The notes under the pieces were generated by a model. The model ran no database searches. It was given only the letters and a program-made list of their open reading frames with translations, and was not told the DNA's origin. Below, one piece after another: positions 1-64,000 of a DNA stretch of 64,000 nt. The position numbers and the translations under genes were made by a program. Source of the stretch: an endosymbiont of Escarpia spicata (GTDB taxonomy: Bacteria > Pseudomonadota > Gammaproteobacteria > Chromatiales > Chromatiaceae); the NCBI GenBank assembly GCA_003349915.1, contig QFXE01000005.1:372001-436000 (forward strand). The letters are read 5' to 3'. Every line of letters starts with the position of its first letter. The first letter of the stretch is position 1.

Positions 1-2162
1 TGCCGCTCTTCACCTCACAGCGCCTGTTGGCCGCGGACCACAATCGAATGGCGCAAGACCTTTCGTCAGCGACAAACCTGATCGGTTTTACGAGTAGTAC
101 TGACAAACCCCACATTGAAGCAATCCAGACAGCAAATGCTAGGACTGTCCGTAGGACACAGCTTAGTTGGATGGTACCCAGGTTCGTCTTCGCGACGGAG
201 CCACTCCGCGATCGAGCACGCGAAGCGATCCTCAATTTCAAGAACGATCTGCCCTACCAGTACGAAGAACACCGCGACATTCCGGAGGCACGGGAGCACC
301 TCACAACGCAGGCTCTCGAATATGCCGAGTTAGCAGACCCGGAAAACTATCAGGCCTACCGAACCGATGAGAGTTCAGACGAAATAGCGATTGTCCACGT
401 CAGCCCATCTGCTGCTGAGCCTGAAAATGTCGCTAGGGCCGAAGAGGCTACTAAGTACCTCAGGCAGACCGGCCTATGGACGTGGGCATCCAAATCATTC
501 GAAGAGAAGACACTGAACGACGCCTATACGATCGAGGATGCCATCGTGTTGTCCAAGGAAGCGGACGCCAGCGACTTATTCGAACACCCGAACAACGAGA
601 ATGATGAAGAGCAGTTGGTAATGCGTCGGGGTGCAGTCGCCGCCACAGCGGCCATAGCGCTTAACTTCCGAGAAGTGTGTACACAAGAAGACCTTGAGTG
701 GGCTCGTGGTGTTCTTGGACGCGCGATCCGTCTGCCAGAAAAGTTCGATTCGATGTGGTCCCCTGGTTCCGTCGTCCCGTGGCACCAGGGGATCTACGTG
801 GCCCGAGGCCTCGCAGCGGATCTCCGGGAAGGTACAGCAGCGCGCGGCACGGCAAATGACCTCCTCGGGCTGATTGCGCACCCACTTGAAGTCGTTTCGT
901 TGACCGCACTCGAAGAGGCCTGCAAGCTTTGGTCTAAGGACTCCAAGTTGACTTGGGCCGCGCTGATCTTGGCGTTTTCACTCTGCCACGTTCCTTCACG
1001 GCCACGTGACCAACCCCGTCAACACGGTGAAGCACTCCTTACATCAAATGAAGCACAAGCCGCTGTCAACGCGGCGCTTGCGTTCTTTGAGAATGGAAGC
1101 GGATGGGCACCTCTTCCGTTACCGCCTCCAGCTTGGGTGAAGGTCGAACCCGGGAAGGGCCGTCGTGGGCATCAAAAATATGAAGATTACGACGTGGATG
1201 ATGCAACCGACGCTGCTGAGGTATGGGGTGAACCGGATGTCTTCTGGCACTCAAAGCAGGCTGCAGAAGTCCTTCAGCGCATCCCCTTCGACGAGGTTCT
1301 AAACAGCAGTGAAAAGAGCGTGCTTCTCGACTTCCTTGCCAGTGTTCTCGACTGGACCAACCAGAAGAATGCGCCACCGTGGGTGAAGCCCGGACGCCGT
1401 GATCGGTCGGCGACCCAAATCTTTGAGTGGACGCATACGCTCGGATCAAGGCTGGGTCACGTGGCTGGCCTTATCCCGCTTGCCGACTTTCAGGCCCGCT
1501 TCCTTGACCCGATTTTGGGCCTCGAAGGCGACAATTGCTGGGCTCTCCTCTCGCCATTCACGAGCACCTACGTCTGCGCTTACGTGTACGATGCGCCGGT
1601 CGTTCCAGTCGACACAGTTGCGATACTCGATCTCTGTCTCGGGCGGCTCCTCCAGGACCCTACCTTCAAGCGCGACACCTACCGGAGCGGAGAATTTTCA
1701 GGCTTCGATCAACCCGAGCTTGTTCGCACGTTGATGTTTGTCTCAGTCGAACGCGCCGATTTGGCCGCTCGCTACGTGAATGGCGACTGGTCCGAAATCA
1801 GCCGCATCCTGCCCTTGATTGATCGTTTCATTCGCGCTGGCGGATGGGCTGCTTCTGTGATGGACCCATTCTTGACGCTCTGTGAACGAGCTAGAGCCAA
1901 CTACCCGGCCGAAGCCTTCGCAGAGCAAGTGCTCGCAATTATCGGCGACGGTCCCGACAGCCTTAAAGGTTGGCATGGAACATTCATCCCAGCACGCATT
2001 GCAGAGCTGGTGCAACACTTTGCACATCGTGACGCGCCGGTGACGCTGACCCTGGCACAGAAGTTCCTGCGAATCCTCGACATGCTAGTCGACATGGGAG
2101 ATCGGCGAAGTGCGGCGCTTCAGCTTGGCGAGGCGTTCCGCGAGATTCAAATACCTTCCTAG
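1..2162 (+). CDS. Large helical protein of unknown function, 5' end outside window
   Basis: I do not recognise this protein. The frame is open from base 3 to the stop at 2160-2162, about 719 codons. The first possible start inside the window (TTG at 27, then ATG at 48) has no Shine-Dalgarno sequence, so the gene most likely begins further left and what is seen is a C-terminal part. The sequence is soluble, acidic and mostly helical, with recurring short amphipathic segments (LEEACKLWSKDSK, AARYVNGDWSEISR, LTLAQKFLRILDML), which suggests a helical-repeat tail. I see no P-loop, nuclease, zinc-site or membrane segment. Its position near an island end with AlpA and integrase makes it cargo. Such long helical C-terminal regions are common in large NTPase-type anti-phage proteins, but that role here is only a guess. 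Confidence 0.6.
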   Translation, partial: PLFTSQRLLAADHNRMAQDLSSATNLIGFTSSTDKPHIEAIQTANARTVRRTQLSWMVPRFVFATEPLRDRAREAILNFKNDLPYQYEEHRDIPEAREHLTTQALEYAELADPENYQAYRTDESSDEIAIVHVSPSAAEPENVARAEEATKYLRQTGLWTWASKSFEEKTLNDAYTIEDAIVLSKEADASDLFEHPNNENDEEQLVMRRGAVAATAAIALNFREVCTQEDLEWARGVLGRAIRLPEKFDSMWSPGSVVPWHQGIYVARGLAADLREGTAARGTANDLLGLIAHPLEVVSLTALEEACKLWSKDSKLTWAALILAFSLCHVPSRPRDQPRQHGEALLTSNEAQAAVNAALAFFENGSGWAPLPLPPPAWVKVEPGKGRRGHQKYEDYDVDDATDAAEVWGEPDVFWHSKQAAEVLQRIPFDEVLNSSEKSVLLDFLASVLDWTNQKNAPPWVKPGRRDRSATQIFEWTHTLGSRLGHVAGLIPLADFQARFLDPILGLEGDNCWALLSPFTSTYVCAYVYDAPVVPVDTVAILDLCLGRLLQDPTFKRDTYRSGEFSGFDQPELVRTLMFVSVERADLAARYVNGDWSEISRILPLIDRFIRAGGWAASVMDPFLTLCERARANYPAEAFAEQVLAIIGDGPDSLKGWHGTFIPARIAELVQHFAHRDAPVTLTLAQKFLRILDMLVDMGDRRSAALQLGEAFREIQIPS

Positions 2163-2273
2163 CCCGAGACACCCGTTCGTTGTGATTGGATGGACTATCG
2201 TCCCACTGCGTTCACCAAGTAGATATTTACCCGCCTGCTAAACATTTTCCCTTTGCCCATTAAATTGGCACCG

Positions 2274-2289
2274 TGCTAAAGTTTTAGCA
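2274..2289. promoter_or_regulatory. 16-bp palindrome upstream of the AlpA-type gene
   Basis: TGCTAAA (2274-2280) and TTTAGCA (2283-2289) form a perfect inverted repeat with a 2-bp spacer, 55 bp upstream of the start of the AlpA-type gene. It lies in an AT-rich gap where the promoter should be. The spacing and symmetry fit a dimeric repressor operator, perhaps for an island regulator. Which protein binds it is unknown. Confidence 0.5.
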
Positions 2290-2344
2290 TGAATAATTTC
2301 ATCACCCCAAATAGCACATGGCTGCCAATTAAAGGGTTGAGCCA

Positions 2345-2587
2345 ATGAGCAGCGGAGACCAGGCCCTACCGGGTAAGACCCTGATCAACCGAAAGACTCT
2401 ACTGGCAATGATCCCACTGTCGGAGCGCGCCATCTTCAATATGGAGAAACGTGGGGACTTCCCACGCCGGATCGCGCTGACAAGTCGTAACGTCGCCTGG
2501 GACCTGGCGGAGGTTGAGGAATGGATCGAGTCGAGGAAACAATCTGGGGAACAGGCTGAGCGCCCTGGATTTTCTGTTATTGCTTGA
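2345..2587 (+). CDS. AlpA-family DNA-binding regulator
   Basis: An 80-residue protein with the layout of AlpA (prophage CP4-57 regulator) proteins: a helix-turn-helix around residues 15-35 (KTLLAMIPLSERAIFNMEKRG), then the typical DFPRRIAL...NVAWDLAEVEEWIESRK sequence that forms the wing and the final helix. AlpA proteins control excision or integrase expression in P4-like and CP4-57-like islands. AGGG lies 9 bases before the ATG. The gene converges on the integrase gene and their 3' ends overlap by 11 bp (2577-2587), so the two transcripts are partly complementary. The regulatory target is inferred from the family; the palindrome at 2274-2289 is a candidate site. Confidence 0.85.
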   Translation: MSSGDQALPGKTLINRKTLLAMIPLSERAIFNMEKRGDFPRRIALTSRNVAWDLAEVEEWIESRKQSGEQAERPGFSVIA

Positions 2588-3770
2588 TCGTCCACTCGTC
2601 GATCATGTCAGCCCAGTCTTGCAGCATCGCCGTACGCTGCTCTCGGTACTCGGCCTTGTTATAGATAGCTCTCACTCCCCTCTGCTCATGAGCAAGGCAC
2701 TTCTCGATCCAGTCTGTGTTGTAACCCGCCTCATGCAGTAGCGTACTAGCAGTTCGGCGCAGGTCGTGCGGACCAAACTTACCAAGTTGCTCACCATCTT
2801 TCTGCGCAGCCTTATACGTCGAAGCAAGAACACGATTCAACGTTGCGGCGCTCATAGGCAAGTCCGAATCATACCGAGAGGGAAGTACGTAGTCGGAACC
2901 ACCGGCAAAGGTTTTCAGCGCGATGAAGATGTCGAGCACCTGACGAGGCAGGAACACCAGGTGCGGAGTTCTTCGTTTCATCCGTTCTTTTGGAATCGTC
3001 CAAAGCGCCTCGCTGAAATTAATCTCTGACCAGGTCGCATTGGACAGCTCCGATTTCCTCACCATGGTCAGTAGTAGCAACTTGATCGCAGCCCGGTATT
3101 GCGGTGATGTGCCCACCCGGTCCATGTACCGATACATCAGGCCGATCTCTGCCGGTGTCAACGCACGGTCGCGCGGCTCGAATCTGGCAATGGTGGTCGG
3201 TCGCACCATTTCCGCCGGATTCTCCACGTTCTGCCCACGCTCGATTGCCCAACGATAGACCTGCAACACCACTTCTCGGGCATGCACCGCCGTGGCTGGT
3301 GCTCCCCTCTCGACAATGGCATCGGTCAATGCTCGCAGATCCTCATGCGTGATTTCGGTCAGCTTTTGACTTCCAAACCGCTTTTTCAGTTCGCGGGTGT
3401 ATACCGACTTGCGCATGTCGCGCGTCGATTCAGCCATCTGATAGCCACGCAGCCATTTTTCGGCCCATGCACCGAACGTCACAGCATTCTTCACACGCTT
3501 CTTGTCGCGCGCCTTTTCCCTGGCTGGTGATTTCCCGGCCGCGATCATCTTCTTTGCTTCGCTGAGTCGTTCTCGCGCCTCTGCAAGCGTAACGCCACGA
3601 GGACCATACCGGCCTATCGTCAACGTCTCCTGTCGACCGCTAATCGAGTAGTTGTATCTGAAGGAGATACCTCCAGCTGGTGTCACCGCCACATAGAGCC
3701 CGTCGCGGTCGTTCACCTTGTAGAGTTTGTCCTCGGGCTTCAAATTTCGCAGCTTGGTATCCGTCAGCAT
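2577..3770 (-). CDS. P4-type tyrosine recombinase (island integrase)
   Basis: Site-specific recombinase expected to integrate and excise the island at guaA. The start used is the ATG at 3768-3770 (MLTDTKLRNLKPED), giving 397 residues, because GGGGGAGGA lies 7 bases before it and P4-type integrases usually begin with this motif. An in-frame start 33 bases upstream has no such support. Residues 1-90 are the DUF4102 arm-binding domain (DGLYVAVTPAGGISFRYNY). A core-binding domain follows, and the catalytic domain fills the C-terminal half. Catalytic residues are visible: the first Arg in TMVRKSEL, HxxR in GPHDLRRT, the His in LAHEQRG and the nucleophile Tyr in VRAIYNKAEY. The gene is intact, so the island could still be mobile. 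It converges with the AlpA-type gene. Confidence 0.93.
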   Translation of the reverse strand: MLTDTKLRNLKPEDKLYKVNDRDGLYVAVTPAGGISFRYNYSISGRQETLTIGRYGPRGVTLAEARERLSEAKKMIAAGKSPAREKARDKKRVKNAVTFGAWAEKWLRGYQMAESTRDMRKSVYTRELKKRFGSQKLTEITHEDLRALTDAIVERGAPATAVHAREVVLQVYRWAIERGQNVENPAEMVRPTTIARFEPRDRALTPAEIGLMYRYMDRVGTSPQYRAAIKLLLLTMVRKSELSNATWSEINFSEALWTIPKERMKRRTPHLVFLPRQVLDIFIALKTFAGGSDYVLPSRYDSDLPMSAATLNRVLASTYKAAQKDGEQLGKFGPHDLRRTASTLLHEAGYNTDWIEKCLAHEQRGVRAIYNKAEYREQRTAMLQDWADMIDEWTIKQ

Positions 3771-3796
3771 CACAAGTCCTCCCCCTAGGGGAAAAA

Positions 3797-3950
3797 ATAC
3801 CATGATCTATCATGGCCTGTTTTTCTTATGTTTCTCTTTTTTTATCAATGACTTGTCGATTTTTAATACCATGAATCTGCTGAAAAACATGGCATGGTAT
3901 TTTGTCGCAGCCCTGATCCTGTGGGCGACGATACCATGATTTATACCATT
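3797..3950. repeat. Cluster of ATACCATGAT motifs upstream of the integrase
   Basis: The word ATACCATGA recurs upstream of the integrase start: ATACCATGAT at 3797-3806, AATACCATGAAT at 3866-3877, an inverted copy ATGGCATGGTAT near 3889-3900, ATACCATGAT at 3931-3940 and a partial TATACCATT at 3942-3950. The stretch is AT-rich and non-coding. Iterated short motifs between an integrase gene and its attachment site fit binding sites for a regulator, an excisionase or the integrase itself. This is inference; the repetition is directly visible. Confidence 0.6.
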
Positions 3951-3967
3951 AAAAAAGTTTGCTTGGC

Positions 3968-4070
3968 GGTGCCTGCCAGTGCCAGCAGGTGCCAGACAGA
4001 AATGAGATTATTATAGTTAATACAATGAGTTATGTGTTGTCTGATGCCTGTAGGTGCCTGCCAGTGCCAG
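3968..4070. repeat. 18-bp direct repeats beside the attachment site
   Basis: GGTGCCTGCCAGTGCCAG occurs exactly at 3968-3985 and at 4053-4070, 67 bp apart, with further partial GGTGCCAGAC (3989-3998) and ATGCCTG (4044-4050) copies. The second copy ends 9 bp from the guaA stop codon. Direct repeats next to the core site are typical of arm-type integrase-binding sites, which is the likeliest role. No coding sequence is present in this gap. Confidence 0.6.
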
Positions 4071-4072
4071 AC

Positions 4073-4088
4073 GTGGAATCATTCCCAC
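4073..4088. other. Candidate attachment-site core over the guaA stop codon
   Basis: GTGGAATCATTCCCAC is an imperfect inverted repeat (GTGGAAT / ATTCCCAC) centred on the guaA stop codon (TGA, complement of 4079-4081). Tyrosine recombinases cut between two inverted half-sites. The position agrees with known guaA islands, where integration regenerates the last guaA codons. The matching copy should be found at the far island end, left of this window. Confidence 0.5.
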
Positions 4089-5656
4089 TCAATCGTCGCC
4101 GGCGGCTTACTCGAAATATCATAAGCCACCCTCGCAATCCCCTGCACCTCGTTGATGATGCGCCGGGAAACCTCTTCCAGAAAATCAAAGGGCAGATGGG
4201 CAAACTTGGCTGTCATGAAATCCACGGTTTTCACAGCGCGCAGTGAAACCACATATTCATAACGTCGCGTATCACCCACGACACCGACAGACTTTACTGG
4301 AATAAAGACGGTAAACGCCTGACTCACTTCGTCATACAGCTTGTGTTTGTAGAGCTCTTCAATGTAGATGTGATCCGCCTGGCGCAGCAGGTCCGCATAC
4401 TCTTTCTTCACCTCACCGAGAATGCGCACACCGAGTCCCGGTCCCGGGAAGGGATGGCGGTAGATCATCTCGTAAGGCAGGCCGAGTTCCACACCGATCT
4501 TACGTACTTCGTCCTTGAAGAGCTCACGCAGAGGTTCGATCAGTTCCAGCTTCATGTAGTCAGGCAATCCGCCCACATTGTGGTGAGACTTGATGACATG
4601 CGCCTTGCCCGATTTTGCACCAGCAGATTCGATCACATCAGGATAGATGGTTCCCTGGGCGAGGAACTCAACCTCGTCCAGTTTACTCGCCTCCTCTTCG
4701 AATATGTCGATAAAAAGATTGCCGATGATCTTGCGTTTCTGCTCGGGATCAGAGACCCCTTTCAACGCCTTGAGGAAGCGATCCTCCGCATTGACCCTGA
4801 TCACCGTCACACCCATGTGTTCGGCGAAGGTCGCCATGACCTGGTCCCCTTCGTGCAGACGCAGCAGACCATTGTCGACAAAAACACAAGTCAGCTGATC
4901 GCCGATGGCTTTGTGCAGCAGCGCCGCCACTACAGAGGAGTCGACGCCGCCGGAGAGTCCCAACACCACCTGCTTGCCACCCACCCGTTCCCGGGCATGA
5001 TTAATGTTCTCCTCAATGATCTGCCCTGAAGTCCAGAGTGCCTCGCAACCGCAGATCTCAAACAGAAACTTGTCGATGATGCGCTTGCCCTGATGCGTAT
5101 GAGTCACTTCCGGGTGAAACTGCAGGCCGTAGAAGCCACGCACCTCGTCCGCCATACCGGCAAGCGGAGCGTTGCTGGTCTCACAGATGACATGGAAACC
5201 GTTCGGCAAAGTATCAACCCGGTCACCATGACTCATCCATACGTCCAGCAGACCATAACCCTCTTCGCTGGTGTGATCCTCGATATCCCGCAATAGTTTA
5301 GAGTGCCCCCGTGCACGCACCTGGGCATAACCATATTCATGTTTGTCGGAAGGGGTGACGCTGCCACCCAGCTGGGCCGCCATGGTCTGCATGCCGTAGC
5401 AGATGCCCAATACCGGCACACCCAGTTCGAATATCTCCTGGGGGGCGCGGGGCGACTCGTCAGCAGTGGTCGTCTCCGGCCCACCGGAGAGGATCACTCC
5501 CGCGGGCTTCTCCCCGGCTAGCCCCTCATCCGCATTGTCATAGGGATAGATTTCGCAGTAGACGCCGGATTCGCGAACGCGGCGAGCGATCAGCTGCGTG
5601 TACTGGGAACCGAAATCGAGGATAAGAATTCGATGGGCATGGATGTCAGTGGTCAT
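4079..5656 (-). CDS. guaA: GMP synthase (glutamine-hydrolysing)
   Basis: Converts XMP to GMP with ATP and glutamine, the last step of guanine nucleotide synthesis. At 525 residues it has normal length. The N-terminal class I glutamine amidotransferase domain shows the nucleophile Cys in [15 protein letters not shown] and the His/Glu of FHPEVTHT. The ATP pyrophosphatase domain carries the PP-loop [16 protein letters not shown], and the C-terminal dimerisation domain ends in PPATIEWE. The ATG at 5654-5656 has AGGA 8 bases before it. It lies downstream of guaB on the same strand, as in many gammaproteobacteria, but a 119-bp gap with a large hairpin separates them. Its last codons form the host side of the island junction and the protein appears intact. 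Confidence 0.98.
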
Positions 5657-5676
5657 GACGATAATCCTGAAAGTGC

Positions 5677-5745
5677 CGTAGGAGCGGCGCCTCGCCGCGA
5701 TTACCCCGAATTTGGGCTAATTCGCGGCGAGGCGCCGCTCCTACG
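5677..5745. repeat. REP-type hairpin with perfect 24-bp arms between guaB and guaA
   Basis: The arm at 5677-5700 (CGTAGGAGCGGCGCC..., ending CCGCGA) is repeated as its exact reverse complement at 5722-5745, with a 21-bp loop. The motif GTAGGAGCGGC...GCCGCGA resembles the REP family known from Pseudomonas and relatives. A 19-bp piece of the same arm recurs at 48938-48956. In the guaB-guaA transcript it would fold very stably and could stabilise RNA ends or reduce guaA expression. No U-run follows either arm, so it is not a standard terminator. Confidence 0.85.
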
Positions 5746-5775
5746 GGTTGCAAATAGGGTTTAGAAAGACGCAGA

Positions 5776-7242
5776 TCAATCGCGCCGGTAGTTCGGCGCT
5801 TCCTTGGTGATGGTGACATCATGCACATGAGACTCGGTCATGCCTGCATTGGTCACCCGCACGAACTCCGGCTTGGTGCGCATCTCATCAATGGTGGCAC
5901 AACCGGTATAACCCATACTGGAACGGATACCGCCAATAATCTGGTAGATGATGCTCAGAGCGGTTCCCTTATAAGGCACCCTTCCCTCGATTCCCTCCGG
6001 CACCAGCTTCTCTTTATCCTGGGTATCTTCCTGGAAATAGCGGTCGCTGGAGCCCTGCTTGCCCGACATTGCGCCCAGAGAGCCCATGCCGCGATAGGAT
6101 TTGTAGGAACGTCCCTGAAAGATCTCAACGTCACCCGGGGACTCATCGGTGCCCGCAAACATGCCACCGATCATCACCGAATAGGCACCGGCTGCCAATA
6201 CCTTGGCAATATCACCGGAATAGCGCAGGCCGCCATCCGCAATCAGCGGCACACTAGTGCCCTCCAGTGCTTTGGCGACATTTGATACAGCCGTCACCTG
6301 GGGTACCCCCACACCGGCAACGATGCGGGTGGTGCAGATCGAACCAGGACCGATACCAACCTTCACCGCATCTGCACCGGCATCCACCAAGGCACGAGCC
6401 GCAGCTGCTGTGGCGATGTTGCCGCCGATCACCTGTACTTGAGGATAGTGCTTTTTCACCCAGGCCACCCGGTCGAGCACACCTTGGGAGTGGCCGTGGG
6501 CGGTATCCACCACGATGACATCGATGCCTGCCGCAGCCAGCAGTTCGACACGCACCTCGGTGCCGGCACCCACCCCGACCGCAGCGCCCACCCGCAGGCG
6601 CTCTTGATCGTCACGGCAGGCATTGGGATTGTCTTTTGCTTTTTGGATGTCCTTCACTGTGATCATGCCGCGCAGCTTGAAATCGTCGTTCACCACCAGC
6701 ACCTTCTCGATACGGTATTTGTGCAGCAAGTTGAGCACCTCGTCCCGGTCGGCACCCTCTTTTACCGTAATGAGGTTCTCCTTACGGGTCATGATATTGC
6801 GTACCGGATCATCCATCTTGCGCTCGAAGCGCAGATCACGGCTGGTTACGATGCCGACCAGGTCATCGCCATCCACCACCGGCACCCCGGAAATATTGTT
6901 GGCCCGGGTCAACTCCACGACCTCGCCAATACTGATATTCGGCCCAACGGTGATCGGTTCGCGGATCACCCCACTCTCATACTTTTTGACGCTTGCGACC
7001 TCCTGGGCCTGCTGCTCTGGCGTCATATTTTTGTGCACGATACCGATGCCGCCCTCCAGCGCCAATGCAATGGCGAACTTGGCTTCGGTAACCGTGTCCA
7101 TCGCCGCAGAGACCAGTGGGATGCTGAGTTCGATCTCGCGGGTAAGCTTGGTGCGCAGATCCACGTCCTTGGGCAGGATGGTGGAGTGCGCCGGCACCAG
7201 CAAAACATCGTCAAAAGTAAGGGCTTCCTCGATAACACGCAT
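5776..7242 (-). CDS. guaB: Inosine-5'-monophosphate dehydrogenase
   Basis: Oxidises IMP to XMP with NAD, the committed step of GMP synthesis. I start it at the ATG at 7240-7242 ([20 protein letters not shown]), giving 488 residues, the normal family length; the frame is open 65 codons further upstream but that part is not conserved. The barrel is interrupted after about residue 90 by two CBS domains ([21 protein letters not shown] and [20 protein letters not shown]). The catalytic loop [20 protein letters not shown] contains the active-site Cys, and the flap region has [11 protein letters not shown] good promoter lies upstream at 7279-7307. guaA follows in the same direction. Confidence 0.98.
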
Positions 7243-7278
7243 AGTTTTCGTTTCCGGGTGGGGTGAACTTAGCCGGGC

Positions 7279-7307
7279 ATTATAGAATTTGACGCCAGAC
7301 CGGTAAA
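7279..7307 (-). promoter_or_regulatory. Probable sigma-70 promoter of guaB
   Basis: On the minus strand TTTACC (7307-7302) and a perfect TATAAT (7284-7279) are separated by 17 bp. Transcription would start about 30 bp before the guaB ATG. The spacing and the exact -10 box make this the best promoter candidate in the guaB-xseA gap. Located by eye. Confidence 0.65.
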
Positions 7308-7436
7308 CTGGATAGCCTGAGGAATGATAAAAATAGCGGAAAAATTCGGCTATCGAATGATTTTTCCTCTGAAATCCAGGATTTTCGGCTGGCAAAACCC
7401 CATCCCGTCTCAGTTGGAGAGCGCCGCGAGATAACA

Positions 7437-8786
7437 ATGCAGCCAGAACTCAATAATCAACGCGACATCTATTCCATCTCCCGTCTTGTCCGGGAGACCC
7501 GTGCTGTGCTGGAAGGCAGCTTCCCGCTGCTCTGGATCGAGGGTGAGATATCCAACCTCGCAAAACCGGCCTCCGGACATATCTACTTCTCCCTGAAGGA
7601 CGAGGCAGCCCAAGTACGCTGCGCCATGTTCCGCATGAAGCGACAGCGCCTGCGTTTTCAACCGGAGAACGGGCAGCAGGTGTTGATCCGCGCCCGCATC
7701 AGCCTCTACGAGGCAAGAGGTGAGTTTCAGCTCATCGCGGAGCATATGGAACCCTCCGGTGAAGGGGCGCTGCGGCTCGCCTTCGACCAACTCAAACAGA
7801 AACTGGCGGATGAGGGACTCTTCGACAGCCGCCACAAACAGCCGCTGCCCAGCCTGCCGGGACAGATCGGCCTCATCACCTCGCGTTCCGGGGCCGCCGT
7901 GCGTGATCTGTTGACCGTGCTGCAACGGCGCTTTCCGGCGATACCCGTGGTCATCTACCCGGTAGCGGTACAGGGCAGAGAGGCTCCTGCTCAGATCATC
8001 CGCAAAATCGAACTCGCCAACCGCCGGGCCGAGTGCGACCTGCTGATACTCAGCCGTGGAGGCGGTTCCCTTGAGGATCTGCAGGCCTTCAACGATGAGC
8101 AGGTGGCCCGCGCGATCTACGCCTCCAGAATTCCACTGGTCACCGGCATCGGCCACGAGATCGACTTCACGATTGCCGACTTCGTCGCCGATCAGCGGGC
8201 CGCCACACCCTCGGCTGCCGCCGAGCTGGTCAGCCCCGATCAAGCAGCCTGGCGGCTCCGACTGCAGCGTCTCCAGCAGCAGATGACCCTGCGCTGGCAG
8301 CAGCAGTTCACGAATCTTCAGACACGGCTGCGCAGTCTGTCGGGGCGGCTGGAACGCCAGCATATCGGGCAGCAGCTACAACAGCGCAGCCAGCGTTTGG
8401 ATGAACTGACTCAACGGCTGCTGCAGAGCCAAAGACAACTGGCAGAGCGGCAACAGAGCCGTCTGCAGAGCCTGCAGACCCGTCTTCTGGCCCAGTCACC
8501 GGAGCGGCAGATCGAACGTCTGAGGTTCAGCCACAAGACACTGCAGTCACGATTGCGCCAGCAAATCGAAGGGAGGATCGCCGGACAACACAACCGTTTG
8601 AGCCAACTGGCAAGGGATCTGCACACCCTGAGTCCACTGAATACCCTTGAACGGGGTTATGCCATCGTCTCCCGCGAGAAGGACGGGCAGATCATCCACG
8701 CAGCCGACGAGGTGGCAGTGGGTGATACAGTCAAGGCAAGAGTCGCCAAGGGACAACTGATCTGTCAGGTAACGTTCATTGGTTAA
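7437..8786 (+). CDS. xseA: Exodeoxyribonuclease VII large subunit
   Basis: Large catalytic subunit of exonuclease VII, which degrades single-stranded DNA from both ends and works with XseB (not encoded here). At 449 residues it has normal length. The N-terminal OB-fold is visible ([28 protein letters not shown]), followed by the nuclease domain ([77 protein letters not shown]). A long Gln/Arg/Leu-rich coiled coil spans residues 280-400, and the C-terminal segment [17 protein letters not shown] closes the fold. It is divergent from guaB with a 194-bp gap, the arrangement seen in E. coli and relatives. Confidence 0.97.
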
Positions 8787-8808
8787 CCTGGTATCGGCAC
8801 AAAATCAT

Positions 8809-11202
8809 TCACTCCCCAATCGTGTGCCCGGACAAGGACAACCTCAAGGCAAACCACTCGGCCAACCGCGCCTGAACCTTGCCGTTGAGCGTCTCCTCTG
8901 AATAGATCCCCTGGTCATCCGCCACTCCGGCGGGTAATCCGGTCAGCAACTCCAGCGCCTGCTCCACATGCTTTACGGCATACACATGGAATTGACCCGC
9001 TTCTGCCGCCTCGACAACGGTGCGCTTCAACATCAGATCACGCACATTCGTCTCAGGAATAATGACGCCCTGTGTACCATCCAGACCCCGTTTGTCACAG
9101 ATATCGAAAAAACCCTCAATCTTCTCGCAAACGCCGCCAATCGGCTGCATCTCGCCATGCTGGTTGACGGAACCTGTGATCGCCAAAGACTGGCGGATTG
9201 GAATATCCCCCAGTACGGATAAAAGCGCACAGAGTTCACCGGCGGAGGCGCTGTCTCCCTCCACTTCTCCATAGGTCTGTTCGAAAACCAGTGTGGCGGC
9301 CACGGAGAGCGGCTGGTAACGCGCGTAGCGGCGATTGAGGTAGGCCGCCAGGATGAAGACGCCCTTGCTGTGAATGGGACCGCCCTGATCCACTTCCCGC
9401 TCGATGTCGATGACTTCACCGCTGCCAATTCGTGCAGTGGCGCTGATTCGATTCGGCAGGCCAAACGCGTGATCACCCACCTGAACCACAGCGAGACCAT
9501 TCACCCGCCCCAATTGAATACCGTCGGTATCGATCATCAGGGTGCCATTGAGGATCTCCTGCTGCATCAATTCACAATATTGGCTCACCCGGTGCAACTG
9601 CTGCTGTATGGCCCATTGCACGTGCTCGGCTCCGATCGATTCACTGTCGAGCGCTTCTGCCCTGTAATCCGATTCTTTAAGCAGATCCAGCAGACTGCCG
9701 ATGTGCAACGACAACTTTTCACCGTTCCCGGCATTTCTGGCGGCCTCTTCGATGAGGCGCTGAACTGCGGTCTTGGTAACGGGATGCAACCCCTCCTGTC
9801 GCTGTAACGTCCCAATGAGCCGCGCAAACATCTCATCGTTACCGCTTTCCCGTGGCAGTGACTCGGAAAAATCAGCCACCACCTTGAAGAGCGTGCCGAA
9901 GTCAGAATCGTAGGCTTTCAACAGATGGTATATCTGACGATCACCGATCAGCACCACTTTAAGATCAATCGGGATAGGATCGGGTTCCAGGGTGATCGTG
10001 CTGAGCATGCTGAGTTGCCGCTCCAGCGGTTCAATACGAACCTCACGAGAGTTCAGTGTGCGCTTCAGGGCATCCCAGGCAAACCCGTTCGACAGCAACT
10101 TTTCGGCGTCCAGCACCAGAAACCCATCGTTGGCCCGGTGCAGCGCACCAGGTTTGATGAGGGTGAAATCGGTGGCCAGGGTACCCATGCGGGCCCGGTG
10201 TTCCACCCTGCCCAATAGATTCTGATAGGTGGGGTTGGATTCGTAGATGATCGGCACCGCCGGCCCATCCCTGTTGTCCACCAACAGATTGATCCTGTAA
10301 CGCGTAAAACGGGGATCGTCTGCCTCAATAAGGTTTCCCGCTTCATCTTCGTTATTGCGAAAGCGTTCGAGGTTGTCGAGTACGTCAGACCTGACCTGAT
10401 CGAGATAGCTGACCAGTTCCGCCTGTTCCACATATTTGCGGGTCAGTTCACCCACCAGCCGATTGACGACCAGTTCGGCCACCTCCTGCTCCAGCGCCTT
10501 GTAACGCACGCGCATCTCGCGCTGCCATAGAGGAATCTGCCCCAGGGTGTCCCTAAGCTCCCGGTGAAACGCCTCAATTTTGGACTCTATCTCCGAGCGT
10601 TGCTCCTCCGGCAGTTCCCGAAACGCCTCGGCACTGAGGATCTTGTCGTCCTTCAGCGGCACCAGCGAATAGCCGTTGGGGGAGTGGAGCAAAGCAATGC
10701 CCTGCTCCCGGGTCCTGTCACCAAAATCCGCAGCTATCTTCTCTTCCTGCTCCTGCAACGAAGCGGTGATCTCCTCGGCTCGGTGACGAAACTCTTTGCT
10801 CTGCAGCGCAGTCGGAATTGCGCCCAACAGATCGCCCACCAGAATCTCCATATCCTGGCGCAGCATCCTGCCCATACCGGGAGGCAGACACAAGGTCTGT
10901 GGTTGATTGGGATCATCAAAGTTGGCGACGTAACACCAGTCGAGTGAACGTTTGCCGGCAGGCTGACTGAGCCTGTTCAGGGTGTCGGTAACGACCCGGT
11001 GACGCCCCACGCCGGTGGAACCCATGACGTAGAGGTTGTAACCCTCATGAGGAATGCCCACACCAAAACGGAGCGACTCCAATACCCGCTCCTGTCCGAT
11101 GATTTCAGGGAGGATCTCAAGGGTTTCAGTGGTGCTGAAATCAAGCCCGCCAAGATCACATGCATGATAGAGCAGGGAGGCGTCGAGGGACTTGATATCC
11201 AT
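8809..11202 (-). CDS. Lon-family (S16) ATP-dependent protease, LonB/YcbZ-like
   Basis: A 797-residue AAA+ protease of the soluble LonB/YcbZ-like group, distinct from housekeeping Lon (no Lon N-terminal substrate domain). The N-terminal AAA_32 region has a nucleotide loop GSTGVGRH at 61-68 in which the usual Walker A Lys-Thr/Ser is replaced by Arg-His, so ATP use may be weak or altered. A long helical insert follows, then the family segment GFLVLDAEKLLSNG, and the S16 protease domain. The catalytic dyad is visible: Ser653 in EGDSASAGEL and Lys694 in GGVCEKIEGF. It starts 2 bp after the stop of the upstream host-attachment-family gene, so the two are co-transcribed. Substrates are unknown. Probably cytoplasmic. 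Confidence 0.88.
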   Translation of the reverse strand: MDIKSLDASLLYHACDLGGLDFSTTETLEILPEIIGQERVLESLRFGVGIPHEGYNLYVMGSTGVGRHRVVTDTLNRLSQPAGKRSLDWCYVANFDDPNQPQTLCLPPGMGRMLRQDMEILVGDLLGAIPTALQSKEFRHRAEEITASLQEQEEKIAADFGDRTREQGIALLHSPNGYSLVPLKDDKILSAEAFRELPEEQRSEIESKIEAFHRELRDTLGQIPLWQREMRVRYKALEQEVAELVVNRLVGELTRKYVEQAELVSYLDQVRSDVLDNLERFRNNEDEAGNLIEADDPRFTRYRINLLVDNRDGPAVPIIYESNPTYQNLLGRVEHRARMGTLATDFTLIKPGALHRANDGFLVLDAEKLLSNGFAWDALKRTLNSREVRIEPLERQLSMLSTITLEPDPIPIDLKVVLIGDRQIYHLLKAYDSDFGTLFKVVADFSESLPRESGNDEMFARLIGTLQRQEGLHPVTKTAVQRLIEEAARNAGNGEKLSLHIGSLLDLLKESDYRAEALDSESIGAEHVQWAIQQQLHRVSQYCELMQQEILNGTLMIDTDGIQLGRVNGLAVVQVGDHAFGLPNRISATARIGSGEVIDIEREVDQGGPIHSKGVFILAAYLNRRYARYQPLSVAATLVFEQTYGEVEGDSASAGELCALLSVLGDIPIRQSLAITGSVNQHGEMQPIGGVCEKIEGFFDICDKRGLDGTQGVIIPETNVRDLMLKRTVVEAAEAGQFHVYAVKHVEQALELLTGLPAGVADDQGIYSEETLNGKVQARLAEWFALRLSLSGHTIGE

Positions 11203-11204
11203 CG

Positions 11205-11603
11205 TCAGAGATATTCGGGCAGATGTTTCCTGATCTGTGCCGGATCCATTGCTGCGAGGTTTTTATCAACCTCGCCGAGAATCATCTGTTTCAGGGAATC
11301 GCTTTCATGCTTGCGCAGCATGCCGAGAAAAGCGGGTGCCGCCAGCAGATAGAGTTTGCGGAACTCGCCGGTTTTACGTCCCGCCTCAAGGGTGGCGCAT
11401 ACATGCGCGGCAAAACGATCAGCGCCGCCCTGCTTGTGTTCATCCGGCTCTCCTTCAGGTTTGTCAGAAATGAGGTCACCTTCATGCAGACGTGCCTCAG
11501 GGTGGCTTAGTGTCTGGATCTCCTGCAAAGACCCGGCGGACTTTTCTACTGAAAAAATTCTGGCACGGCTCGCATCTGCTGCAACTACCCAAGTTATCGA
11601 CAT
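11205..11603 (-). CDS. Host attachment protein family (baeRF-like), small
   Basis: A 132-residue protein beginning at the ATG at 11601-11603 (MSITWVVAADASRARIF), which has GGGGAG 6 bases upstream; an in-frame ATG 16 codons earlier lacks this. The opening VVAADASRARIFSVE, the charged HPEARLHEGDLISDKPEG loop and the end LLAAPAFLGMLRKHE...EVDKNLAAMDPAQIRKHLPEYL are hallmarks of proteins called host attachment protein, related to archaeo-eukaryotic release factor subunits. The name comes from rhizobial work; the biochemical role is not established and a ribosome or RNA-linked task is possible. It is directly followed by the Lon-like protease, suggesting a shared stress function. Confidence 0.85.
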   Translation of the reverse strand: MSITWVVAADASRARIFSVEKSAGSLQEIQTLSHPEARLHEGDLISDKPEGEPDEHKQGGADRFAAHVCATLEAGRKTGEFRKLYLLAAPAFLGMLRKHESDSLKQMILGEVDKNLAAMDPAQIRKHLPEYL

Positions 11604-11744
11604 ATTGAACTCCCCTGTTATTTTAATTGAGCGACTGCCTACTACCTTCAACCAGACCGTATCAATATAGCCCGATCAAGCTGCTTCTACTTAAAGATTA
11701 AACCCGTTTGCATCAACTGGCTATTGCGCGAAATCAGGAATCAT

Positions 11745-13190
11745 TCAGATTTCCGTTGAACGAATCACCATCATCTTCTCCACCTGCATATCCCGCATGG
11801 AGTGAGGGATGCCGCCAACCCCCATCCCCGACTGCCGCAGACCCGCAAACGGCATCCAGTCAACACGAAAAGCAGTAAACTGATTGACCATCACGGCAGA
11901 GGCGTTGAGGCGTCGGTAGGCCCGCAGCGAGGTCTCAAGACTCTTGGTGAAGATTGCGGATTGAAAGGCATAGGGGAGAGAATTTGACCGTTCGAGGGCT
12001 TCATCAAGGTCGTCGTAACTGTAGACACAGATCACGGGGCCAAAGACCTCCAACGTGCTGACTTTCGCATCGGCTGGAGGATTGAGCAGCACAGTGGCGG
12101 GATAACAGGTCTCTGAGATCGGTTCGCCGCCGCAGAGCAGTTCCGCCCCTCCCTGCACGGCTTCAGTCACCCACTCATGGATGCGCTCCACTTCACGGGG
12201 GCGAATCAAAGGCCCGATGGCTGTTGCCTCCTGCACCGGATCACCCACAGTCATAGCAGAGCCCTCTTTCGCCAGTCCCTCGGCAAGTTGCCGCGCTATC
12301 GATTGCTGGGCGAACACGCGCTGGACAGAGACGCAGACCTGGCCGGCATGGTAGAACCCCCCCTTGGCCAGCAGCGGCATGGCGTCTTCAAGATCCGCAT
12401 CTGCATCAACGATTACAGGCGCCGCTCCCCCGTGCTCCAGCGCACAGCGAGTGCCGGGATAGAGCTGTGAACGCAGCCACCAACCCACCTTTGCACTACC
12501 GATAAAGGAGAAGAAATCGACCCGAGGATCGGTCACCAACTTGGTAGCCACCTTATGGTCACTTGCCACCAGGCCCTGTACCCATCCCTCTGGCAGTCCC
12601 GCTTCCAGCAGGATCTCGATGAAGTGCATACAGGAGAGTGGCGTATCCGCCGCCGGTTTCACGATCACAGGACAGCCAGTGGCCACCGCTGGTCCCACCT
12701 GATGCACGATCAGGTTCAACGGGTGGTTGAACGCGCTCAACGCCACCACCACACCGATCGGTTCACGACGGGTAAATGCAAGATGTCCCAGGGAAGCGGC
12801 GTTCACCCCCATCGGTATCTCCTCGCCACCCTCGGTGCGCAGGGTCTCGATACATATCTGCATGCCGTCGATGGCGCGGGCTACCTCGACCCTGGAATCC
12901 AGCAGTGGCTTGCCGCCTTCCCGTGCTGCCTCCAACGCCAGTTGCTCGGCCCGCTCCTGCATTATCTCACCGGCACGTCTCAGGATAATGATGCGCTCTG
13001 CAGCCGTCAGCCATCCATCCCGGTTATGAAACAGGGCGTGGGCCTTGGCCAGCGCCTGATCGACACCCTTTTCATCCAGCGTGTCGATGGTGGCAATAGG
13101 TGACTGATCGTAGGGGGCAGTGATCTCCAGGGAACCTGCCGGCTCAATATGACCCGCAATCATGTGGGGAAAGTGGGGTAGCTGATTCAC
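11745..13190 (-). CDS. NAD(P)-dependent aldehyde dehydrogenase
   Basis: Oxidises an aldehyde to the carboxylic acid (or acyl phosphate-free product) with NAD(P). At 481 residues it has normal length, with catalytic Cys286 in HAGQVCVSVQRV, general base Glu252 in LEHGGAAP, Asn155 in SAFNHPLNL and the cofactor Lys178 in IVKPAAD. The DVDWMPFAGL...GMGVGGIP-type end is typical of the lactaldehyde / glycolaldehyde / succinate-semialdehyde branch, but substrate cannot be fixed from sequence. A GTG start at 13188-13190 is chosen because GGAGAG lies just upstream. It stands alone, 142 bp from the host-attachment gene, so the neighbours give no substrate clue. Confidence 0.9.
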   Translation of the reverse strand: MNQLPHFPHMIAGHIEPAGSLEITAPYDQSPIATIDTLDEKGVDQALAKAHALFHNRDGWLTAAERIIILRRAGEIMQERAEQLALEAAREGGKPLLDSRVEVARAIDGMQICIETLRTEGGEEIPMGVNAASLGHLAFTRREPIGVVVALSAFNHPLNLIVHQVGPAVATGCPVIVKPAADTPLSCMHFIEILLEAGLPEGWVQGLVASDHKVATKLVTDPRVDFFSFIGSAKVGWWLRSQLYPGTRCALEHGGAAPVIVDADADLEDAMPLLAKGGFYHAGQVCVSVQRVFAQQSIARQLAEGLAKEGSAMTVGDPVQEATAIGPLIRPREVERIHEWVTEAVQGGAELLCGGEPISETCYPATVLLNPPADAKVSTLEVFGPVICVYSYDDLDEALERSNSLPYAFQSAIFTKSLETSLRAYRRLNASAVMVNQFTAFRVDWMPFAGLRQSGMGVGGIPHSMRDMQVEKMMVIRSTEI

Positions 13191-13208
13191 GTGATCTCTC
13201 CGTATGTT

Positions 13209-13406
13209 CTACTTTTGTTCAGGCCGTTTGCGATTCATATACGCGGTCAGCGCAATCGCACCGAAGAGCGCATAGAGCACTGCATCCTGCTTCTCCGCGC
13301 CAAACCAGATCGCGCCATAACCGGCCGCCGCTGCCCCCAATCCGCCAAAGGCAAAACCGCGCATGACGCGGCAGAGGGTGCAGTTCCTGTAGTTGGTTGT
13401 CGGCAT
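13209..13406 (-). CDS. Small membrane protein with an N-terminal CxxC motif
   Basis: A 65-residue protein, MPTTNYRNCTLCRVMRG..., with Cys9-x2-Cys12 near the N-terminus and two hydrophobic segments (about 17-34, Gly/Ala-rich, and 42-57) followed by a basic tail NRKRPEQK. This looks like a small helical-hairpin membrane protein with an exposed metal-binding or redox CxxC. I do not recognise a named family. It lies 18 bp upstream of the aldehyde dehydrogenase on the same strand, so co-transcription is likely. A longer overlapping frame on the same strand has no such features. Confidence 0.6.
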   Translation of the reverse strand: MPTTNYRNCTLCRVMRGFAFGGLGAAAAGYGAIWFGAEKQDAVLYALFGAIALTAYMNRKRPEQK

Positions 13407-13469
13407 TGAGCGCTATATTTTGATTTTCGGGATCATAGTCGAATTTGCAATAAATAAAATCAGGATTTT

Positions 13470-13588
13470 TAGGGTGCGCCATGCGCTCCAAAACAAGCTG
13501 GAATCACGGTATGTACGCTAATCATGGTGTGCACAGCGCACCCTGCATCCTGACTGAATCCGCAATTGTTGCATCGATAGCGCACTAG
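13470..13588. repeat. Paired REP repeats (GTAGGGTGCGC family), copy 1
   Basis: TAGGGTGCGCCATGCGC at 13470-13486 is followed by an inverted partner, GGTGTGCACAGCGCACCC at 13526-13543, making a BIME-like pair. The downstream flank CTGACTGAATCCGCAATTGTTGC...GCACTAG up to 13588 is shared with the copy at 48975-49042, so the repeated unit is about 68 bp and larger than the palindrome. The repeat runs into the stop codon of the DUF1841 gene (13585-13587). Confidence 0.8.
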
Positions 13589-14013
13589 ATAACAAGACGT
13601 TTGACGCATTCGAGATAGGCCTGCTCATCCGGCATCCGCTTGTTGACCTGAGCCTCCCAAAGCATATGTGCAAGACACTCCATCAATTGGTGCTCCGCCT
13701 CGTGGGCATCTCCAATACGTTGGGCCAGCCGCTGGTAGAGCCCGGCGATCCCATTCGGACGATCAGTGGAGAGTTGCTCCTGCAGACTAATGTGCATACC
13801 CATATGCAGAAACGGATTGCTCTCACCGTCTTCCGGCAGAAACTCCCGGCTCAATGCTGCTTCACGGTCGTCCAGCAGTTTATGGTATTCAGGATGTTCA
13901 GCCACTACGGCAGCGATCATCTGTTCAAGCGGCTCCAGGGGTTTACCCTGAACCCGCTTCTGCCAGGCATCCACAAAGACCTGCCGGATCTGATTTCTAT
14001 CGCCGCCAAACAC
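13585..14013 (-). CDS. DUF1841 family protein
   Basis: A 142-residue cytoplasmic protein of a conserved proteobacterial family of unknown function. Family features visible are the start FGGDRNQIRQVFVDAWQKR, the central HPEYHKLLDD...LPEDGESNPFLHMGMHISLQEQLSTDRP and the end HLMECLAHMLWEAQ...YLECVKRL. The histidine-rich stretches (HPEYH, HMGMH, HEAEH) suggest a metal or ligand site, but none is proven. The start is a GTG at 14011-14013 without a clear ribosome-binding site, so the true N-terminus could be a few codons away. It begins 17 bp after the DUF302 gene. Confidence 0.88.
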   Translation of the reverse strand: MFGGDRNQIRQVFVDAWQKRVQGKPLEPLEQMIAAVVAEHPEYHKLLDDREAALSREFLPEDGESNPFLHMGMHISLQEQLSTDRPNGIAGLYQRLAQRIGDAHEAEHQLMECLAHMLWEAQVNKRMPDEQAYLECVKRLVI

Positions 14014-14030
14014 AGAATAGGGATTCCGGA

Positions 14031-14486
14031 TCAGGGACTGGTCGCCACACGGGCGAACTTGGCCAATATACCGGTCATCTTCTCTTTGACCTTGGGTCGA
14101 TTATCGATCCCAAAACGGTTGAGCATATAACCCGGACGGGTATAGCTGAACCAGACATGGCCCTCGGCATCCTTCCAGACCAATACCTTGAGTGGCAGGT
14201 CGATGCCGACCCGTTGATCGCTCTTCATCAGGGGAGTCCCCGCCTTCGGACTGCCGAAGATCAGGAGTTGGGTCGGACGTAGCGTTTTGCCGATTTTCTC
14301 CGCCCCTTTGGCGTGGTCGATACGCGCAAAGACCCGCATGCCTGCCGTTTTAACCATCTTCTCCAGGCGATCCATCGTCTTCTGCACGCCGAATTGACTG
14401 CGCACGTTTACCAAGCCGTTTCCAGCTTGAACGCTGGTTGATAGCAAAAAGAAAAAAGCGAAAAGAGAGAGCACAATTCGATGCAT
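14031..14486 (-). CDS. Secreted DUF302 domain protein
   Basis: A 151-residue protein with a signal peptide (MHRIVLSLFAFFFLLSTSVQAGN, cleavage near residue 21) and a DUF302 domain: VQKTMDRLEKMVKTAGMRVFARIDHAKGAEKIG, then LLIFGSPKAGTPLMKSDQRVGIDLPLKVLVWKD and the final YTRPGYMLNRFG. DUF302 proteins are small alpha/beta proteins of unclear role, frequent in sulfur-oxidising bacteria. Expected location is the periplasm. Neighbours (nth upstream, DUF1841 downstream) lie on the same strand with short gaps but do not indicate a pathway. Confidence 0.9.
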   Translation of the reverse strand: MHRIVLSLFAFFFLLSTSVQAGNGLVNVRSQFGVQKTMDRLEKMVKTAGMRVFARIDHAKGAEKIGKTLRPTQLLIFGSPKAGTPLMKSDQRVGIDLPLKVLVWKDAEGHVWFSYTRPGYMLNRFGIDNRPKVKEKMTGILAKFARVATSP

Positions 14487-14522
14487 TGGTAAAACTCCTA
14501 AAAAGATTTCAACCCCGCAGGT

Positions 14523-15155
14523 TTACGACGTCTTCTCCTTGAATTCACAAAGGTCCTCAATCACACAGCTGCCGCAACGTGGTTTTCTGGCGACGCAGGT
14601 GTAACGCCCATGAAGAATAAGCCAGTGATGGGCATCCTGCAGGAAGGCTTTCGGCGTCCAGCGCAGCAGTTTTTTCTCCACCTCCAGCGGCGTCTTTCCC
14701 GGCGCCAGCCGGGTCCGGTTCCCAACCCTGAAAATATGGGTATCCACTGCCATTGTGGGCTGTCCGAAAGCAGTATTCAACACCACATTTGCAGTCTTGC
14801 GGCCTACACCGGGCAGCGCCTCCAGTGCCAGTCGCTCATTCGGCACTTCACTGTCGTGAATATCGATCAGCATACGGCAGGTCTGGATGATGTTTTTCGC
14901 TTTGGAATTGAACAGTCCGATGGTCTTGATGTACGCCTTCAAACCCACTTCACCAAGCACGAAGATTGCTTCCGGCGTATTGGCAACCGGAAACAGGCGC
15001 GCTGTTGCCTTATTGACGCCCTTATCCGTCGCCTGAGCAGAGAGGATCACCGCCAGCAGCAGCTCAAAGGGGGTCCGATAGTTGAGTTCAGTCGTCGGGT
15101 TGGGATTAGCCGCCTGCAGTCGCTCGAAAATTGCCTGCCGTTTTTCCTTATTCAT
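14523..15155 (-). CDS. nth: Endonuclease III, DNA glycosylase/AP lyase
   Basis: Removes oxidised pyrimidines from DNA and nicks the abasic site in base-excision repair. 210 residues, normal length. The helix-hairpin-helix LEALPGVGRKTANVVLN contains the catalytic Lys120, and Asp138 lies in MAVDTHIFRVGNR. The 4Fe-4S ligands Cys187, Cys194, Cys197 and Cys203 appear in the standard C-x6-C-x2-C-x5-C spacing near the C-terminus. A dispersed repeat element lies just upstream of the start codon (15168-15402), so its promoter must be in or beyond that element. Confidence 0.97.
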   Translation of the reverse strand: MNKEKRQAIFERLQAANPNPTTELNYRTPFELLLAVILSAQATDKGVNKATARLFPVANTPEAIFVLGEVGLKAYIKTIGLFNSKAKNIIQTCRMLIDIHDSEVPNERLALEALPGVGRKTANVVLNTAFGQPTMAVDTHIFRVGNRTRLAPGKTPLEVEKKLLRWTPKAFLQDAHHWLILHGRYTCVARKPRCGSCVIEDLCEFKEKTS

Positions 15156-15167
15156 GAAGGGATAATA

Positions 15168-15402
15168 AAGGTTGAAGGTAAAAGGCTAAAGGTTAAAGGT
15201 TAAAGGTGGCCGTACCAAATAGACAGACCGAGATTCTTCGTCATTCCTGGCTCTTCTCGCCTTTCAGGTTCCAGGTTCCAGGTTCCAGGTTCCAGGTTCC
15301 AGGTTCAAAAAATCTTACTATGACCCAGAAACGCATCAAACCATAATCTGAAAACGGCTGTGAATTCGTCCTTTAACTTTTAGCCTTTAACCTTATTTTA
15401 CC
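15168..15402. repeat. Dispersed intergenic element, copy A (235 bp)
   Basis: The gap between nth and the ArsC-type gene is filled by an element bounded by inverted arrays: AAGGTAAAAGGCTAAAGG... on the left (15174 onward) and CTTTTAGCCTTTAACC on the right (to about 15393). Its interior, read on the minus strand (GGACGAATTCACAGCCGTTTTC...), aligns along almost its full length with 19311-19508 read on the plus strand, including GCGTTTCTGGG / GCGTTTCCAGG and AGAGCCAGGAATGACG / AGAACCAGGAATAACT. A 7-bp tandem array inflates this copy. No open frame of note. Function unknown. Confidence 0.8.
15264..15305. repeat. Tandem CCAGGTT array, about 6 units
   Basis: The 7-bp unit CCAGGTT repeats perfectly five times (15271-15305) with a partial unit before it. 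It lies inside copy A of the dispersed element and has no counterpart in copy B, which reads GAATTCTGCACC at that place. This looks like slippage expansion and is likely variable between strains. Confidence 0.9.
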
Positions 15403-15408
15403 TATCCC

Positions 15409-15798
15409 TTAATTAATCCGCGTCAGAAGATCCAGCACCCGGTGTTCGATCTCATCCCTGACCCGGTTGAATTCATCCGGCGGCAGTGTTTTGGGGTCAG
15501 GAAGATCCCAGTCTTCACGGATTAACGCCGGGATATGGGAACATCGATCACCGCACCCCATGGTGATAACAAAATCGAACTGCGCATCGGGCAGGTCACT
15601 GAACGATTTGGAGTGGTGTATCGTCAGGTCATATCCCTTCTCCTGCATCGCGGCAATCGCCTTGGGATTGACTTGGCCACTGGGATTGGAACCGGCACTG
15701 AAGGCCTCCAGATGGTTACTGCCATGCAACCGCGCAAAAGCCTCAGCCATCTGACTCCGATTGGAATTCTCCACGCATACAAATAGAACAGCTTTCAT
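15409..15798 (-). CDS. Low-molecular-weight phosphatase-fold arsenate reductase (ArsC-type)
   Basis: A 129-residue protein of the LMW tyrosine phosphatase fold. The P-loop CVENSNRS has nucleophile Cys8 and Arg14, and the catalytic Asp lies in DWDLPDPKTL. The sequence VENSNRSQMAEAFAR and FSAGSNPSG are typical of thioredoxin-coupled ArsC proteins. A conserved downstream Cys pair (ITMGCGDRCSHIP) could act as the resolving thiols. It would reduce arsenate to arsenite, or could act on a phosphoprotein. No arsenite pump or ArsR lies next to it, so arsenic resistance is not confirmed by context. Start supported by GGGGGAG just before the ATG. Confidence 0.85.
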   Translation of the reverse strand: MKAVLFVCVENSNRSQMAEAFARLHGSNHLEAFSAGSNPSGQVNPKAIAAMQEKGYDLTIHHSKSFSDLPDAQFDFVITMGCGDRCSHIPALIREDWDLPDPKTLPPDEFNRVRDEIEHRVLDLLTRIN

Positions 15799-15914
15799 AA
15801 CTCCCCCTGTTTTATTATTTCCGATCAGACTGCTGCCAGGCTCACGAATGCCACGAAAAATTGGCCGGCATACCTATTGCGTGTATTGACAAGCCTGTGG
15901 CTCGATTGTTCCTA

Positions 15915-16421
15915 CTACCTTGGATTCGGGTCATATCGCCTGACACGCTGCAGAAATTCATCCAGCGCATCCGCTGAATCCAGATCCACATCCTCAGCGA
16001 CCGGTAACTCCGGGAACTCGTGCTTGAGCATACCGGCAAACACCCCGGCACCCAGCAGGCCACTCTCCCTGAATGGGGTACTTTTCAAACCACAACTGGG
16101 AGATCTGCTTTGCAGAATAAAACCGCTGATCCGCCCAAGTTTTTGTATCTTTTGTCGTGAATACTCGAGCAGCGTGGCGGTTACATCCAACTCTGGATTT
16201 TCTACACCAACAACCCGAAAACTGTCGGGCGAACCGATAAGTTTCACCGGTGGACGCGGCACACCCAAGCCAGCTTCTGTCTCAGGGCAGAGCGGCACCC
16301 AACTCACTACATCCGACAGGGATTCGACGATTTGTGCGGCGTATTTATGCTGACCATCATAACGCACGGGTTCACCCAACAGACAGGCGCTGATACCAAC
16401 CCTCGGCAGTCGTATTTTCAC
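15915..16421 (-). CDS. DUF523 family protein
   Basis: A 168-residue cytoplasmic protein with the DUF523 signatures: VGISACLLGEPVRYDGQHK at the N-terminus, the VSWVPLCPETEAGLGVPRPPVKLIG block and the ILQSRSPSCGL motif. Three conserved cysteines (SACLLG, PLCPE, SPSCG) suggest a metal or Fe-S site. The family often occurs alone or fused with DUF1722 and has no settled function. It is the first gene of the minus-strand group ending here; 116 bp separate it from the ArsC-type gene. Confidence 0.9.
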   Translation of the reverse strand: MKIRLPRVGISACLLGEPVRYDGQHKYAAQIVESLSDVVSWVPLCPETEAGLGVPRPPVKLIGSPDSFRVVGVENPELDVTATLLEYSRQKIQKLGRISGFILQSRSPSCGLKSTPFRESGLLGAGVFAGMLKHEFPELPVAEDVDLDSADALDEFLQRVRRYDPNPR

Positions 16422-16770
16422 TTCACGGCCGGTAGATCTCGTCTGGTGCCTGTTTCTCGTAACTCTTGAAATTCTAGCTGCCAGTTTGCGCTCCTGAGCA
16501 TCGTAGACCGCTTTGTCCCGTCAACTGTTGCAGGGCAGCAGTAACGCGTCCGGGATGCCCCGCACCGGCTGTCTCCCGCACATTTCAACCATCCCACAAG
16601 GCTTTTTCTGGATATCTGAATATAACAGGCTGTAGTGCACTTGTCCCCACGGGCGATTCTTCACCAGACGCCCCTGGAAAATCTACCGTGTTGAACAGCA
16701 AGCCTATGCAATCGATGCTCAGGCAACTATATTTCTTTATCGGGGAAAACAAAAAAAGGAGATCGATATC
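16422..16770. other. Intergenic region, 349 bp, no gene seen
   Basis: Gap between the divergent DUF523 and hydrolase genes. I find no convincing coding frame, RNA gene or repeat. The right part is AT-rich and ends in AAAAAAAGGAGATCGATATC, the ribosome-binding site of the hydrolase. Promoters for both flanking genes are expected here, but none stands out. Confidence 0.6.
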
Positions 16771-17595
16771 ATGAGCAATGTCATCATCAGTATACATGGG
16801 CTGGCCAACAAACCACCGGAAGAGACACTGGCCGAATGGTGGGAACAGGCCATGCTGGAAGGGCTGCAAAAAAATGCGGGCATCACCCTGGATTCTCTCA
16901 ATTTTCACTCGGTCTATTGGGCCGATACCATGTATGCCACACCTGACCAAGACCCCGATGCGTACCACAAAGCCGAAGATGGCACCCTGAAACGCTACGA
17001 TGACGGCTGGCTTGACATTGTGAGAGCCAAGGCATCGTCGATTAACGGAAAAATATGGGACTCGGCAAAGGAGCTCTTCGGCATCGATAAGATTGCCGAT
17101 AAGGTGCTGGAGAAAAAACTGCAGGATCTGCATAAATACTATACGGACAGCGAACTCCGTGAAGAACTCAGGAAACGTCTGAAAACCGTGATTCTCGACA
17201 ACAGAGGGGACCGCATCATGCTGGTCGCCCACTCCATGGGCACCATCATCGCTTATGATGTCCTGCGGCAGCTCGGCAAAGAGGATCCCAATATCAAGAT
17301 CGACCATTTCGTGACCATCGGCTCCCCCCTTGGCCTGCCCCACGTGAAATATAAAATCAGTGAAGAGAGTCCGCTGGTGCGTACCCCCAGTATCGTAAAA
17401 AAATGGACCAACCTTGCAGACCGGCGCGACCCGGTTGCCATCGACACCCACCTCGCGGACGACTACGATTCAAATGAGGATGGGGTCAAGGTGAGGGACG
17501 ATCTGGTGATCAATGGCTGGGGAAAGATCCATCATAAATCATACGGATATCTCAGAACGCCGGAGTTTACGGACCTGTTGAAAAAATCGGTGTAA
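16771..17595 (+). CDS. Alpha/beta hydrolase-fold protein
   Basis: A 274-residue cytoplasmic protein that starts directly with the first strand of an alpha/beta hydrolase (MSNVIISIHGLANKPPEE). The nucleophile elbow VAHSMGT has Ser155. His and Asp candidates follow in ADRRDPVAIDTHLADDYDS and WGKIHHKSYGYL. The middle region (60-140) is a charged helical lid. It resembles uncharacterised lipase/esterase-like proteins; substrate unknown. AAAGGAG precedes the ATG at proper distance. It stands alone: the DUF523 gene is divergent, and 287 bp separate it from hemH. An overlapping frame on the opposite strand is a shadow. Confidence 0.8.
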   Translation: MSNVIISIHGLANKPPEETLAEWWEQAMLEGLQKNAGITLDSLNFHSVYWADTMYATPDQDPDAYHKAEDGTLKRYDDGWLDIVRAKASSINGKIWDSAKELFGIDKIADKVLEKKLQDLHKYYTDSELREELRKRLKTVILDNRGDRIMLVAHSMGTIIAYDVLRQLGKEDPNIKIDHFVTIGSPLGLPHVKYKISEESPLVRTPSIVKKWTNLADRRDPVAIDTHLADDYDSNEDGVKVRDDLVINGWGKIHHKSYGYLRTPEFTDLLKKSV

Positions 17596-17645
17596 AACAG
17601 CCTTTCCGGCTTCTTCAGCGCTCTGTATGTTCTTTGTGGTCAGCA

Positions 17646-17671
17646 ATCATGGTGCGCACAGCGCACCCTAC
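17646..17671. repeat. REP repeat (GTAGGGTGCGC family), copy 2
   Basis: GGTGCGCACAGCGCACCCTAC at 17651-17671, preceded by AATCAT, matches the repeats at 13521-13544 and 48975-49000. It is palindromic (GGTGCGC / GCGCACC) and lies in the gap before hemH. Here only one half-unit is present, without the CTGAATCCGCAATT flank. Confidence 0.75.
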
Positions 17672-17882
17672 GTTCTATTATGTTATTAATCGATAAAAAT
17701 GGTTTTCCTGGCGTCTTTGCGAGATGAATAGTGACAATTCCGGACGGATACTATTTTAGGATCGGAATCGGTTGGGCTATCCGGTTTCGGTCGACTGTCG
17801 AGTGGTGTAGTCTTCCCACTGGATAAATCCACCTGCAGTCTGCACCCACACTCAGTCCGTTCCGCGAACAACAATTAACGCC

Positions 17883-18926
17883 ATGACATATAGAAACCAC
17901 TCGGATCTTGCGCCCCCCGGTACAGGCTGCCTCGGCATCCTGCTAACCAACCTCGGCACACCGGACAGCCCCACCACCAGTGATGTGCGGCGTTACCTGG
18001 CGGAATTCCTCAGCGATCCCCGTGTGGTGGAATTTCCCAGACTGCTCTGGAAGGTCATTCTACACGGCGTCATTTTGCGCATCCGTCCAAAGCGCTCCGC
18101 CGAATCCTACCGTACGGTCTGGACAGAGAGTGGTTCACCACTCCTGGACATCTCCAGGCAACAGACGGACAAACTGCAGGCAGCACTCAACGAACGGTTC
18201 GACAGCAAGGTAAAAGTCGTCCTGGCAATGCGCTACGGCAACCCCTCCATAACCGACGGATTGGAAACGCTGCGCCGCGAAAACGCCGAGCGCATCCTGA
18301 TACTGCCGCTCTATCCCCAGTACTCCGCCACGACCACCGCCTCAACTTTCGATGCGGTAACAAGTGAACTGCAACACTGGCGGCGGTTACCGGAACTGCG
18401 CTTCATCAACCACTACGGCCATGAAGCTGACTACATACAGGTGCTGGCCGACTCAATCCAACGCTTCCGCGAAGAACATGGCGCGGCGGAAAAACTGCTC
18501 TTCTCATTCCACGGTATTCCGGAAGATTATGCCGCCGCCGGTGATCCCTATCCCAGCGAGTGCCGTTTCACCGCCAAACAGGTTGCCGAAAGACTCCAAC
18601 TGGAAGACTCTCAGTGGCAATTCAGTTTTCAGTCCCGTTTCGGTAGAAAGGAGTGGATCAAGCCCTATACCGACCAAACCCTTATCTCTTGGGGCAAGGC
18701 AAAGGTACAACACGTCCAGGTGGTCAGTCCTGGTTTCTCCGCCGACTGCCTGGAAACACTGGAAGAGATCGCGGTGGAGAACAAGGGTTATTTTCAGAAA
18801 GCGGGCGGCGGCATCTATGAATATATTCCCGCCCTCAACGCACAACCCGACCACATCGAAATGCTGGCAGACCTTGTGGAAAAACACACCCGGGGCTGGC
18901 CTGAATCAAACACCGGAAAGATCTAA
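17883..18926 (+). CDS. hemH: Ferrochelatase
   Basis: Inserts Fe(II) into protoporphyrin IX, the last step of haem synthesis. At 347 residues it is a typical bacterial length. Visible motifs: GILLTNLGTPDSP at the N-terminus, YGNPSI, LPLYPQYSATTTAS, the metal-binding His210 in LLFSFHGIPEDY, and VSPGFSADCLETLEEI with the second ligand Glu. Probably membrane-associated by its family, though no membrane segment is obvious. Its stop codon overlaps the start of the DUF971 gene (TAATG), so the two are translationally coupled. Confidence 0.97.
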   Translation: MTYRNHSDLAPPGTGCLGILLTNLGTPDSPTTSDVRRYLAEFLSDPRVVEFPRLLWKVILHGVILRIRPKRSAESYRTVWTESGSPLLDISRQQTDKLQAALNERFDSKVKVVLAMRYGNPSITDGLETLRRENAERILILPLYPQYSATTTASTFDAVTSELQHWRRLPELRFINHYGHEADYIQVLADSIQRFREEHGAAEKLLFSFHGIPEDYAAAGDPYPSECRFTAKQVAERLQLEDSQWQFSFQSRFGRKEWIKPYTDQTLISWGKAKVQHVQVVSPGFSADCLETLEEIAVENKGYFQKAGGGIYEYIPALNAQPDHIEMLADLVEKHTRGWPESNTGKI

Positions 18927-19312
18927 TGGAAAAACAACCCCGCCCCGTCGAGATCAAGGTACATCAGCAATCCCGCTTTCTCGATATCGCCTTCGACGAT
19001 GGCGCCCACTTCTCGCTGCCCTGTGAATATCTGCGGGTCTACTCACCCTCTGCCGAAACCCGGGGTCATACCCCGGCACAGGCAAAACTGGAGACCGGTA
19101 AGGAAATGGTCTCCATTGCCGATATCAAACCCGTGGGCAGTTACGCGGTTAAAATCATCTTCGATGACGGGCATGACTCAGGACTCTACGATTGGAAGTA
19201 TCTCTACAACCTGGGCAAGTTCCATGATGAACTCTGGCAGGCCTATCTCGAAAAGCTGGCCGCCATTGGCTATACGAGAGAGGACCCGGAATTGCCGGAG
19301 CGGGAAAACTGA
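18926..19312 (+). CDS. DUF971 family protein (GBBH-like N-terminal domain)
   Basis: A 128-residue protein consisting of the zinc-ribbon-like domain also found at the N-terminus of gamma-butyrobetaine hydroxylases. Family sequence: RPVEIKVHQQSRFLDIAFDDGAHFSLPCEYLRVYSPSAE, then DIKPVGSYAVKIIFDDGHDSGLYDWKYLYNLG. The usual metal-binding cysteines of this domain are not all present (one Cys, in LPCEYLR). Members are often linked to Fe-S cluster or ubiquinone genes; the precise role is uncertain. It overlaps hemH by one base and is co-translated with it. A dispersed repeat begins at its stop codon. Confidence 0.9.
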   Translation: MEKQPRPVEIKVHQQSRFLDIAFDDGAHFSLPCEYLRVYSPSAETRGHTPAQAKLETGKEMVSIADIKPVGSYAVKIIFDDGHDSGLYDWKYLYNLGKFHDELWQAYLEKLAAIGYTREDPELPEREN

Positions 19313-19508
19313 AGGTTCAAGGTAAAAGGTTAAAGGCTAAAGGACGAATTTACGGTCAGCTTCATATTACGGCTTTACGCGTTTCCAGGCCAAAACCATG
19401 TTTTTGAATTCTGCACCAATAAAGAACCAGGAATAACTAAAAACCTAGCTGGTCCGTTGGCACTGCCAATTTTCGCCTTTAACCTTTCACCTTTCGCCTT
19501 TAACCTTC
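19311..19508. repeat. Dispersed intergenic element, copy B (198 bp)
   Basis: Fills the gap between the DUF971 and argG stop codons. It begins GAAGGTTCAAGGTAAAAGGTTAAAGGCTAAAGG and ends with CCTTTAACC...CGCCTTTAACCTTC, giving long imperfect terminal inverted repeats. The interior aligns with copy A (15168-15402, opposite orientation). The element supplies the last codons of argG (Glu-Gly-stop, from GAAGGTTAA) and starts within the TGA of the DUF971 gene, so it sits exactly between two convergent coding regions. Function unknown; a transcription end or a mobile non-coding element are the options. Confidence 0.8.
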
Positions 19509-20729
19509 ACTTGTCTTTTTCCCCGCAGCCACCCGCAAACGCAGCGCATTGAGTTTGATGAAACCTTCCGCATCCTTCTGATCGTATGCGCCCTCATCGT
19601 CTTCAAAAGTGGCGATGGACTCGTCAAAGAGACTGTTGGTGTCGGACTTCCGCCCGACCACGTAGACGTTGCCTTTGTAGAGTTTCAATCTGACGACACC
19701 GTTGACCACCTGCTGGGTCTGGTCGATGGCGACCTGCAGCATCTCCCGCTCCGGCGCGAACCAGTAACCGTTATAGATCAGCTTGGCGTAGCGCGGCATC
19801 AACTCGTCCTTCAGATGGGCCGCCTCGCGATCCAGGGTGAGCGACTCCATGGCACGATGCGCTTTAAGCAGGATGGTGCCACCGGGGGTTTCATAACAGC
19901 CACGGGATTTCATGCCGACATAGCGATTCTCCACGATGTCAGCACGACCGATACCGTTGTCACCACCCAGCTTGTTCAGGGTCGCCAGAACCGTCGCCGG
20001 TGACATGGCCTCACCATCGATGGCAACCACGTCGCCCTTCTCGAAGGTCAGCTCGATATACATCGGTTTGTCCGGGGCCTGCTCGGGAGAGACAGACCAG
20101 CGCCACATATCCTCCCCGGCTTCGGTCCAGGGATCCTCCAGGTCATAACCTTCATAGGAGATGTGCAGCAGGTTAGCATCCATGGAATAGGGGGATTTCT
20201 TGCCCTCCCGCTTCATCTCGATGGGGATACTGTGGGTCTCGGCATAGGTCAGCAGCTTTTCACGGGAGTTGAGATCCCATTCACGCCAGGGGGCGATGAT
20301 ATGAATATCGGGACGCAGGGCATAAGCACCCAGCTCAAAACGCACTTGGTCGTTGCCCTTGCCGGTGGCGCCGTGGGAGATGGCATCCGCGCCGGTCTCG
20401 TTGGCAATCTCGATCAGCCGCTTGGCGATCAATGGCCGTGCAATGGATGTGCCCAGCAGGTACTCGCCCTCATAAATGGCATTGGCGCGAAACATGGGGA
20501 AGACATAGTCCCGCACGAACTCTTCAGTGAGATCCTCTATGTAGATCTCTTTGATGCCAGCCGCCTCCGCCTTGGCGCGTACAGGTTCCACCTCTTCGCC
20601 CTGACCGATATCGGCAGTAAAGGTCACCACTTCGCACTTATACTCGTCCTGCAACCACTTGACGATAATGGAGGTATCCAGACCACCGGAATAGGCCAAT
20701 ACCACTTTCTTGACGCCCTCTGTCGACAT
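19500..20729 (-). CDS. argG: Argininosuccinate synthase
   Basis: Joins citrulline and aspartate with ATP in arginine synthesis. 409 residues, normal length. The N-terminal ATP pyrophosphatase loop [19 protein letters not shown], the citrulline/aspartate site [16 protein letters not shown] and the motifs [14 protein letters not shown] and [13 protein letters not shown] are all present. A TATACT box (20785-20780 on the minus strand) lies about 50 bp upstream of the start, with a weak -35. The final two sense codons and the stop derive from the dispersed element at 19311-19508. The long open frame on the opposite strand is a shadow. Confidence 0.98.
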
Positions 20730-20822
20730 CGTTCATCTCCAAATTCTGTAATTCAGTCCGGAATCCCGGAAAACGGGTTAGTATACCGGATTATTCGCCT
20801 GTTGTTGCCAACGGAAGATACC

Positions 20823-21506
20823 GTGCACTATCTGCTTCTCATCACCCTTGTCCTTGCTCTGATATACGCACCCCAATGGTGGGTGCAACATATCCTCTCA
20901 CGCTATAACCGGCAGGATGAGGACTTTCCCGGCACGGGGGGAGAACTGGCCCGCCATCTGCTTGACCGTTTTGAACTTAATGAAATTCGCGTTGAAGCCA
21001 CCGAATCCGGGGACCACTACGACCCCCTCAGCAAGACCGTACGGCTCACCAGGGACAAAATGGAGGGCAGAACACTGACCGCCATTACAACCGCAGCCCA
21101 CGAGGTCGGACACGCTATTCAACACGCCAGTGGTTACCGCCCTTTTCGTCTGCGCATGGGACTGGCCAGGATAGCGATAGTCAGCCAGAAACTGGGATCA
21201 TTCCTGCTCTTTCTTGCCCCCCTGCTGGCAGGCATTACCCGCGCTCCGAGCAGCGGGGCAATTATGCTGTTGGCCGCGATCATCACCATGGGGACCGGGC
21301 TCATCGTCCAGCTTATCACCCTGCCGGTAGAGTGGGATGCCAGTTTCGGCAAGGCGATGCCGATCCTCACTCAGGGAAAATACATCGATGCCTCTCAGGA
21401 AAAGAAGGCCAAGCGGATACTGAAGGCCTGCGCGCTCACCTATGTCGCCTCATCGTTGGCCGGACTTCTGAATTTTTGGCGCTGGATGCAGGTATTGAGA
21501 CGATAA
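20823..21506 (+). CDS. Membrane zinc metallopeptidase, YugP type
   Basis: A 227-residue integral membrane peptidase of the YugP-type family (Zn_peptidase_2). The zinc site HEVGH is at residues 93-97, in TTAAHEVGHAIQHASGYRPF. An N-terminal helix (3-20) and three more hydrophobic segments (about 120-140, 145-165, 200-220) surround it. The GTG at 20823-20825 is preferred because GGAAGA lies just before it and the signal helix begins at once; the frame is open much further upstream, but that part is antisense to argG. Conserved family features DPLSKTVRLT and the QLITLPVEWDASFGKA segment support the call. Substrate unknown. Head-to-head with argG. Confidence 0.88.
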   Translation: MHYLLLITLVLALIYAPQWWVQHILSRYNRQDEDFPGTGGELARHLLDRFELNEIRVEATESGDHYDPLSKTVRLTRDKMEGRTLTAITTAAHEVGHAIQHASGYRPFRLRMGLARIAIVSQKLGSFLLFLAPLLAGITRAPSSGAIMLLAAIITMGTGLIVQLITLPVEWDASFGKAMPILTQGKYIDASQEKKAKRILKACALTYVASSLAGLLNFWRWMQVLRR

Positions 21507-21620
21507 CCTTTCTACTTGTAGGAGATGATAGGATATCCGTTAAAGAATGTCGGTTCATAGAAGAAGCAGACGTATCAGAAACAGGGCCGAGACGCCTGCC
21601 ACACAATAGCGAATAGAACC

Positions 21621-23828
21621 ATGCAACTTCAAAGATATCCGTTACGATATAGACGGCTTCTCTCTTCTCTCGTGATGCTCCCAGCAATCTATTTTCAGAT
21701 TGGGAACGCCGCTGAATCCGACCCAATCTCCGAAGACTATTTTTTCGAAGAGTTGCCCGTGGTGCTCTCCGCAACCCGTCTCTCCCAATCCCTGGCAGAT
21801 ACCCCTACGGCAATGACAATCATCGACAAAGAGATGATTCGTGCATCCGGCTCCAGGAATATTCCTGACCTGCTGCGACTGGTACCGGGTTTTGCAGTGG
21901 GTTTCTATTCCGGCTCCAGGGCCACTGCAACCTATCACGGTATGGCCGACCAATATGCTCGTGACATGCAGGTGCTGATCGATGGACGATCGGTTTACGA
22001 TCCCGCATTTGGTGGCGTCGCATGGGCCGACATGCCGATCGAGGTTGACGAAATAGCGCGTATCGAGGTGATCCGGGGACCCAATGCCGCCGCCTATGGT
22101 TCCAACTCATTTTCAGGCGTTGTCAACATCATTACCGACCACCCGGCTGATCGTCCCGGTGCAATGTTGAAAACCATCATAGGCGAAGGCAATGCGCGCA
22201 AGATTTATGGCCGTTATGCCGACTCGATTGGGGACTTCGCCTATAGGATTTCAGCCAACTACGATGAATACGACGGCTTTGAAGAACGCGAAGACAGCGC
22301 CGACACACGCTGGTTCAACTTCCACGGAGAGCAAACATTGGATAATGACGACACGCTGGAGTTTCGTGTCGGTTTCAGCCGGGGAAACTACGGCGAAGGC
22401 TGGTCGGATATCTTTCAGCAGACCAGGGTATTAAACAATCGTTACAACTTCCAACAGATAGCCTGGACTCATCAGCAATCTCCAAGCAATGAGTTTCGTC
22501 TCCAGTTTTATCATAACTACCAGCAGATAGAAGACAGCTACCGTTCACCTATCCTGTCAGACGCCATCAAAGGGCTGGACGATCTGCAAGGTTTTCCCGA
22601 GCCGATACGGCCTGATATCTTCGCCCTTGGACTCTCTGGTGGGAACTACAATTTCCAGATGTTTCTGGATGAACTGAAACTCACCGACTCGCCTCTGACG
22701 CTTTCCTGGTTGGGTTTTGAGTCAGATAGATACGATCTGGAATTTCAGCAGACTTTGCAGACGTCAGATAATCTACGGTTGGTGTGGGGGGCGGGTGCGC
22801 GACAGGATCGTGGGAAAAGTGTCTGGATCTTTCATCAGCACGATGCAATCACAAGAGATCAATTACGCCTCTTTGCCAACGCAGAGTGGCATATATCTCC
22901 CGCGTGGGTTGTCAATGCCGGAGGAATGGTCGAGCGCTTTGAAGATAAGGATCCCTTCTTCTCTCCCCGCCTCGCAATCAATCACCATATGGATCAAAAC
23001 AATACCATCAGGGCGAGCGCTTCTCGCGCCTACCGCATGCCCACACTGCTGGAGGACCACATCAACCTCGTGGTCTTTCTCGATGAACCGCTTAATGACG
23101 TGAACACCTGGGTGTTGGCAACCGGAAACCTGGACCCGCAATCCATCGACAGTTTTGAGCTGGGATACCTGGGCAGTTTCCCTGAAGCTGGCCTGACCCT
23201 GGATCTCAAACTGTTTCATGAAAAGATCGACAATGTCATTAATGAATTCCGTAATTTCGATATCCCAGACCCGGACCGCGGGCTGACCGACCCCATCGCC
23301 CTCGCAACATTGAATAATTTCAACGACCTGGTTCAGGAAGGCGCTGACACCTACATAAACTCAGGCGAGGCGACCATCAATGGGCTGGAGGTGAATCTTG
23401 ACTTCAGGCCGACCCCCCGCGATCTGATTTTTCTCGGTTACGGCTACGCCAATACATACGGCCAGGAAGCTTTCCTGATTCTGGATGGCACGGTCCAATC
23501 CAGAAGTGATATTAGTAATAATGCTGCAAGTCATACCTTCAGCATCCTCGGCAGCCACCGTTTCGACAGTGGTATCCAGATCAGTTCGGCCTACTACTAT
23601 GTCGGCGAAATGATTTGGGGTGGTGAAGGCGACCTGATCCCAACCTTCAGGCGCTGGGATGTGAGACTGGGAAAAGAGTTCACTCTTCCGGGCATGGACG
23701 GAGAAATAGCGCTTATCGGACAAAACTTCAACGGTGGGCATGTGGATTTTTTCAACGCGCCGAGTCGTGACTTAGTCAACCAATGGGAAACCCGCTTCTT
23801 CCTTCAGGCATCACTGGGTTTCAGATGA
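21621..23828 (+). CDS. TonB-dependent outer-membrane receptor
   Basis: A 735-residue protein with a signal peptide (1-31, cleavage near GNAAES), a plug domain (about 45-170: LPVVLSATRLSQSLADTPTAMTIIDKEMI, LLRLVPGFAVG, IDGRSVYD, RIEVIRGPNAAAYGSNSFSGVVNIIT) and a long beta-barrel to the C-terminus (ETRFFLQASLGFR). It belongs to the colicin I/vitamin B12 receptor-like group. The ligand cannot be read from sequence. It is followed at 78 bp by a periplasmic binding protein and then a hybrid sensor kinase in the same direction, an arrangement suggesting a sensing or regulated uptake module rather than a plain siderophore system. Confidence 0.93.
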   Translation: MQLQRYPLRYRRLLSSLVMLPAIYFQIGNAAESDPISEDYFFEELPVVLSATRLSQSLADTPTAMTIIDKEMIRASGSRNIPDLLRLVPGFAVGFYSGSRATATYHGMADQYARDMQVLIDGRSVYDPAFGGVAWADMPIEVDEIARIEVIRGPNAAAYGSNSFSGVVNIITDHPADRPGAMLKTIIGEGNARKIYGRYADSIGDFAYRISANYDEYDGFEEREDSADTRWFNFHGEQTLDNDDTLEFRVGFSRGNYGEGWSDIFQQTRVLNNRYNFQQIAWTHQQSPSNEFRLQFYHNYQQIEDSYRSPILSDAIKGLDDLQGFPEPIRPDIFALGLSGGNYNFQMFLDELKLTDSPLTLSWLGFESDRYDLEFQQTLQTSDNLRLVWGAGARQDRGKSVWIFHQHDAITRDQLRLFANAEWHISPAWVVNAGGMVERFEDKDPFFSPRLAINHHMDQNNTIRASASRAYRMPTLLEDHINLVVFLDEPLNDVNTWVLATGNLDPQSIDSFELGYLGSFPEAGLTLDLKLFHEKIDNVINEFRNFDIPDPDRGLTDPIALATLNNFNDLVQEGADTYINSGEATINGLEVNLDFRPTPRDLIFLGYGYANTYGQEAFLILDGTVQSRSDISNNAASHTFSILGSHRFDSGIQISSAYYYVGEMIWGGEGDLIPTFRRWDVRLGKEFTLPGMDGEIALIGQNFNGGHVDFFNAPSRDLVNQWETRFFLQASLGFR

Positions 23829-23906
23829 TAGTTGGTCTATTAAAGATATTTTCGATGGATTGAAAAACGCTTATCCAACAAAGCGAAAAGAAAAGGAAAC
23901 CGAGAC

Positions 23907-24926
23907 TTGTTTACTGACGGCAAATTGACAGCCCTGCGGACAGGTAACACCCTGCCCGTATTGGGGCGTTTCTGCCGTGTTTTATTGTTGCTTTTCCTGG
24001 CACAGCATTTTATCGCTGGCTACGCGTATTCACGGGAAGTCGAAAAAAAGCAGAATGTTCTGATCATAAAAAGCGGAAACGCAACTGTTTACGATAAGGT
24101 GATCAGTGCCATTGAACGCTATTTTATTCTCTACTACGAAAGTCATCCCGACATCTGCACTAAGGTCGACACCACATCATCAATCCCAACTAATCTGAAA
24201 CCCGAATGGTCCAAGCATAGCGACTTGATCATCACACTCGGATCAAAAGCCGCAAAATTCACACGTAATCATGGCGTCACGAACAAGACCGTCCACGCAA
24301 TGATACCGATGCTGCCGGATAAAAAATCAAACATCCGCGACAGACACTTTCAGGAAACGGATACGATCTATCTCAATCAGCCACTTGAACGCAGTCTCAG
24401 GCTGGCAAAACTCTCTACTGGCGGAGGAAAACGTATCGGAATATTGGTCCACAAGAATAACCGTCCTGCTGAATCCATCTTGCGAAAGAGCGAAAATAAG
24501 CTGGGAATCACAATAACACTGGCAGAAGTTGTCAACAGCAAAGAACTTGGCAGCAAACTTGGGAAATTATTGGAAAGTTCAGACGTTCTTCTGGCGTTGC
24601 CTGATGCCAACATCCATAACAGAAAGACCATATCCAATATACTTACATCCACCTACCGCAAACAGGTGCCCGTTGTGGGATTTTCAGCCGCCTATGTAAA
24701 GGCCGGTGCCATTTCCGCTGTTCATTCCACCCCCGATGATATTGCACGGCATATAGTCGATGTCTCCGCCAGCCATCTCAGCACTAAAACCAATCTTATA
24801 AAAGGGCCGAAATATCCAAAATATTTCTCTGTTAGCGTCAATAGAAAAGTAGCAAGGTCATTGGGGATTAAACTTCCTTCAGAAACTCACCTCAGAGATC
24901 AGATCAGTGCAGGCAAAACACCATGA
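23907..24926 (+). CDS. Periplasmic ABC-type substrate-binding-like protein
   Basis: A 339-residue protein with an N-terminal signal segment (FCRVLLLLFLAQHFIAGYAYS, residues 22-42) and a fold like the ABC substrate-binding family (PF04392-like): the KQNVLIIKSGNATVYDKVISAIE start, LIITLGSKAAKF, VLLALPDANIHNRKTISNILTSTYRKQVPVVGFSAAYVKAGAISAVHSTPDDIARH. No ABC transporter is nearby. Its stop overlaps the start of the hybrid kinase (ATGA), so it probably presents a ligand to that kinase. The start is a TTG at 23907-23909 with AAGGA upstream; there is no ATG before the signal segment, so the exact start is uncertain. Confidence 0.8.
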   Translation: MFTDGKLTALRTGNTLPVLGRFCRVLLLLFLAQHFIAGYAYSREVEKKQNVLIIKSGNATVYDKVISAIERYFILYYESHPDICTKVDTTSSIPTNLKPEWSKHSDLIITLGSKAAKFTRNHGVTNKTVHAMIPMLPDKKSNIRDRHFQETDTIYLNQPLERSLRLAKLSTGGGKRIGILVHKNNRPAESILRKSENKLGITITLAEVVNSKELGSKLGKLLESSDVLLALPDANIHNRKTISNILTSTYRKQVPVVGFSAAYVKAGAISAVHSTPDDIARHIVDVSASHLSTKTNLIKGPKYPKYFSVSVNRKVARSLGIKLPSETHLRDQISAGKTP

Positions 24927-27715
24927 TCCTGAATCAATTTAAAACCTTCAGAACACAAGCATTGATTGCAGGATTACTGCCCGCAATCGCCCTGGCAGTG
25001 CCATTGATCACCTATCTGATCAATACGCAATTGGATAATCTCTTCGACGCATTCAATGAACGTGGACAGGCTATTGCCAATGAAGCCGCCGCGTTAAGCA
25101 CTACGGGATTGTTTACCCGTGACTCGGCAACCCTGAAAACAAATCTAAAATCGATCTTTCGTCACAGTGATGTCAGTGAAATCCGGGTACTCGACGAATC
25201 AAATAACACACTTGCCAAAATAAATAGCCATTCCAATAACCCAATGGCAGGGAATATCAACTCCACCGACAACCATATTATTTTTCGTGCACATGTCGGT
25301 AGAGAAATCATGCCGATTGATGTCTCAGACTATCCTGAACAAAGCGAGGAACCTGAAATAACCGCCTTGTCAGGTACCACCTCATTGGGCAGCGTTGCCA
25401 TCACTATCAGCACGAAAAGACTGCTGGCCAACAAACGCCGAATTATGCGCAACAGCCTTCTTATACTGTGGTTCGGATTAATTGGAACCATTCTCTTCTC
25501 ACTTGCACTCAGCAAGCGGGTAACGGGCCCCATTTCGCGCCTGACAAAGGCAGTTGTGAAGATGCGAGCCGGTGATTTCTCCACCTTGATTCCAGAAAAA
25601 TCTTACCGGGAAATCGCCAGTCTTGAAGAGAGTTTCAACACAATGGCCAGAGAGTTGAAACTGTCCCAGGAAACCATGCAACAGCAGATTAATCAGGCAA
25701 CTTCAGATCTGACTCAAACAATGGAAGCACTGGAAATACAGAATGTCGAACTCGACTTGGCAAGAAAACGTGCGCTCATGGCAAGCCATGTAAAATCAGA
25801 ATTTCTTGCCAACATGAGTCATGAGATCAGAACACCCATGAATGGCGTTCTGGGTTTTGCGAACTTACTGAAAAAGATGAATCTTGATAAAAAACAGAAA
25901 GATGTCGTCAACACAATCACCAAATCTGCTACCAACTTACTGGAGATCATCAACCATATCCTGGACTATTCAAAGCTTGAATACGGCAGACTGGAACCAG
26001 ACAGCTCAAGTTTTTCTGTGACCGAGTGTTTTGAAGATCCTGTTGTACTGCTGGCTCCATCGGCCCAGGACAAAGAGCTGGAACTTGTGCTGATGGTCTA
26101 TTCCGACGTTCCTGACAGACTGATCGGCGATTTAACCAGAATCAGACAAATTCTTGTCAATCTGTTGAGTAATGCGATCAAATTCACTCACACGGGCGAA
26201 GTCATTGTTCGGGTCATGCTTGAACGTGAAACAGATAGCGAGTGTACACTGAGTTTCACGGTAACCGACACAGGCATTGGTATCGACCATGATGCACAAG
26301 AGCATCTTTTTCGTGCATTTCAACAAGCTGATACATCTACCAGCAGAATGTATGGCGGCACCGGCCTTGGATTGAGCATTTCCAGGAAGTTGGCCCAATC
26401 GATGGGTGGCAGCATCAAGGTGGACAGTGCACGCGGGCAGGGTTCCTGTTTCCGGGTCACGCTGACTCTGAAAAAAGATGACACTGAAAGTAACAAACCG
26501 CAATCAGCACAATTCTATAACAAAAGCTGCCTGATCATCGATCAGCACAAACTATCTCGCCTATCCATCAAACATCAATTTCTTAAACGAGGATTTTTGA
26601 CCAAGGATTTGGAGACTGTTGACACAGATGAACCCATCCTCTCTCTCACAGACTTGATCGTATGCGGCTTTACAAAAGATGAAATCACCTCAGGTTACGC
26701 AGATATAACAGCAAAGGGTTTCCTGACTTCTTTCAATCTTCCTGTCCTGGTACTTCTCAGCGCATCAGATCGAAACACCATAGAAAATTTCCACATCGAC
26801 AATACTATCTGGTCTCTTTCCAAACCCTTGGGCAGCGAGACTCTCGATAACATCCTTAAGGAGATTTTTTCCGCCGGTGAAGCTCACGACCACTCAACAA
26901 TTGCCTCAAACATTGATAGTGACACCTCATTAAAAGGGAAAAGGATCCTTGTCGTGGATGACAATCACATTAATCTGGAACTGATGAACATTCTCCTTTC
27001 TGAAAAGGGCGCTATTGTTTCAGAAGCGAACATCGGCTCCGAAGCCATTGACCTGGCTACAAAAAACCAGTTTGACCTGATACTAATGGACGTCCACATG
27101 CCGAAACTCAAAGGTACGGACGCCGCAAAAAGAATTCTTGAGAACTGTGCGAATCGTTCCAACTCACCGCCGATCGTCGCACTCACTGCTGACGTGGTAC
27201 CCGAGACACGAAATGAGGTAATAGCAGCGGGCATGGATGGTTATCTGCTAAAACCATATACCGAATCTCAACTTATGAACGTAATACTCCCACTGTTAAG
27301 GGGGGAAAAACCTCAACTGGCTCAGACGATGGCAACCACAAATGAGTCAGTTGACTCAGACGCTGACCTCCCGATCAGGGATGAAGAAAAAGCGTTAAAT
27401 ATTGCTGGAGGCAATAAAAAACTTGTGGATGAAATGTTCAAGCAGTTTTGCAATGAACTGCCGGAACAGGCCGGGGTAATCCGTGGGAATCATGCTGCCC
27501 GGCAGTGGGACGATCTCAGAGAGAATGTTCACCGCCTGCATGGAGCCACTTCGATCTGCGGGGTTCCAGCATTGAATCTTGCTGTCACCCACCCGGAAGC
27601 GGCCAGCAAATCAAGAGACGAAGCAAAAACTCTGGAAAAACTGCAGCGATTCAATCAAGAAGTCGGACGCCTCCTTGATTTCAGGGACCGGAAACAGGAG
27701 CAGCACAGCGATTAA
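24923..27715 (+). CDS. BarA-like hybrid sensor histidine kinase
   Basis: A 930-residue membrane kinase. Domains: membrane helix 13-34, periplasmic sensor region about 35-177, membrane helix 178-197, HAMP 198-250, HisKA with phospho-acceptor His300 (FLANMSHEIRTPMNG), HATPase 400-517 (NLLSNAIKF, DTGIGI, GGTGLGLSI), a degenerate receiver 534-650 in which the acceptor Asp is replaced (LIVCGF), a true receiver 670-795 with Asp723 (LILMDVHMP) and Lys777 (LLKPYT), and a C-terminal Hpt domain with His873 (VHRLHGATS). This is a full phosphorelay that should pass phosphate to a separate response regulator, which is not encoded next to it. It overlaps the binding-protein gene by 4 bp and its stop overlaps that of the convergent ketosynthase gene. 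Confidence 0.93.
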   Translation: MILNQFKTFRTQALIAGLLPAIALAVPLITYLINTQLDNLFDAFNERGQAIANEAAALSTTGLFTRDSATLKTNLKSIFRHSDVSEIRVLDESNNTLAKINSHSNNPMAGNINSTDNHIIFRAHVGREIMPIDVSDYPEQSEEPEITALSGTTSLGSVAITISTKRLLANKRRIMRNSLLILWFGLIGTILFSLALSKRVTGPISRLTKAVVKMRAGDFSTLIPEKSYREIASLEESFNTMARELKLSQETMQQQINQATSDLTQTMEALEIQNVELDLARKRALMASHVKSEFLANMSHEIRTPMNGVLGFANLLKKMNLDKKQKDVVNTITKSATNLLEIINHILDYSKLEYGRLEPDSSSFSVTECFEDPVVLLAPSAQDKELELVLMVYSDVPDRLIGDLTRIRQILVNLLSNAIKFTHTGEVIVRVMLERETDSECTLSFTVTDTGIGIDHDAQEHLFRAFQQADTSTSRMYGGTGLGLSISRKLAQSMGGSIKVDSARGQGSCFRVTLTLKKDDTESNKPQSAQFYNKSCLIIDQHKLSRLSIKHQFLKRGFLTKDLETVDTDEPILSLTDLIVCGFTKDEITSGYADITAKGFLTSFNLPVLVLLSASDRNTIENFHIDNTIWSLSKPLGSETLDNILKEIFSAGEAHDHSTIASNIDSDTSLKGKRILVVDDNHINLELMNILLSEKGAIVSEANIGSEAIDLATKNQFDLILMDVHMPKLKGTDAAKRILENCANRSNSPPIVALTADVVPETRNEVIAAGMDGYLLKPYTESQLMNVILPLLRGEKPQLAQTMATTNESVDSDADLPIRDEEKALNIAGGNKKLVDEMFKQFCNELPEQAGVIRGNHAARQWDDLRENVHRLHGATSICGVPALNLAVTHPEAASKSRDEAKTLEKLQRFNQEVGRLLDFRDRKQEQHSD

Positions 27716-28950
27716 CAGGCCCTAATCACCGCCGTGCAGTTTGTTCCACCAAAACCAAACGCATTCACCATGGCAGTACGACTTCTGGACAAAGGCTGGG
27801 CCTTGTTTGCCACATAGTTCAAGTCACACTTGGGATCCGGGTTATCCAGGTTGATGGTGGGGATGGCGATACCCTTGTTGAGACTCAACAGTGCCGAGAT
27901 CAGCCCGAAGACACCCGAAGCACCCAAAGTATGCCCCAGCATCGACTTGCCTGAAGTAATCGGAACATTGGCAGCACGCTCACCAAACACCGCTTTTATG
28001 GCGTCGGTTTCTATCACATCGTTAGCCTCGGTCCCCGTGCCATGGGCATGGATATAGTCAACATCATCAGGGGTAATCCCTGCGCTTTTCAGCGCGTTGC
28101 CCATCACATCAACCTCATGCTCCATGCTTGGCCGAGTGATGTGACCATGGCAGGTATTGGAGGCATATCCATCCACAAAGCCGAGTATTTCAGTTCCACG
28201 GTCACGAGCGTGCGCCTCGCTCTCCAAAATGACGTAGGCGGCACCCTCCGCCAATACCAAGCCACTACGATCACCACTGAACGGGCGCGAAGCAGCTGCG
28301 GGATCCCCCCCCCAAGACGACATGACCCGCATGCTCTGCCAAGCGGAGTAGAGAGGGCGGGAGAGGGGGGCATCGCTACCACCTGCCACAATCAGGTCTG
28401 CTCGATCATCACGAATAGCGCGGCAGGCTTCTCCCAAGGCCTGCAGACCGGCGGCGCAGGCGGTTGAGACAGTGAGTGACTCTCCGGCAAAGCCAAAATG
28501 CATTGCGATCTCAGAGGCGCCTGCATTATTCATCACCCGCACGATGGCAAGCGGGCTGATACGAGGGTCGTCAGGCTTGGCAGCGTATTTCAGGCAGGCG
28601 GTTTCATGGGTGGTCACACCACCGATACCGGTGCCGGAATAGACGCCATAGCGAGCCCGCTTCTCACTATCCATTTCTATACCGGCCTGAGCCAGAGCCT
28701 GACTGGCCGCAACCAGCCCCATTGCACTGCAGGGGTCTATCCTGATGTATTTTTTCTTATAGAAAGGGCTCTCGGAAAGTCCCTCGACCTGACCGGCAAC
28801 CTTACAGCCGAAATTGGCTGAATCAAAACGCTCTATCGGTCGAATGCCGCTGACGCCGGCGACCGAGTTCTTCCAGAAAGATTGGATGTCGTTACCAACC
28901 GGCGACACCACACCAAGGCCTGTGATCGCCACCCTGCCGCCAGCGCTCAT
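27712..28950 (-). CDS. Beta-ketoacyl-ACP synthase II-type condensing enzyme
   Basis: A 412-residue KAS I/II-type enzyme that extends an acyl-ACP by two carbons. Catalytic triad: Cys165 (VSTACAAGLQAL), His303 (IHAHGTGTEAND) and His340 (KSMLGHTLGASG). Its start overlaps the stop of the upstream acyl carrier protein gene by 4 bp (ATGA), so the two are a dedicated pair. It is not in the usual fabD-fabG-acpP-fabF cluster, which suggests a second, specialised acyl chain system, perhaps for a lipid A or surface lipid acyl group, as the genes lie at the end of the lpx block. That is inference. Could be annotated fabF; I leave the symbol empty for this reason. Confidence 0.92.
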   Translation of the reverse strand: MSAGGRVAITGLGVVSPVGNDIQSFWKNSVAGVSGIRPIERFDSANFGCKVAGQVEGLSESPFYKKKYIRIDPCSAMGLVAASQALAQAGIEMDSEKRARYGVYSGTGIGGVTTHETACLKYAAKPDDPRISPLAIVRVMNNAGASEIAMHFGFAGESLTVSTACAAGLQALGEACRAIRDDRADLIVAGGSDAPLSRPLYSAWQSMRVMSSWGGDPAAASRPFSGDRSGLVLAEGAAYVILESEAHARDRGTEILGFVDGYASNTCHGHITRPSMEHEVDVMGNALKSAGITPDDVDYIHAHGTGTEANDVIETDAIKAVFGERAANVPITSGKSMLGHTLGASGVFGLISALLSLNKGIAIPTINLDNPDPKCDLNYVANKAQPLSRSRTAMVNAFGFGGTNCTAVIRAC

Positions 28951-29231
28951 GAAGCCGACTTGGCAGCAAGAATCAGATCCGCAATATCGTCTGTGGTTTT
29001 AATCTCTTTAAGCTGTTCATCACTGAAACCACCGGCAGACTTAACGTCGAACTTGTCCTCTATTTCAAAGATGATTTCAACAAAAGAGAGCGAGTCGATC
29101 TCCAATTCGGTGAGATTGTCCAGATTGTTCTCGTCGTACTCGACCTCGTCGACCTCCAACTGCTCCTTGATAATCTCACGCAGCCTGGCCTTGATCTCTT
29201 CCCGATCCAATTGTTGCTCCGGGTTCCCCAT
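28947..29231 (-). CDS. Acyl carrier protein (dedicated, non-housekeeping type)
   Basis: A 94-residue acyl carrier protein. The phosphopantetheine Ser47 is in TELEIDSLSFVEII and the four-helix pattern follows (EEIKARLREIIKEQLEV, FVEIIFEIEDKFDV, DDIADLILAA). The N-terminal extension MGNPEQQLDR makes it longer than housekeeping AcpP, and EIDSLSFVEI differs from the usual DSLDTVEL. A good ribosome-binding site AGGAGT lies 7 bases before the ATG. It is translationally coupled to the ketosynthase downstream. The 196-bp gap to rnhB upstream could hold a separate promoter. Confidence 0.93.
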   Translation of the reverse strand: MGNPEQQLDREEIKARLREIIKEQLEVDEVEYDENNLDNLTELEIDSLSFVEIIFEIEDKFDVKSAGGFSDEQLKEIKTTDDIADLILAAKSAS

Positions 29232-29427
29232 AAAATAACTCCTGACTCTTATCCTCTGTTTTATTTTTACGCCAGCTGACGCTCATTTATTTGGGTGTCA
29301 CTTTCAAGATGGCTCTGCCCAATCCGGTGTATCATCACCAGTTCGCGCCATTATCCACCCAAAAACCCTCCAATTTCCAGAACATATGCGCTGTCCTTGT
29401 GGAACCTCTGATTCGATCAGGGACTCC

Positions 29428-29997
29428 TTAATCCTCCAGGAGACGCCTGACCGGCCCGAATGAACGGCGGTGAATCGGCGTGACACCCAATTCCCTGAGC
29501 GCCTCCAGATGCATCTTGGTGGGGTAGCCTTTATGTCTCGCCAGACCATAACCGGGGTAGCGCAGATCCATCTCCACCATCTCCCGGTCACGGGCAACCT
29601 TGGCAATGATGGAGGCTGCGCCGATCGCTTTGACACTACTGTCGCCGCCGATGATCGCCTCCACCTCACAGGACAGGTTTGGAACATGCTTGCCATCCAC
29701 CAGCGCCTTGTGCGGTGACATATGCAACGCTTCAACCGCCCGCTGCATCGCCAGCAGACTGGCCTGAAGGATATTGATTTCGTCGATCTCCTCGACCCCA
29801 GCACGCCCGAGCGCCCAGGCCAGGGAGCGTTCGCGAATCAACCCGGAGAGGATTTCGCGGCGTTTTTCACTGAGCTTTTTGGAATCCGCCAAGCCCTCTA
29901 TCGGATTTGCCGGATCGAGAATCACCGCAGCAGCCACCACGGGGCCCGCCAGTGGCCCACGTCCCACCTCATCCACACCGGCAATGAAAAAGTCCAT
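29428..29997 (-). CDS. rnhB: Ribonuclease HII
   Basis: Cleaves RNA in RNA-DNA hybrids, including single ribonucleotides in DNA. I start at the ATG at 29995-29997 ([20 protein letters not shown]), giving 189 residues as is normal; the frame is open 70 codons upstream but that lies over lpxB. Catalytic acidic residues are seen in [14 protein letters not shown] (DEVGRG), in ALVDGKHVP and in [21 protein letters not shown]. It starts one base after the lpxB stop. It ends the conserved lpxA-lpxB-rnhB block. Confidence 0.96.
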
Positions 29998-29998
29998 C

Positions 29999-31147
29999 TC
30001 AGAACTCCTTTTGATCGATAAGTGCCAACACTGCATCCGCGGCACGGTTTGCAGCATCACAACGCAACCCTTCGTGCAGCTGCCGATACCTGGCGACGAC
30101 GCCAGCCCGCCTGGCCGGTGATTCGAGAAAATCGAGCAGCGCCTGCCCAAGCGCCTCCGGCCTGACCTCACCCTGTAGAAACTCCGGTGCGAGGCGTTCT
30201 TCAGCAATCAGATTGGCCATCGCCATGTGGGGAATCTTCACTAGATTGAAGGTCTTTACCAGCCAGTATGTCAGGGCCGCCAACCGATAACCTACAACCA
30301 TTGGGCGTTTCAATAGAAGTGTTTCCAGCGTCGCAGTGCCCGAGGCAGTCAGCACAACGTCAGCCGCCTGGATCGCCATACGCGCCTCACCATCGAGCAG
30401 GATGATGGGTAGATCCGGTGCAACCTCAACCATCTGCTCAGAAAAAGCTGTCCGAATCTTCGCGTTCACCATCGGCGCCACGAATTGCAGCTCAGGATGA
30501 CGCTGCAAACACCAGATCGCAGTCTGTAAAAAAGGTGCCGACAGCATGCCGAGTTCGCTCATGCGGCTGCCGGGCAGAATCGCAATAACAGGGCGGTCGG
30601 GATCAAGCCCCAGCTCGGATCTGATGCCTTCCGGCGCTGTCGACTCAAGGGGAATCTCATCCGCCAAAGGATGCCCCACATAGCTGGCGGTTACACTGTT
30701 CCGCTGGAGAAAATCCACTTCAAAGGGAAATATGCATAACATTAGATCCACTGCCCGGCGCAGTTTTTTTACACGCTTCTGACGCCAGGCCCAGACGGTC
30801 GGACTGACAAAGTGGGCAGTCCGGATGCCCTCGGCTTTGAGTCGGGTTTCCAGCGCCAGGTTGAAATCCGGCGCATCCACACCAAGAAAGAGGTCCGGGG
30901 GGTCAGTCTGGAAGTGGTGGAAGAGCCTGCGCCGCAGTGAGAGCAGTCCCGGCAGGTGCTTCAGCACCTCCACCAGCCCCATCACAGGATCCATGCGTGC
31001 CAGACTCTTGCAGCCTTCGGCCTCCATTGCAGGACCGGTCATGCCCTCAAAGCGTAATTCAGGCCGTTTTGCCTTCAGTGCATGGATCAGGGAGGCGGCG
31101 AGTTGATCACCGGAGACTTCATTGGCGACTATACCAATTCGACTCAT
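29999..31147 (-). CDS. lpxB: Lipid-A-disaccharide synthase
   Basis: Joins UDP-2,3-diacylglucosamine and lipid X into the lipid A disaccharide at the inner membrane. 382 residues, normal length. GT-B fold signatures: [19 protein letters not shown] (family AGExSGD variant, here ANEVSGD), [53 protein letters not shown] and [22 protein letters not shown]. The first motif has Asn-Glu-Val in place of the common Gly-Glu-Ala. Its start touches the lpxA stop (TAATG overlap). Confidence 0.97.
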
Positions 31148-31923
31148 TAGCGGAGGATACTGCGTCCGCCCTGCGCAATAAAATCCACCATAATGCCGAC
31201 TTCTGGCGCCTCGCCCGCTATCTCACGAATCGATTCGATCGCCTCTTCCAGCCGCAACTGGGATTTGTAGAGCAGTTTGTAGGCACGCTTGATCTGGCGG
31301 ATCGCCTGCTCGCTGTATTGACGGCGCCGCAGCCCTTCGGTGTTGATGCCATAGGGTTTCGCCGGGTGTCCTGAGACCATTACATAGGGCGGCAGGTCCT
31401 TGGAGATCACCGAACCCATGGCACAAAAGCTGTAGGCGCCGATGCGACAGAATTGATGGACGATAGTAAATCCGCCGAGAATGGTGTGATCGCTGATATG
31501 CACATGACCACCAATAGAAGCGGCGTTGGCCATGATGACGTCGTTACCGATCTGGCAATCGTGAGCCACATGGGTATAGGCCATGAAGAGATTATCATTG
31601 CCAATGCGGGTTGTTCCCGTATCCTGTTGCGTTCCCCGATTGATGGTAACGAACTCACGGATGACGTTACGGTCGCCGATCTCTAACCGTGTCGGTTCAC
31701 CGCCATACTTTTTGTCCTGTGGATCCTCGCCGACCGAGGCAAACTGAAAGATACGATTATCTTCACCAATCCTGGTCGGGCCGTTGATAACGACATGAGG
31801 GCCGATGGTGGTACCTCGGCCGATCTTCACATCGGCCCCGATCACCGAGAATGGACCGATAGTGACCCCTTCGCCCAACTCCGCAGAGGGATCGATCACC
31901 GCCCGTTGATCGATTTGACTCAT
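31147..31923 (-). CDS. lpxA: UDP-N-acetylglucosamine O-acyltransferase
   Basis: First enzyme of lipid A synthesis; moves a 3-hydroxyacyl chain from ACP to UDP-GlcNAc. 258 residues with the left-handed beta-helix hexapeptide repeats throughout the first 190 residues, the catalytic His in [14 protein letters not shown], the acyl-length ruler region [16 protein letters not shown] and the C-terminal helical tail [24 protein letters not shown]. It overlaps fabZ by 4 bp upstream and lpxB by 1 bp downstream, as in other gammaproteobacteria. Confidence 0.98.
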
Positions 31924-32372
31924 GCCTCAGTGGCGTCTCTTGCCGTGCAGATGACCTCTGCAGTAGCCGCCACCTTCCCATCCACCCTGGCGACACCTGA
32001 GAAGATACCCATTCCACGTCTCATCGCAGTCTGAGTCACCTCCAGCTCAAGCTGATCACCGGGTACCACCGGGCGTTTGAAACGCGCCTTGTTGATCCCG
32101 ACAAACAGGTAGATGGTATTTTCGTTAGCGGTCTCCGGATGGGACTCACGAGCCAGCAGGCCGGTGGCCTGCGCCATCGCCTCGACAATCAGAACACCCG
32201 GCATTACCGGTTTGATGGGAAAATGTCCGTTGAAGAAGGGTTCGTTGTAGGTCACATTTTTCAATGCCAACAGACGTTTGTCCTTCTCGAACTCCAATAC
32301 CCGATCTATCAATAAAAACGGATAACGGTGCGGCAACAGGCGCAGCACCTTCTCGATGTCCATCACAACCAA
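31920..32372 (-). CDS. fabZ: 3-hydroxyacyl-ACP dehydratase
   Basis: Dehydrates 3-hydroxyacyl-ACP in fatty acid elongation and sets the balance with lipid A. 150 residues, hotdog fold. Catalytic motif: His in [28 protein letters not shown] with the following helix Glu. The N-terminus [17 protein letters not shown] is typical. Start given is the first Met ([19 protein letters not shown]); the Met three codons later is equally possible. It lies between lpxD and lpxA, overlapping the latter by 4 bp. Confidence 0.97.
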
Positions 32373-32396
32373 CGTTCTCTCCCCTTGATCAATGCG

Positions 32397-33434
32397 TTAT
32401 CCATCCTGGTCCGTGGAAACTGATTCCACCTTTTTTTCCAGGCGCTGTATACGCTTCGCCATCTCATCCAGTTGGCGAATACGCGCCACGGCCTTACGCC
32501 ACTGCTTGTTGTCCATGGCGGGCAGATTGCCACTGTAGTACCCCGGCTCAGAAAAGGAACGGGTAACCATGCTCGCTCCCGAAAAGTGTACATTATCGCC
32601 GATATCCAGGTGGCCGACGAGCCCGACCATACCCCCCAGGGTACAATTGCGGCCAATATGGGTCGAACCCGCGACCGCCACTCCACTCGCCATTGCGGTA
32701 TTGGTGCCGACAATAACGTTGTGGGCGATCTGGATCAGGTTATCCAGTTTGACCCCGTCTTCCAGCACCGTGTCCTCCAGTGCACCCCGGTCGATGGTGG
32801 TGTTGGCACCTACTTCCACATCGTTCCCAAGACGGACTCTGCCTGTCTGGGGTACCTTCTCCCATCGACCATCGTCGTTTGCCAGACCGAAACCGTCACT
32901 CCCAAGAACGGCACCCGGATGGATCAGGCAGCGCTCTCCCACATGAGTCCCATGGCAGAGCGTCACATTGGCTACGAGGCGTGATTCATCAGCAACGACG
33001 CAATCATGCTCAATGATACACCCCGGTCCGATATATACACCTGCCCCGATACGGCTGCCTGCACCCACGACTGCGCAGGGACCGACAAAGGCTGACGGGT
33101 CGATACTGGCTAAGGTATCCACTACTGCAGAAACGTGGCAGCCCGGCTCAAAGGCAGGAACAGGATTGAGTTGACGGGAGACCCTCGCATAAGCGAGGTA
33201 AGGGTTGTCACTCAGTAATAGAGCGGTGCTGCAGTATTCGGCATCCTCCGGCCTCAGTATCACCGCAGCCGCGGCCGTCTTTTTCAGATGACGCCGATAT
33301 TTCGTGTTCGCCAGAAAACTGACCTCATCCGGCCCGGCCTGTTGCAGGGTCGCAACCTTTGAGATCAGAATCTGCGGATCGCCACGCAGTTCAGCCCCTG
33401 CAATCTCCGCCAAGACTCCCAGTCGAACCGCCAA
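32397..33434 (-). CDS. lpxD: UDP-3-O-acylglucosamine N-acyltransferase
   Basis: Third enzyme of lipid A synthesis; adds the N-linked hydroxyacyl chain. 345 residues. The N-terminal uridine-binding domain (AEIAGAELRGDPQILISKVATLQQAGPDEVSFLAN) is followed by a long hexapeptide beta-helix (about 110-310) with LVANVTLCHGTHVGERCLIHPGAVLGSDGFG and the catalytic His in NLIQIAHNVIVG. The C-terminal helix is a short coiled coil. Downstream of skp with an 11-bp gap. Confidence 0.97.
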   Translation of the reverse strand: MAVRLGVLAEIAGAELRGDPQILISKVATLQQAGPDEVSFLANTKYRRHLKKTAAAAVILRPEDAEYCSTALLLSDNPYLAYARVSRQLNPVPAFEPGCHVSAVVDTLASIDPSAFVGPCAVVGAGSRIGAGVYIGPGCIIEHDCVVADESRLVANVTLCHGTHVGERCLIHPGAVLGSDGFGLANDDGRWEKVPQTGRVRLGNDVEVGANTTIDRGALEDTVLEDGVKLDNLIQIAHNVIVGTNTAMASGVAVAGSTHIGRNCTLGGMVGLVGHLDIGDNVHFSGASMVTRSFSEPGYYSGNLPAMDNKQWRKAVARIRQLDEMAKRIQRLEKKVESVSTDQDG

Positions 33435-33445
33435 TCCCCAGACTC

Positions 33446-33961
33446 CTACTTCGCTTGGATCTGTCCCAACTTCTCCAGGACTTTGTCGGAAATATCGATC
33501 TTCTCACTGAAATAGACCACCCCATCGGACAGGATCAGGTCGATCTTCTCCTCTTTACCGACCTCCTGAATCACTTCCCGTACCCGTTGCCGCAGTTTCT
33601 TGAATTCTTCATTCTGTCTCAGGTTGAGATCCTCACGAAATTCAGTCTGCGCATTCTTGAGCTTACGGCGACGGGAGAGAATATCGCGCTCCAGGCGCCT
33701 CACTTCTGACTCACTCATCACGGCACCATCACGTTGCAGCTTGTCTTCAAGCTGCTTCAGCTGCTTTTTACTGGAGAGCAGATCTTTCTCACGACGGGAG
33801 AACTCTGCCTGCAGACGTTTACGGGCCTCTTTGTACTGCAACGACTCCTCAAAAACCTTGGTTGCGTTGACAAAGGCAATGCTATAACTCTCCGCCAGAG
33901 CATTGCCCGCGAAAAAAGTCAGCAACAGCAGAAAACCACCAATCTTACCCAATCTTTTCAC
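33446..33961 (-). CDS. skp: Periplasmic chaperone Skp/OmpH
   Basis: Holds unfolded outer-membrane proteins in the periplasm and delivers them to BamA. 171 residues: signal peptide (1-23, LLLLTFFAGNALAES), then the IAFVNATKVFEESLQYKEARKRLQAEF start, a long charged coiled coil (about 50-130, rich in Lys/Glu/Arg) and the final strand IDLILSDGVVYFSEKIDISDKVLEKL. Gene order bamA-skp-lpxD matches the conserved arrangement. Confidence 0.95.
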   Translation of the reverse strand: MKRLGKIGGFLLLLTFFAGNALAESYSIAFVNATKVFEESLQYKEARKRLQAEFSRREKDLLSSKKQLKQLEDKLQRDGAVMSESEVRRLERDILSRRRKLKNAQTEFREDLNLRQNEEFKKLRQRVREVIQEVGKEEKIDLILSDGVVYFSEKIDISDKVLEKLGQIQAK

Positions 33962-33979
33962 AAAATCACTCCCACTTAA

Positions 33980-36280
33980 TCAATATGTGGTTCCGAAACT
34001 AAACTGCAGCGTCTCCACAGAATCACCGACTTTATCGTTCAAAGGATACCCCAGACTAAAAGCCAAGGCTCCCACCGGTGATAACCAGGAGAGCATGAGA
34101 CCAGTAGAGTAACGTACCTCATCTAATTCGAAACCATTACCAAACTTTACATCAAAAACATTTCCGGCATCCAGAAACACGCCCCAGCGCATCGTGCTTT
34201 TAAATGAGTCGACTGGTGGGGGAGCCAGCAACTCTATTTGACCCGTCAATTTCGAATTTGCTCCCAACGCATCGCCAAAAGAGTCCCGCGGACCGAGGGT
34301 ATTTTCCTCAAAGCCGCGTACTGTGCCAATGCCGCCTGCAAAAAAGTTACGGTAAAACGGCAGTATCGGGGTATCTGAGTAGCTGTCTCCGTAACCCAGT
34401 TCGCCGTTGAACCTAAGCGTAAGGGCTTTTGTCAAAGGAATATAGCGAGTGTGCTTGTAGTGGAGGCGATAATACTGCAGATCACTGCCAGGCACGGTCA
34501 CCTCCAGCGCGGCCACCTGCTTACCCCCAACAGTGGGAAAGATGGCACGATCCCGAGTATCACGGGTCCAGCTGACGAGCGTCTCCAGATCCCGAAAGTG
34601 GTCGCCGTTCACCTCTTCGAATTTCAGCACCTCATCTGATGGAGAGTCACCCAACACGAACTTGGTATCCTCAAAGGCCAGACTGAAACGCAGCCTGTCG
34701 TATTCCGTGATGGGCAGGCCGAAGTTGACCCCCACGCGACTGACATCCGTCGCATAACTGGAAATATTGAGTTCACCAAAATCAGTGGCGCGGTAGGAAA
34801 ACTCAAACCCACGACTAATGCCGTTGATAGTATAGTAGGGGTTGTTATAGGAAATATTGAACTTCTTGTTTGCCTTACTGGTGTCGAAACCGGTACTGAC
34901 CCGCTTGCCGGTACCGAGAAAATTGTCTTGGGTAATGCTTGCATTGAACATCAGACCCTGAGTCTGAGAGAAGCCGATACCCGCCGACAGATTACCGGAA
35001 GCCTTCTCTTTCACCTTGAAATTAACATCCACCTGATCAGTCCGCCCAGGAACGGCAGGCGTCTCGACATTCACCTCTTCGAAATAACCCAGGCGCTGCA
35101 GGCGTTCACGGGACAATCGCACCTTCTCTCCCGAAAACCAGGCAGATTCCATCTGCCGCAACTCCCTGCGAAGCACCTCGTCCCGCGTCGCTGCGTTACC
35201 GCTCATATCGATATGGCGAACATAGACCTGTTTACCCGGGTCGACAAAATAGGTGATCGCCACTTGGCGGTTTTCACGATCGATATCGGGAATGCTGTTG
35301 ACGTTGGCAAAGGCGTAACCGGCATCCGACAGAAGGCTGTTGACCCGCTCCGCACTGGCGGTGGTCTTTTTACGGGAAAAGACCTCGCCCCGCTTGAGGT
35401 GAATCAGCGGAAAAAGTTCTTCCAAAGGCACGATCAACTCCCCCGCAAGCTTGATGTCACTGAGGGTGAATACCTCACCTTCAGAGACTACGACCGTGAC
35501 ATAGATATCCTTCTTGTCAGGCGTAATGGAAACCTGGGTGGAGTCTATCTTGAAATCGATAAATCCCCTATCGAGATAGTAGGAGCGCAGTTTCTCCAGA
35601 TCACCCGAAAGTGCCTGTTTCGAGTATTTGTCTCTATCGGAGAAAAAGTCGTACCAGCTCGGAATACCTAGAGCAAACTCATCCAGCAGGTCATCGTCTT
35701 CAAAAGCCGAATTGCCGATGAGGTTAATCTTCTTGATGCGGGCGGTAATGCCCTCTGAAATTTCGATATCCACGGCCACCCGATTGCGTTCCAGGGGCGT
35801 AACCGTGGATTCGATCCTGACACCATACTTGCCGCGGGAGAAATACTGGCGATTCAACTCCTGCTCGACCCGCTCCAGCAGCGCGCGCTTGAAGACCCTG
35901 CCTTCAGCCAGGCCTATATCCTTCAGGCCAGCCTTCAGCCTATCGGTATCCAGATCTTTGTTACCGCTCAGGTTGATCTCCGATACTGCCGGCCGTTCAC
36001 GCACGAACACCACCAGTACTTCATCCTCCCTTTCGAGGCGCACATCCTTGAAAAAGCCCGTTTTGAACAGCGTTCGGATGATGCCGGCCGTATCTCCCGA
36101 TGATACCTGGTCGCCCACCTTCACCGGCAGATAGTTGAACACCGTACCTGCGGAGATACGCTGCAAACCTTCGATCCGTATATCTTCCACGACAAACGAC
36201 GAAGCGCCCATAACGGCAGCCGTCATCAGCAACAAGACCAAACCGGAAAGGAATCTTTTCAGGACACCCAGCAACGACAT
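33980..36280 (-). CDS. bamA: Outer-membrane assembly factor BamA
   Basis: Central subunit of the BAM complex that folds beta-barrel proteins into the outer membrane. 766 residues: signal peptide (1-26), five POTRA domains (about 27-425; each starts like [26 protein letters not shown]) and a 16-strand barrel. The conserved barrel motif appears as [18 protein letters not shown] (VRGF), and the C-terminus ends in an aromatic-rich strand ([11 protein letters not shown]). Follows rseP after 122 bp, where a separate promoter may lie. Confidence 0.98.
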
Positions 36281-36402
36281 AATATTAGATTTTTTTTACC
36301 TGCGACCATTGCCGCCTGTGGCGATTGTCCCAAACATGAGGGATCAGCGGGAGTGAAGACCTGACTCCACATAAGCGGGGTAGTATAAGTGATATTTTGC
36401 CG

Positions 36403-37767
36403 CTAGCCCAGCAAACGACTGAGATCCACATAGAAGGCAAGACTCATCATTGCCAATAGCAGAATCATCCCAATTTTCTGTCCATGCTCCATAAAGGTTT
36501 CCGATAAGGGCCCCCCTTTGATTGCCTCAAGCAGAAAAAAGAGGAGGTGCCCACCATCCAGAACCGGGATCGGCAGCAGATTCAGCACGCCGAGACTGAT
36601 ACTCACCACAGCGAGAAATTTAAGGAAATCGATCAGACCGTAACTGGCGGTTTTACCCGCATACTCAGCGATGGAGATCGGACCACTGAGATTCTTTACC
36701 GAGACCTCACCGATCACCATCTTGCCGAGCATTTTCAGCATCAGCAGAGAGAGATCCCAAGTCTTGTACAACGACTTGCCAACGGCCTCCAGGGGACCAT
36801 AACGAATCTCTGTCTGGTAGTCGTCCATCAGGTGGGGCGGCACATGCACGCTGGCGCCAATTCGACCGATGCTATCGCCCTCACTTTCAATCGCTGCCGG
36901 GGTCAGTTCAAGACGGATCAGACTCCCTGCACGTTCGACTTCCAGAGCCATGCGCTGCTCCGGTCGCGCCCGTACATACTTCACCCATTCGACCCAACTC
37001 TCCAGGGATTGGCCATCAACGGAGAGCAACAGGTCGCCGGTTTTCAATCCATCCCTGTCTGCGGCTTCACCCGGTAACAGTGTGCCGATAACCGGCGCGA
37101 CTACGGGACGCTTGGGCGTAATTCCCAGATTCTGCAGAATCTGGGCCTCCTCAGACATCTCCTGAAGCCGCCCGGCGTCAAGCCATCGAACCGCCTCCCG
37201 GCCACTCTCATCTTCGACCCTTACTGCGATCTGTCCGACATTCAGTGATTCAGCCAACAGCATGTAGACAGCTGTCTCCCATGTCGGAGTAGACTCCTGA
37301 TTGACGGAGAGTATGCGATCTCCAGTCTGAAAACCGGCCTGCTCCGCAATGGATTCGGCCTTGACCTCCCCCACCAGCGGCTTGATGCCGGTATCCCCCG
37401 TCACGAAGATCAGCCAGAAGGCGAAGACGGCAAACAGCAGATTGAACAGAGGGCCCGCCAGTACAATTGCCGTCCTGGAAGCCAGCGTCTGTCTGTTGAA
37501 GGCCCGATCCAGTTCGCCGGGATCGACCGGCCCCTCCCGCTCATCCAGCATCTTCACATAACCGCCCAGGGGGATGGCGGCAAGGACATATTCGGTGCCG
37601 TCATTCTTGCCGACACGCGTCCAAAGCGGTTTGCCAAAGCCGATGGAGAAACGCAGTACCTTCACACCGACCCTGCGGGCCACCCAGAAGTGACCGAACT
37701 CGTGTACGGTAATCAGAATACCCAGCGCAACGACAAACGCCGCGATTGTAAAAAGAAGGGAGTCCAT
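36403..37767 (-). CDS. rseP: Site-2 protease RseP
   Basis: Intramembrane zinc protease that cleaves anti-sigma factor RseA in the sigma-E envelope stress response. 454 residues. Zinc site HEFGH at 22-26 in the first membrane helix; two PDZ domains in tandem (about 115-190 and 205-290; GFQTGDRILSVNQESTP and DGLKTGDLLLSVDGQSLESW); the third zinc ligand in LLPIPVLDGGHLLFFLLEAIKG (LDG motif); last membrane helix MILLLAMMSLAFYVDLSRLL. Placed between dxr and bamA as in E. coli relatives. Confidence 0.97.
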   Translation of the reverse strand: MDSLLFTIAAFVVALGILITVHEFGHFWVARRVGVKVLRFSIGFGKPLWTRVGKNDGTEYVLAAIPLGGYVKMLDEREGPVDPGELDRAFNRQTLASRTAIVLAGPLFNLLFAVFAFWLIFVTGDTGIKPLVGEVKAESIAEQAGFQTGDRILSVNQESTPTWETAVYMLLAESLNVGQIAVRVEDESGREAVRWLDAGRLQEMSEEAQILQNLGITPKRPVVAPVIGTLLPGEAADRDGLKTGDLLLSVDGQSLESWVEWVKYVRARPEQRMALEVERAGSLIRLELTPAAIESEGDSIGRIGASVHVPPHLMDDYQTEIRYGPLEAVGKSLYKTWDLSLLMLKMLGKMVIGEVSVKNLSGPISIAEYAGKTASYGLIDFLKFLAVVSISLGVLNLLPIPVLDGGHLLFFLLEAIKGGPLSETFMEHGQKIGMILLLAMMSLAFYVDLSRLLG

Positions 37768-37805
37768 AATAAAAAACAGTAGCCTATTCGACGTGAGACA
37801 GTGGA

Positions 37806-38972
37806 CTAAAGCGCTTGTTCCGCAAAGACCCGGGCTTGACGATCTTGATCCAGCAACAGCTCCAGACTATCCGCAGGTCTGGCTTCCAAAGCGTTCAGGG
37901 TCCGTTCCACCAGTGTGGGGATGCCGAGAAAACCGAGCCGACTCTCAAGAAAGGCCTGCACCGCCACCTCATTCGCAGCATTCAGCACCGTGGGGGCAGT
38001 CCCACCCGCCTCGACCGCCTCATAGGCAAGTCGCAAACAGGGAAAACGCTCAAGATCAGGGGCCTCAAAATCGAGTCTGGCAATCTGAAACAGATCCAGG
38101 CGGTCCACGCCGGAATCGATGCGCTCCGGCCAGGCAAGGGCGTGAGCAATGGGTGTGCGCATATCGGGATTACCCAACTGTGCCAGCACCGAGCCATCAT
38201 TGTACTCCACCATCGAGTGGATCACGCTCTGTGGATGCAGCACCACCTGAATCTGCTGCGGTGAAGTGTGAAACAACCAGCAGGCCTCGATCACCTCCAG
38301 CCCCTTGTTCATCATGGTGGCGGAATCGACGGATATCTTGCGCCCCATATCCCAGTTTGGATGGGCGCAGGCCTGCTCGGGGGTAACGGCCTTCAAGCCC
38401 TCCAGCGGCATAGTGCGAAAAGGCCCGCCAGATGCAGTCAGAAGAATCTTGCGTACCCCAACCTGTTCCAATCCGCGCCGAAAGTCAGCCGGCATGCATT
38501 GAAAGACCGCATTGTGTTCGCTGTCTATGGGCAGAATCTCCGCCTCATGCGCCTCAGCAGCTTCCATGAAGAGGTGCCCGGAAACCACCAAAGCCTCTTT
38601 ATTCGCCAGCAGAACCCGCTTGCCCGCACGCACTGCTGCCATGGCTGGCAACAGACCGGCAGCCCCGACAATCGCCGCCATCACATAATCGGCCTCCGGC
38701 ATGGCGGCAACCTGCTCAAGACCGGCAACACCGGATAACACCTCAACGTCACTGCCATTTTCGGCCAACCGCTTTGCCAACTCCGCAGCTGATGTTGCAT
38801 CCGCCATCACCGCAATCTGCGGTTTGAAACTGAGGCACTGACCAAGCAGACCATCCACATCGCGGTTAGCGGTCAATGCAACCACGCGGTAGCGCTCAGG
38901 GTGACGGGTCACCACATCCAGGGTACTGAGACCGATAGAGCCGGTGGAACCCAGCACGGTAAGCCCCTTCAT
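37806..38972 (-). CDS. dxr: 1-deoxy-D-xylulose 5-phosphate reductoisomerase
   Basis: Makes 2-C-methylerythritol 4-phosphate, the committed step of the MEP isoprenoid pathway, using NADPH. 388 residues. N-terminal NADPH site [18 protein letters not shown]; metal and substrate motifs [51 protein letters not shown], and [16 protein letters not shown]. The start codon overlaps the cdsA stop by 4 bp, so translation is coupled. Confidence 0.98.
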
Positions 38973-39793
38973 CCGATCTTCCCCATCAGCATCAATCCCA
39001 GTACAAAAACAGGACCGGCGGCAGTCAGGCTGTCGAGACGATCCAGCATGCCCCCATGCCCAGGCAGCAAAGCACCGCTATCTTTCATGTTACGCAGACG
39101 TTTGAGTACGCTCTCAAAAAGATCCCCAATCACGGAGAAGATCACAGTTAACACGCAGAGCAACAACGCCAGCGGGTACTCCGCAAGGGAGAATCCCTGC
39201 CACCAAGCAAAAAATAAACCACATATCAGAGAACCTGCGATAGCGCCGTAGACCCCCTCTCGAGTCTTACCCGGACTGACCTCGGGGGCAAGTTTGGTGC
39301 GACCAAAGCGACGACCGGCGAAATAGGCGCCGATATCGGCAGCCCAGATCAGGATCAACAGAAACAACAGCAATTGCGGGCCCTGTTCAGGCACCTGATG
39401 GAGCGTCACCCATGCCAGCCACGCCGGCACCAAAACAATGATACCCTCCAAACTTTGGATCAGGCTAAAACCCTCTACCACGGCGCCACCGCGAAAGTGT
39501 CGTAACCGCATCAACACAACCATCCACCAGAAAACCACCAGCGCAAACAGCCAGAGCAGTAGTGTAGGCGCCTCCAACAGCATCGCGACTGCAGCCACGC
39601 AGAGCCCCAAAACCAGGATATAGCCAAACTGGCCAACAGGGCCGTTTGCGCCGGAAAGGCGCGCCCATTCAAACCCACAAATAGCCAAAAACAGGGCCAA
39701 CGCCAGTGCGAGGTAGAGTGTGGGCGACCAGAGAACCCCGGTAACAATCAGAGGAGCGAGAGCCAGTGCTGTCAGAACACGCTGCTTTAGCAT
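38969..39793 (-). CDS. cdsA: Phosphatidate cytidylyltransferase
   Basis: Makes CDP-diacylglycerol from phosphatidate and CTP at the inner membrane for phospholipid synthesis. I start at the ATG at 39791-39793 ([20 protein letters not shown]), giving 274 residues, since the first helix begins there; the open frame runs 33 codons further into uppS. About eight membrane helices; the signature [17 protein letters not shown] and [37 protein letters not shown] is complete. Starts 7 bp after the uppS stop. Confidence 0.96.
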
Positions 39794-39800
39794 CAGCGAC

Positions 39801-40574
39801 TCAAGAGGCCTCAGCCTTGTGATCTCCCACCTGCTCACCGGTACGACCAAAACGGCGCTGGCGTCCCGCAAAATCGGCGAGCGCGTCTTCAAAGGCCGCC
39901 GTATCGAAATCGGGCCATAGAAGATCAGTGAAGTAGAGTTCGGAATAGGCGGCCTGCCAGAGCAGGAAATTACTTAGCCGCTGCTCCCCGCCGGTACGAA
40001 TAAAGAGATCCGGATTCGGCAGATCGGGAAAAGAGAGTGCACCGGCCAACGACGCTTCATCGATATCCTCGGGAGAGAGCTCGCCTGCCGCCACTGCCCT
40101 GGCCAGGGATTTGGCCGCTTGAGTAATATCCCAGCGACCGCCGTAGTTGGCGGCGACCTGCAGGGTCAGGCCGCGATTTTCGGCCGTCAATTCCTCGACT
40201 TCCAGGATTCTGCGCTGCAGCTTTTCGGAAAAGGCCTCACGCTCCCCAATAATTTTCAGTCGAACACCATTTCGGTGCAGGCGACGTGCCTCTTTACCCA
40301 GGGCGCGAATGAAAAGATCCATGATCAGGCCGACCTCTTTCTTGGGCCGGTGCCAGTTTTCACTGCTGAAGGCAAAAAGGGTAAGGACCTGGATCTTTTT
40401 CTGCACACAGCATTCGACAATGTTGCGCACCGCATCCACGCCCACGGGATGACCCGCGTAGCGGGGCAGACCACGGCGTTGCGCCCAGCGGCCGTTACCA
40501 TCCATGATGATTGCGACATGTCCAGGCAGTCGGCCTTCGGCCTCCGAACTGTCCGATTGGGTTCCGTTCATCAT
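39801..40574 (-). CDS. uppS: Undecaprenyl pyrophosphate synthase (cis-prenyltransferase)
   Basis: Builds the C55 carrier lipid for peptidoglycan and O-antigen. About 257 residues from the tandem ATG-ATG at 40572-40574 / 40569-40571, which has AAGG just upstream; a Met 10 codons earlier is also possible. Catalytic Asp in HVAIIMDGNGRWAQRRGLPRYAGH, then FAFSSENWHRPKKEV and the substrate Arg/His segment PDLFIRTGGEQRLSNFLLWQAAYSELYF. A MITE-like element (40622-40804) separates it from frr upstream, which is unusual for this operon. Confidence 0.97.
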   Translation of the reverse strand: MMNGTQSDSSEAEGRLPGHVAIIMDGNGRWAQRRGLPRYAGHPVGVDAVRNIVECCVQKKIQVLTLFAFSSENWHRPKKEVGLIMDLFIRALGKEARRLHRNGVRLKIIGEREAFSEKLQRRILEVEELTAENRGLTLQVAANYGGRWDITQAAKSLARAVAAGELSPEDIDEASLAGALSFPDLPNPDLFIRTGGEQRLSNFLLWQAAYSELYFTDLLWPDFDTAAFEDALADFAGRQRRFGRTGEQVGDHKAEAS

Positions 40575-40621
40575 CACCTTGATTCGCTCAAAACGAACTG
40601 TCACCGGGCAACAGTGATCAG

Positions 40622-40804
40622 GGAGCCTCTGAATAAGTCTGGGCCGATCGGATTGTGAGATGAAATGTGCTGATTTTCAACGAAAAACCTGTCTGGAGCA
40701 GGTTTTCGCGTTAGCCCCGAAGGGGTGTGGCCCATGGATGGGCTACACAAAAAGCAGCGCGTTTCAGCCGCAAGCTGTAGGTCCATGACTTGTTCAGAGA
40801 CTCC
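40622..40804. mobile_element. MITE-like element between frr and uppS (183 bp)
   Basis: GGAGCCTCTGAATAAGTC (40622-40639) and GACTTGTTCAGAGACTCC (40787-40804) are terminal inverted repeats matching at 16 of 18 positions; they resemble the ends of IS5-group insertion sequences. There is no transposase frame. The interior has three hairpins: AAAACCTG/CAGGTTTT (40684-40706), CCCC/GGGG (40715-40725) and GCCCAT/ATGGGC (40730-40743). The right end lies 1 bp from the frr stop codon. No clear target duplication is seen. It probably moved in by a related IS transposase and now lies within an essential transcript. Confidence 0.75.
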
Positions 40805-40805
40805 T

Positions 40806-41363
40806 TTAGATTTCCATCAAATCCTTTTCTTTCACCGCCAGTGCCGCATCCACCTCTTTGACGTGCTGGTCGGTCAGTTTTTGAATGATCTCCTGCCCAC
40901 GACGTTCATCGTCTTCGGATATCATCTTCTCCTTCATGTGATCCTTGAGATTATGATTGGCATCACGACGAATATTACGGATCGCCACCCGTGCATTTTC
41001 CGCCTCATGACGCACCACGCGAATCAGATCCTTGCGTCGCTCCTCCGTCAAAGGCGGCATGGGAACCCGGATCACTGCGCCGGCACTCATGGGATTGAGG
41101 CCCAGATCAGAGGTTAAAATCGCCTTCTCGACCACTGCGATCATCGGTCGTTCCCAAGGGGTCACTGCAAGGGTACGACCATCTTCCACATTGATATTGG
41201 CAACCTGACTCAGCGGCACTTCGGAACCATAATAGTCAACCCGGATATGGTCCAGCAGACTTGGATGGGCTCGCCCGGTACGCACTTTCGCCAACTCGTG
41301 GGAGAGCGCCTCAACGCTCTTGCCCATACGGGTGTCAGCATCACTCTTGATATCGTCGATCAT
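40806..41363 (-). CDS. frr: Ribosome recycling factor
   Basis: Releases ribosomes from mRNA after termination, together with EF-G. 185 residues, normal length. Family sequence throughout: [74 protein letters not shown] and the end [35 protein letters not shown]. One base separates its start from the pyrH stop, so the two are coupled. A MITE-like element lies directly downstream. Confidence 0.98.
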
Positions 41364-41364
41364 G

Positions 41365-42087
41365 TTACTCGCCCTTTTCTACCAAGGAGCCGATGACTTC
41401 TCCGCGCATCAGGCGCAAGAGAGCCCCGGAATCATTGATGTTCATAATTCGTAGCGGCATATCGTTATCCCTGCAGAGCACAATCGCAGTTGCATCCATC
41501 ACCTGCAGGTTCTCCGCCAAAGCCCGATTGTAGGTGAGACGGGGATAAAATTCAGCATCGGGATCCTTCACTGGATCCGCTGAGTAGACGCCGTTTACCT
41601 TGGTCGCCTTGATCATCATGTCAGCCTGGATCTCGACTGCACGCAGACTCGCGGCGGAATCGGTGGTGAAATAGGGATTGCCGGTGCCTGCAGCCAGGAT
41701 GGCCACCCGACCCGCATCCAGGTGCCGCCTGGCATCCCTCGCAGAGAAAGGCTCACAGACATCAGGCATGCTCAGCGCTGAGAGCACTCTGGCCTCAATG
41801 CCGATCTTTGTGAGAGCATCCTGCATCGCCAGGGAGTTCATCACAGTGGCAAGCATGCCCATGTGATCGCCGGTCACCCGATCAAGACCACCCTGCGCCA
41901 GACCGGCGCCGCGGAAGATATTTCCGCCACCAATCACCAACCCCACCTGTAGACCGGCCTCAACGAGGTCCCGCACCTCACCCGCAGTACGCGCCATCAC
42001 CTCAGGTGCAATCCCAAAGTCGCCAGAACCCATTAGGGCTTCGCCACTAAGCTTGAGCAGGATACGCCGACAGATCAAATCCGACAT
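41365..42087 (-). CDS. pyrH: UMP kinase
   Basis: Phosphorylates UMP to UDP; hexameric, allosterically controlled by GTP and UTP in the family. 240 residues. Motifs: [13 protein letters not shown] at the N-terminus, [87 protein letters not shown]. Gene order tsf-pyrH-frr is the standard one; 159 bp of structured intergenic sequence precede it. Confidence 0.98.
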
Positions 42088-42184
42088 GCTGAATCGATTC
42101 CTAATTTGAGATTAACCGAATGATAAGACGCAGAGAGGAAATATTCCATTTTCCACGGATATTTCAGCGCCACAAGCCCCCTGT

Positions 42185-42234
42185 CCGCATCCGCCCCCTC
42201 TGCACCTGAGCAAACGCTCCGGGGCAGAATGCGG
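42185..42234. other. Structured region between tsf and pyrH
   Basis: CCGCAT (42185-42190) pairs with ATGCGG (42229-42234), the adjoining GCCCC/GGGGC segments can extend the stem, and inside lies GAGC-AAAC-GCTC (42208-42219). The transcript would form a branched hairpin just after tsf. No U-run follows, so it may be an RNA stability or attenuation element rather than a full terminator. Seen by eye only. Confidence 0.35.
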
Positions 42235-42246
42235 GGCGACAGAAGT

Positions 42247-43131
42247 TTACATCTTGGCTTGCGCCCGAACCTCTGCGGCGAAATCTTCCTTCTTCTTCTC
42301 GATGCCTTCGCCAACCTCAAAGCGGCTGAATTGGGCAATAGCGGCACCCTTGCTCTTCAACAGCTTCTCGATGGTGAAATCCGCATCCTTGACGAAAACC
42401 TGGCCCAGCAGGGTATTTTCCGCCAGATATTTGCGCATACGGCCATCGACCATCTTCTCGATGATGTTGTCCGGTTTGCCACTCTCCCTGGCCTGCGCGG
42501 TTACGATCTCGCGCTCCTTGTCCAGCATATCCTGGGGCATATCGTCAGCGGAGAGGCAGACTGGGTTGGTCGCGGCAATATGCATTGCCAAATCCTTGCC
42601 CAGATCGTCCTCGTCGCCCTCGACCTCGACCACAACGCCGATACGCACACCGTGGCTGTAGCTGACCAGGGCACCCTTGTCGGCCTGCAAACGGGCAAAG
42701 CGACGCACGTTCATGTTCTCGCCAAGCTTGGAGATCAGCGCCTCGCGAGCCTGATTTACAGTGGTCTCTTCGCCTTCGTGAAGAGATTGCCCCATCAGCG
42801 TCTCAACGTCATCCGCACCGCCGTTGAGCGCCCTCTCTGCCACCGCGCCGGCAAAGGAGGTGAAGTTCTCGTCCTTGGCCACAAAATCGGTTTCACAGTT
42901 AACCTCAACCATCGCCGCCTGGGTGTTGTCAGCATTGAAGCTGATCACAATCACACCTTCCGCTGCGGTGCGGCCCGCTTTCTTGGCGGCCTTGGCCTGA
43001 CCTGATTTGCGCATCGCCTCGATTGCCGCTTCGATATCGCCATCGGCCTCTACCAAGGCCTTCTTGCACTCCATCATGCCTGCGCCGGTACGCTCGCGCA
43101 GCTCTTTAACCTGAGAGGCTGTAATCGCCAT
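42247..43131 (-). CDS. tsf: Elongation factor Ts
   Basis: Nucleotide exchange factor for EF-Tu. 294 residues, normal length. N-terminal UBA-like domain [47 protein letters not shown], then the core with [26 protein letters not shown] and the C-terminal coiled-coil and [21 protein letters not shown] end. It is 95 bp downstream of rpsB and surely in the same transcript. Confidence 0.98.
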
Positions 43132-43226
43132 CTTTCCTACCTCAAAACCGTATCTTCAAATGTAAACCGACCGAATCACGCTGAAAGCATGATCCGGTCG
43201 TTAATCCAGAAAACCTGTCGACTGCT

Positions 43227-43973
43227 TCAGGACTTGTCGCCTTTGACCTCGACAAACTCCTCTTCGCTGCCAGCCGCCACATGGGCCGCACTCGTGCGGC
43301 CTTCAAGGATCGCTGCAGATGCGCCCTGTGTGTAGAGCTGGATCGCCCGGATTGCGTCATCATTTCCGGGGATCACGTAATCGATAGCTTCGGGGTTGTT
43401 ATTGGTATCAACCACACCGATAACTGGGATGCCCAGCTTACGGGCCTCAGAGATTGCGATGTCTTCATGACCTACATCAATCACAAACATGGCATCAGGC
43501 AACTTGCCCATATCTTTGATGCCGCCGAGGCTGCGATCCAACTTTTCCATCTCGCGGTGGAGATTCAGTGCCTCTTTCTTCTTGAAACGCTGCTCGACAC
43601 TGCCATCCTCAAACATGCTTTCCAGCTCTTTGAGGCGTTTGATCGACTGTTTGATGGTCTTGAAGTTGGTCAGCATGCCGCCGAGCCAGCGATGATTGAC
43701 GTAAGGCATATTGCAGCGTTCCGCCTCTTCACGCACCGCATCACGGGCCGCACGCTTGGTGCCGACAAACATGATCTTGCCACCGTTCGCCGCAAGAGAA
43801 CCGACAAAGTTCATGGCGTCGTTAAAGAGGGGGAGGGTCTTCTCAAGATTAACGATATGAATCTTGTTACGATGACCAAAGATGTAGGCCCCCATCTTGG
43901 GGTTCCAGTAACGGGTCTGATGCCCGAAATGTACGCCTGCTTCCAGCATCTGGCGCATGGATACTGCACTCAT
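43227..43973 (-). CDS. rpsB: 30S ribosomal protein S2
   Basis: Small-subunit ribosomal protein. I start at the ATG at 43971-43973 ([28 protein letters not shown]), which has AGGAG 6 bases before it, giving 248 residues; the frame runs 13 codons further upstream into the leader. Family blocks: [59 protein letters not shown], and [27 protein letters not shown]. It heads the long minus-strand operon and has a strong promoter and a folded leader. Confidence 0.98.
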
Positions 43974-44145
43974 GAGTGACTCCTGATTGTATTGGGTTAG
44001 GCCTCCATACATCCCATGAATCGACCTCCCCGCGAAAGCTGGGAGGCACCCCGAACCATGTGCCGATGTATGTGTGGATTAGTTTTGCTCCCGCACGGGG
44101 AAAAACCCCGTAAAGTGAGCAGCGCGAACCGTTTGCGATTCAGCG
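43974..44145 (-). ncRNA. rpsB mRNA leader, likely S2 autoregulatory region
   Basis: About 170 nt of untranslated leader lie between the predicted start of transcription (near 44145) and the rpsB ATG. On the RNA strand it contains a hairpin ACGGGG/CCCCGT with a 5-nt loop (44095-44111) and CCUCCC/GGGAGG with a 10-nt loop (44025-44046). Leaders of rpsB in gammaproteobacteria are known to bind S2 and repress rpsB-tsf translation. That this leader does so is inferred from position, length and folding only. Confidence 0.5.
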
Positions 44146-44151
44146 GGGCGT

Positions 44152-44180
44152 TTTATACCATACCCGGCGGATTGTGACAA
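44152..44180 (-). promoter_or_regulatory. Probable sigma-70 promoter of the rpsB operon
   Basis: On the minus strand TTGTCA (44180-44175) and TATAAA (44157-44152) are 17 bp apart, matching the consensus at 5 of 6 and 5 of 6 positions. This is the strongest promoter-like site in the rpsB-map gap and would make the leader described above. Confidence 0.7.
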
Positions 44181-44241
44181 ATCCCTGGCACCTTGTTTCC
44201 GACCTCCTTTTTCCCAAAATTTTCATGACCCCTTAAGAATT

Positions 44242-45018
44242 ATGAGCGTAACGATCAAAACAGCGGACGAGATAGAGAAGATGCGAGTCGCTGGCCGCCT
44301 GGCCGCCGAGGTACTGGAGATGATCGAGCCTCATGTCAAACCCGGGGTCACCACGGAGGAACTGGACAAGATTTGCCACGACTACATCGTCGACGTGCAG
44401 CTGGCCATCCCTGCCCCGCTAAACTACCGGGGGTTTCCAAAGTCTATCTGCAGTTCGGTCAACCAGCAGGTCTGCCACGGCATTCCCGCCGACAAAAAAC
44501 TGAAAAAGGGGGATATCGTCAACCTCGATATTACTGTTATCAAGGATGGCTATCACGGAGATACCAGTAAGATGTTCAGCGTGGGGGAGACCTCCATCCT
44601 CGCCAAACGGTTGATAGAGGTCACCCGAAAAGCCCTTTGGGTCGGCATCGACGAGGTTCGTCCCGGCGCCCAGCTTGGCGACATCGGCCACAAGATTCAG
44701 GATTTTGTCGAGAGACACCACTACTCCGTGGTGCGCGAATATTGCGGTCACGGCATCGGCAAGGAGTTTCATGAAGACCCCCAGGTTCTCCATTATGGCA
44801 GCCCAGGTTCTGGTCTGGTTCTCCAGCCCGGCATGTGCTTCACCATCGAACCCATGGTCAACGCCGGCAAGCGCCAGATAAAACTCCGTCCAGATGGCTG
44901 GACCGTAGTCACCAAAGACCGCAGCCTCTCCGCGCAGTACGAACACACCCTGCTGGTGACTGAAACCGGCTGTGAGGTGCTGACCCTGCGCGCTGAAGAA
45001 GCCGATACCACCCAATGA
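44242..45018 (+). CDS. map: Methionine aminopeptidase, type I
   Basis: Removes the initiator methionine from new proteins. 258 residues. Metal ligands lie in NLDITVIKDGYHGDTSKMF (two Asp), in YCGHGIGKEFHEDP (His), in CFTIEPMVNAG (Glu) and in LSAQYEHTLLVTE (Glu); the substrate His is in VCHGIPADKKLK. Divergent from rpsB as in E. coli. glnD follows 17 bp downstream, and the two are probably co-transcribed. Confidence 0.97.
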   Translation: MSVTIKTADEIEKMRVAGRLAAEVLEMIEPHVKPGVTTEELDKICHDYIVDVQLAIPAPLNYRGFPKSICSSVNQQVCHGIPADKKLKKGDIVNLDITVIKDGYHGDTSKMFSVGETSILAKRLIEVTRKALWVGIDEVRPGAQLGDIGHKIQDFVERHHYSVVREYCGHGIGKEFHEDPQVLHYGSPGSGLVLQPGMCFTIEPMVNAGKRQIKLRPDGWTVVTKDRSLSAQYEHTLLVTETGCEVLTLRAEEADTTQ

Positions 45019-45035
45019 CCCCGGCAAACTGATCG

Positions 45036-47669
45036 ATGTTCGACTTCTCTGTACTTGACCAATCGCTTGCAGGCGCCTCATCCACGCCTATCCCGATTTT
45101 CCGTGACTTCCTGAAGCTGGGCACTGAAACGATCAGGGAAGGGTTCAATCAGGAACAGCCGATAACCGAACTCGTGGCCGCCCGCGCCCACCTGGTCGAT
45201 GCCGTCCTGGAGCGCGCCTGGAATCTCCACTTCCAGGATTCCACAGACGCCGCACTGGTCGCAGTGGGTGGATATGGCCGGGGAGAACTCCATCCGGCTT
45301 CAGATATCGACCTGCAGATTCTGCTCGACCACGAAGATCACTTCGAACAACTGCAGGAACCCTTGGGCCAGTTTCTCAGCCTGCTCTGGGACATCGGACT
45401 GGAAGTTGGCCACAGCGTACGCACCATTGAGGATTGCATCCGGGAAGCATCCAATGACATCACGGTTGCCACCAACCTGATGGAATCCCGGCTGCTGGTC
45501 GGGCCTGAGTCCCTCTTCAAGACGATGCGGGAAGCCACCAGCCCCGCTAAGATTTGGGACAGCAAGCGCTTTTTTGAAGCGAAATTTGCGGAACAGCAGG
45601 CACGGCATCAAAAATTCGAGGACAGCGAAAGCAACCTGGAGCCCAATCTGAAGGAGAGTCCAGGCGGATTGCGGGATATCCAGATGATCGGCTGGGTGGT
45701 GAAACGCCACTTCCAGGCCGACACTTTGCGCGATCTGGTGAGTCACGGCTTCCTCAGCGAGGACGAATACCAGACACTGATCGAAGGTCAGGATTATCTC
45801 TGGCGCGTCCGTTTCGCCCTGCATACCCTCACAGGCAGACGCGGCGACATTTTACTCTTCGACTATCAGCGCGCCTTGGCTAACCAGTTTGGTTACGACG
45901 ACAATACCGGCAATCTGGCGGTAGAGCAGTTTATGCAGCTCTTCTACCGGACAACGCTGGAACTGAACCGCCTCAACGAAATCCTTCTGCAGCACTTCCA
46001 GGAAGCGATCCTGCTGGAGAACAAGCTGGATGCCCCCGTTTCTCACGGCAACCGTTTCCAAAGCCGCAACAGCTTTCTTGAGGTCACCCGTCCGGATGTC
46101 TTCTCCCGCACCCCCACCGCCCTGCTGGAACTCTTTCTTATCCTGCAGGAAAACCCGGAACTAAAAGGTGTCAGAGCCAGCACCATCCGCCTGCTGCGGG
46201 ACAATATTCAGCTGATCAACAGCGAATTCCGTGCGGACATCCGGGCACAGAGCCTATTCATGGAGATCCTGCGCCAACCCTGGGGCATAACCCGGGAACT
46301 GCGCCGCATGAATCGCTACGGCATCCTCGCTGCCTACATTCCGGCCTTTGAAAATATTGTCGGACGCATGCAGTACGACCTGTTTCACGTCTATACCGTG
46401 GATGAACACACATTGATGGTGCTGCGTAACCTGCGCCGCCTGTCGGTTCCGGAACTCGCTGAAGAGACTCCCTTCTGCAGCCAGCTGTTCCGCACCCTGC
46501 CTAAGAAAGAGCTGATCTATCTGGCCGCCCTCTTCCACGACATTGCCAAAGGACGTGGCGGCAATCACTCCATACTCGGTGAAAAGGACGCGGTGGACTT
46601 CTGCCATCAACACCATCTCAGCGAATATGACAGCCGTTTGGTCGGCTGGCTGGTGCGCAACCATCTGGTCATGTCCATGATCGCCCAGCGCAAGGACATC
46701 AACGACCCGGACGTCATCCAGACGTTTGCTGAAAACGCCGGGGACACAATGCACCTCGACTATCTCTATCTTCTGACAGTCGCCGACAGCCGGGCTACCA
46801 ATCCGAAACGTTGGAACTCATGGAAAGAATCACTGCTGCGGGATCTCTACAAATCCACCCGTCGCGCCCTGCAGCGCGGGCTGGACAACCCGCTGGCGCA
46901 GGAGGAGTTGATCCGGGAGACAAAATACGAAACGATGGAACTGCTGGCCAAGGCCGGACACGACGAGAGAGAGATTCTCCGCCTCTGGCAATCCTTCAGC
47001 CCGGAGTATTTTCTCTCGCACTCTCCCAATTCGATCTGCCGGCAGATTCAGGCCATCATCACCACGCCACCGGAAGACCTGCCGCTGGTCGCGATCCATG
47101 AAACCGCCGAACACGGCGGCAACGACGTACTCTACTACGGACCGGATCGCGACAATCTGTTTGCCGTAATGACCACCCTGTTGGATCAGCTGGGTCTGTC
47201 CATCGTCAACTCTCGCATCATGAGCACGACACAAGGCTTTTCTCTCGACTCATTCCTGGTCATGGAGGAGGATGGCAACCCTGTCCAGCCTGGCCATCGT
47301 ACCGAAGAGATCATCACCACCCTGAAAGCCGGATTGACTCAGAAAGACGGTCAGCCTCTCAAAGTGCATCGCCGCATGCCCCGCCAGCACAAGAGTTTCG
47401 ACACCCCGACCCGCATCTTCTTCTCCCAGGATCCCGCTTACAACCGCACAGTGATGCGTCTGATCGCCCTTGACCGGCCGGGACTGTTATCGGAAGTGGG
47501 ACAAGCCTTCGCCGCCTGCGACATTCGTCTGCAGCACGCAAAAATCTCGACCGTCGGCGCAGAAGTGGAGGATATCTTTTTCATCACCGACCGGGAGAAC
47601 CGGCCGTTATTGGAGAAGCATCAGCTGGAGTGTCTGGAAGCCGCCGTCACCACGAGGCTGCCGGAATAG
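45036..47669 (+). CDS. glnD: PII uridylyltransferase / uridylyl-removing enzyme
   Basis: Nitrogen sensor that adds or removes UMP on PII proteins according to glutamine. 877 residues, normal length. Domains: nucleotidyltransferase with VGGYGRGELHPASDIDLQILLD (about 70-91), a helical GlnD-linker, an HD phosphohydrolase with LAALFHDIAKGRGGNHS (about 495-511), and two ACT domains at the end (about 690-770 and 800-877; IALDRPGLLSEVGQAFAACDIRLQHAKI). All active-site motifs are intact. The map-glnD order is common in gammaproteobacteria. Confidence 0.98.
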   Translation: MFDFSVLDQSLAGASSTPIPIFRDFLKLGTETIREGFNQEQPITELVAARAHLVDAVLERAWNLHFQDSTDAALVAVGGYGRGELHPASDIDLQILLDHEDHFEQLQEPLGQFLSLLWDIGLEVGHSVRTIEDCIREASNDITVATNLMESRLLVGPESLFKTMREATSPAKIWDSKRFFEAKFAEQQARHQKFEDSESNLEPNLKESPGGLRDIQMIGWVVKRHFQADTLRDLVSHGFLSEDEYQTLIEGQDYLWRVRFALHTLTGRRGDILLFDYQRALANQFGYDDNTGNLAVEQFMQLFYRTTLELNRLNEILLQHFQEAILLENKLDAPVSHGNRFQSRNSFLEVTRPDVFSRTPTALLELFLILQENPELKGVRASTIRLLRDNIQLINSEFRADIRAQSLFMEILRQPWGITRELRRMNRYGILAAYIPAFENIVGRMQYDLFHVYTVDEHTLMVLRNLRRLSVPELAEETPFCSQLFRTLPKKELIYLAALFHDIAKGRGGNHSILGEKDAVDFCHQHHLSEYDSRLVGWLVRNHLVMSMIAQRKDINDPDVIQTFAENAGDTMHLDYLYLLTVADSRATNPKRWNSWKESLLRDLYKSTRRALQRGLDNPLAQEELIRETKYETMELLAKAGHDEREILRLWQSFSPEYFLSHSPNSICRQIQAIITTPPEDLPLVAIHETAEHGGNDVLYYGPDRDNLFAVMTTLLDQLGLSIVNSRIMSTTQGFSLDSFLVMEEDGNPVQPGHRTEEIITTLKAGLTQKDGQPLKVHRRMPRQHKSFDTPTRIFFSQDPAYNRTVMRLIALDRPGLLSEVGQAFAACDIRLQHAKISTVGAEVEDIFFITDRENRPLLEKHQLECLEAAVTTRLPE

Positions 47670-47698
47670 CATTCAGCAGGGCGCTCCCGCAAGTGAAA

Positions 47699-48871
47699 TC
47701 AGCGCTTGCTGCCCAACTTGCCGCCACTCCCCTGCAGTGAGAGCAGATTGGAGTCGAAAACGTAGGTCCGTTTGCCCTTCTCCCGAAACCTCTCAAGCGC
47801 AAGCTTGATGACGCGAGTGGTCAATTCGGCAAACGAAACGCCGCTCGCCTCCCAGAGGTAGAACGCCAGTGATCCGGGGATGGTATTGATCTCGTTGACA
47901 AAGACATCACCGCTCTCCTCATCAACAAGAAAGTCGATACGAACCACTCCACTGGCACCAATCAGGTTGAACGTCTCTTTTGCCAACCGACGGATCCTGT
48001 CCGCCAGTTCCCCGGGTATCTCCGCCGGCAGTACGCGATCGGTGGAGCTGATACCCTTGGTCTTGCCACCCTGGTATTTATCTGCAAAATTCAGGATACC
48101 ACTGGAACGCAGAGGCTCTTCCAGCGCCGCAACCTCCGACGTCTCCCGGTTACCCAACACCGAGGCGTTGATCTCCTTGAGTCGGGTCACCATACGTTCG
48201 ACCAGGATCGAAGGATCGTACTGGCCGGCGTTTTCGATCGCCTCCTCCAGCTCCGATTCCGAGGCAGCGACACTGATGCCGATGCTCGACCCAAGATTCG
48301 CCGGTTTGACCACTACCGGGTAACCCAATTTGGACTGGATCCGGTGGATAATCGCCCGCCTGTCCTGATACCAGGCTTCCATCCGACAACTCTCCGACTC
48401 TACCACCGGGATGCCGTTACCCCGCAGCAGGGTCTTGGTCAGGATCTTGTCCATGCCGATGACCGATGCAGAGACGTCACAGCCTGCATAGGGAACACCT
48501 GCCATCTCAAGTAGCCCCTGAAGGGTGCCGTCCTCGCCATTGGTGCCGTGAATAACGGGAAAGACGATATCAAGCTTTTCGATGAGGTTGTTTTTAAGAC
48601 GGGCAGGAGGTACACGGTAGAGTTCAAGCTGCCCACCATCTCCGTGAGGCATAACTTCTGTACTTTCGGAGAGCAGGGTTTCCAGCTGCTTGAAGTTGTC
48701 GATCTCAGACAGCTTATCACCGATGTACCACTCACCCGTTTTACTGATGTAAACCGGCGTCACGCGGTATAGATCGGCATCGATTGCATGGACGACCTGC
48801 AGACCGGAAATGATGGAGACCTCATGCTCTACCGAGCGGCCACCAAAAAAGACGCCAACATTGAGTTTCAT
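47699..48871 (-). CDS. D-alanine--D-alanine (or related) ligase
   Basis: A 390-residue ATP-grasp ligase of the Ddl/Van family, about 80 residues longer than DdlB. Motifs: FFGGRSVEHEVSIISG at the N-terminus, FPVIHGTNGEDGTLQGLLEMAGVPYAGCDV, VVVKPANLGSSIGIS, and the metal site VFVNEINTIPGSLAF (324-338). The omega-loop region FADKYQGGKTKGISSTDRVLPAEIP has the D-Ala-D-Ala type Lys-Tyr rather than an obvious D-lactate-type motif, but substrate choice cannot be settled by eye. It is downstream of a membrane-anchored MurF-like ligase and a hydrolase on the same strand, outside any dcw cluster, so it is probably a second, accessory ligase. Confidence 0.88.
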   Translation of the reverse strand: MKLNVGVFFGGRSVEHEVSIISGLQVVHAIDADLYRVTPVYISKTGEWYIGDKLSEIDNFKQLETLLSESTEVMPHGDGGQLELYRVPPARLKNNLIEKLDIVFPVIHGTNGEDGTLQGLLEMAGVPYAGCDVSASVIGMDKILTKTLLRGNGIPVVESESCRMEAWYQDRRAIIHRIQSKLGYPVVVKPANLGSSIGISVAASESELEEAIENAGQYDPSILVERMVTRLKEINASVLGNRETSEVAALEEPLRSSGILNFADKYQGGKTKGISSTDRVLPAEIPGELADRIRRLAKETFNLIGASGVVRIDFLVDEESGDVFVNEINTIPGSLAFYLWEASGVSFAELTTRVIKLALERFREKGKRTYVFDSNLLSLQGSGGKLGSKR

Positions 48872-48937
48872 CGACTATACCTTGATATCAAACTGATCAA
48901 ACCACTTCGTCCCAGCGGAATGAATATAAAATTGCAA

Positions 48938-48956
48938 GAGCGGCGCCTCGCCGCGA
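48938..48956. repeat. Partial copy of the guaA-guaB REP arm
   Basis: GAGCGGCGCCTCGCCGCGA is identical to 5682-5700. The sequence is itself palindromic (CGGCGCC-T-CGCCG part). It lies in the gap between the ddl-type and murF-like genes, directly before a copy of the second REP family. Only one arm is present here. Confidence 0.75.
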
Positions 48957-48974
48957 ACTGCTTGTCCACCAGAA

Positions 48975-49042
48975 ATCATGGTGCGCACAGCGCACCCTAC
49001 GCCTTGGCTGAATCCGCAATTATCGCTTTGAAGGAGCACTAG
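48975..49042. repeat. REP repeat (GTAGGGTGCGC family), copy 3, with 68-bp unit
   Basis: GGTGCGCACAGCGCACCCTAC at 48980-49000 with the shared downstream flank TTGGCTGAATCCGCAATTATCGC...GCACTAG matches 13521-13588 along about 68 bp. Both copies lie at the 3' end of a minus-strand gene. Here the unit separates the ddl-type gene from the murF-like gene upstream of it. Confidence 0.8.
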
Positions 49043-49050
49043 GACAGACA

Positions 49051-50655
49051 CTAATTATAAGTATCCGGCAGATCATTTTCATAGAGCACTACATCACCCT
49101 CTCGCGAGATCTTCGCAAAATGGTCATTGGCCTCATTCAGATGGGCCGCAATATAGATCTGGTTCTCCGGATAGCCTTCCGAAACCAACCCCTCATAGAT
49201 CGGTTTGGCCTGCTCGATACCCACCAGAATGACATAGTCACAGCGGCTTGCCGCATAGGCGCCAAGAAGGCGATTCTCCTCCGCCTCCGTTTCGCCAAGC
49301 TCAACCATGCCCGGAGTGATCAACACCTTTCTGTTGCCCTCAATCTCCCGCAGCACATCCAGGGCGGCTCGCGCCCCCATTGGATTGGAGCTGAACGCAT
49401 CGTCAACGATAGTGATGCCCGCCGCGCTCTTTTTCACGTTCAATCGATGTGGCGCCGGCTGCAGTGAACGCACCGTCGCTTTGATCCGGTTTTCCGGCAC
49501 ACCCAGCTCCATCGCCACTGCGACTGCAGAGACGATGTTGTAGATATTGTTTTTTCCCAGAAGACGGGTCTCCAACAGCAGCGTTTCCCCATTCGGTAAA
49601 GAGAGCGTGAGCGCGGTCAGGCCATTGGCCAGATATTTTATCTCGCGCGCCGCATAATCCGCTCCGGGTGAATCGACGCCGAAACTGACAACCCTCGCCT
49701 GAGTCCTGCCTCGCACTTCAGCAAAACTCTCGTCATCCGCATTGAGAAACGCAATGCCATCGGATGGCAGGGATTCGACCAACTCCGATTTGGTTTTCAC
49801 GATATTGGCAAGACTCTTGAACATCTCCAGATGCTGTTTGCCGATGGTGGTGATCAAACCGTACCTGGGGTGCACCAGTTCGCAGATCTCCCGTATATCA
49901 CCCGGCTGTTTGGCCCCCATCTCCACCAGGAAGAGGTCATGAATCGGCTTGAGCTTCTCCCTGATGATACGAGTCACCCCAAGCAGGGTATTGAAACTGC
50001 CCGGCGTCATCAATGCATTGTATTTGGACAGCAACAGTTCATTCAGGATAAATTTGGTACTGGTCTTGCCATAACTCCCAGTGATACCGACCACCTGAAG
50101 CCCCGGCATGTCGTTGATGATCTTCCCCGCATCGCCGATGTACCACCTGGCGATGGCCGACTCCACCGGCACCGCCAACAGGTTGGCAACAACCAGCAGC
50201 CAGGGCAGCAACAGCAGGAGCAGGCCCAGCATGAGAAAGAGAGAGAAATAGGGGATAGATGACAATCCCGTTGATCCCAGAAAAAACGTCGGTAGCGACG
50301 CGCCCACCCAGATCAGAAAGATTGCCGTCATCAGGCGCTTGACCCGTCCTGTCACCACCAACGGTTTTTTTACCGGCACTTTGGGACGTTTCAGACTGAG
50401 CAGCAGGAATCCCCCGATCCAGATGCCGAAAAACAGCCCGCTGTTCCAGTAAAACAGAAGCGCCACGAGCGGTAGCAGTGAGACCGGGCCAATACGTTTA
50501 AGCAGATCCTCATTCAGCCAACGCAGATAACGTTCGTTGCGATAGGAGTTGAGCTGCAGCATGTGCAGGTAGTGCAGAACTGCGCGTCCGACGATAACAG
50601 CGTAGAGCGTCAGGGCAAGCAGCACAGCAAGCGTCTGGAACAGGGCAGCCGCCAT
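49051..50655 (-). CDS. Membrane-anchored MurF-like Mur ligase
   Basis: A 534-residue protein in which four or five membrane helices (about 5-30, 58-88, 105-125, 133-160) precede a complete Mur ligase: ATP loop GITGSYGKTSTK (191-202), MTPGSFNTLLGVTRII, the central VEMGAKQPGDI and GLITTIGKQHLEMFKS, and the C-terminal domain with VDDAFSSNPMGARAALDVL. Normal MurF has no membrane segments. The similarity to MurF (adds D-Ala-D-Ala to the UDP-MurNAc-peptide) and the neighbouring Ddl-type ligase suggest an accessory peptidoglycan stem-peptide step at the membrane. It begins 3 bp after the hydrolase gene. Confidence 0.85.
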   Translation of the reverse strand: MAAALFQTLAVLLALTLYAVIVGRAVLHYLHMLQLNSYRNERYLRWLNEDLLKRIGPVSLLPLVALLFYWNSGLFFGIWIGGFLLLSLKRPKVPVKKPLVVTGRVKRLMTAIFLIWVGASLPTFFLGSTGLSSIPYFSLFLMLGLLLLLLPWLLVVANLLAVPVESAIARWYIGDAGKIINDMPGLQVVGITGSYGKTSTKFILNELLLSKYNALMTPGSFNTLLGVTRIIREKLKPIHDLFLVEMGAKQPGDIREICELVHPRYGLITTIGKQHLEMFKSLANIVKTKSELVESLPSDGIAFLNADDESFAEVRGRTQARVVSFGVDSPGADYAAREIKYLANGLTALTLSLPNGETLLLETRLLGKNNIYNIVSAVAVAMELGVPENRIKATVRSLQPAPHRLNVKKSAAGITIVDDAFSSNPMGARAALDVLREIEGNRKVLITPGMVELGETEAEENRLLGAYAASRCDYVILVGIEQAKPIYEGLVSEGYPENQIYIAAHLNEANDHFAKISREGDVVLYENDLPDTYN

Positions 50656-50658
50656 GGA

Positions 50659-51363
50659 TCAGGTTTCCATTTTCAGAAAATAGTCTACGATGATCTGGAA
50701 CTCGCCAGGCCTTTCCAGATAGGAGAAGTGTCCTGCTCCCTTGATGAGAGCCAAGCCACAATCGGGTATCTGCGCCTCCATCACCTTTGCCTGATAGAGA
50801 GGTGTATCCAGATCGTTCTCTCCCCAGACCAGCAGGGTGGGCGCTTTGATCCCGGACAGCAGAGGTGTCAGATCTTCATTCACCACCTTTACCAGGGTCT
50901 GTCGCATGATAGGGGAGGCATTGCGGTAATCTTCGGAACCGGCACGTCCGCGCATCTTTTCCAGTAGTGGTGGATAGAGCCGGCCCAGGACATTTTTCAT
51001 CAGCTTGTATGAATAGACCTTGAGATAGTAGTTCAGGCTGCGGCGGGGTTTGACCCCGGCACTGTCCACCAGGATCAATTTTCTGACCGACATCTTCGCC
51101 GCCAGCCGGATCGCCAGCCGACCACCGAAGGAGTGACCGATGATCGCAGGATTTTCGATCCCCATCTCACTGATGAAACTCTCCACCAACGCCGCATATT
51201 CCGTCGTTCCCCATGGGGATTCCGGCTCCTGGCTTTCACCGAAACCGGGAAGATCCAAAGCGTAGACACAATATTTTTTCGCCAGATGCTGCCTGGCAGC
51301 CGCGAAACTTCCGAGATCGCTACCCCAGCCGTGCAGAATAAGCACACGACTCCCACTGCCCAT
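50659..51363 (-). CDS. Alpha/beta hydrolase of the cell-wall ligase cassette
   Basis: A 234-residue alpha/beta hydrolase: oxyanion strand VLILHGWGSDLGSF, nucleophile elbow IIGHSFGGRLAIRLA (Ser in GHSFGG), acidic residue in LLVWGENDLDTPL and the catalytic His in IKGAGHFSYLERP. No signal peptide, so cytoplasmic. It is the first gene of a three-gene set with the MurF-like and Ddl-type ligases. A peptide, ester or thioester substrate is possible; sequence alone does not tell. The shared transcript is inferred from the 3-bp gap to the next gene. Confidence 0.85.
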   Translation of the reverse strand: MGSGSRVLILHGWGSDLGSFAAARQHLAKKYCVYALDLPGFGESQEPESPWGTTEYAALVESFISEMGIENPAIIGHSFGGRLAIRLAAKMSVRKLILVDSAGVKPRRSLNYYLKVYSYKLMKNVLGRLYPPLLEKMRGRAGSEDYRNASPIMRQTLVKVVNEDLTPLLSGIKAPTLLVWGENDLDTPLYQAKVMEAQIPDCGLALIKGAGHFSYLERPGEFQIIVDYFLKMET

Positions 51364-51518
51364 AACATCATAGTGGAGACGAATATTGTGGATAGTAGTG
51401 TAAATCGTTATCTCCCGGCCAGGCAGTGAGGTTGCCGGTTCCGCTGCGCTTGGACCGGCCTGCTACTGAACTTGTAGGCCTGATCAAGCGTAGCGGATCA
51501 GGCAATACGCTGGGTCAA

Positions 51519-54500
51519 CTAAGCGGGGGTACCCGCAGGCCGCAGGGGATCCGCACCAATAGTGCCGACCAGACTGCGCAGATAGTCATCACTTCGTACT
51601 GCCGCGAGCCGCGCTTCAGCCGCCTCGAGTCGCGACCCTATACCCATCTTTTCAGCCACATCCGCATAACCGGGCCGACTGAGGAAATCCTGCAGATAAT
51701 CGACATGACGTTCCCAGAGCGTTATTTCCCGGACCTGTTTCAGCCGCAGACGCGCCTGGTACCAATCCGATGCCAACAGGTAGTCGCTAGTGAACATGGC
51801 GCGAATCTCCGGGTCATGCACTGCCTTACCCTCGTACTCACCCTTCGCCATGATATGCAGCACAGCCTTCAGCGGCGGACAGGCATCCTCAATACTGCCG
51901 TCATCCAGATACTGCTGAGCAACTCTCTGTTGTGCCTCTATGATATTGTTGATGCCATCCGCAAAGACATCCAGGCCCTGCAGTTCCGGTTTCAGGATAC
52001 TTTCGGTCAGCACCGTGTTGGCATTATCGAAAATCTTGCCGAGGAAGCCGTGTACAAAACGATCTGTAATACGATAACCCAACCGACTCGCCAAAACCTG
52101 ATGACCGTTATGCTCAAAGTCTTCCAGGGGTTCAAGGTAGCCGTTCTCGATAAGATAGGCCGGGTCACGTTCATGTTCGTCCAGCCGTGCCCAGACCTCT
52201 GGGATCAACAGGCTGATATCGTGGGCAACCCGCACGTTCGGACCGACATACCCGGCAGAACTGGAAAAACCCGGATAACCCGTAAGAATGAACGAGACCA
52301 GCGCATTGTTAAGATCTGCAGTGGCGCGCAGGGCATTGAAAGGCCCCTTGGTCAGCGCACCCTCACTCCCCGCCCCGGTGGTGGAGGGGGACTTACCGGT
52401 GAGACTGCAGACAAAGTCCATGAACAGCTCAGGCAGTTCCTGATAATGGATCGGGTTATAGACCGCCAGGGAGCGAATACCTTGTTCAGGCGGGTTATTG
52501 CGGCGTCCGGCCAGCACCGCATCGACCGGATGACAAACCTTCTTCCCCAACGGCAGCTTACGATGGAATCGCGCGCCAATCTCGGCCACGTAGGCGCGTA
52601 TCGGCTCCACCATATCCTGTCGGGTCTGCAGATAGCGGGGATTCTTGCTCGGCTTTCCATCCACCAGCCGCGGATGGGCGGATGAGACCACGTAACCGCT
52701 CTGCGCTTCGTGGGCACCCGTAAGCAACTCTCGCATGGGCTGGGTGAAGTTGCAGAGATTCAGCACATCCTCCACCACCTCAGTCAATTTCTCTCCGTTC
52801 AGCGGTTCAAAATTGGCAAGGAAATTCCCAGGCTGGGACATATCGAATTCGGTCTGCTTGTCGAAGCCGGGGATGACAGCATCATCCGGACGTTGGAACA
52901 GACGATATTCGCAGTTGGCAGTCAACTTGACGCTGCGATCATTGTCATATCCACAACGGCAGTCATCAAGGGATTTCGCTCTGACCACCACCGAAGTGGT
53001 AATGTCGTCCTCCATCTGAATCTTGTCAGCTGCGATGAAATCCTGTCGTACCTTGAAGATGCGCCACTCACCGCGCTCATCGAAACCGACGCGCAGATAG
53101 GAGGCGATGATGCGGCGATCCAGCAACTTCAGTTCATGGCCTGCCGCACCGTCAATCTCATCCACTGAAATATATTTGCGCCAGTTAGTGCCCCAGAATG
53201 GCCGGTAGAAGCGTTTGATGACAAAGGCCAGCGCCAGGATGCGCGGCGGAATCGACTCCAGCCAGGCATTGTACTCATCAGTGTAACTGGGAGAGGGGGT
53301 CATCAATTTGATGAAGGAGCCCAGGCTGCGTTCCATACTCAGCGGCTTACGGCTGGGGTCCCGGTCCACACTCTCAAAACTGGACTTCAAACGATCACTA
53401 TAATCCCGGTCGTAGATCTCCTGCACACGGTCGAGATCGACCTGCAACTCATCGACGAAGAGGGGGCCGTAGATCACCGCATCGTCGAGAGACTTGGAGA
53501 TCTCCGATTTGCCTCCACCGGAGACGGTGCTGGGCTTGTGACAAAAAGTCCCCTCGGGATCGGTACCGATCAGACGCCACGAGGGGGCATCCGGATGCTT
53601 TTGCATCTCTATTTTATAACCGTTGGGCTGAATATAAATCTTGCCTGGCTGCAGACGGATAACATGGGACTCTCCATCCCGCAGGAAGGCGATGCTCTGC
53701 TCCTGCAGATCCATGCGCAGATCCTGGGGCACGTAGATCACATCGGGGAAGCGCTTGTCGATGCCATGCCCCTCAGGCTGCAGATTCATGATATCGCCGT
53801 AGCGCTCCAGCACATCCTGAAAACTGTAACCCGGCTCCCGGGTCGTGGAGTCGACACCATATTCAATACCGTGGTTACGGCGTGGGAAGGCCAGTGCTCC
53901 ACCGGCATGCTCCTCCTCCGACAGGCCAAAAAGATTGGCTGCAAAACCGATCTGGGTCTTGACCTCTTTCTTGCAATAGCCGTAATAGTTATCCGCAAGG
54001 ATGGTGACGATCACGCCGCTCTCATCACGGGCAGTGATCTTAAAGGCCTGACCATCGTTGTAGCGTTCGTCTTCCGACTGCCAGCACATGCCTTCCGCCC
54101 GTTGACGCTCACTGGCATCGTCGAAGTGGGGCAGCCCTACAGACTTTTTGGTGAGCTGGGTGAGATGGGGCGCGAGAATGACGCAACCGGTCTGTCCGGT
54201 CCAGTGATCCACATCCAGGGCGGAATCGAACTCCGGCAGCAGAGGGCTGCCACCGTTGCCGAAGATGCTCTCGACAAAATCGAGGTTACTGACCAGGTTA
54301 CCCGGCGCGAAGAAGCGGATCTCCATGCTCTTCTCGCTATCCTGGCCGGGGATCTCCGGACAGACCGTGGGGCGCAACAGCAGGGAGACAAACATCTTCG
54401 CCTGCTCTTCCAACGCTGAGGTAAAAGGTATCTGCAGCAGTTCATCCGGTGGATTCATTGCGGCTGTCAGCATGAAGGCAAAACAGCGCTTCGGCACCAC

Positions 54501-55052
54501 CTTCTTGTCACCGGGAACCGGCAACCCACCATCGGCAATATGAAAAGAACCCTTGGTGGTCCGGCGATCGCTGGCGGGATTGTGCAGCACACCCTGCTTT
54601 GCCCGGAAACTGTTGACGATATCCGAGTGGAACTCGTCCTCGCCCAACGGCAGGGAGAGCTCCCGGGCTACGCCATGCCTGTCAAGGATGAAGGTCATGG
54701 CGGGTAGCTTGGGCATCTCCCCTTCAGGAAGACCCTCAAGGTAACGTTCCAAAAATGACTGGATACGTTGATCAGCGGGACAGAGGTAGTCGGTGAGCAA
54801 CCGGTTCTTCTCCCGGTAACTCTTGAGCAGATCCTGGGCGGTGGAAAGAAACGCCTCATCTCCGCCGGCAACTGTGGGCTGACCCGAAGATGCCAGTTTC
54901 AGGTTGATATAGAGCTGTAGCTTTTTGCTCTCTTCTTCCGGATCTACCGGAGTATCTTTAAGACCGAGGGAACGCTCGAAGTCCATGACTTCTCCAAATC
55001 TGTTAACCGCGCGCATCCTGCCCGAAGCGGCGCCCAGATTCAAGTCTGTCAC
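51519..55052 (-). CDS. Putative PPi-type phosphoenolpyruvate carboxykinase
   Basis: An 1177-residue cytoplasmic protein that I place in the PPi-dependent PEP carboxykinase family (EC 4.1.1.38), known from Propionibacterium, Actinomyces and Entamoeba, which are about this size and interconvert oxaloacetate plus PPi with PEP, Pi and CO2. Supporting sequence: a P-loop-like STVSGGGKSEISKS (508-521) where GTP-type enzymes have their kinase loop, the YYGYCKKEVKTQIGFAANL block (356-374) like the metal and substrate site YGGN region, and FVDELQVDLDRVQEIYDRDY after the loop. There is no nucleotide-specific motif. The family call rests on recall of these motifs and on length; a search would settle it. 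No operon partners. Confidence 0.65.
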   Translation of the reverse strand: MTDLNLGAASGRMRAVNRFGEVMDFERSLGLKDTPVDPEEESKKLQLYINLKLASSGQPTVAGGDEAFLSTAQDLLKSYREKNRLLTDYLCPADQRIQSFLERYLEGLPEGEMPKLPAMTFILDRHGVARELSLPLGEDEFHSDIVNSFRAKQGVLHNPASDRRTTKGSFHIADGGLPVPGDKKVVPKRCFAFMLTAAMNPPDELLQIPFTSALEEQAKMFVSLLLRPTVCPEIPGQDSEKSMEIRFFAPGNLVSNLDFVESIFGNGGSPLLPEFDSALDVDHWTGQTGCVILAPHLTQLTKKSVGLPHFDDASERQRAEGMCWQSEDERYNDGQAFKITARDESGVIVTILADNYYGYCKKEVKTQIGFAANLFGLSEEEHAGGALAFPRRNHGIEYGVDSTTREPGYSFQDVLERYGDIMNLQPEGHGIDKRFPDVIYVPQDLRMDLQEQSIAFLRDGESHVIRLQPGKIYIQPNGYKIEMQKHPDAPSWRLIGTDPEGTFCHKPSTVSGGGKSEISKSLDDAVIYGPLFVDELQVDLDRVQEIYDRDYSDRLKSSFESVDRDPSRKPLSMERSLGSFIKLMTPSPSYTDEYNAWLESIPPRILALAFVIKRFYRPFWGTNWRKYISVDEIDGAAGHELKLLDRRIIASYLRVGFDERGEWRIFKVRQDFIAADKIQMEDDITTSVVVRAKSLDDCRCGYDNDRSVKLTANCEYRLFQRPDDAVIPGFDKQTEFDMSQPGNFLANFEPLNGEKLTEVVEDVLNLCNFTQPMRELLTGAHEAQSGYVVSSAHPRLVDGKPSKNPRYLQTRQDMVEPIRAYVAEIGARFHRKLPLGKKVCHPVDAVLAGRRNNPPEQGIRSLAVYNPIHYQELPELFMDFVCSLTGKSPSTTGAGSEGALTKGPFNALRATADLNNALVSFILTGYPGFSSSAGYVGPNVRVAHDISLLIPEVWARLDEHERDPAYLIENGYLEPLEDFEHNGHQVLASRLGYRITDRFVHGFLGKIFDNANTVLTESILKPELQGLDVFADGINNIIEAQQRVAQQYLDDGSIEDACPPLKAVLHIMAKGEYEGKAVHDPEIRAMFTSDYLLASDWYQARLRLKQVREITLWERHVDYLQDFLSRPGYADVAEKMGIGSRLEAAEARLAAVRSDDYLRSLVGTIGADPLRPAGTPA

Positions 55053-55222
55053 CTCTCAAACCGGGCCGACACACACCCTAAAAATAAGTTTTTTATATTA
55101 AAAAACAATATGTTAAAGAAATATCGCCTGATTATTCCAGGCATTCAAAAAGTCTTTGAAATCTTTCATCACCTAAGGCGAACAAGAGTAAACCGAGCAG
55201 AAATACCTACCAAGTGATGCCT

Positions 55223-55666
55223 TTACTTAGCTGCCGATTGCATACAGCTATCCATCTCGGCGCTGCTGGCACTCTTTCCCAAACAGCCTTTTATCGCCTC
55301 GCTCCGCTTGATCGACATGTTCAGATCTTTCACCATCTGAACCTTCATTTCCGGACTCCACTCGATATCCTTCGGGTCTGGCGCGAGCGGTGGTTTGCCG
55401 TGAGAACTCTCCTTGCCTCCCCCAATGGAGCGCATGGCCTGCTCTCTGGCCTTGGTCATAATGGCAACACACTTCATCAGGTCATCTTTGCTGGCGGTTC
55501 TCTCCAAACAGGTCAGGGTCTTTTTCATCGCAGGGATGCTCGTCTCCATCACAGGAAGCATCCTCTGTTTTGCCATCTTGAACATCTGTTCCTTGTCCAT
55601 CTGTCCCTGCGGGGACTGCGCAAAGACCATCGCCGGCAGCAGCAAAATCGGTAGCAGACATTTCAT
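55223..55666 (-). CDS. Secreted protein of unknown function with conserved Cys pairs
   Basis: A 147-residue protein with a signal peptide (MKCLLPILLLPAMVFAQSP, cleavage after Ala16). The mature part is helical and Met/Lys-rich, with Cys at TLTCLERT and LMKCVAIM, and at IKGCLGKS and MDSCMQSA. The two pairs, 12-13 residues apart, suggest two helical hairpins held by disulfides in the periplasm. The middle (SSHGKPPLAPDPKDIEW) is a flexible linker. I do not recognise a family. It lies upstream of the PPi-type PEPCK on the same strand with a 170-bp AT-rich gap that probably holds its own promoter. Confidence 0.7.
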   Translation of the reverse strand: MKCLLPILLLPAMVFAQSPQGQMDKEQMFKMAKQRMLPVMETSIPAMKKTLTCLERTASKDDLMKCVAIMTKAREQAMRSIGGGKESSHGKPPLAPDPKDIEWSPEMKVQMVKDLNMSIKRSEAIKGCLGKSASSAEMDSCMQSAAK

Positions 55667-55779
55667 TGGCTTCTCCTGGGATTATTGGGACGGCCATACT
55701 ACCCTATTCTGCAACGGGAGGCTTTTGTGCATTGCCTTCGCTGCCCAGCGACCATCTCATTGGGCGAGGAGCAGAATTC

Positions 55780-56142
55780 CTATCTCGCGCAGTCAAGCAA
55801 CATACCGGATATTCCTTCAGCACCACCCAGATAGGGAGCAATCCTGATCCTGACCCCTGGATGCTTGCGTTGGGTAACCTCCACCTCCTGTGGAATATCG
55901 AGACTCACATGCCGGCCCGCGGAGAGGAAATAGGGCAGCACGATCACCTCTTCCGCGCCCTCGGTGATGCACTGCTCGATCCCTGTAGGAATGGAGGGGT
56001 CGGCAAGTTCCAGGAAGGCGCAAATCACAGAATGGTAGCTACTTCCCGCCTCTGCTCTCACCCGCTCCGTCAGCCGCCGGATCTCCTCGTTGGAGGCTTC
56101 CCGGCGACTGCCGTGCGCCACAATCAGCAGCGCCCGGTTCAC
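55780..56142 (-). CDS. cbiX: Small CbiX-type sirohydrochlorin chelatase
   Basis: A 120-residue single-domain chelatase (CbiX-S / SirB-like) that inserts Co or Fe into sirohydrochlorin. Start GTG at 56140-56142, overlapping the pepN stop (GTGA). Active-site His in LLIVAHGSRREASNEEI, a second His in YFLSAGRHVSLDIPQEV. The family works as homodimers. Siroheme is needed by the dissimilatory sulfite reductase whose cluster lies 4 kb away, so iron insertion is a reasonable role; cobalt for B12 is the alternative. Coupled to pepN by position only. Confidence 0.87.
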   Translation of the reverse strand: MNRALLIVAHGSRREASNEEIRRLTERVRAEAGSSYHSVICAFLELADPSIPTGIEQCITEGAEEVIVLPYFLSAGRHVSLDIPQEVEVTQRKHPGVRIRIAPYLGGAEGISGMLLDCAR

Positions 56143-58790
56143 TTGACCTCCAGGCTCTTGGAAGCAATCTCGAAGAGATCCCGTGAGATATCCGGCGTAG
56201 CGAGCACCCGTTGAAATTCGCGCTTCATCAACGTCTGACGCACCTCGTCATAACGCCGCCAGCGGGCCATGATGCGCATCATGCGGGCTGCAACCTGGGG
56301 GTTAAGCCGGTCCAGTTCCAGGACCCTGTCACTCAGAAAGCGGTAACCGGAGCCATCCAGCGCATGAAAGCTGGTGATATTGCCACTGCAAAAGGCGCCG
56401 ATCAGACTGCGCACCTTATTGGGGTTCTGCATGGAGAAGGCTGGATGGGTCATCAAACGCTTCACGACATCCAGTGTCGAGGGTAATCGGGAGAGCGCCT
56501 GTACCGAGAACCATTTGTCCATCACCAGCAGATCGTCCCGCCAGCGAGTTTCGAATGCCGCAAGGGCGGCCCCTCTCTCAGGAGAGTCGGTGTTGGTCAG
56601 CCCCGAGAGTGCCGCCATGACATCGGTCATGTTGTGCGACGCCTCGAACTGGGCCATGCAAAGATCACGGATAGCCTGCTCATCGAGCAGCATGAGATAA
56701 CCGAGACAGACATTCTTCAGGCTGCGGCGGGCGATGGCGGCGGAACCGATGGTGTAAACACCCGATTCTGTATTGGCATGGTAGACCTCGAGCAGCGAGG
56801 TTTTCAGCGCCACGGCAAGTTGTCGTTTCACTGCCTCCCGCGCTATATGGATACCATCGACATCCACCTCCGCCATCTGATCACCCAGCAGGGATTCAGA
56901 CGGGAGGATCAGTACCTCGGCCAGCAACGCCTTATCGGCCTGCTGGTCGGTCAGTGCCTTATGAAAGGCATCGATAAATCCTTGCGGCACCTCCAATTTG
57001 TTCCCTGCACGATATGCATCCAGAAGCTGCAGGATAATGCGCTGGGCCAGTGTCTGGGCGGCATCCCAACGGTTGAAGTCATCGTTGTCATGGGCCATCA
57101 GGAACATCAGTTCCGCATCGCTGTAACCAGAATCGATCTTGACCGGCGCAGAGAGTCCCCGCAACAGTGAAGGCACCGGTCTGGATGGCACATTGATGAA
57201 ATGAAAAGTCTCTACTGCCTGGCGCAACTCAAGGAGCCGTGTCCCTCCACCTGGCTCCACCTCACCCTTCAACTGCAGTGGAATATCTGCTCCCATCTCA
57301 TCGAGCAGCCCTAGGGCCAGGGGGATGTGAAACGGAGGCTTGCTCTTCTGTCCACGTGTGTCGGGACAGTGCTGGGTGACCTGCAGACTGTAGACCTGTG
57401 CAGCGACATCGTAATCCGCCTCCACCCGCAGTTCAGGGGTACCGGCAAGACTGTACCAGTGCTTGAATTGAGAGAGATCCCGTCCACCGGCATCTTCCAT
57501 ACATCGCACAAAATCCTCAGTAGTGACCGCTTGGCCGTCATGCCGTTCAAAATAGAGGTCGGTGGCCTTGCGGTAGTCAGCTTCGCCCAGCAGATTGTGC
57601 TGCATGCGCACCACCTCGGCACCCTTCTCATAGACAGTCACGGTGTAGAAATTGTTGATCTCCATATAGGCATCGGGACGGATCGGGTGGGCCATGGGAC
57701 CGGCATCCTCGGCAAACTGATGAGCGCGCAGCAGCCGCACATCCTCAATGCGCTTGACGCCCCGGGAGCCCATGTCCGCTGAAAACTCCTGGTCCCGAAA
57801 CACTGTCAGCCCCTCTTTCAGGCTGAGCTGAAACCAATCCCGGCAGGTGATGCGATTACCGGTCCAATTATGGAAATATTCGTGGGCGATGACCCCTTCG
57901 ATACCCTGAAAATCACGGTCGGTGGCACTGTCTGGGCGGGCCAACACGAACTTGGAATTGAAAACATTGAGGCCTTTGTTCTCCATCGCCCCCATGTTGA
58001 AGTCGTTGACCGCCACGATCATGTAGATGTCCAGATCATACTCACGACCGTAGTGCTGCTCATCCCAGGCCATGGCGTGTTTCAGGGATTGCACGGCATG
58101 ATCGCACTTCTCGATATTTTCCGGTTCCACGTAGATGCGCAGATCCACCTCGCGTCCCGAAATGGTGGTATAGCTGTCTTGAATAAAGCGCAGATCACCC
58201 GCCACCAGGGCAAAAAGATAGCAGGGTTTGGGAAATGGGTCTTCCCAGCGAACCCGGTGGCGACCTTGGTCGAGTTCCTCTTCCTGAACCCGGTTGCCAT
58301 TGGAGAGCAGTACCGGATAGCGCTTTCTGTCAGCACTGATAGTGGTACTGAAGCGGGCCATAACATCGGGCCGGTCAGGAAAATAGGTGATACGGCGAAA
58401 CCCTTCGGCCTCGCATTGAGTACAGAACATGCCACCAGAGCGATAGAGCCCTTCCAGGGCAGTATTCTCCTGGGGGCGTATCAACACACAGGTTTCCAGT
58501 TCAAACTGTTCAAGTGGATTTTCGATGGTCAGGGATGTGTCATCCAGCCGATAGGCATCGACCCCCAGCACAGCATCATCGAGCCGCACGGACTCCAGCT
58601 CCAGCAGTTCACCATTCAACAGGAAAGCGCGCTCGTCGCCTTCAAAGGCAGGGTTGCGGCGTACCTTCAGACGACTCTCAACGCGAGCGTAGTCCTCGTG
58701 GAGATCTAAATTCAGGTCGACCTGATCCACCAGATAAGCCGGTGGCAAATAGTCCTTCAAATGGATGGTAACAGGGGTATCGGAGCGCAT
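56139..58790 (-). CDS. pepN: Aminopeptidase N (M1 family)
   Basis: Zinc aminopeptidase that removes N-terminal residues from peptides. 883 residues from the ATG at 58788-58790 (MRSDTPVTIHLKDYLPPAYLVDQVDL), the conserved start in gammaproteobacteria; the frame is open 32 codons upstream. Motifs: substrate-binding GAMEN in FNMGAMENKGLNVFNS and the zinc site HEYFHNW with the downstream Glu in LKEGLTVFRDQEFSAD. The C-terminal helical superhelix is complete. Cytoplasmic by its lack of signal peptide. Overlaps cbiX by 3-4 bp. Confidence 0.97.
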   Translation of the reverse strand: MRSDTPVTIHLKDYLPPAYLVDQVDLNLDLHEDYARVESRLKVRRNPAFEGDERAFLLNGELLELESVRLDDAVLGVDAYRLDDTSLTIENPLEQFELETCVLIRPQENTALEGLYRSGGMFCTQCEAEGFRRITYFPDRPDVMARFSTTISADRKRYPVLLSNGNRVQEEELDQGRHRVRWEDPFPKPCYLFALVAGDLRFIQDSYTTISGREVDLRIYVEPENIEKCDHAVQSLKHAMAWDEQHYGREYDLDIYMIVAVNDFNMGAMENKGLNVFNSKFVLARPDSATDRDFQGIEGVIAHEYFHNWTGNRITCRDWFQLSLKEGLTVFRDQEFSADMGSRGVKRIEDVRLLRAHQFAEDAGPMAHPIRPDAYMEINNFYTVTVYEKGAEVVRMQHNLLGEADYRKATDLYFERHDGQAVTTEDFVRCMEDAGGRDLSQFKHWYSLAGTPELRVEADYDVAAQVYSLQVTQHCPDTRGQKSKPPFHIPLALGLLDEMGADIPLQLKGEVEPGGGTRLLELRQAVETFHFINVPSRPVPSLLRGLSAPVKIDSGYSDAELMFLMAHDNDDFNRWDAAQTLAQRIILQLLDAYRAGNKLEVPQGFIDAFHKALTDQQADKALLAEVLILPSESLLGDQMAEVDVDGIHIAREAVKRQLAVALKTSLLEVYHANTESGVYTIGSAAIARRSLKNVCLGYLMLLDEQAIRDLCMAQFEASHNMTDVMAALSGLTNTDSPERGAALAAFETRWRDDLLVMDKWFSVQALSRLPSTLDVVKRLMTHPAFSMQNPNKVRSLIGAFCSGNITSFHALDGSGYRFLSDRVLELDRLNPQVAARMMRIMARWRRYDEVRQTLMKREFQRVLATPDISRDLFEIASKSLEVK

Positions 58791-59093
58791 GTGTAGTCCA
58801 GGAAATCGTTCAAGGCGCTCCATGTTATAGCCAAACCGAAGAATCTTAAAACCCACCGCCGGTAAAGTTCTTCTGCACTGCCGCATAAAACCATTCTAAT
58901 GTCATGGTGTTCGTGGAACTCTGCTGATGTGGCTGTTAAGATTGAGGCATTAAATGAAACAATGCTTTTTTCAATGATTTGCTGAAGACTCAAAGAGTTA
59001 CATAACAATTTCTGAAAATCATCTCTGCCCCGTCGCCCTTTCCATCAGGGTCCGGAGTCTTGCTGATCACTTTTACCAAGAGGAATTTACCCC
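58791..59093. other. Intergenic region between pepN and grxC, 303 bp
   Basis: Divergent gap. I see no RNA gene, repeat or reliable coding frame. The end AAGAGGAATTTACCCC before grxC holds its ribosome-binding site. It must carry promoters for both genes, but I cannot point to strong ones. Confidence 0.6.
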
Positions 59094-59357
59094 ATGCCTA
59101 AAGTGGTGATGTATACCACGGCGGTCTGCCCCTATTGCGTACGCGCCAAGTTCATGCTGAAAAACAAGCAGGTGGACTACGAGGAGATCCGCATCGATAC
59201 CGACCACGAAGCGATGCAGGTCATGATGCAACGCAGTCGGCGCAACACAGTGCCGCAGATCTTCATCGACGAGTACCATGTCGGCGGTTATGACGATATG
59301 GCCGCCCTCGAAATGGCTGGTCGCCTGGACGAACTGCTCGGTGTGGCGGAAAGCTGA
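59094..59357 (+). CDS. grxC: Glutaredoxin 3
   Basis: Small thiol-disulfide oxidoreductase using glutathione. 87 residues; active site CPYC in YTTAVCPYCVRAKFML, the cis-Pro in NTVPQIFIDEYHVGGYDDMAAL and the GG pair for glutathione binding. RBS AGAGGA lies 9 bases before the ATG. hslR follows after 5 bp. Confidence 0.97.
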   Translation: MPKVVMYTTAVCPYCVRAKFMLKNKQVDYEEIRIDTDHEAMQVMMQRSRRNTVPQIFIDEYHVGGYDDMAALEMAGRLDELLGVAES

Positions 59358-59362
59358 TCCGC

Positions 59363-59761
59363 ATGAATGAAACGGCAGGCAAGGTTCGGCTCGACAAATG
59401 GCTGTGGGCAGCTCGCTTTTTCAAGACTCGTCAACTCGCCTGCGAAGCAATCAACGGCGGCAAAGTACATCTCAATGGCCAACGCACAAAACCTGGCCGT
59501 GAGGTCAAGATCGGTTCACATCTGCAGATTCATAAAGGCTCTCTTGAATGGGATGTGGAGGTACGGGTACTGGCCTCAAAACGACGTCCCGCCAGGGAGG
59601 CACTTGAATTCTACGAAGAGTCGGCAGATAGTGAACAGCAGCGGCAGAAGATTACCGAAGAGCAGCGTTTGCAGCGTGCCATGGAACCACGGCCCGTTCG
59701 TGGCAAAATGAACAAGAAAGATCGCCGTATGATCCATCGTTTTACCAACAAGGGGACCTGA
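59363..59761 (+). CDS. hslR: Hsp15-like S4-domain RNA-binding protein
   Basis: A 132-residue protein with an N-terminal S4 RNA-binding domain (VRLDKWLWAARFFKTRQLACEAINGGKVHLNGQRTKPGREVKIG) and a basic C-terminal tail (KRRPAREALEFYEESAD...KMNKKDRRMIHRFTNKGT). Hsp15 binds free 50S subunits carrying a nascent chain. In one transcript with grxC and the following Cys-containing gene by spacing. Confidence 0.95.
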   Translation: MNETAGKVRLDKWLWAARFFKTRQLACEAINGGKVHLNGQRTKPGREVKIGSHLQIHKGSLEWDVEVRVLASKRRPAREALEFYEESADSEQQRQKITEEQRLQRAMEPRPVRGKMNKKDRRMIHRFTNKGT

Positions 59762-59768
59762 AGCCAGT

Positions 59769-60227
59769 ATGGACCAGGATGCATACCATCGCACTTACCG
59801 GGAGATCAACGACCGTTACTGCCCCTTCGAGCGGAGCATCCTGAACGATAAATGCAGCTGCGGTGAGTCAAAGCGATTCTACCTGGCGGAGCGTGTCGGG
59901 GTGCATTGTGAATCAGACCAGGGACAGGCCCAATGCATGGAACTGCTCGAACTGCTCCGTCATCACGCCCGCTTTGCACTGAAATCCAATGACCGGAACG
60001 CAACACTGCCTCATGGCCAGGCGATGCGCCTGCAGGTCGGTGGAGTACGTGGACTGTTTTCCGAGATCTATCCGGAAGAACCGGTGCCCGAGCCGGTTGG
60101 CGACATATTCACACTGGTCAGCAGTGCCATCAAAAAATTCAATTCTCTGGATGAATTGCCGTTCCAACCCATCATTCAGCAGGTTGCCGCCTATCGAGGG
60201 CGCCAGCGATCAAAACCCAATAAATAA
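59769..60227 (+). CDS. Conserved-looking Cys-containing protein of unknown function
   Basis: A 152-residue protein starting MDQDAYHRTYREINDRYCPFERSIL. Cysteines cluster near the N-terminus: Cys18 (RYCPFE), Cys29 and Cys31 (DKCSCGES), Cys47 (VHCES) and Cys56 (AQCMEL), a pattern suitable for an Fe-S cluster or zinc. The middle contains LPHGQAMRLQVGGVRGLFSEIYPEEPVP, and the end is amphipathic helix plus a basic tail. It begins 7 bp after hslR. I do not recognise a named family. The dsrS gene is convergent. Confidence 0.7.
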   Translation: MDQDAYHRTYREINDRYCPFERSILNDKCSCGESKRFYLAERVGVHCESDQGQAQCMELLELLRHHARFALKSNDRNATLPHGQAMRLQVGGVRGLFSEIYPEEPVPEPVGDIFTLVSSAIKKFNSLDELPFQPIIQQVAAYRGRQRSKPNK

Positions 60228-60228
60228 T

Positions 60229-60287
60229 GTAGGGTGCGCCATGCGCACCAGAACGAGCAGCGATCAAGGTGCGCACGGCACACCCTA
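60229..60287. repeat. Paired REP repeats (GTAGGGTGCGC family), copy 4
   Basis: GTAGGGTGCGCCATGCGCACC (60229-60249) and GGTGCGCACGGCACACCCTAC (60267-60287) face each other across 17 bp. This is the same paired arrangement as 13470-13544. It lies between the convergent Cys-protein gene and dsrS, where it could end both transcripts. Confidence 0.8.
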
Positions 60288-60386
60288 CTTTGCCACATCC
60301 AAAGAAGCCACGCCCCATACCAACATCACCACGAACTCCTTAGTTATGAGAGAGGCCACCGGTTCTGCTTCGTTTGAAGCAACCTG

Positions 60387-61511
60387 CTACTTTCGTCCCC
60401 GCAGCACGTTTAGATATGCCATCAATGGTGTAAATACCGGTTCCAACTTACGGCGCATCAGAGAGCCGATCGCGTCAGAATGACTGAATACAGGACGCAC
60501 GACGCCATACCCCATGCCGGAAAAAATACGCATCGTCTTCAACTCTCCCGCCAACTCAGGCACTGCATCCAGGCAACTCTGAAAGGCGTGACTGCCGGCC
60601 TTTCCTGCAAGAAGTTGTTCCGCTTCCTCTTCCAGTGCTTCAAGGGTCAGATCGGGGTTTCCTTCAGGCCTCAGTGGCGTGAAATAGTCTCGCAGGACAT
60701 CAAGCAGCAGGGTAACAACCTCCTGATTCGCGGGCTTAGCCATCACCCGCCCGACTGTATCGATAAAGCTTTGGCCCGGAGCAGAGAGTATCTTCAACAC
60801 TATTTCAGCATAAGGGTTTCGGGCCTCTGCAAGCGCAACGAGCGAGCCTGCGTGGCTGTCCCGGTCACCACGCGGTTGCACCTGTTCCGGCAACTGATCC
60901 GGTATACTGGCAAGAAACCCGAGATAGTAGACAGATTTGCGACTGCAACGTTTCCATAACTTCTGCCTGACTTCATCCGAAACCAATCCCGGCTGAAGGA
61001 CGAGTTTCAGGCTTTCCACTATCATCTCCGGTTCAGTCTCAAAGGGGAGGTATTCGATCAGAAACTCCGCCAACTCAGCGCCCATCTCTCCGGCAACCAC
61101 AGCTGGATTGGCAAGCATACGCCGGGCATTCTCCGGCTCCTGACTGGACCACCAGGCCAGGCGCGCCAGCTCATCGGTCAGTCCATCGGCACAGGTGACG
61201 GCGACAACCGCTTCCGGTTCACCAAGCAGGAGCAGTTGCTCAAGATTTTCGCCCCGGGTCTGACCCATTCGGGTCCAGCGTTTGAGAAAAAGCGGGTAGC
61301 CACCGGGTGATCCCGTCGCATGACCGGACAGTAGTTCCCGCACCCGGTAAAGATATTGGTCGTCACGGCAGTTGGGATTGAGCTGAATCCTGGCCTCACC
61401 CTTGCCGGAGAGACCGTATAGCGTCATTGAAGACTCATTGATTCTGATGGCGCGGGGTTTAGTGGCAAGCAGCACATTCAGACGCAGCGCGTCTTCATTG
61501 GATAGATCCAT
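60387..61511 (-). CDS. dsrS: Sulfur oxidation protein DsrS
   Basis: Last gene of the reverse dsr cluster as in Allochromatium vinosum. 374 residues, cytoplasmic, mainly helical; no catalytic motif is evident (LSGHATGSPGGYPLFLKRWTRMGQ, VVTLLLDVLRDYFTPLRPEG). Its role in sulfur oxidation is not known in detail, and in the model organism it is dispensable. The assignment rests on gene order after dsrN-dsrR and on recall of the family. 97 bp separate it from dsrR. Confidence 0.85.
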   Translation of the reverse strand: MDLSNEDALRLNVLLATKPRAIRINESSMTLYGLSGKGEARIQLNPNCRDDQYLYRVRELLSGHATGSPGGYPLFLKRWTRMGQTRGENLEQLLLLGEPEAVVAVTCADGLTDELARLAWWSSQEPENARRMLANPAVVAGEMGAELAEFLIEYLPFETEPEMIVESLKLVLQPGLVSDEVRQKLWKRCSRKSVYYLGFLASIPDQLPEQVQPRGDRDSHAGSLVALAEARNPYAEIVLKILSAPGQSFIDTVGRVMAKPANQEVVTLLLDVLRDYFTPLRPEGNPDLTLEALEEEAEQLLAGKAGSHAFQSCLDAVPELAGELKTMRIFSGMGYGVVRPVFSHSDAIGSLMRRKLEPVFTPLMAYLNVLRGRK

Positions 61512-61608
61512 CAGAAGGTGGCTCCGGGAGTAGTTGGGTGCTTTTATCCTAACTAAAGGGGACGGGCGGTTTTGGCCTGGGCAGTACCGCTGTCCAATGA
61601 ATGGAGAA

Positions 61609-61941
61609 TCACTCCCCTTGATCGCTGTTCTCAGCTACAGGAGGAACATAGTTGGCGTCTTTCGGATTGATGAAGATGAATTGCTTCTCGCCATCTTCAG
61701 TCTCCACGTAATCCATGGTCGTTTCATTTAGCATCGGAACATATTCGGGCTCCATAACCAAATCGATGCCCTCTGAGATAAAGGTTATATCGTCATCCTT
61801 TACCTCGTCGAATCCCATCAGATAGTCAAATGCCCCATCTTCCTTTTTACGAGTTGCAAAACGTAGCACCATACCCTCCGTACCGCCCTGCTCTGCTGCC
61901 TGGGCAATCTGTTCAGCAGCCCTTTTGGTCAATTTAAACAT
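61609..61941 (-). CDS. dsrR: DsrR, A-type scaffold fold without cysteines
   Basis: 110-residue protein with the HesB/IscA fold: MFKLTKRAAEQIAQAAEQGGTEGMVLRFATRKKEDGAFDYLMGFDEV and the central VMEPEYVPMLNETTMDYVE. It contains no cysteine at all, whereas A-type iron-sulfur carriers need three. This matches the known DsrR of A. vinosum, where it affects dsr expression post-transcriptionally. It overlaps the end of dsrN by 8 bp. Confidence 0.93.
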   Translation of the reverse strand: MFKLTKRAAEQIAQAAEQGGTEGMVLRFATRKKEDGAFDYLMGFDEVKDDDITFISEGIDLVMEPEYVPMLNETTMDYVETEDGEKQFIFINPKDANYVPPVAENSDQGE

Positions 61942-63352
61942 CTTTATTACTACCTTGATTTCCCATTTTCAGTGTTTTTATCGCCCTGACATGCGACAAA
62001 AAACGCTCTACCCAGTGACATCCACCCACATTTCGCATGTGTGTGTAGTTAGCAAGCAGGTTTTTGTAGATATAGCCATCATGCCTGCTGTCGATTCCTG
62101 TGCCCCGGACCACTTTATAGGCAAAGTCGCTACTTTCAGCATCCAACCCTTCGAGAGCCGAGTAGTGGAACTCATGAGCGTTAATGATGCCATCGCCATT
62201 TTTTTCCGCGACTTCAGCCCAGCGGGAGTTGCCTGATTCCGTGAGACGAACGTAGCCCCGACCCTGCGGCCTTTCATGCATGACCGCATCAGCAGGAATT
62301 ATACCGACCATTCTACATTTTTTGCCTTGCCAGGTCAGGCTTCTGCAAAGGTACATCAACCCTCCACATTCTGCGTAAACCGCTCCACCCTGCTCGATAT
62401 AGTCTCTGATTGCCTCTCGGATCGAAGTATTTGCCTCAAGCGCGTCCATCGACGTCTCGGGAAATCCCCCACCGATGAAGAGTCCATCAACCTCAGGCAG
62501 TCGTTCATCGTTCAGGGTGTCGAAAGGAACCAGTTCGGCCCCATGACGCCGTAATGCCTCCAGGTCATCGGGGTAGTAGAACCCAAAGGCCATATCTTTC
62601 GGGTAACCTATTCGCAATGTTCCATCTTGATGTGAAGTCTCCTCCACAGCCGCAAAACGGGGAACACTGCGGGCTTCTCCAGCAATTTCTATCAGTCTGT
62701 CGAGATCGACACAGTCGGTTACAGTCTTCGCCAGATAGTCGATGACCTCTTCTGCCTGCGAGCGCTCATTGTTCGGCACCAACCCCAAATGCCGCTCATC
62801 AATTCCCAGTGACGGATCATTGGCGACAGCCCCCAGAACGGGAATGTCAGTATAGTGCTCTACGACATTTACCAACTTCGATTCATGGCGACTGCCACCG
62901 ACTTGATTGAGGATGACACCTGAGATAGAGATGTTGTGGTCAAAAGCCTGGTATCCCAGCAGCAACGGAGCAATTCCGCGGGTCATGCCTTTTGTATTGA
63001 TAACCAGAACAACAGGAATATCCAGCAGGGCTGCCAGGGCGGCATTGCTGTTGCTGCCTTCAATATCCAAACCATCATAGAGTCCCTTGTTACCCTCAAT
63101 GAGGCCAATATCCGCCCCTTGCATTCGACGACGATAGAGCGCTTCGATCTCTTCCCCATGCATGGTGTAGAAATCGAGATTGTAGCAGCCACGCCCAGTT
63201 GCTGAGTGCAGCCATAGCGGGTCAATGTAGTCGGGACCTTTTTTGAAGGACTGGACCGTCAGGCCACGACTGGCGAGAGCACGCCCCAATCCAATAGAGA
63301 GGGTGGTCTTCCCGGAGGACTTATGCGCAGCAGAGATATAGATAGAGGCCAC
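61934..63352 (-). CDS. dsrN: DsrN, siroheme amidase (CbiA-like)
   Basis: A 472-residue amidotransferase related to cobyrinic acid a,c-diamide synthase, thought to amidate siroheme for the dissimilatory sulfite reductase. N-terminal ATP domain with IYISAAHKSSGKTTLSIGLGRAL (P-loop), the QSFKKGPDYIDPLWL motif, and a C-terminal class I glutaminase with the Cys in GGAVYAECGGLMYLC and the His in DGIINAHEFHYSAL. The start is GTG at 63350-63352 with only a purine-rich stretch before it. Terminator-like hairpin upstream of it, after dsrP. Confidence 0.93.
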   Translation of the reverse strand: MASIYISAAHKSSGKTTLSIGLGRALASRGLTVQSFKKGPDYIDPLWLHSATGRGCYNLDFYTMHGEEIEALYRRRMQGADIGLIEGNKGLYDGLDIEGSNSNAALAALLDIPVVLVINTKGMTRGIAPLLLGYQAFDHNISISGVILNQVGGSRHESKLVNVVEHYTDIPVLGAVANDPSLGIDERHLGLVPNNERSQAEEVIDYLAKTVTDCVDLDRLIEIAGEARSVPRFAAVEETSHQDGTLRIGYPKDMAFGFYYPDDLEALRRHGAELVPFDTLNDERLPEVDGLFIGGGFPETSMDALEANTSIREAIRDYIEQGGAVYAECGGLMYLCRSLTWQGKKCRMVGIIPADAVMHERPQGRGYVRLTESGNSRWAEVAEKNGDGIINAHEFHYSALEGLDAESSDFAYKVVRGTGIDSRHDGYIYKNLLANYTHMRNVGGCHWVERFLSHVRAIKTLKMGNQGSNKDV

Positions 63353-63370
63353 AGGCTTTTTCTTTCGTGC

Positions 63371-63411
63371 AAAAAAATACCCACCGTCAGCACATGCTGA
63401 CGGTGGGTATT
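63371..63411 (-). terminator. Strong intrinsic terminator between dsrP and dsrN
   Basis: Perfect 17-bp arms (63376-63392 and 63395-63411; AATACCCACCGTCAGCA) with a 2-nt spacer, followed on the minus strand by TTTTTTT (63377-63371). This is a textbook rho-independent terminator for transcripts coming from dsrP. The stem is symmetric, but the plus-strand side reads TATTCTTATT, with a poorer U-run. dsrN-R-S would therefore depend on read-through or a separate promoter. Confidence 0.92.
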
Positions 63412-63445
63412 CTTATTGTCTTACAGCCAGATTACAAGCTGTAAA

Positions 63446-64000
63446 TCAGGCACTCTCCCCTGGATCTTCCAGGGATTCAGGGAATACCTTGAACATACGG
63501 GCACCAACAGCAACCATCGTCATGGCGATGGCAATGCCACCAATGCCAAGCAGCATTTCCGGAAGGCTGGGCGCATAGGCGCCCACGGTCCCATCATAGA
63601 AGCTGCTCTCAAGCACTTCCTTACCCGGAAAAACTGACATCGGGAAGGCCTGTCCACCTATTACGATCACATAGATCTGGAAGAAACCGCCGATCAACAC
63701 CATCATTGAAGCTGCAGCAATAGCCCAGCGGGCTTTATCAAACGCCGGAGAGTAGATCAGGAACAGCGGAATAACGCCGCCAATCAACACCTGACCAATC
63801 CAGAACATTGCGGTATACACTCCACCATTGAGCAGAATAAAACTCTCGACGCCATGGTGCTGAGTGACATATAGATTAGTGAGGTTGAAGACAAGTGCAA
63901 AGTAGAGCACCGCACCGACAAATACTCCCAACAAGTTCTTCAGGCGTGCCAGACGCAAATCACCCAATTCACGATCACCCCACATATATGCGGCAATCAG
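63446..64000 (-). CDS. dsrP: DsrP, membrane subunit of the DsrMKJOP complex (3' part)
   Basis: NrfD/PsrC-type quinone-interacting membrane protein of the DsrMKJOP complex. Only the C-terminal part, about 184 residues, is in the window; the frame stays open to base 64000. Four membrane helices are seen: LLGVFVGAVLYFALVFNLTN, AMFWIGQVLIGGVIPLFLIY, IAAASMMVLIGGFFQIYVIVIGG and LLGIGGIAIAMTMVAVGAR, and the family element FPGKEVLESSFYDGTVGAYAPSLPE. The gene order dsrP-dsrN-dsrR-dsrS matches Allochromatium. The rest of the dsr cluster should lie just right of the window. Confidence 0.93.
   Translation of the reverse strand: MIAAYMWGDRELGDLRLARLKNLLGVFVGAVLYFALVFNLTNLYVTQHHGVESFILLNGGVYTAMFWIGQVLIGGVIPLFLIYSPAFDKARWAIAAASMMVLIGGFFQIYVIVIGGQAFPMSVFPGKEVLESSFYDGTVGAYAPSLPEMLLGIGGIAIAMTMVAVGARMFKVFPESLEDPGESA

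Follow-up and report, generated by a model that had tools for sequence, protein, structure and literature searches.

A family of intergenic elements with inverted heptad arrays whose cores are inverted in place and replaced between related symbiont species

Introduction

Bacterial repeat families are usually described as static copies. In chloroplast genomes, small loop inversions between related taxa occur at hairpins, which are scattered and single. The elements described here resemble these inversions in that related taxa differ in the orientation of a loop enclosed by inverted arms. They differ in forming a dispersed family, whose heptad arms are shared and evolve together, and in exchanging their cores.

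Short tandem units of the same length are known from the TAACTGA heptamers, direct repeats of marine Beggiatoaceae, Cyanobacteria, and Bacteroidetes (PMC4679880). Like these, our elements consist of 7-bp tandem units, are mainly intergenic, occur in many sets per genome, and belong to sulfur-oxidizing Gammaproteobacteria. However, the TAACTGA heptamers form single direct arrays of an invariant unit, mostly upstream of start codons, whereas the present elements are inverted array pairs with free positions around flipping cores, and their units are AAAGGYN or CAGGTNN, not TAACTGA. A second point of comparison is provided by GTAG REPs and REPINs with their RAYTs (PMC3733652, PMC3116915). REP dimers inserted inside longer palindromes have been reported (PMC3733652), and many of our cores hold a head-to-head GTAG REP dimer. 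Yet the heptad arrays and the core ends that we designate T1-T4 lie outside the REPs, many members are REP-less, and REPs also occur outside the elements. BrickBuilt of Porphyromonas gingivalis, a minisatellite-bearing MITE with a 23-bp minisatellite in its middle (PMC4596501), is likewise a short intergenic element with inverted ends and tandem repeats. Here heptads form the arms, whereas there the minisatellite is central, and the abstract mentions no in-place inversion. Finally, invertons (PMC5903667, PMC11892184) resemble our elements in having a short segment, flanked by inverted repeats, whose orientation switches. In contrast to them, our elements have variable crossover positions and non-coding cores, and they lie mostly at gene 3' ends.

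Papers on heptamer repeats and on the genomes of tubeworm symbionts do not, in their accessible parts, mention these elements, and outside subscription-only papers we found no description of this combination of features. We encountered it in a stretch of 64,000 nucleotides (hereafter the window) from the genome of an endosymbiont of Escarpia spicata (GCA_003349915.1, contig QFXE01000005.1, positions 372,001 to 436,000).

Results

Two stretches of the window, A (15168-15402) and B (19311-19508), had been proposed to be gene-free copies of one element, homologous over nearly their full length, inverted relative to each other, and sharing inverted ends. All of this was borne out. The reverse complement of B can be aligned with A along almost its whole length, and the window has no better non-self matches than the two BLAST pieces that join them (67 bp, 78%, E 1e-9; 90 bp, 73%, E 1e-8). 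A and B are confirmed as real homologues. Both are bounded by inverted arrays of the 7-bp unit AAAGGYN (TRF and pattern matches), and the list of open reading frames with translations contains no plausible gene within either.

Copy A begins with a left heptad array, (AAAGGYN)6 (15166-15207, plus strand; TRF period 7, 6.0 copies). It is followed by a diverged T1-type core end, GGCCGTACCAAATAGACAGACCGAG... (15208-15252, plus; T1-end alignment), where the T1 consensus reads GGCCGTGCCACCGGATAGGCCGAAC... and to which the T1 model matches at G000:C2:387193-387248 with E 1.4e-9. Then come an internal direct array, (CAGGTTC)6 (15265-15306, plus; TRF and junction alignment), and a T4-type core end common to B (15307-15369, plus; alignments). 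A right inverted heptad array (15370-15394) and the outer end CCTTTAACC...ACCTAT complete the copy (15370-15402, minus; TRF and sequence). The internal array is missing from B; it consists of CAGGTTA in the relative G068 and is absent in the relative G138. In copy B, the left heptad array (19312-19343, plus; TRF, pattern matches, and ORF list) adjoins the stop codon of the open reading frame at 18926-19312. The T4-type core end (19344-19405, minus; 67-bp BLAST piece and alignment) is the block best conserved relative to A, and the T1-type core end (19425-19470, minus) is strongly diverged, as seen in the 90-bp BLAST piece and a weak T1 model match (E 0.006). The right inverted heptad array (19471-19508, minus, the array running to 19507; TRF and ORF list) overlaps the final codons of argG. 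Two stop codons of convergent genes, at 19310-19312 and the argG stop at 19500-19502, enclose B, and A separates the start of a gene resembling endonuclease III from the end of one resembling arsenate reductases/low-molecular-weight phosphatases (names from translations).

When A or B is used as a query against its own genome (G000; 4.06 Mb, 23 contigs), dozens of array matches are returned. Because A matches 30 or more further places, the pair is not merely a local duplication; with more than 30 other sites occupied, neither of the outcomes that would have refuted the original proposal occurred. The pattern AAGGN3AAGGN3AAGG has 155 matches in this genome, compared with 12 for a reversed control. 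Counted as sites, not arrays, roughly 35-40 related elements are present. From 40 fetched surrounding regions, inspected one by one, we derived a common plan: (AAAGGYN)n, a core of about 40-250 bp, and an inverted (AAAGGYN)n, with no gene between the paired arrays in the fetched loci. The core ends are recurring modules, namely T1, T2 (CTGGCAAATCGAAGATTTGCC...), T3 (GCAAGTATGTGTCCGG...), and the T4/Y type of A and B, which is rare elsewhere in G000 and also occurs at other sites of the relative G120. In many elements, a head-to-head pair of GTAGGCC... REP palindromes sits mid-core, which gives these cores the two inverted GTAG REPs of a REPIN; A, B, and others have none. Being short, non-coding, bounded by terminal inverted repeats, and interspersed in many copies, the elements have the makeup of MITEs. 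Elsewhere in the window, at 51434-51503, a head-to-head GTAGGCC REP pair lies outside any heptad element.

A sequence-only model of T1, the commonest core end, plus two heptads matches in all six genus genomes, with 9-36 matches each, and has no match in 140 further genomes from the family. A pattern scan of named genomes placed an element of the Lamellibrachia anaximandri endosymbiont MAG at the site orthologous to locus L043, which suggests that the genus is the one of vestimentiferan tubeworm symbionts; the other two records it returned come from unrelated phyla and are probably chance. The full element has no match in plasmid and phage collections. Arrays fitting the looser pattern AGGTNNN occur in 39 of the 146 genomes of the family, spread over 18 of its 61 genera. 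They are common in the family and the reversed control also scores in several genomes, so 7-bp arrays as such are not diagnostic. One genome of another genus (G074) has 366 AGGTNNN array matches, far above the own genome, with 0 control matches. A locus in a further genus (L305 in G006, 1501-1643) contains an inverted AGGTNNN array pair around an unrelated core that holds a TATCAGT heptad array, and a single intergenic region of G086 (L310, 1330-1546) carries AAGGGCC, AACCATT, and CCTAGAA heptad arrays side by side. At sucC/sucD, the other genera sampled have no inverted arrays, and one of them has a single array of another heptad.

For flank comparison, about 120 further regions were fetched from five relatives. 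Several species carry an element at most of the sites, and the flanks there generally share about 80-99% identity. The one core-less site found is site A in G120, where only "AAAGGTTTCAGGTTTCAGGT" is present and heptads are retained. In G138, the nth/phosphatase junction region is tandemly doubled (L245, about 1109-2616); both junction copies carry a short T1-type element, oriented alike, and one has an additional upstream T2-REPIN element.

In-place inversion of cores is seen between species. In the relative G020, site A carries its core reversed, with both flanks in unchanged orientation. Over all sites, 77 orthologous core pairs are related in the same orientation, 37 are related and inverted, and 66 are weakly related or unrelated, the thresholds for relatedness being our own choice. 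At 12 of the 31 sites where orientation can be compared, at least one species has an inverted core between the same flanks, and contradictory pairs number 0; the two orientations of one locus that define an inverton thus occur here between species. The cleanest inverted orthologous cores are 98-100% identical, versus 72-77% to the best paralogue: 105/105 versus 68/95 positions at site 9 and 215/220 versus 161/209 at site 4 (both G020 and G068), and 138/141 versus 79/106 at site 3 (G000 and G020). Since inverted orthologues are near-identical and paralogues far less similar, these cores flipped in place and were not inserted independently. Several of the assemblies are fragmented, and short-read assembly may give a loop flanked by inverted repeats the wrong orientation. 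Sites 2 and 10 speak against error in a single assembly, as each of the two orientations occurs there in two or more genomes. Read by eye at three sites, the exchange points differ: at site 6 the core alone flipped and four left heptads were kept, at site 9 the inner GGCT heptads flipped along with the core, and at site 3 three inner heptads did so. Recombination within the repeats therefore fits better than a fixed cut site.

Cores have also been exchanged for other cores. The nearest relative of a core is its ortholog in 93 of 125 cases, and some cores are clearly nearer to that of another site, with 94-95% identity at best. The heptads themselves also turn over. In five of the six genus species the unit is AAAGGYN, and at most tested sites of the sixth, G120, it is CAGGTNN. 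AAAGGCN is preferred in G138 versus AAAGGTN in G000, a preference partly ascertained by the AAAGG-containing queries that supplied the loci. The test in G120 is exempt from this effect, as the flanks of 14 G000 sites served to locate the corresponding places. At 13 of the 14, G120 carries 7-bp arrays, almost all of them inverted pairs, with units CAGGTGA or CAGGTTT, and the cores between them are other or highly diverged ones. With CAGGTNN at 13 of 14 tested sites, heptad sequence changes genome-wide and in concert. At the remaining site, between sucC and sucD (L259), heptads are absent; there G120 has a different, heptad-less inverted repeat (GGGGTCGGAGTCAAACCGC ... GCGGTTTGACTTCGACCCC) where other species carry a heptad element.

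Within arrays, substitutions are distributed very unevenly. In G000, 3 of 660 positions are substituted at AGG versus 56 of 440 at positions 4-5, the next two bases (p 5e-20), and G138 shows a similar pattern. AGG is likewise avoided in G120 (p 3e-5), where sites were fetched by their flanks and arrays had to have AGG in their consensus, the within-array substitutions not being pre-selected. The same constraint holds for heptads three to five units from T1, which lie outside the T1 model. Because AGG is nearly invariant while the next two bases vary freely, a factor may recognize each heptad, and selection for such recognition would be the simplest reading of these substitution counts. The pattern could also arise without selection if a small number of ancestral heptad variants were copied rapidly.

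Most elements lie 3' of genes, and many arrays start no more than a few bases from a stop codon. According to a crude gene call, 24 elements lie between tandem, 9 between convergent, and 2 between divergent genes, although one of the latter two, the sucC-sucD site, is certainly tandem. This context is consistent with purifying selection that keeps elements out of promoters, or with a function at the ends of genes.

Discussion

In-place inversion and core exchange between heptad arrays dominate this family, and they were invisible to the original prediction. The explanation that we favor, with a probability of roughly 0.6, is a non-coding family of MITE/REPIN type whose heptad arms, through recombination or template switching, cause cores to invert in place and to be exchanged and arrays to turn over. 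The heptad arrays would act as short inverted homologies. An element may extrude as a hairpin at the replication fork, or ordinary homologous recombination may act on it, and crossover from arm to arm or template switching would then flip the core. Slippage would make the arrays longer and more uniform, and elements at separate sites could pair, swapping cores and spreading heptad variants. More tentatively, some factor might recognize each heptad. The elements probably first spread by MITE- or REPIN-like transposition in the ancestor of the genus. One point against this mechanism of inversion is that the heptad arms, with 18-60 imperfect bp, offer little length for RecA recombination.

The main rival is a dedicated inversion system, in which an inverton-like site-specific recombinase would read NAGG heptads and flip the cores, possibly as a phase switch for neighboring genes. 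The strong AGG constraint on every heptad, the many sites that flip, and the proximity of the elements to gene ends speak for such a system. However, site-specific recombinases cut at a fixed point, whereas the crossover points at the three sites read here differ, and the mainly tandem or convergent placement, rarely divergent, is unlike that of promoter switches. We therefore regard this explanation as unlikely. A wider form of the idea pictures dozens of intergenic invertible cassettes that flip and trade cores at fixed addresses, their heptad arms read unit by unit by a dedicated factor that co-evolves with the heptad and would thus account for its genome-wide shifts between species; this, too, is speculative, and we hold it with similar reserve.

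It is less probable that the elements are classical MITE/REPIN transposons that inserted repeatedly and independently into heptad landing sites, so that a single site came to hold cores of differing type and orientation. The terminal inverted repeats, the copy number, the GTAG REP pairs in many cores, and the core-less heptads at site A in G120 all agree with this explanation, as do five Y1_Tnp (PF01797) matches in the own genome (L121-L125). However, the near-identity of inverted orthologues, far above that of any paralogue, speaks against it. The core-less site A of G120, the one site at which a target duplication could be sought, still has heptads, and no duplication is seen. The GTAGGCC REP is missing from the fetched stretches around all five Y1_Tnp genes, so linkage of the REPs to a RAYT was not seen there. 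Repeated insertion is thus largely refuted as the source of the inversions, though it may account for how the family first spread and for the replacement of cores. The original suggestion of an undescribed short mobile or RNA element stands insofar as the element is short, non-coding, apparently undescribed, and has inverted ends. Mobility in the transposon sense is not shown: we found no target duplication and, in the fetched loci, no autonomous partner, and most sites are common to several species.

The RNA half of that suggestion is not supported. Structured RNAs or transcription terminators maintained for their hairpin would agree with the location 3' of genes, with the joint switch of heptad type in both arms, and with folding z-scores of -2.8 (A), -6.6 (B), and -11.4 (L043). 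However, good folding is expected because inverted repeats must fold, and the cores are freely flipped and replaced. The check for compensatory changes that had been suggested gave no support: in the fold of a six-sequence A/B alignment, the covariation term is +1.64 (unfavorable), and double changes affect 2 of 37 pairs, both within arrays. Rfam has nothing at A or B; its only match in the window is an ordinary t44 RNA elsewhere (43996-44094, minus strand; 74 bits, E 9e-15). We therefore do not call these RNA elements and consider this explanation very improbable. That A and B are just a local duplication with simple microsatellites, as their distance of 4 kb and their shared, otherwise rare core end might suggest, is refuted by the further sites in the genome and by T4-like ends elsewhere in G120.

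In this one family, in-place inversion at more than one-third of the sites comparable among related species is seen together with exchange of cores between sites and concerted, genome-wide change of the heptad. The family thus offers a natural comparative system in which to measure inversion at short inverted repeats and to ask whether a protein reads the heptad arrays. Should cores also flip inside symbiont populations, this would generate heterogeneity at the 3' ends of many genes in these uncultured symbionts.
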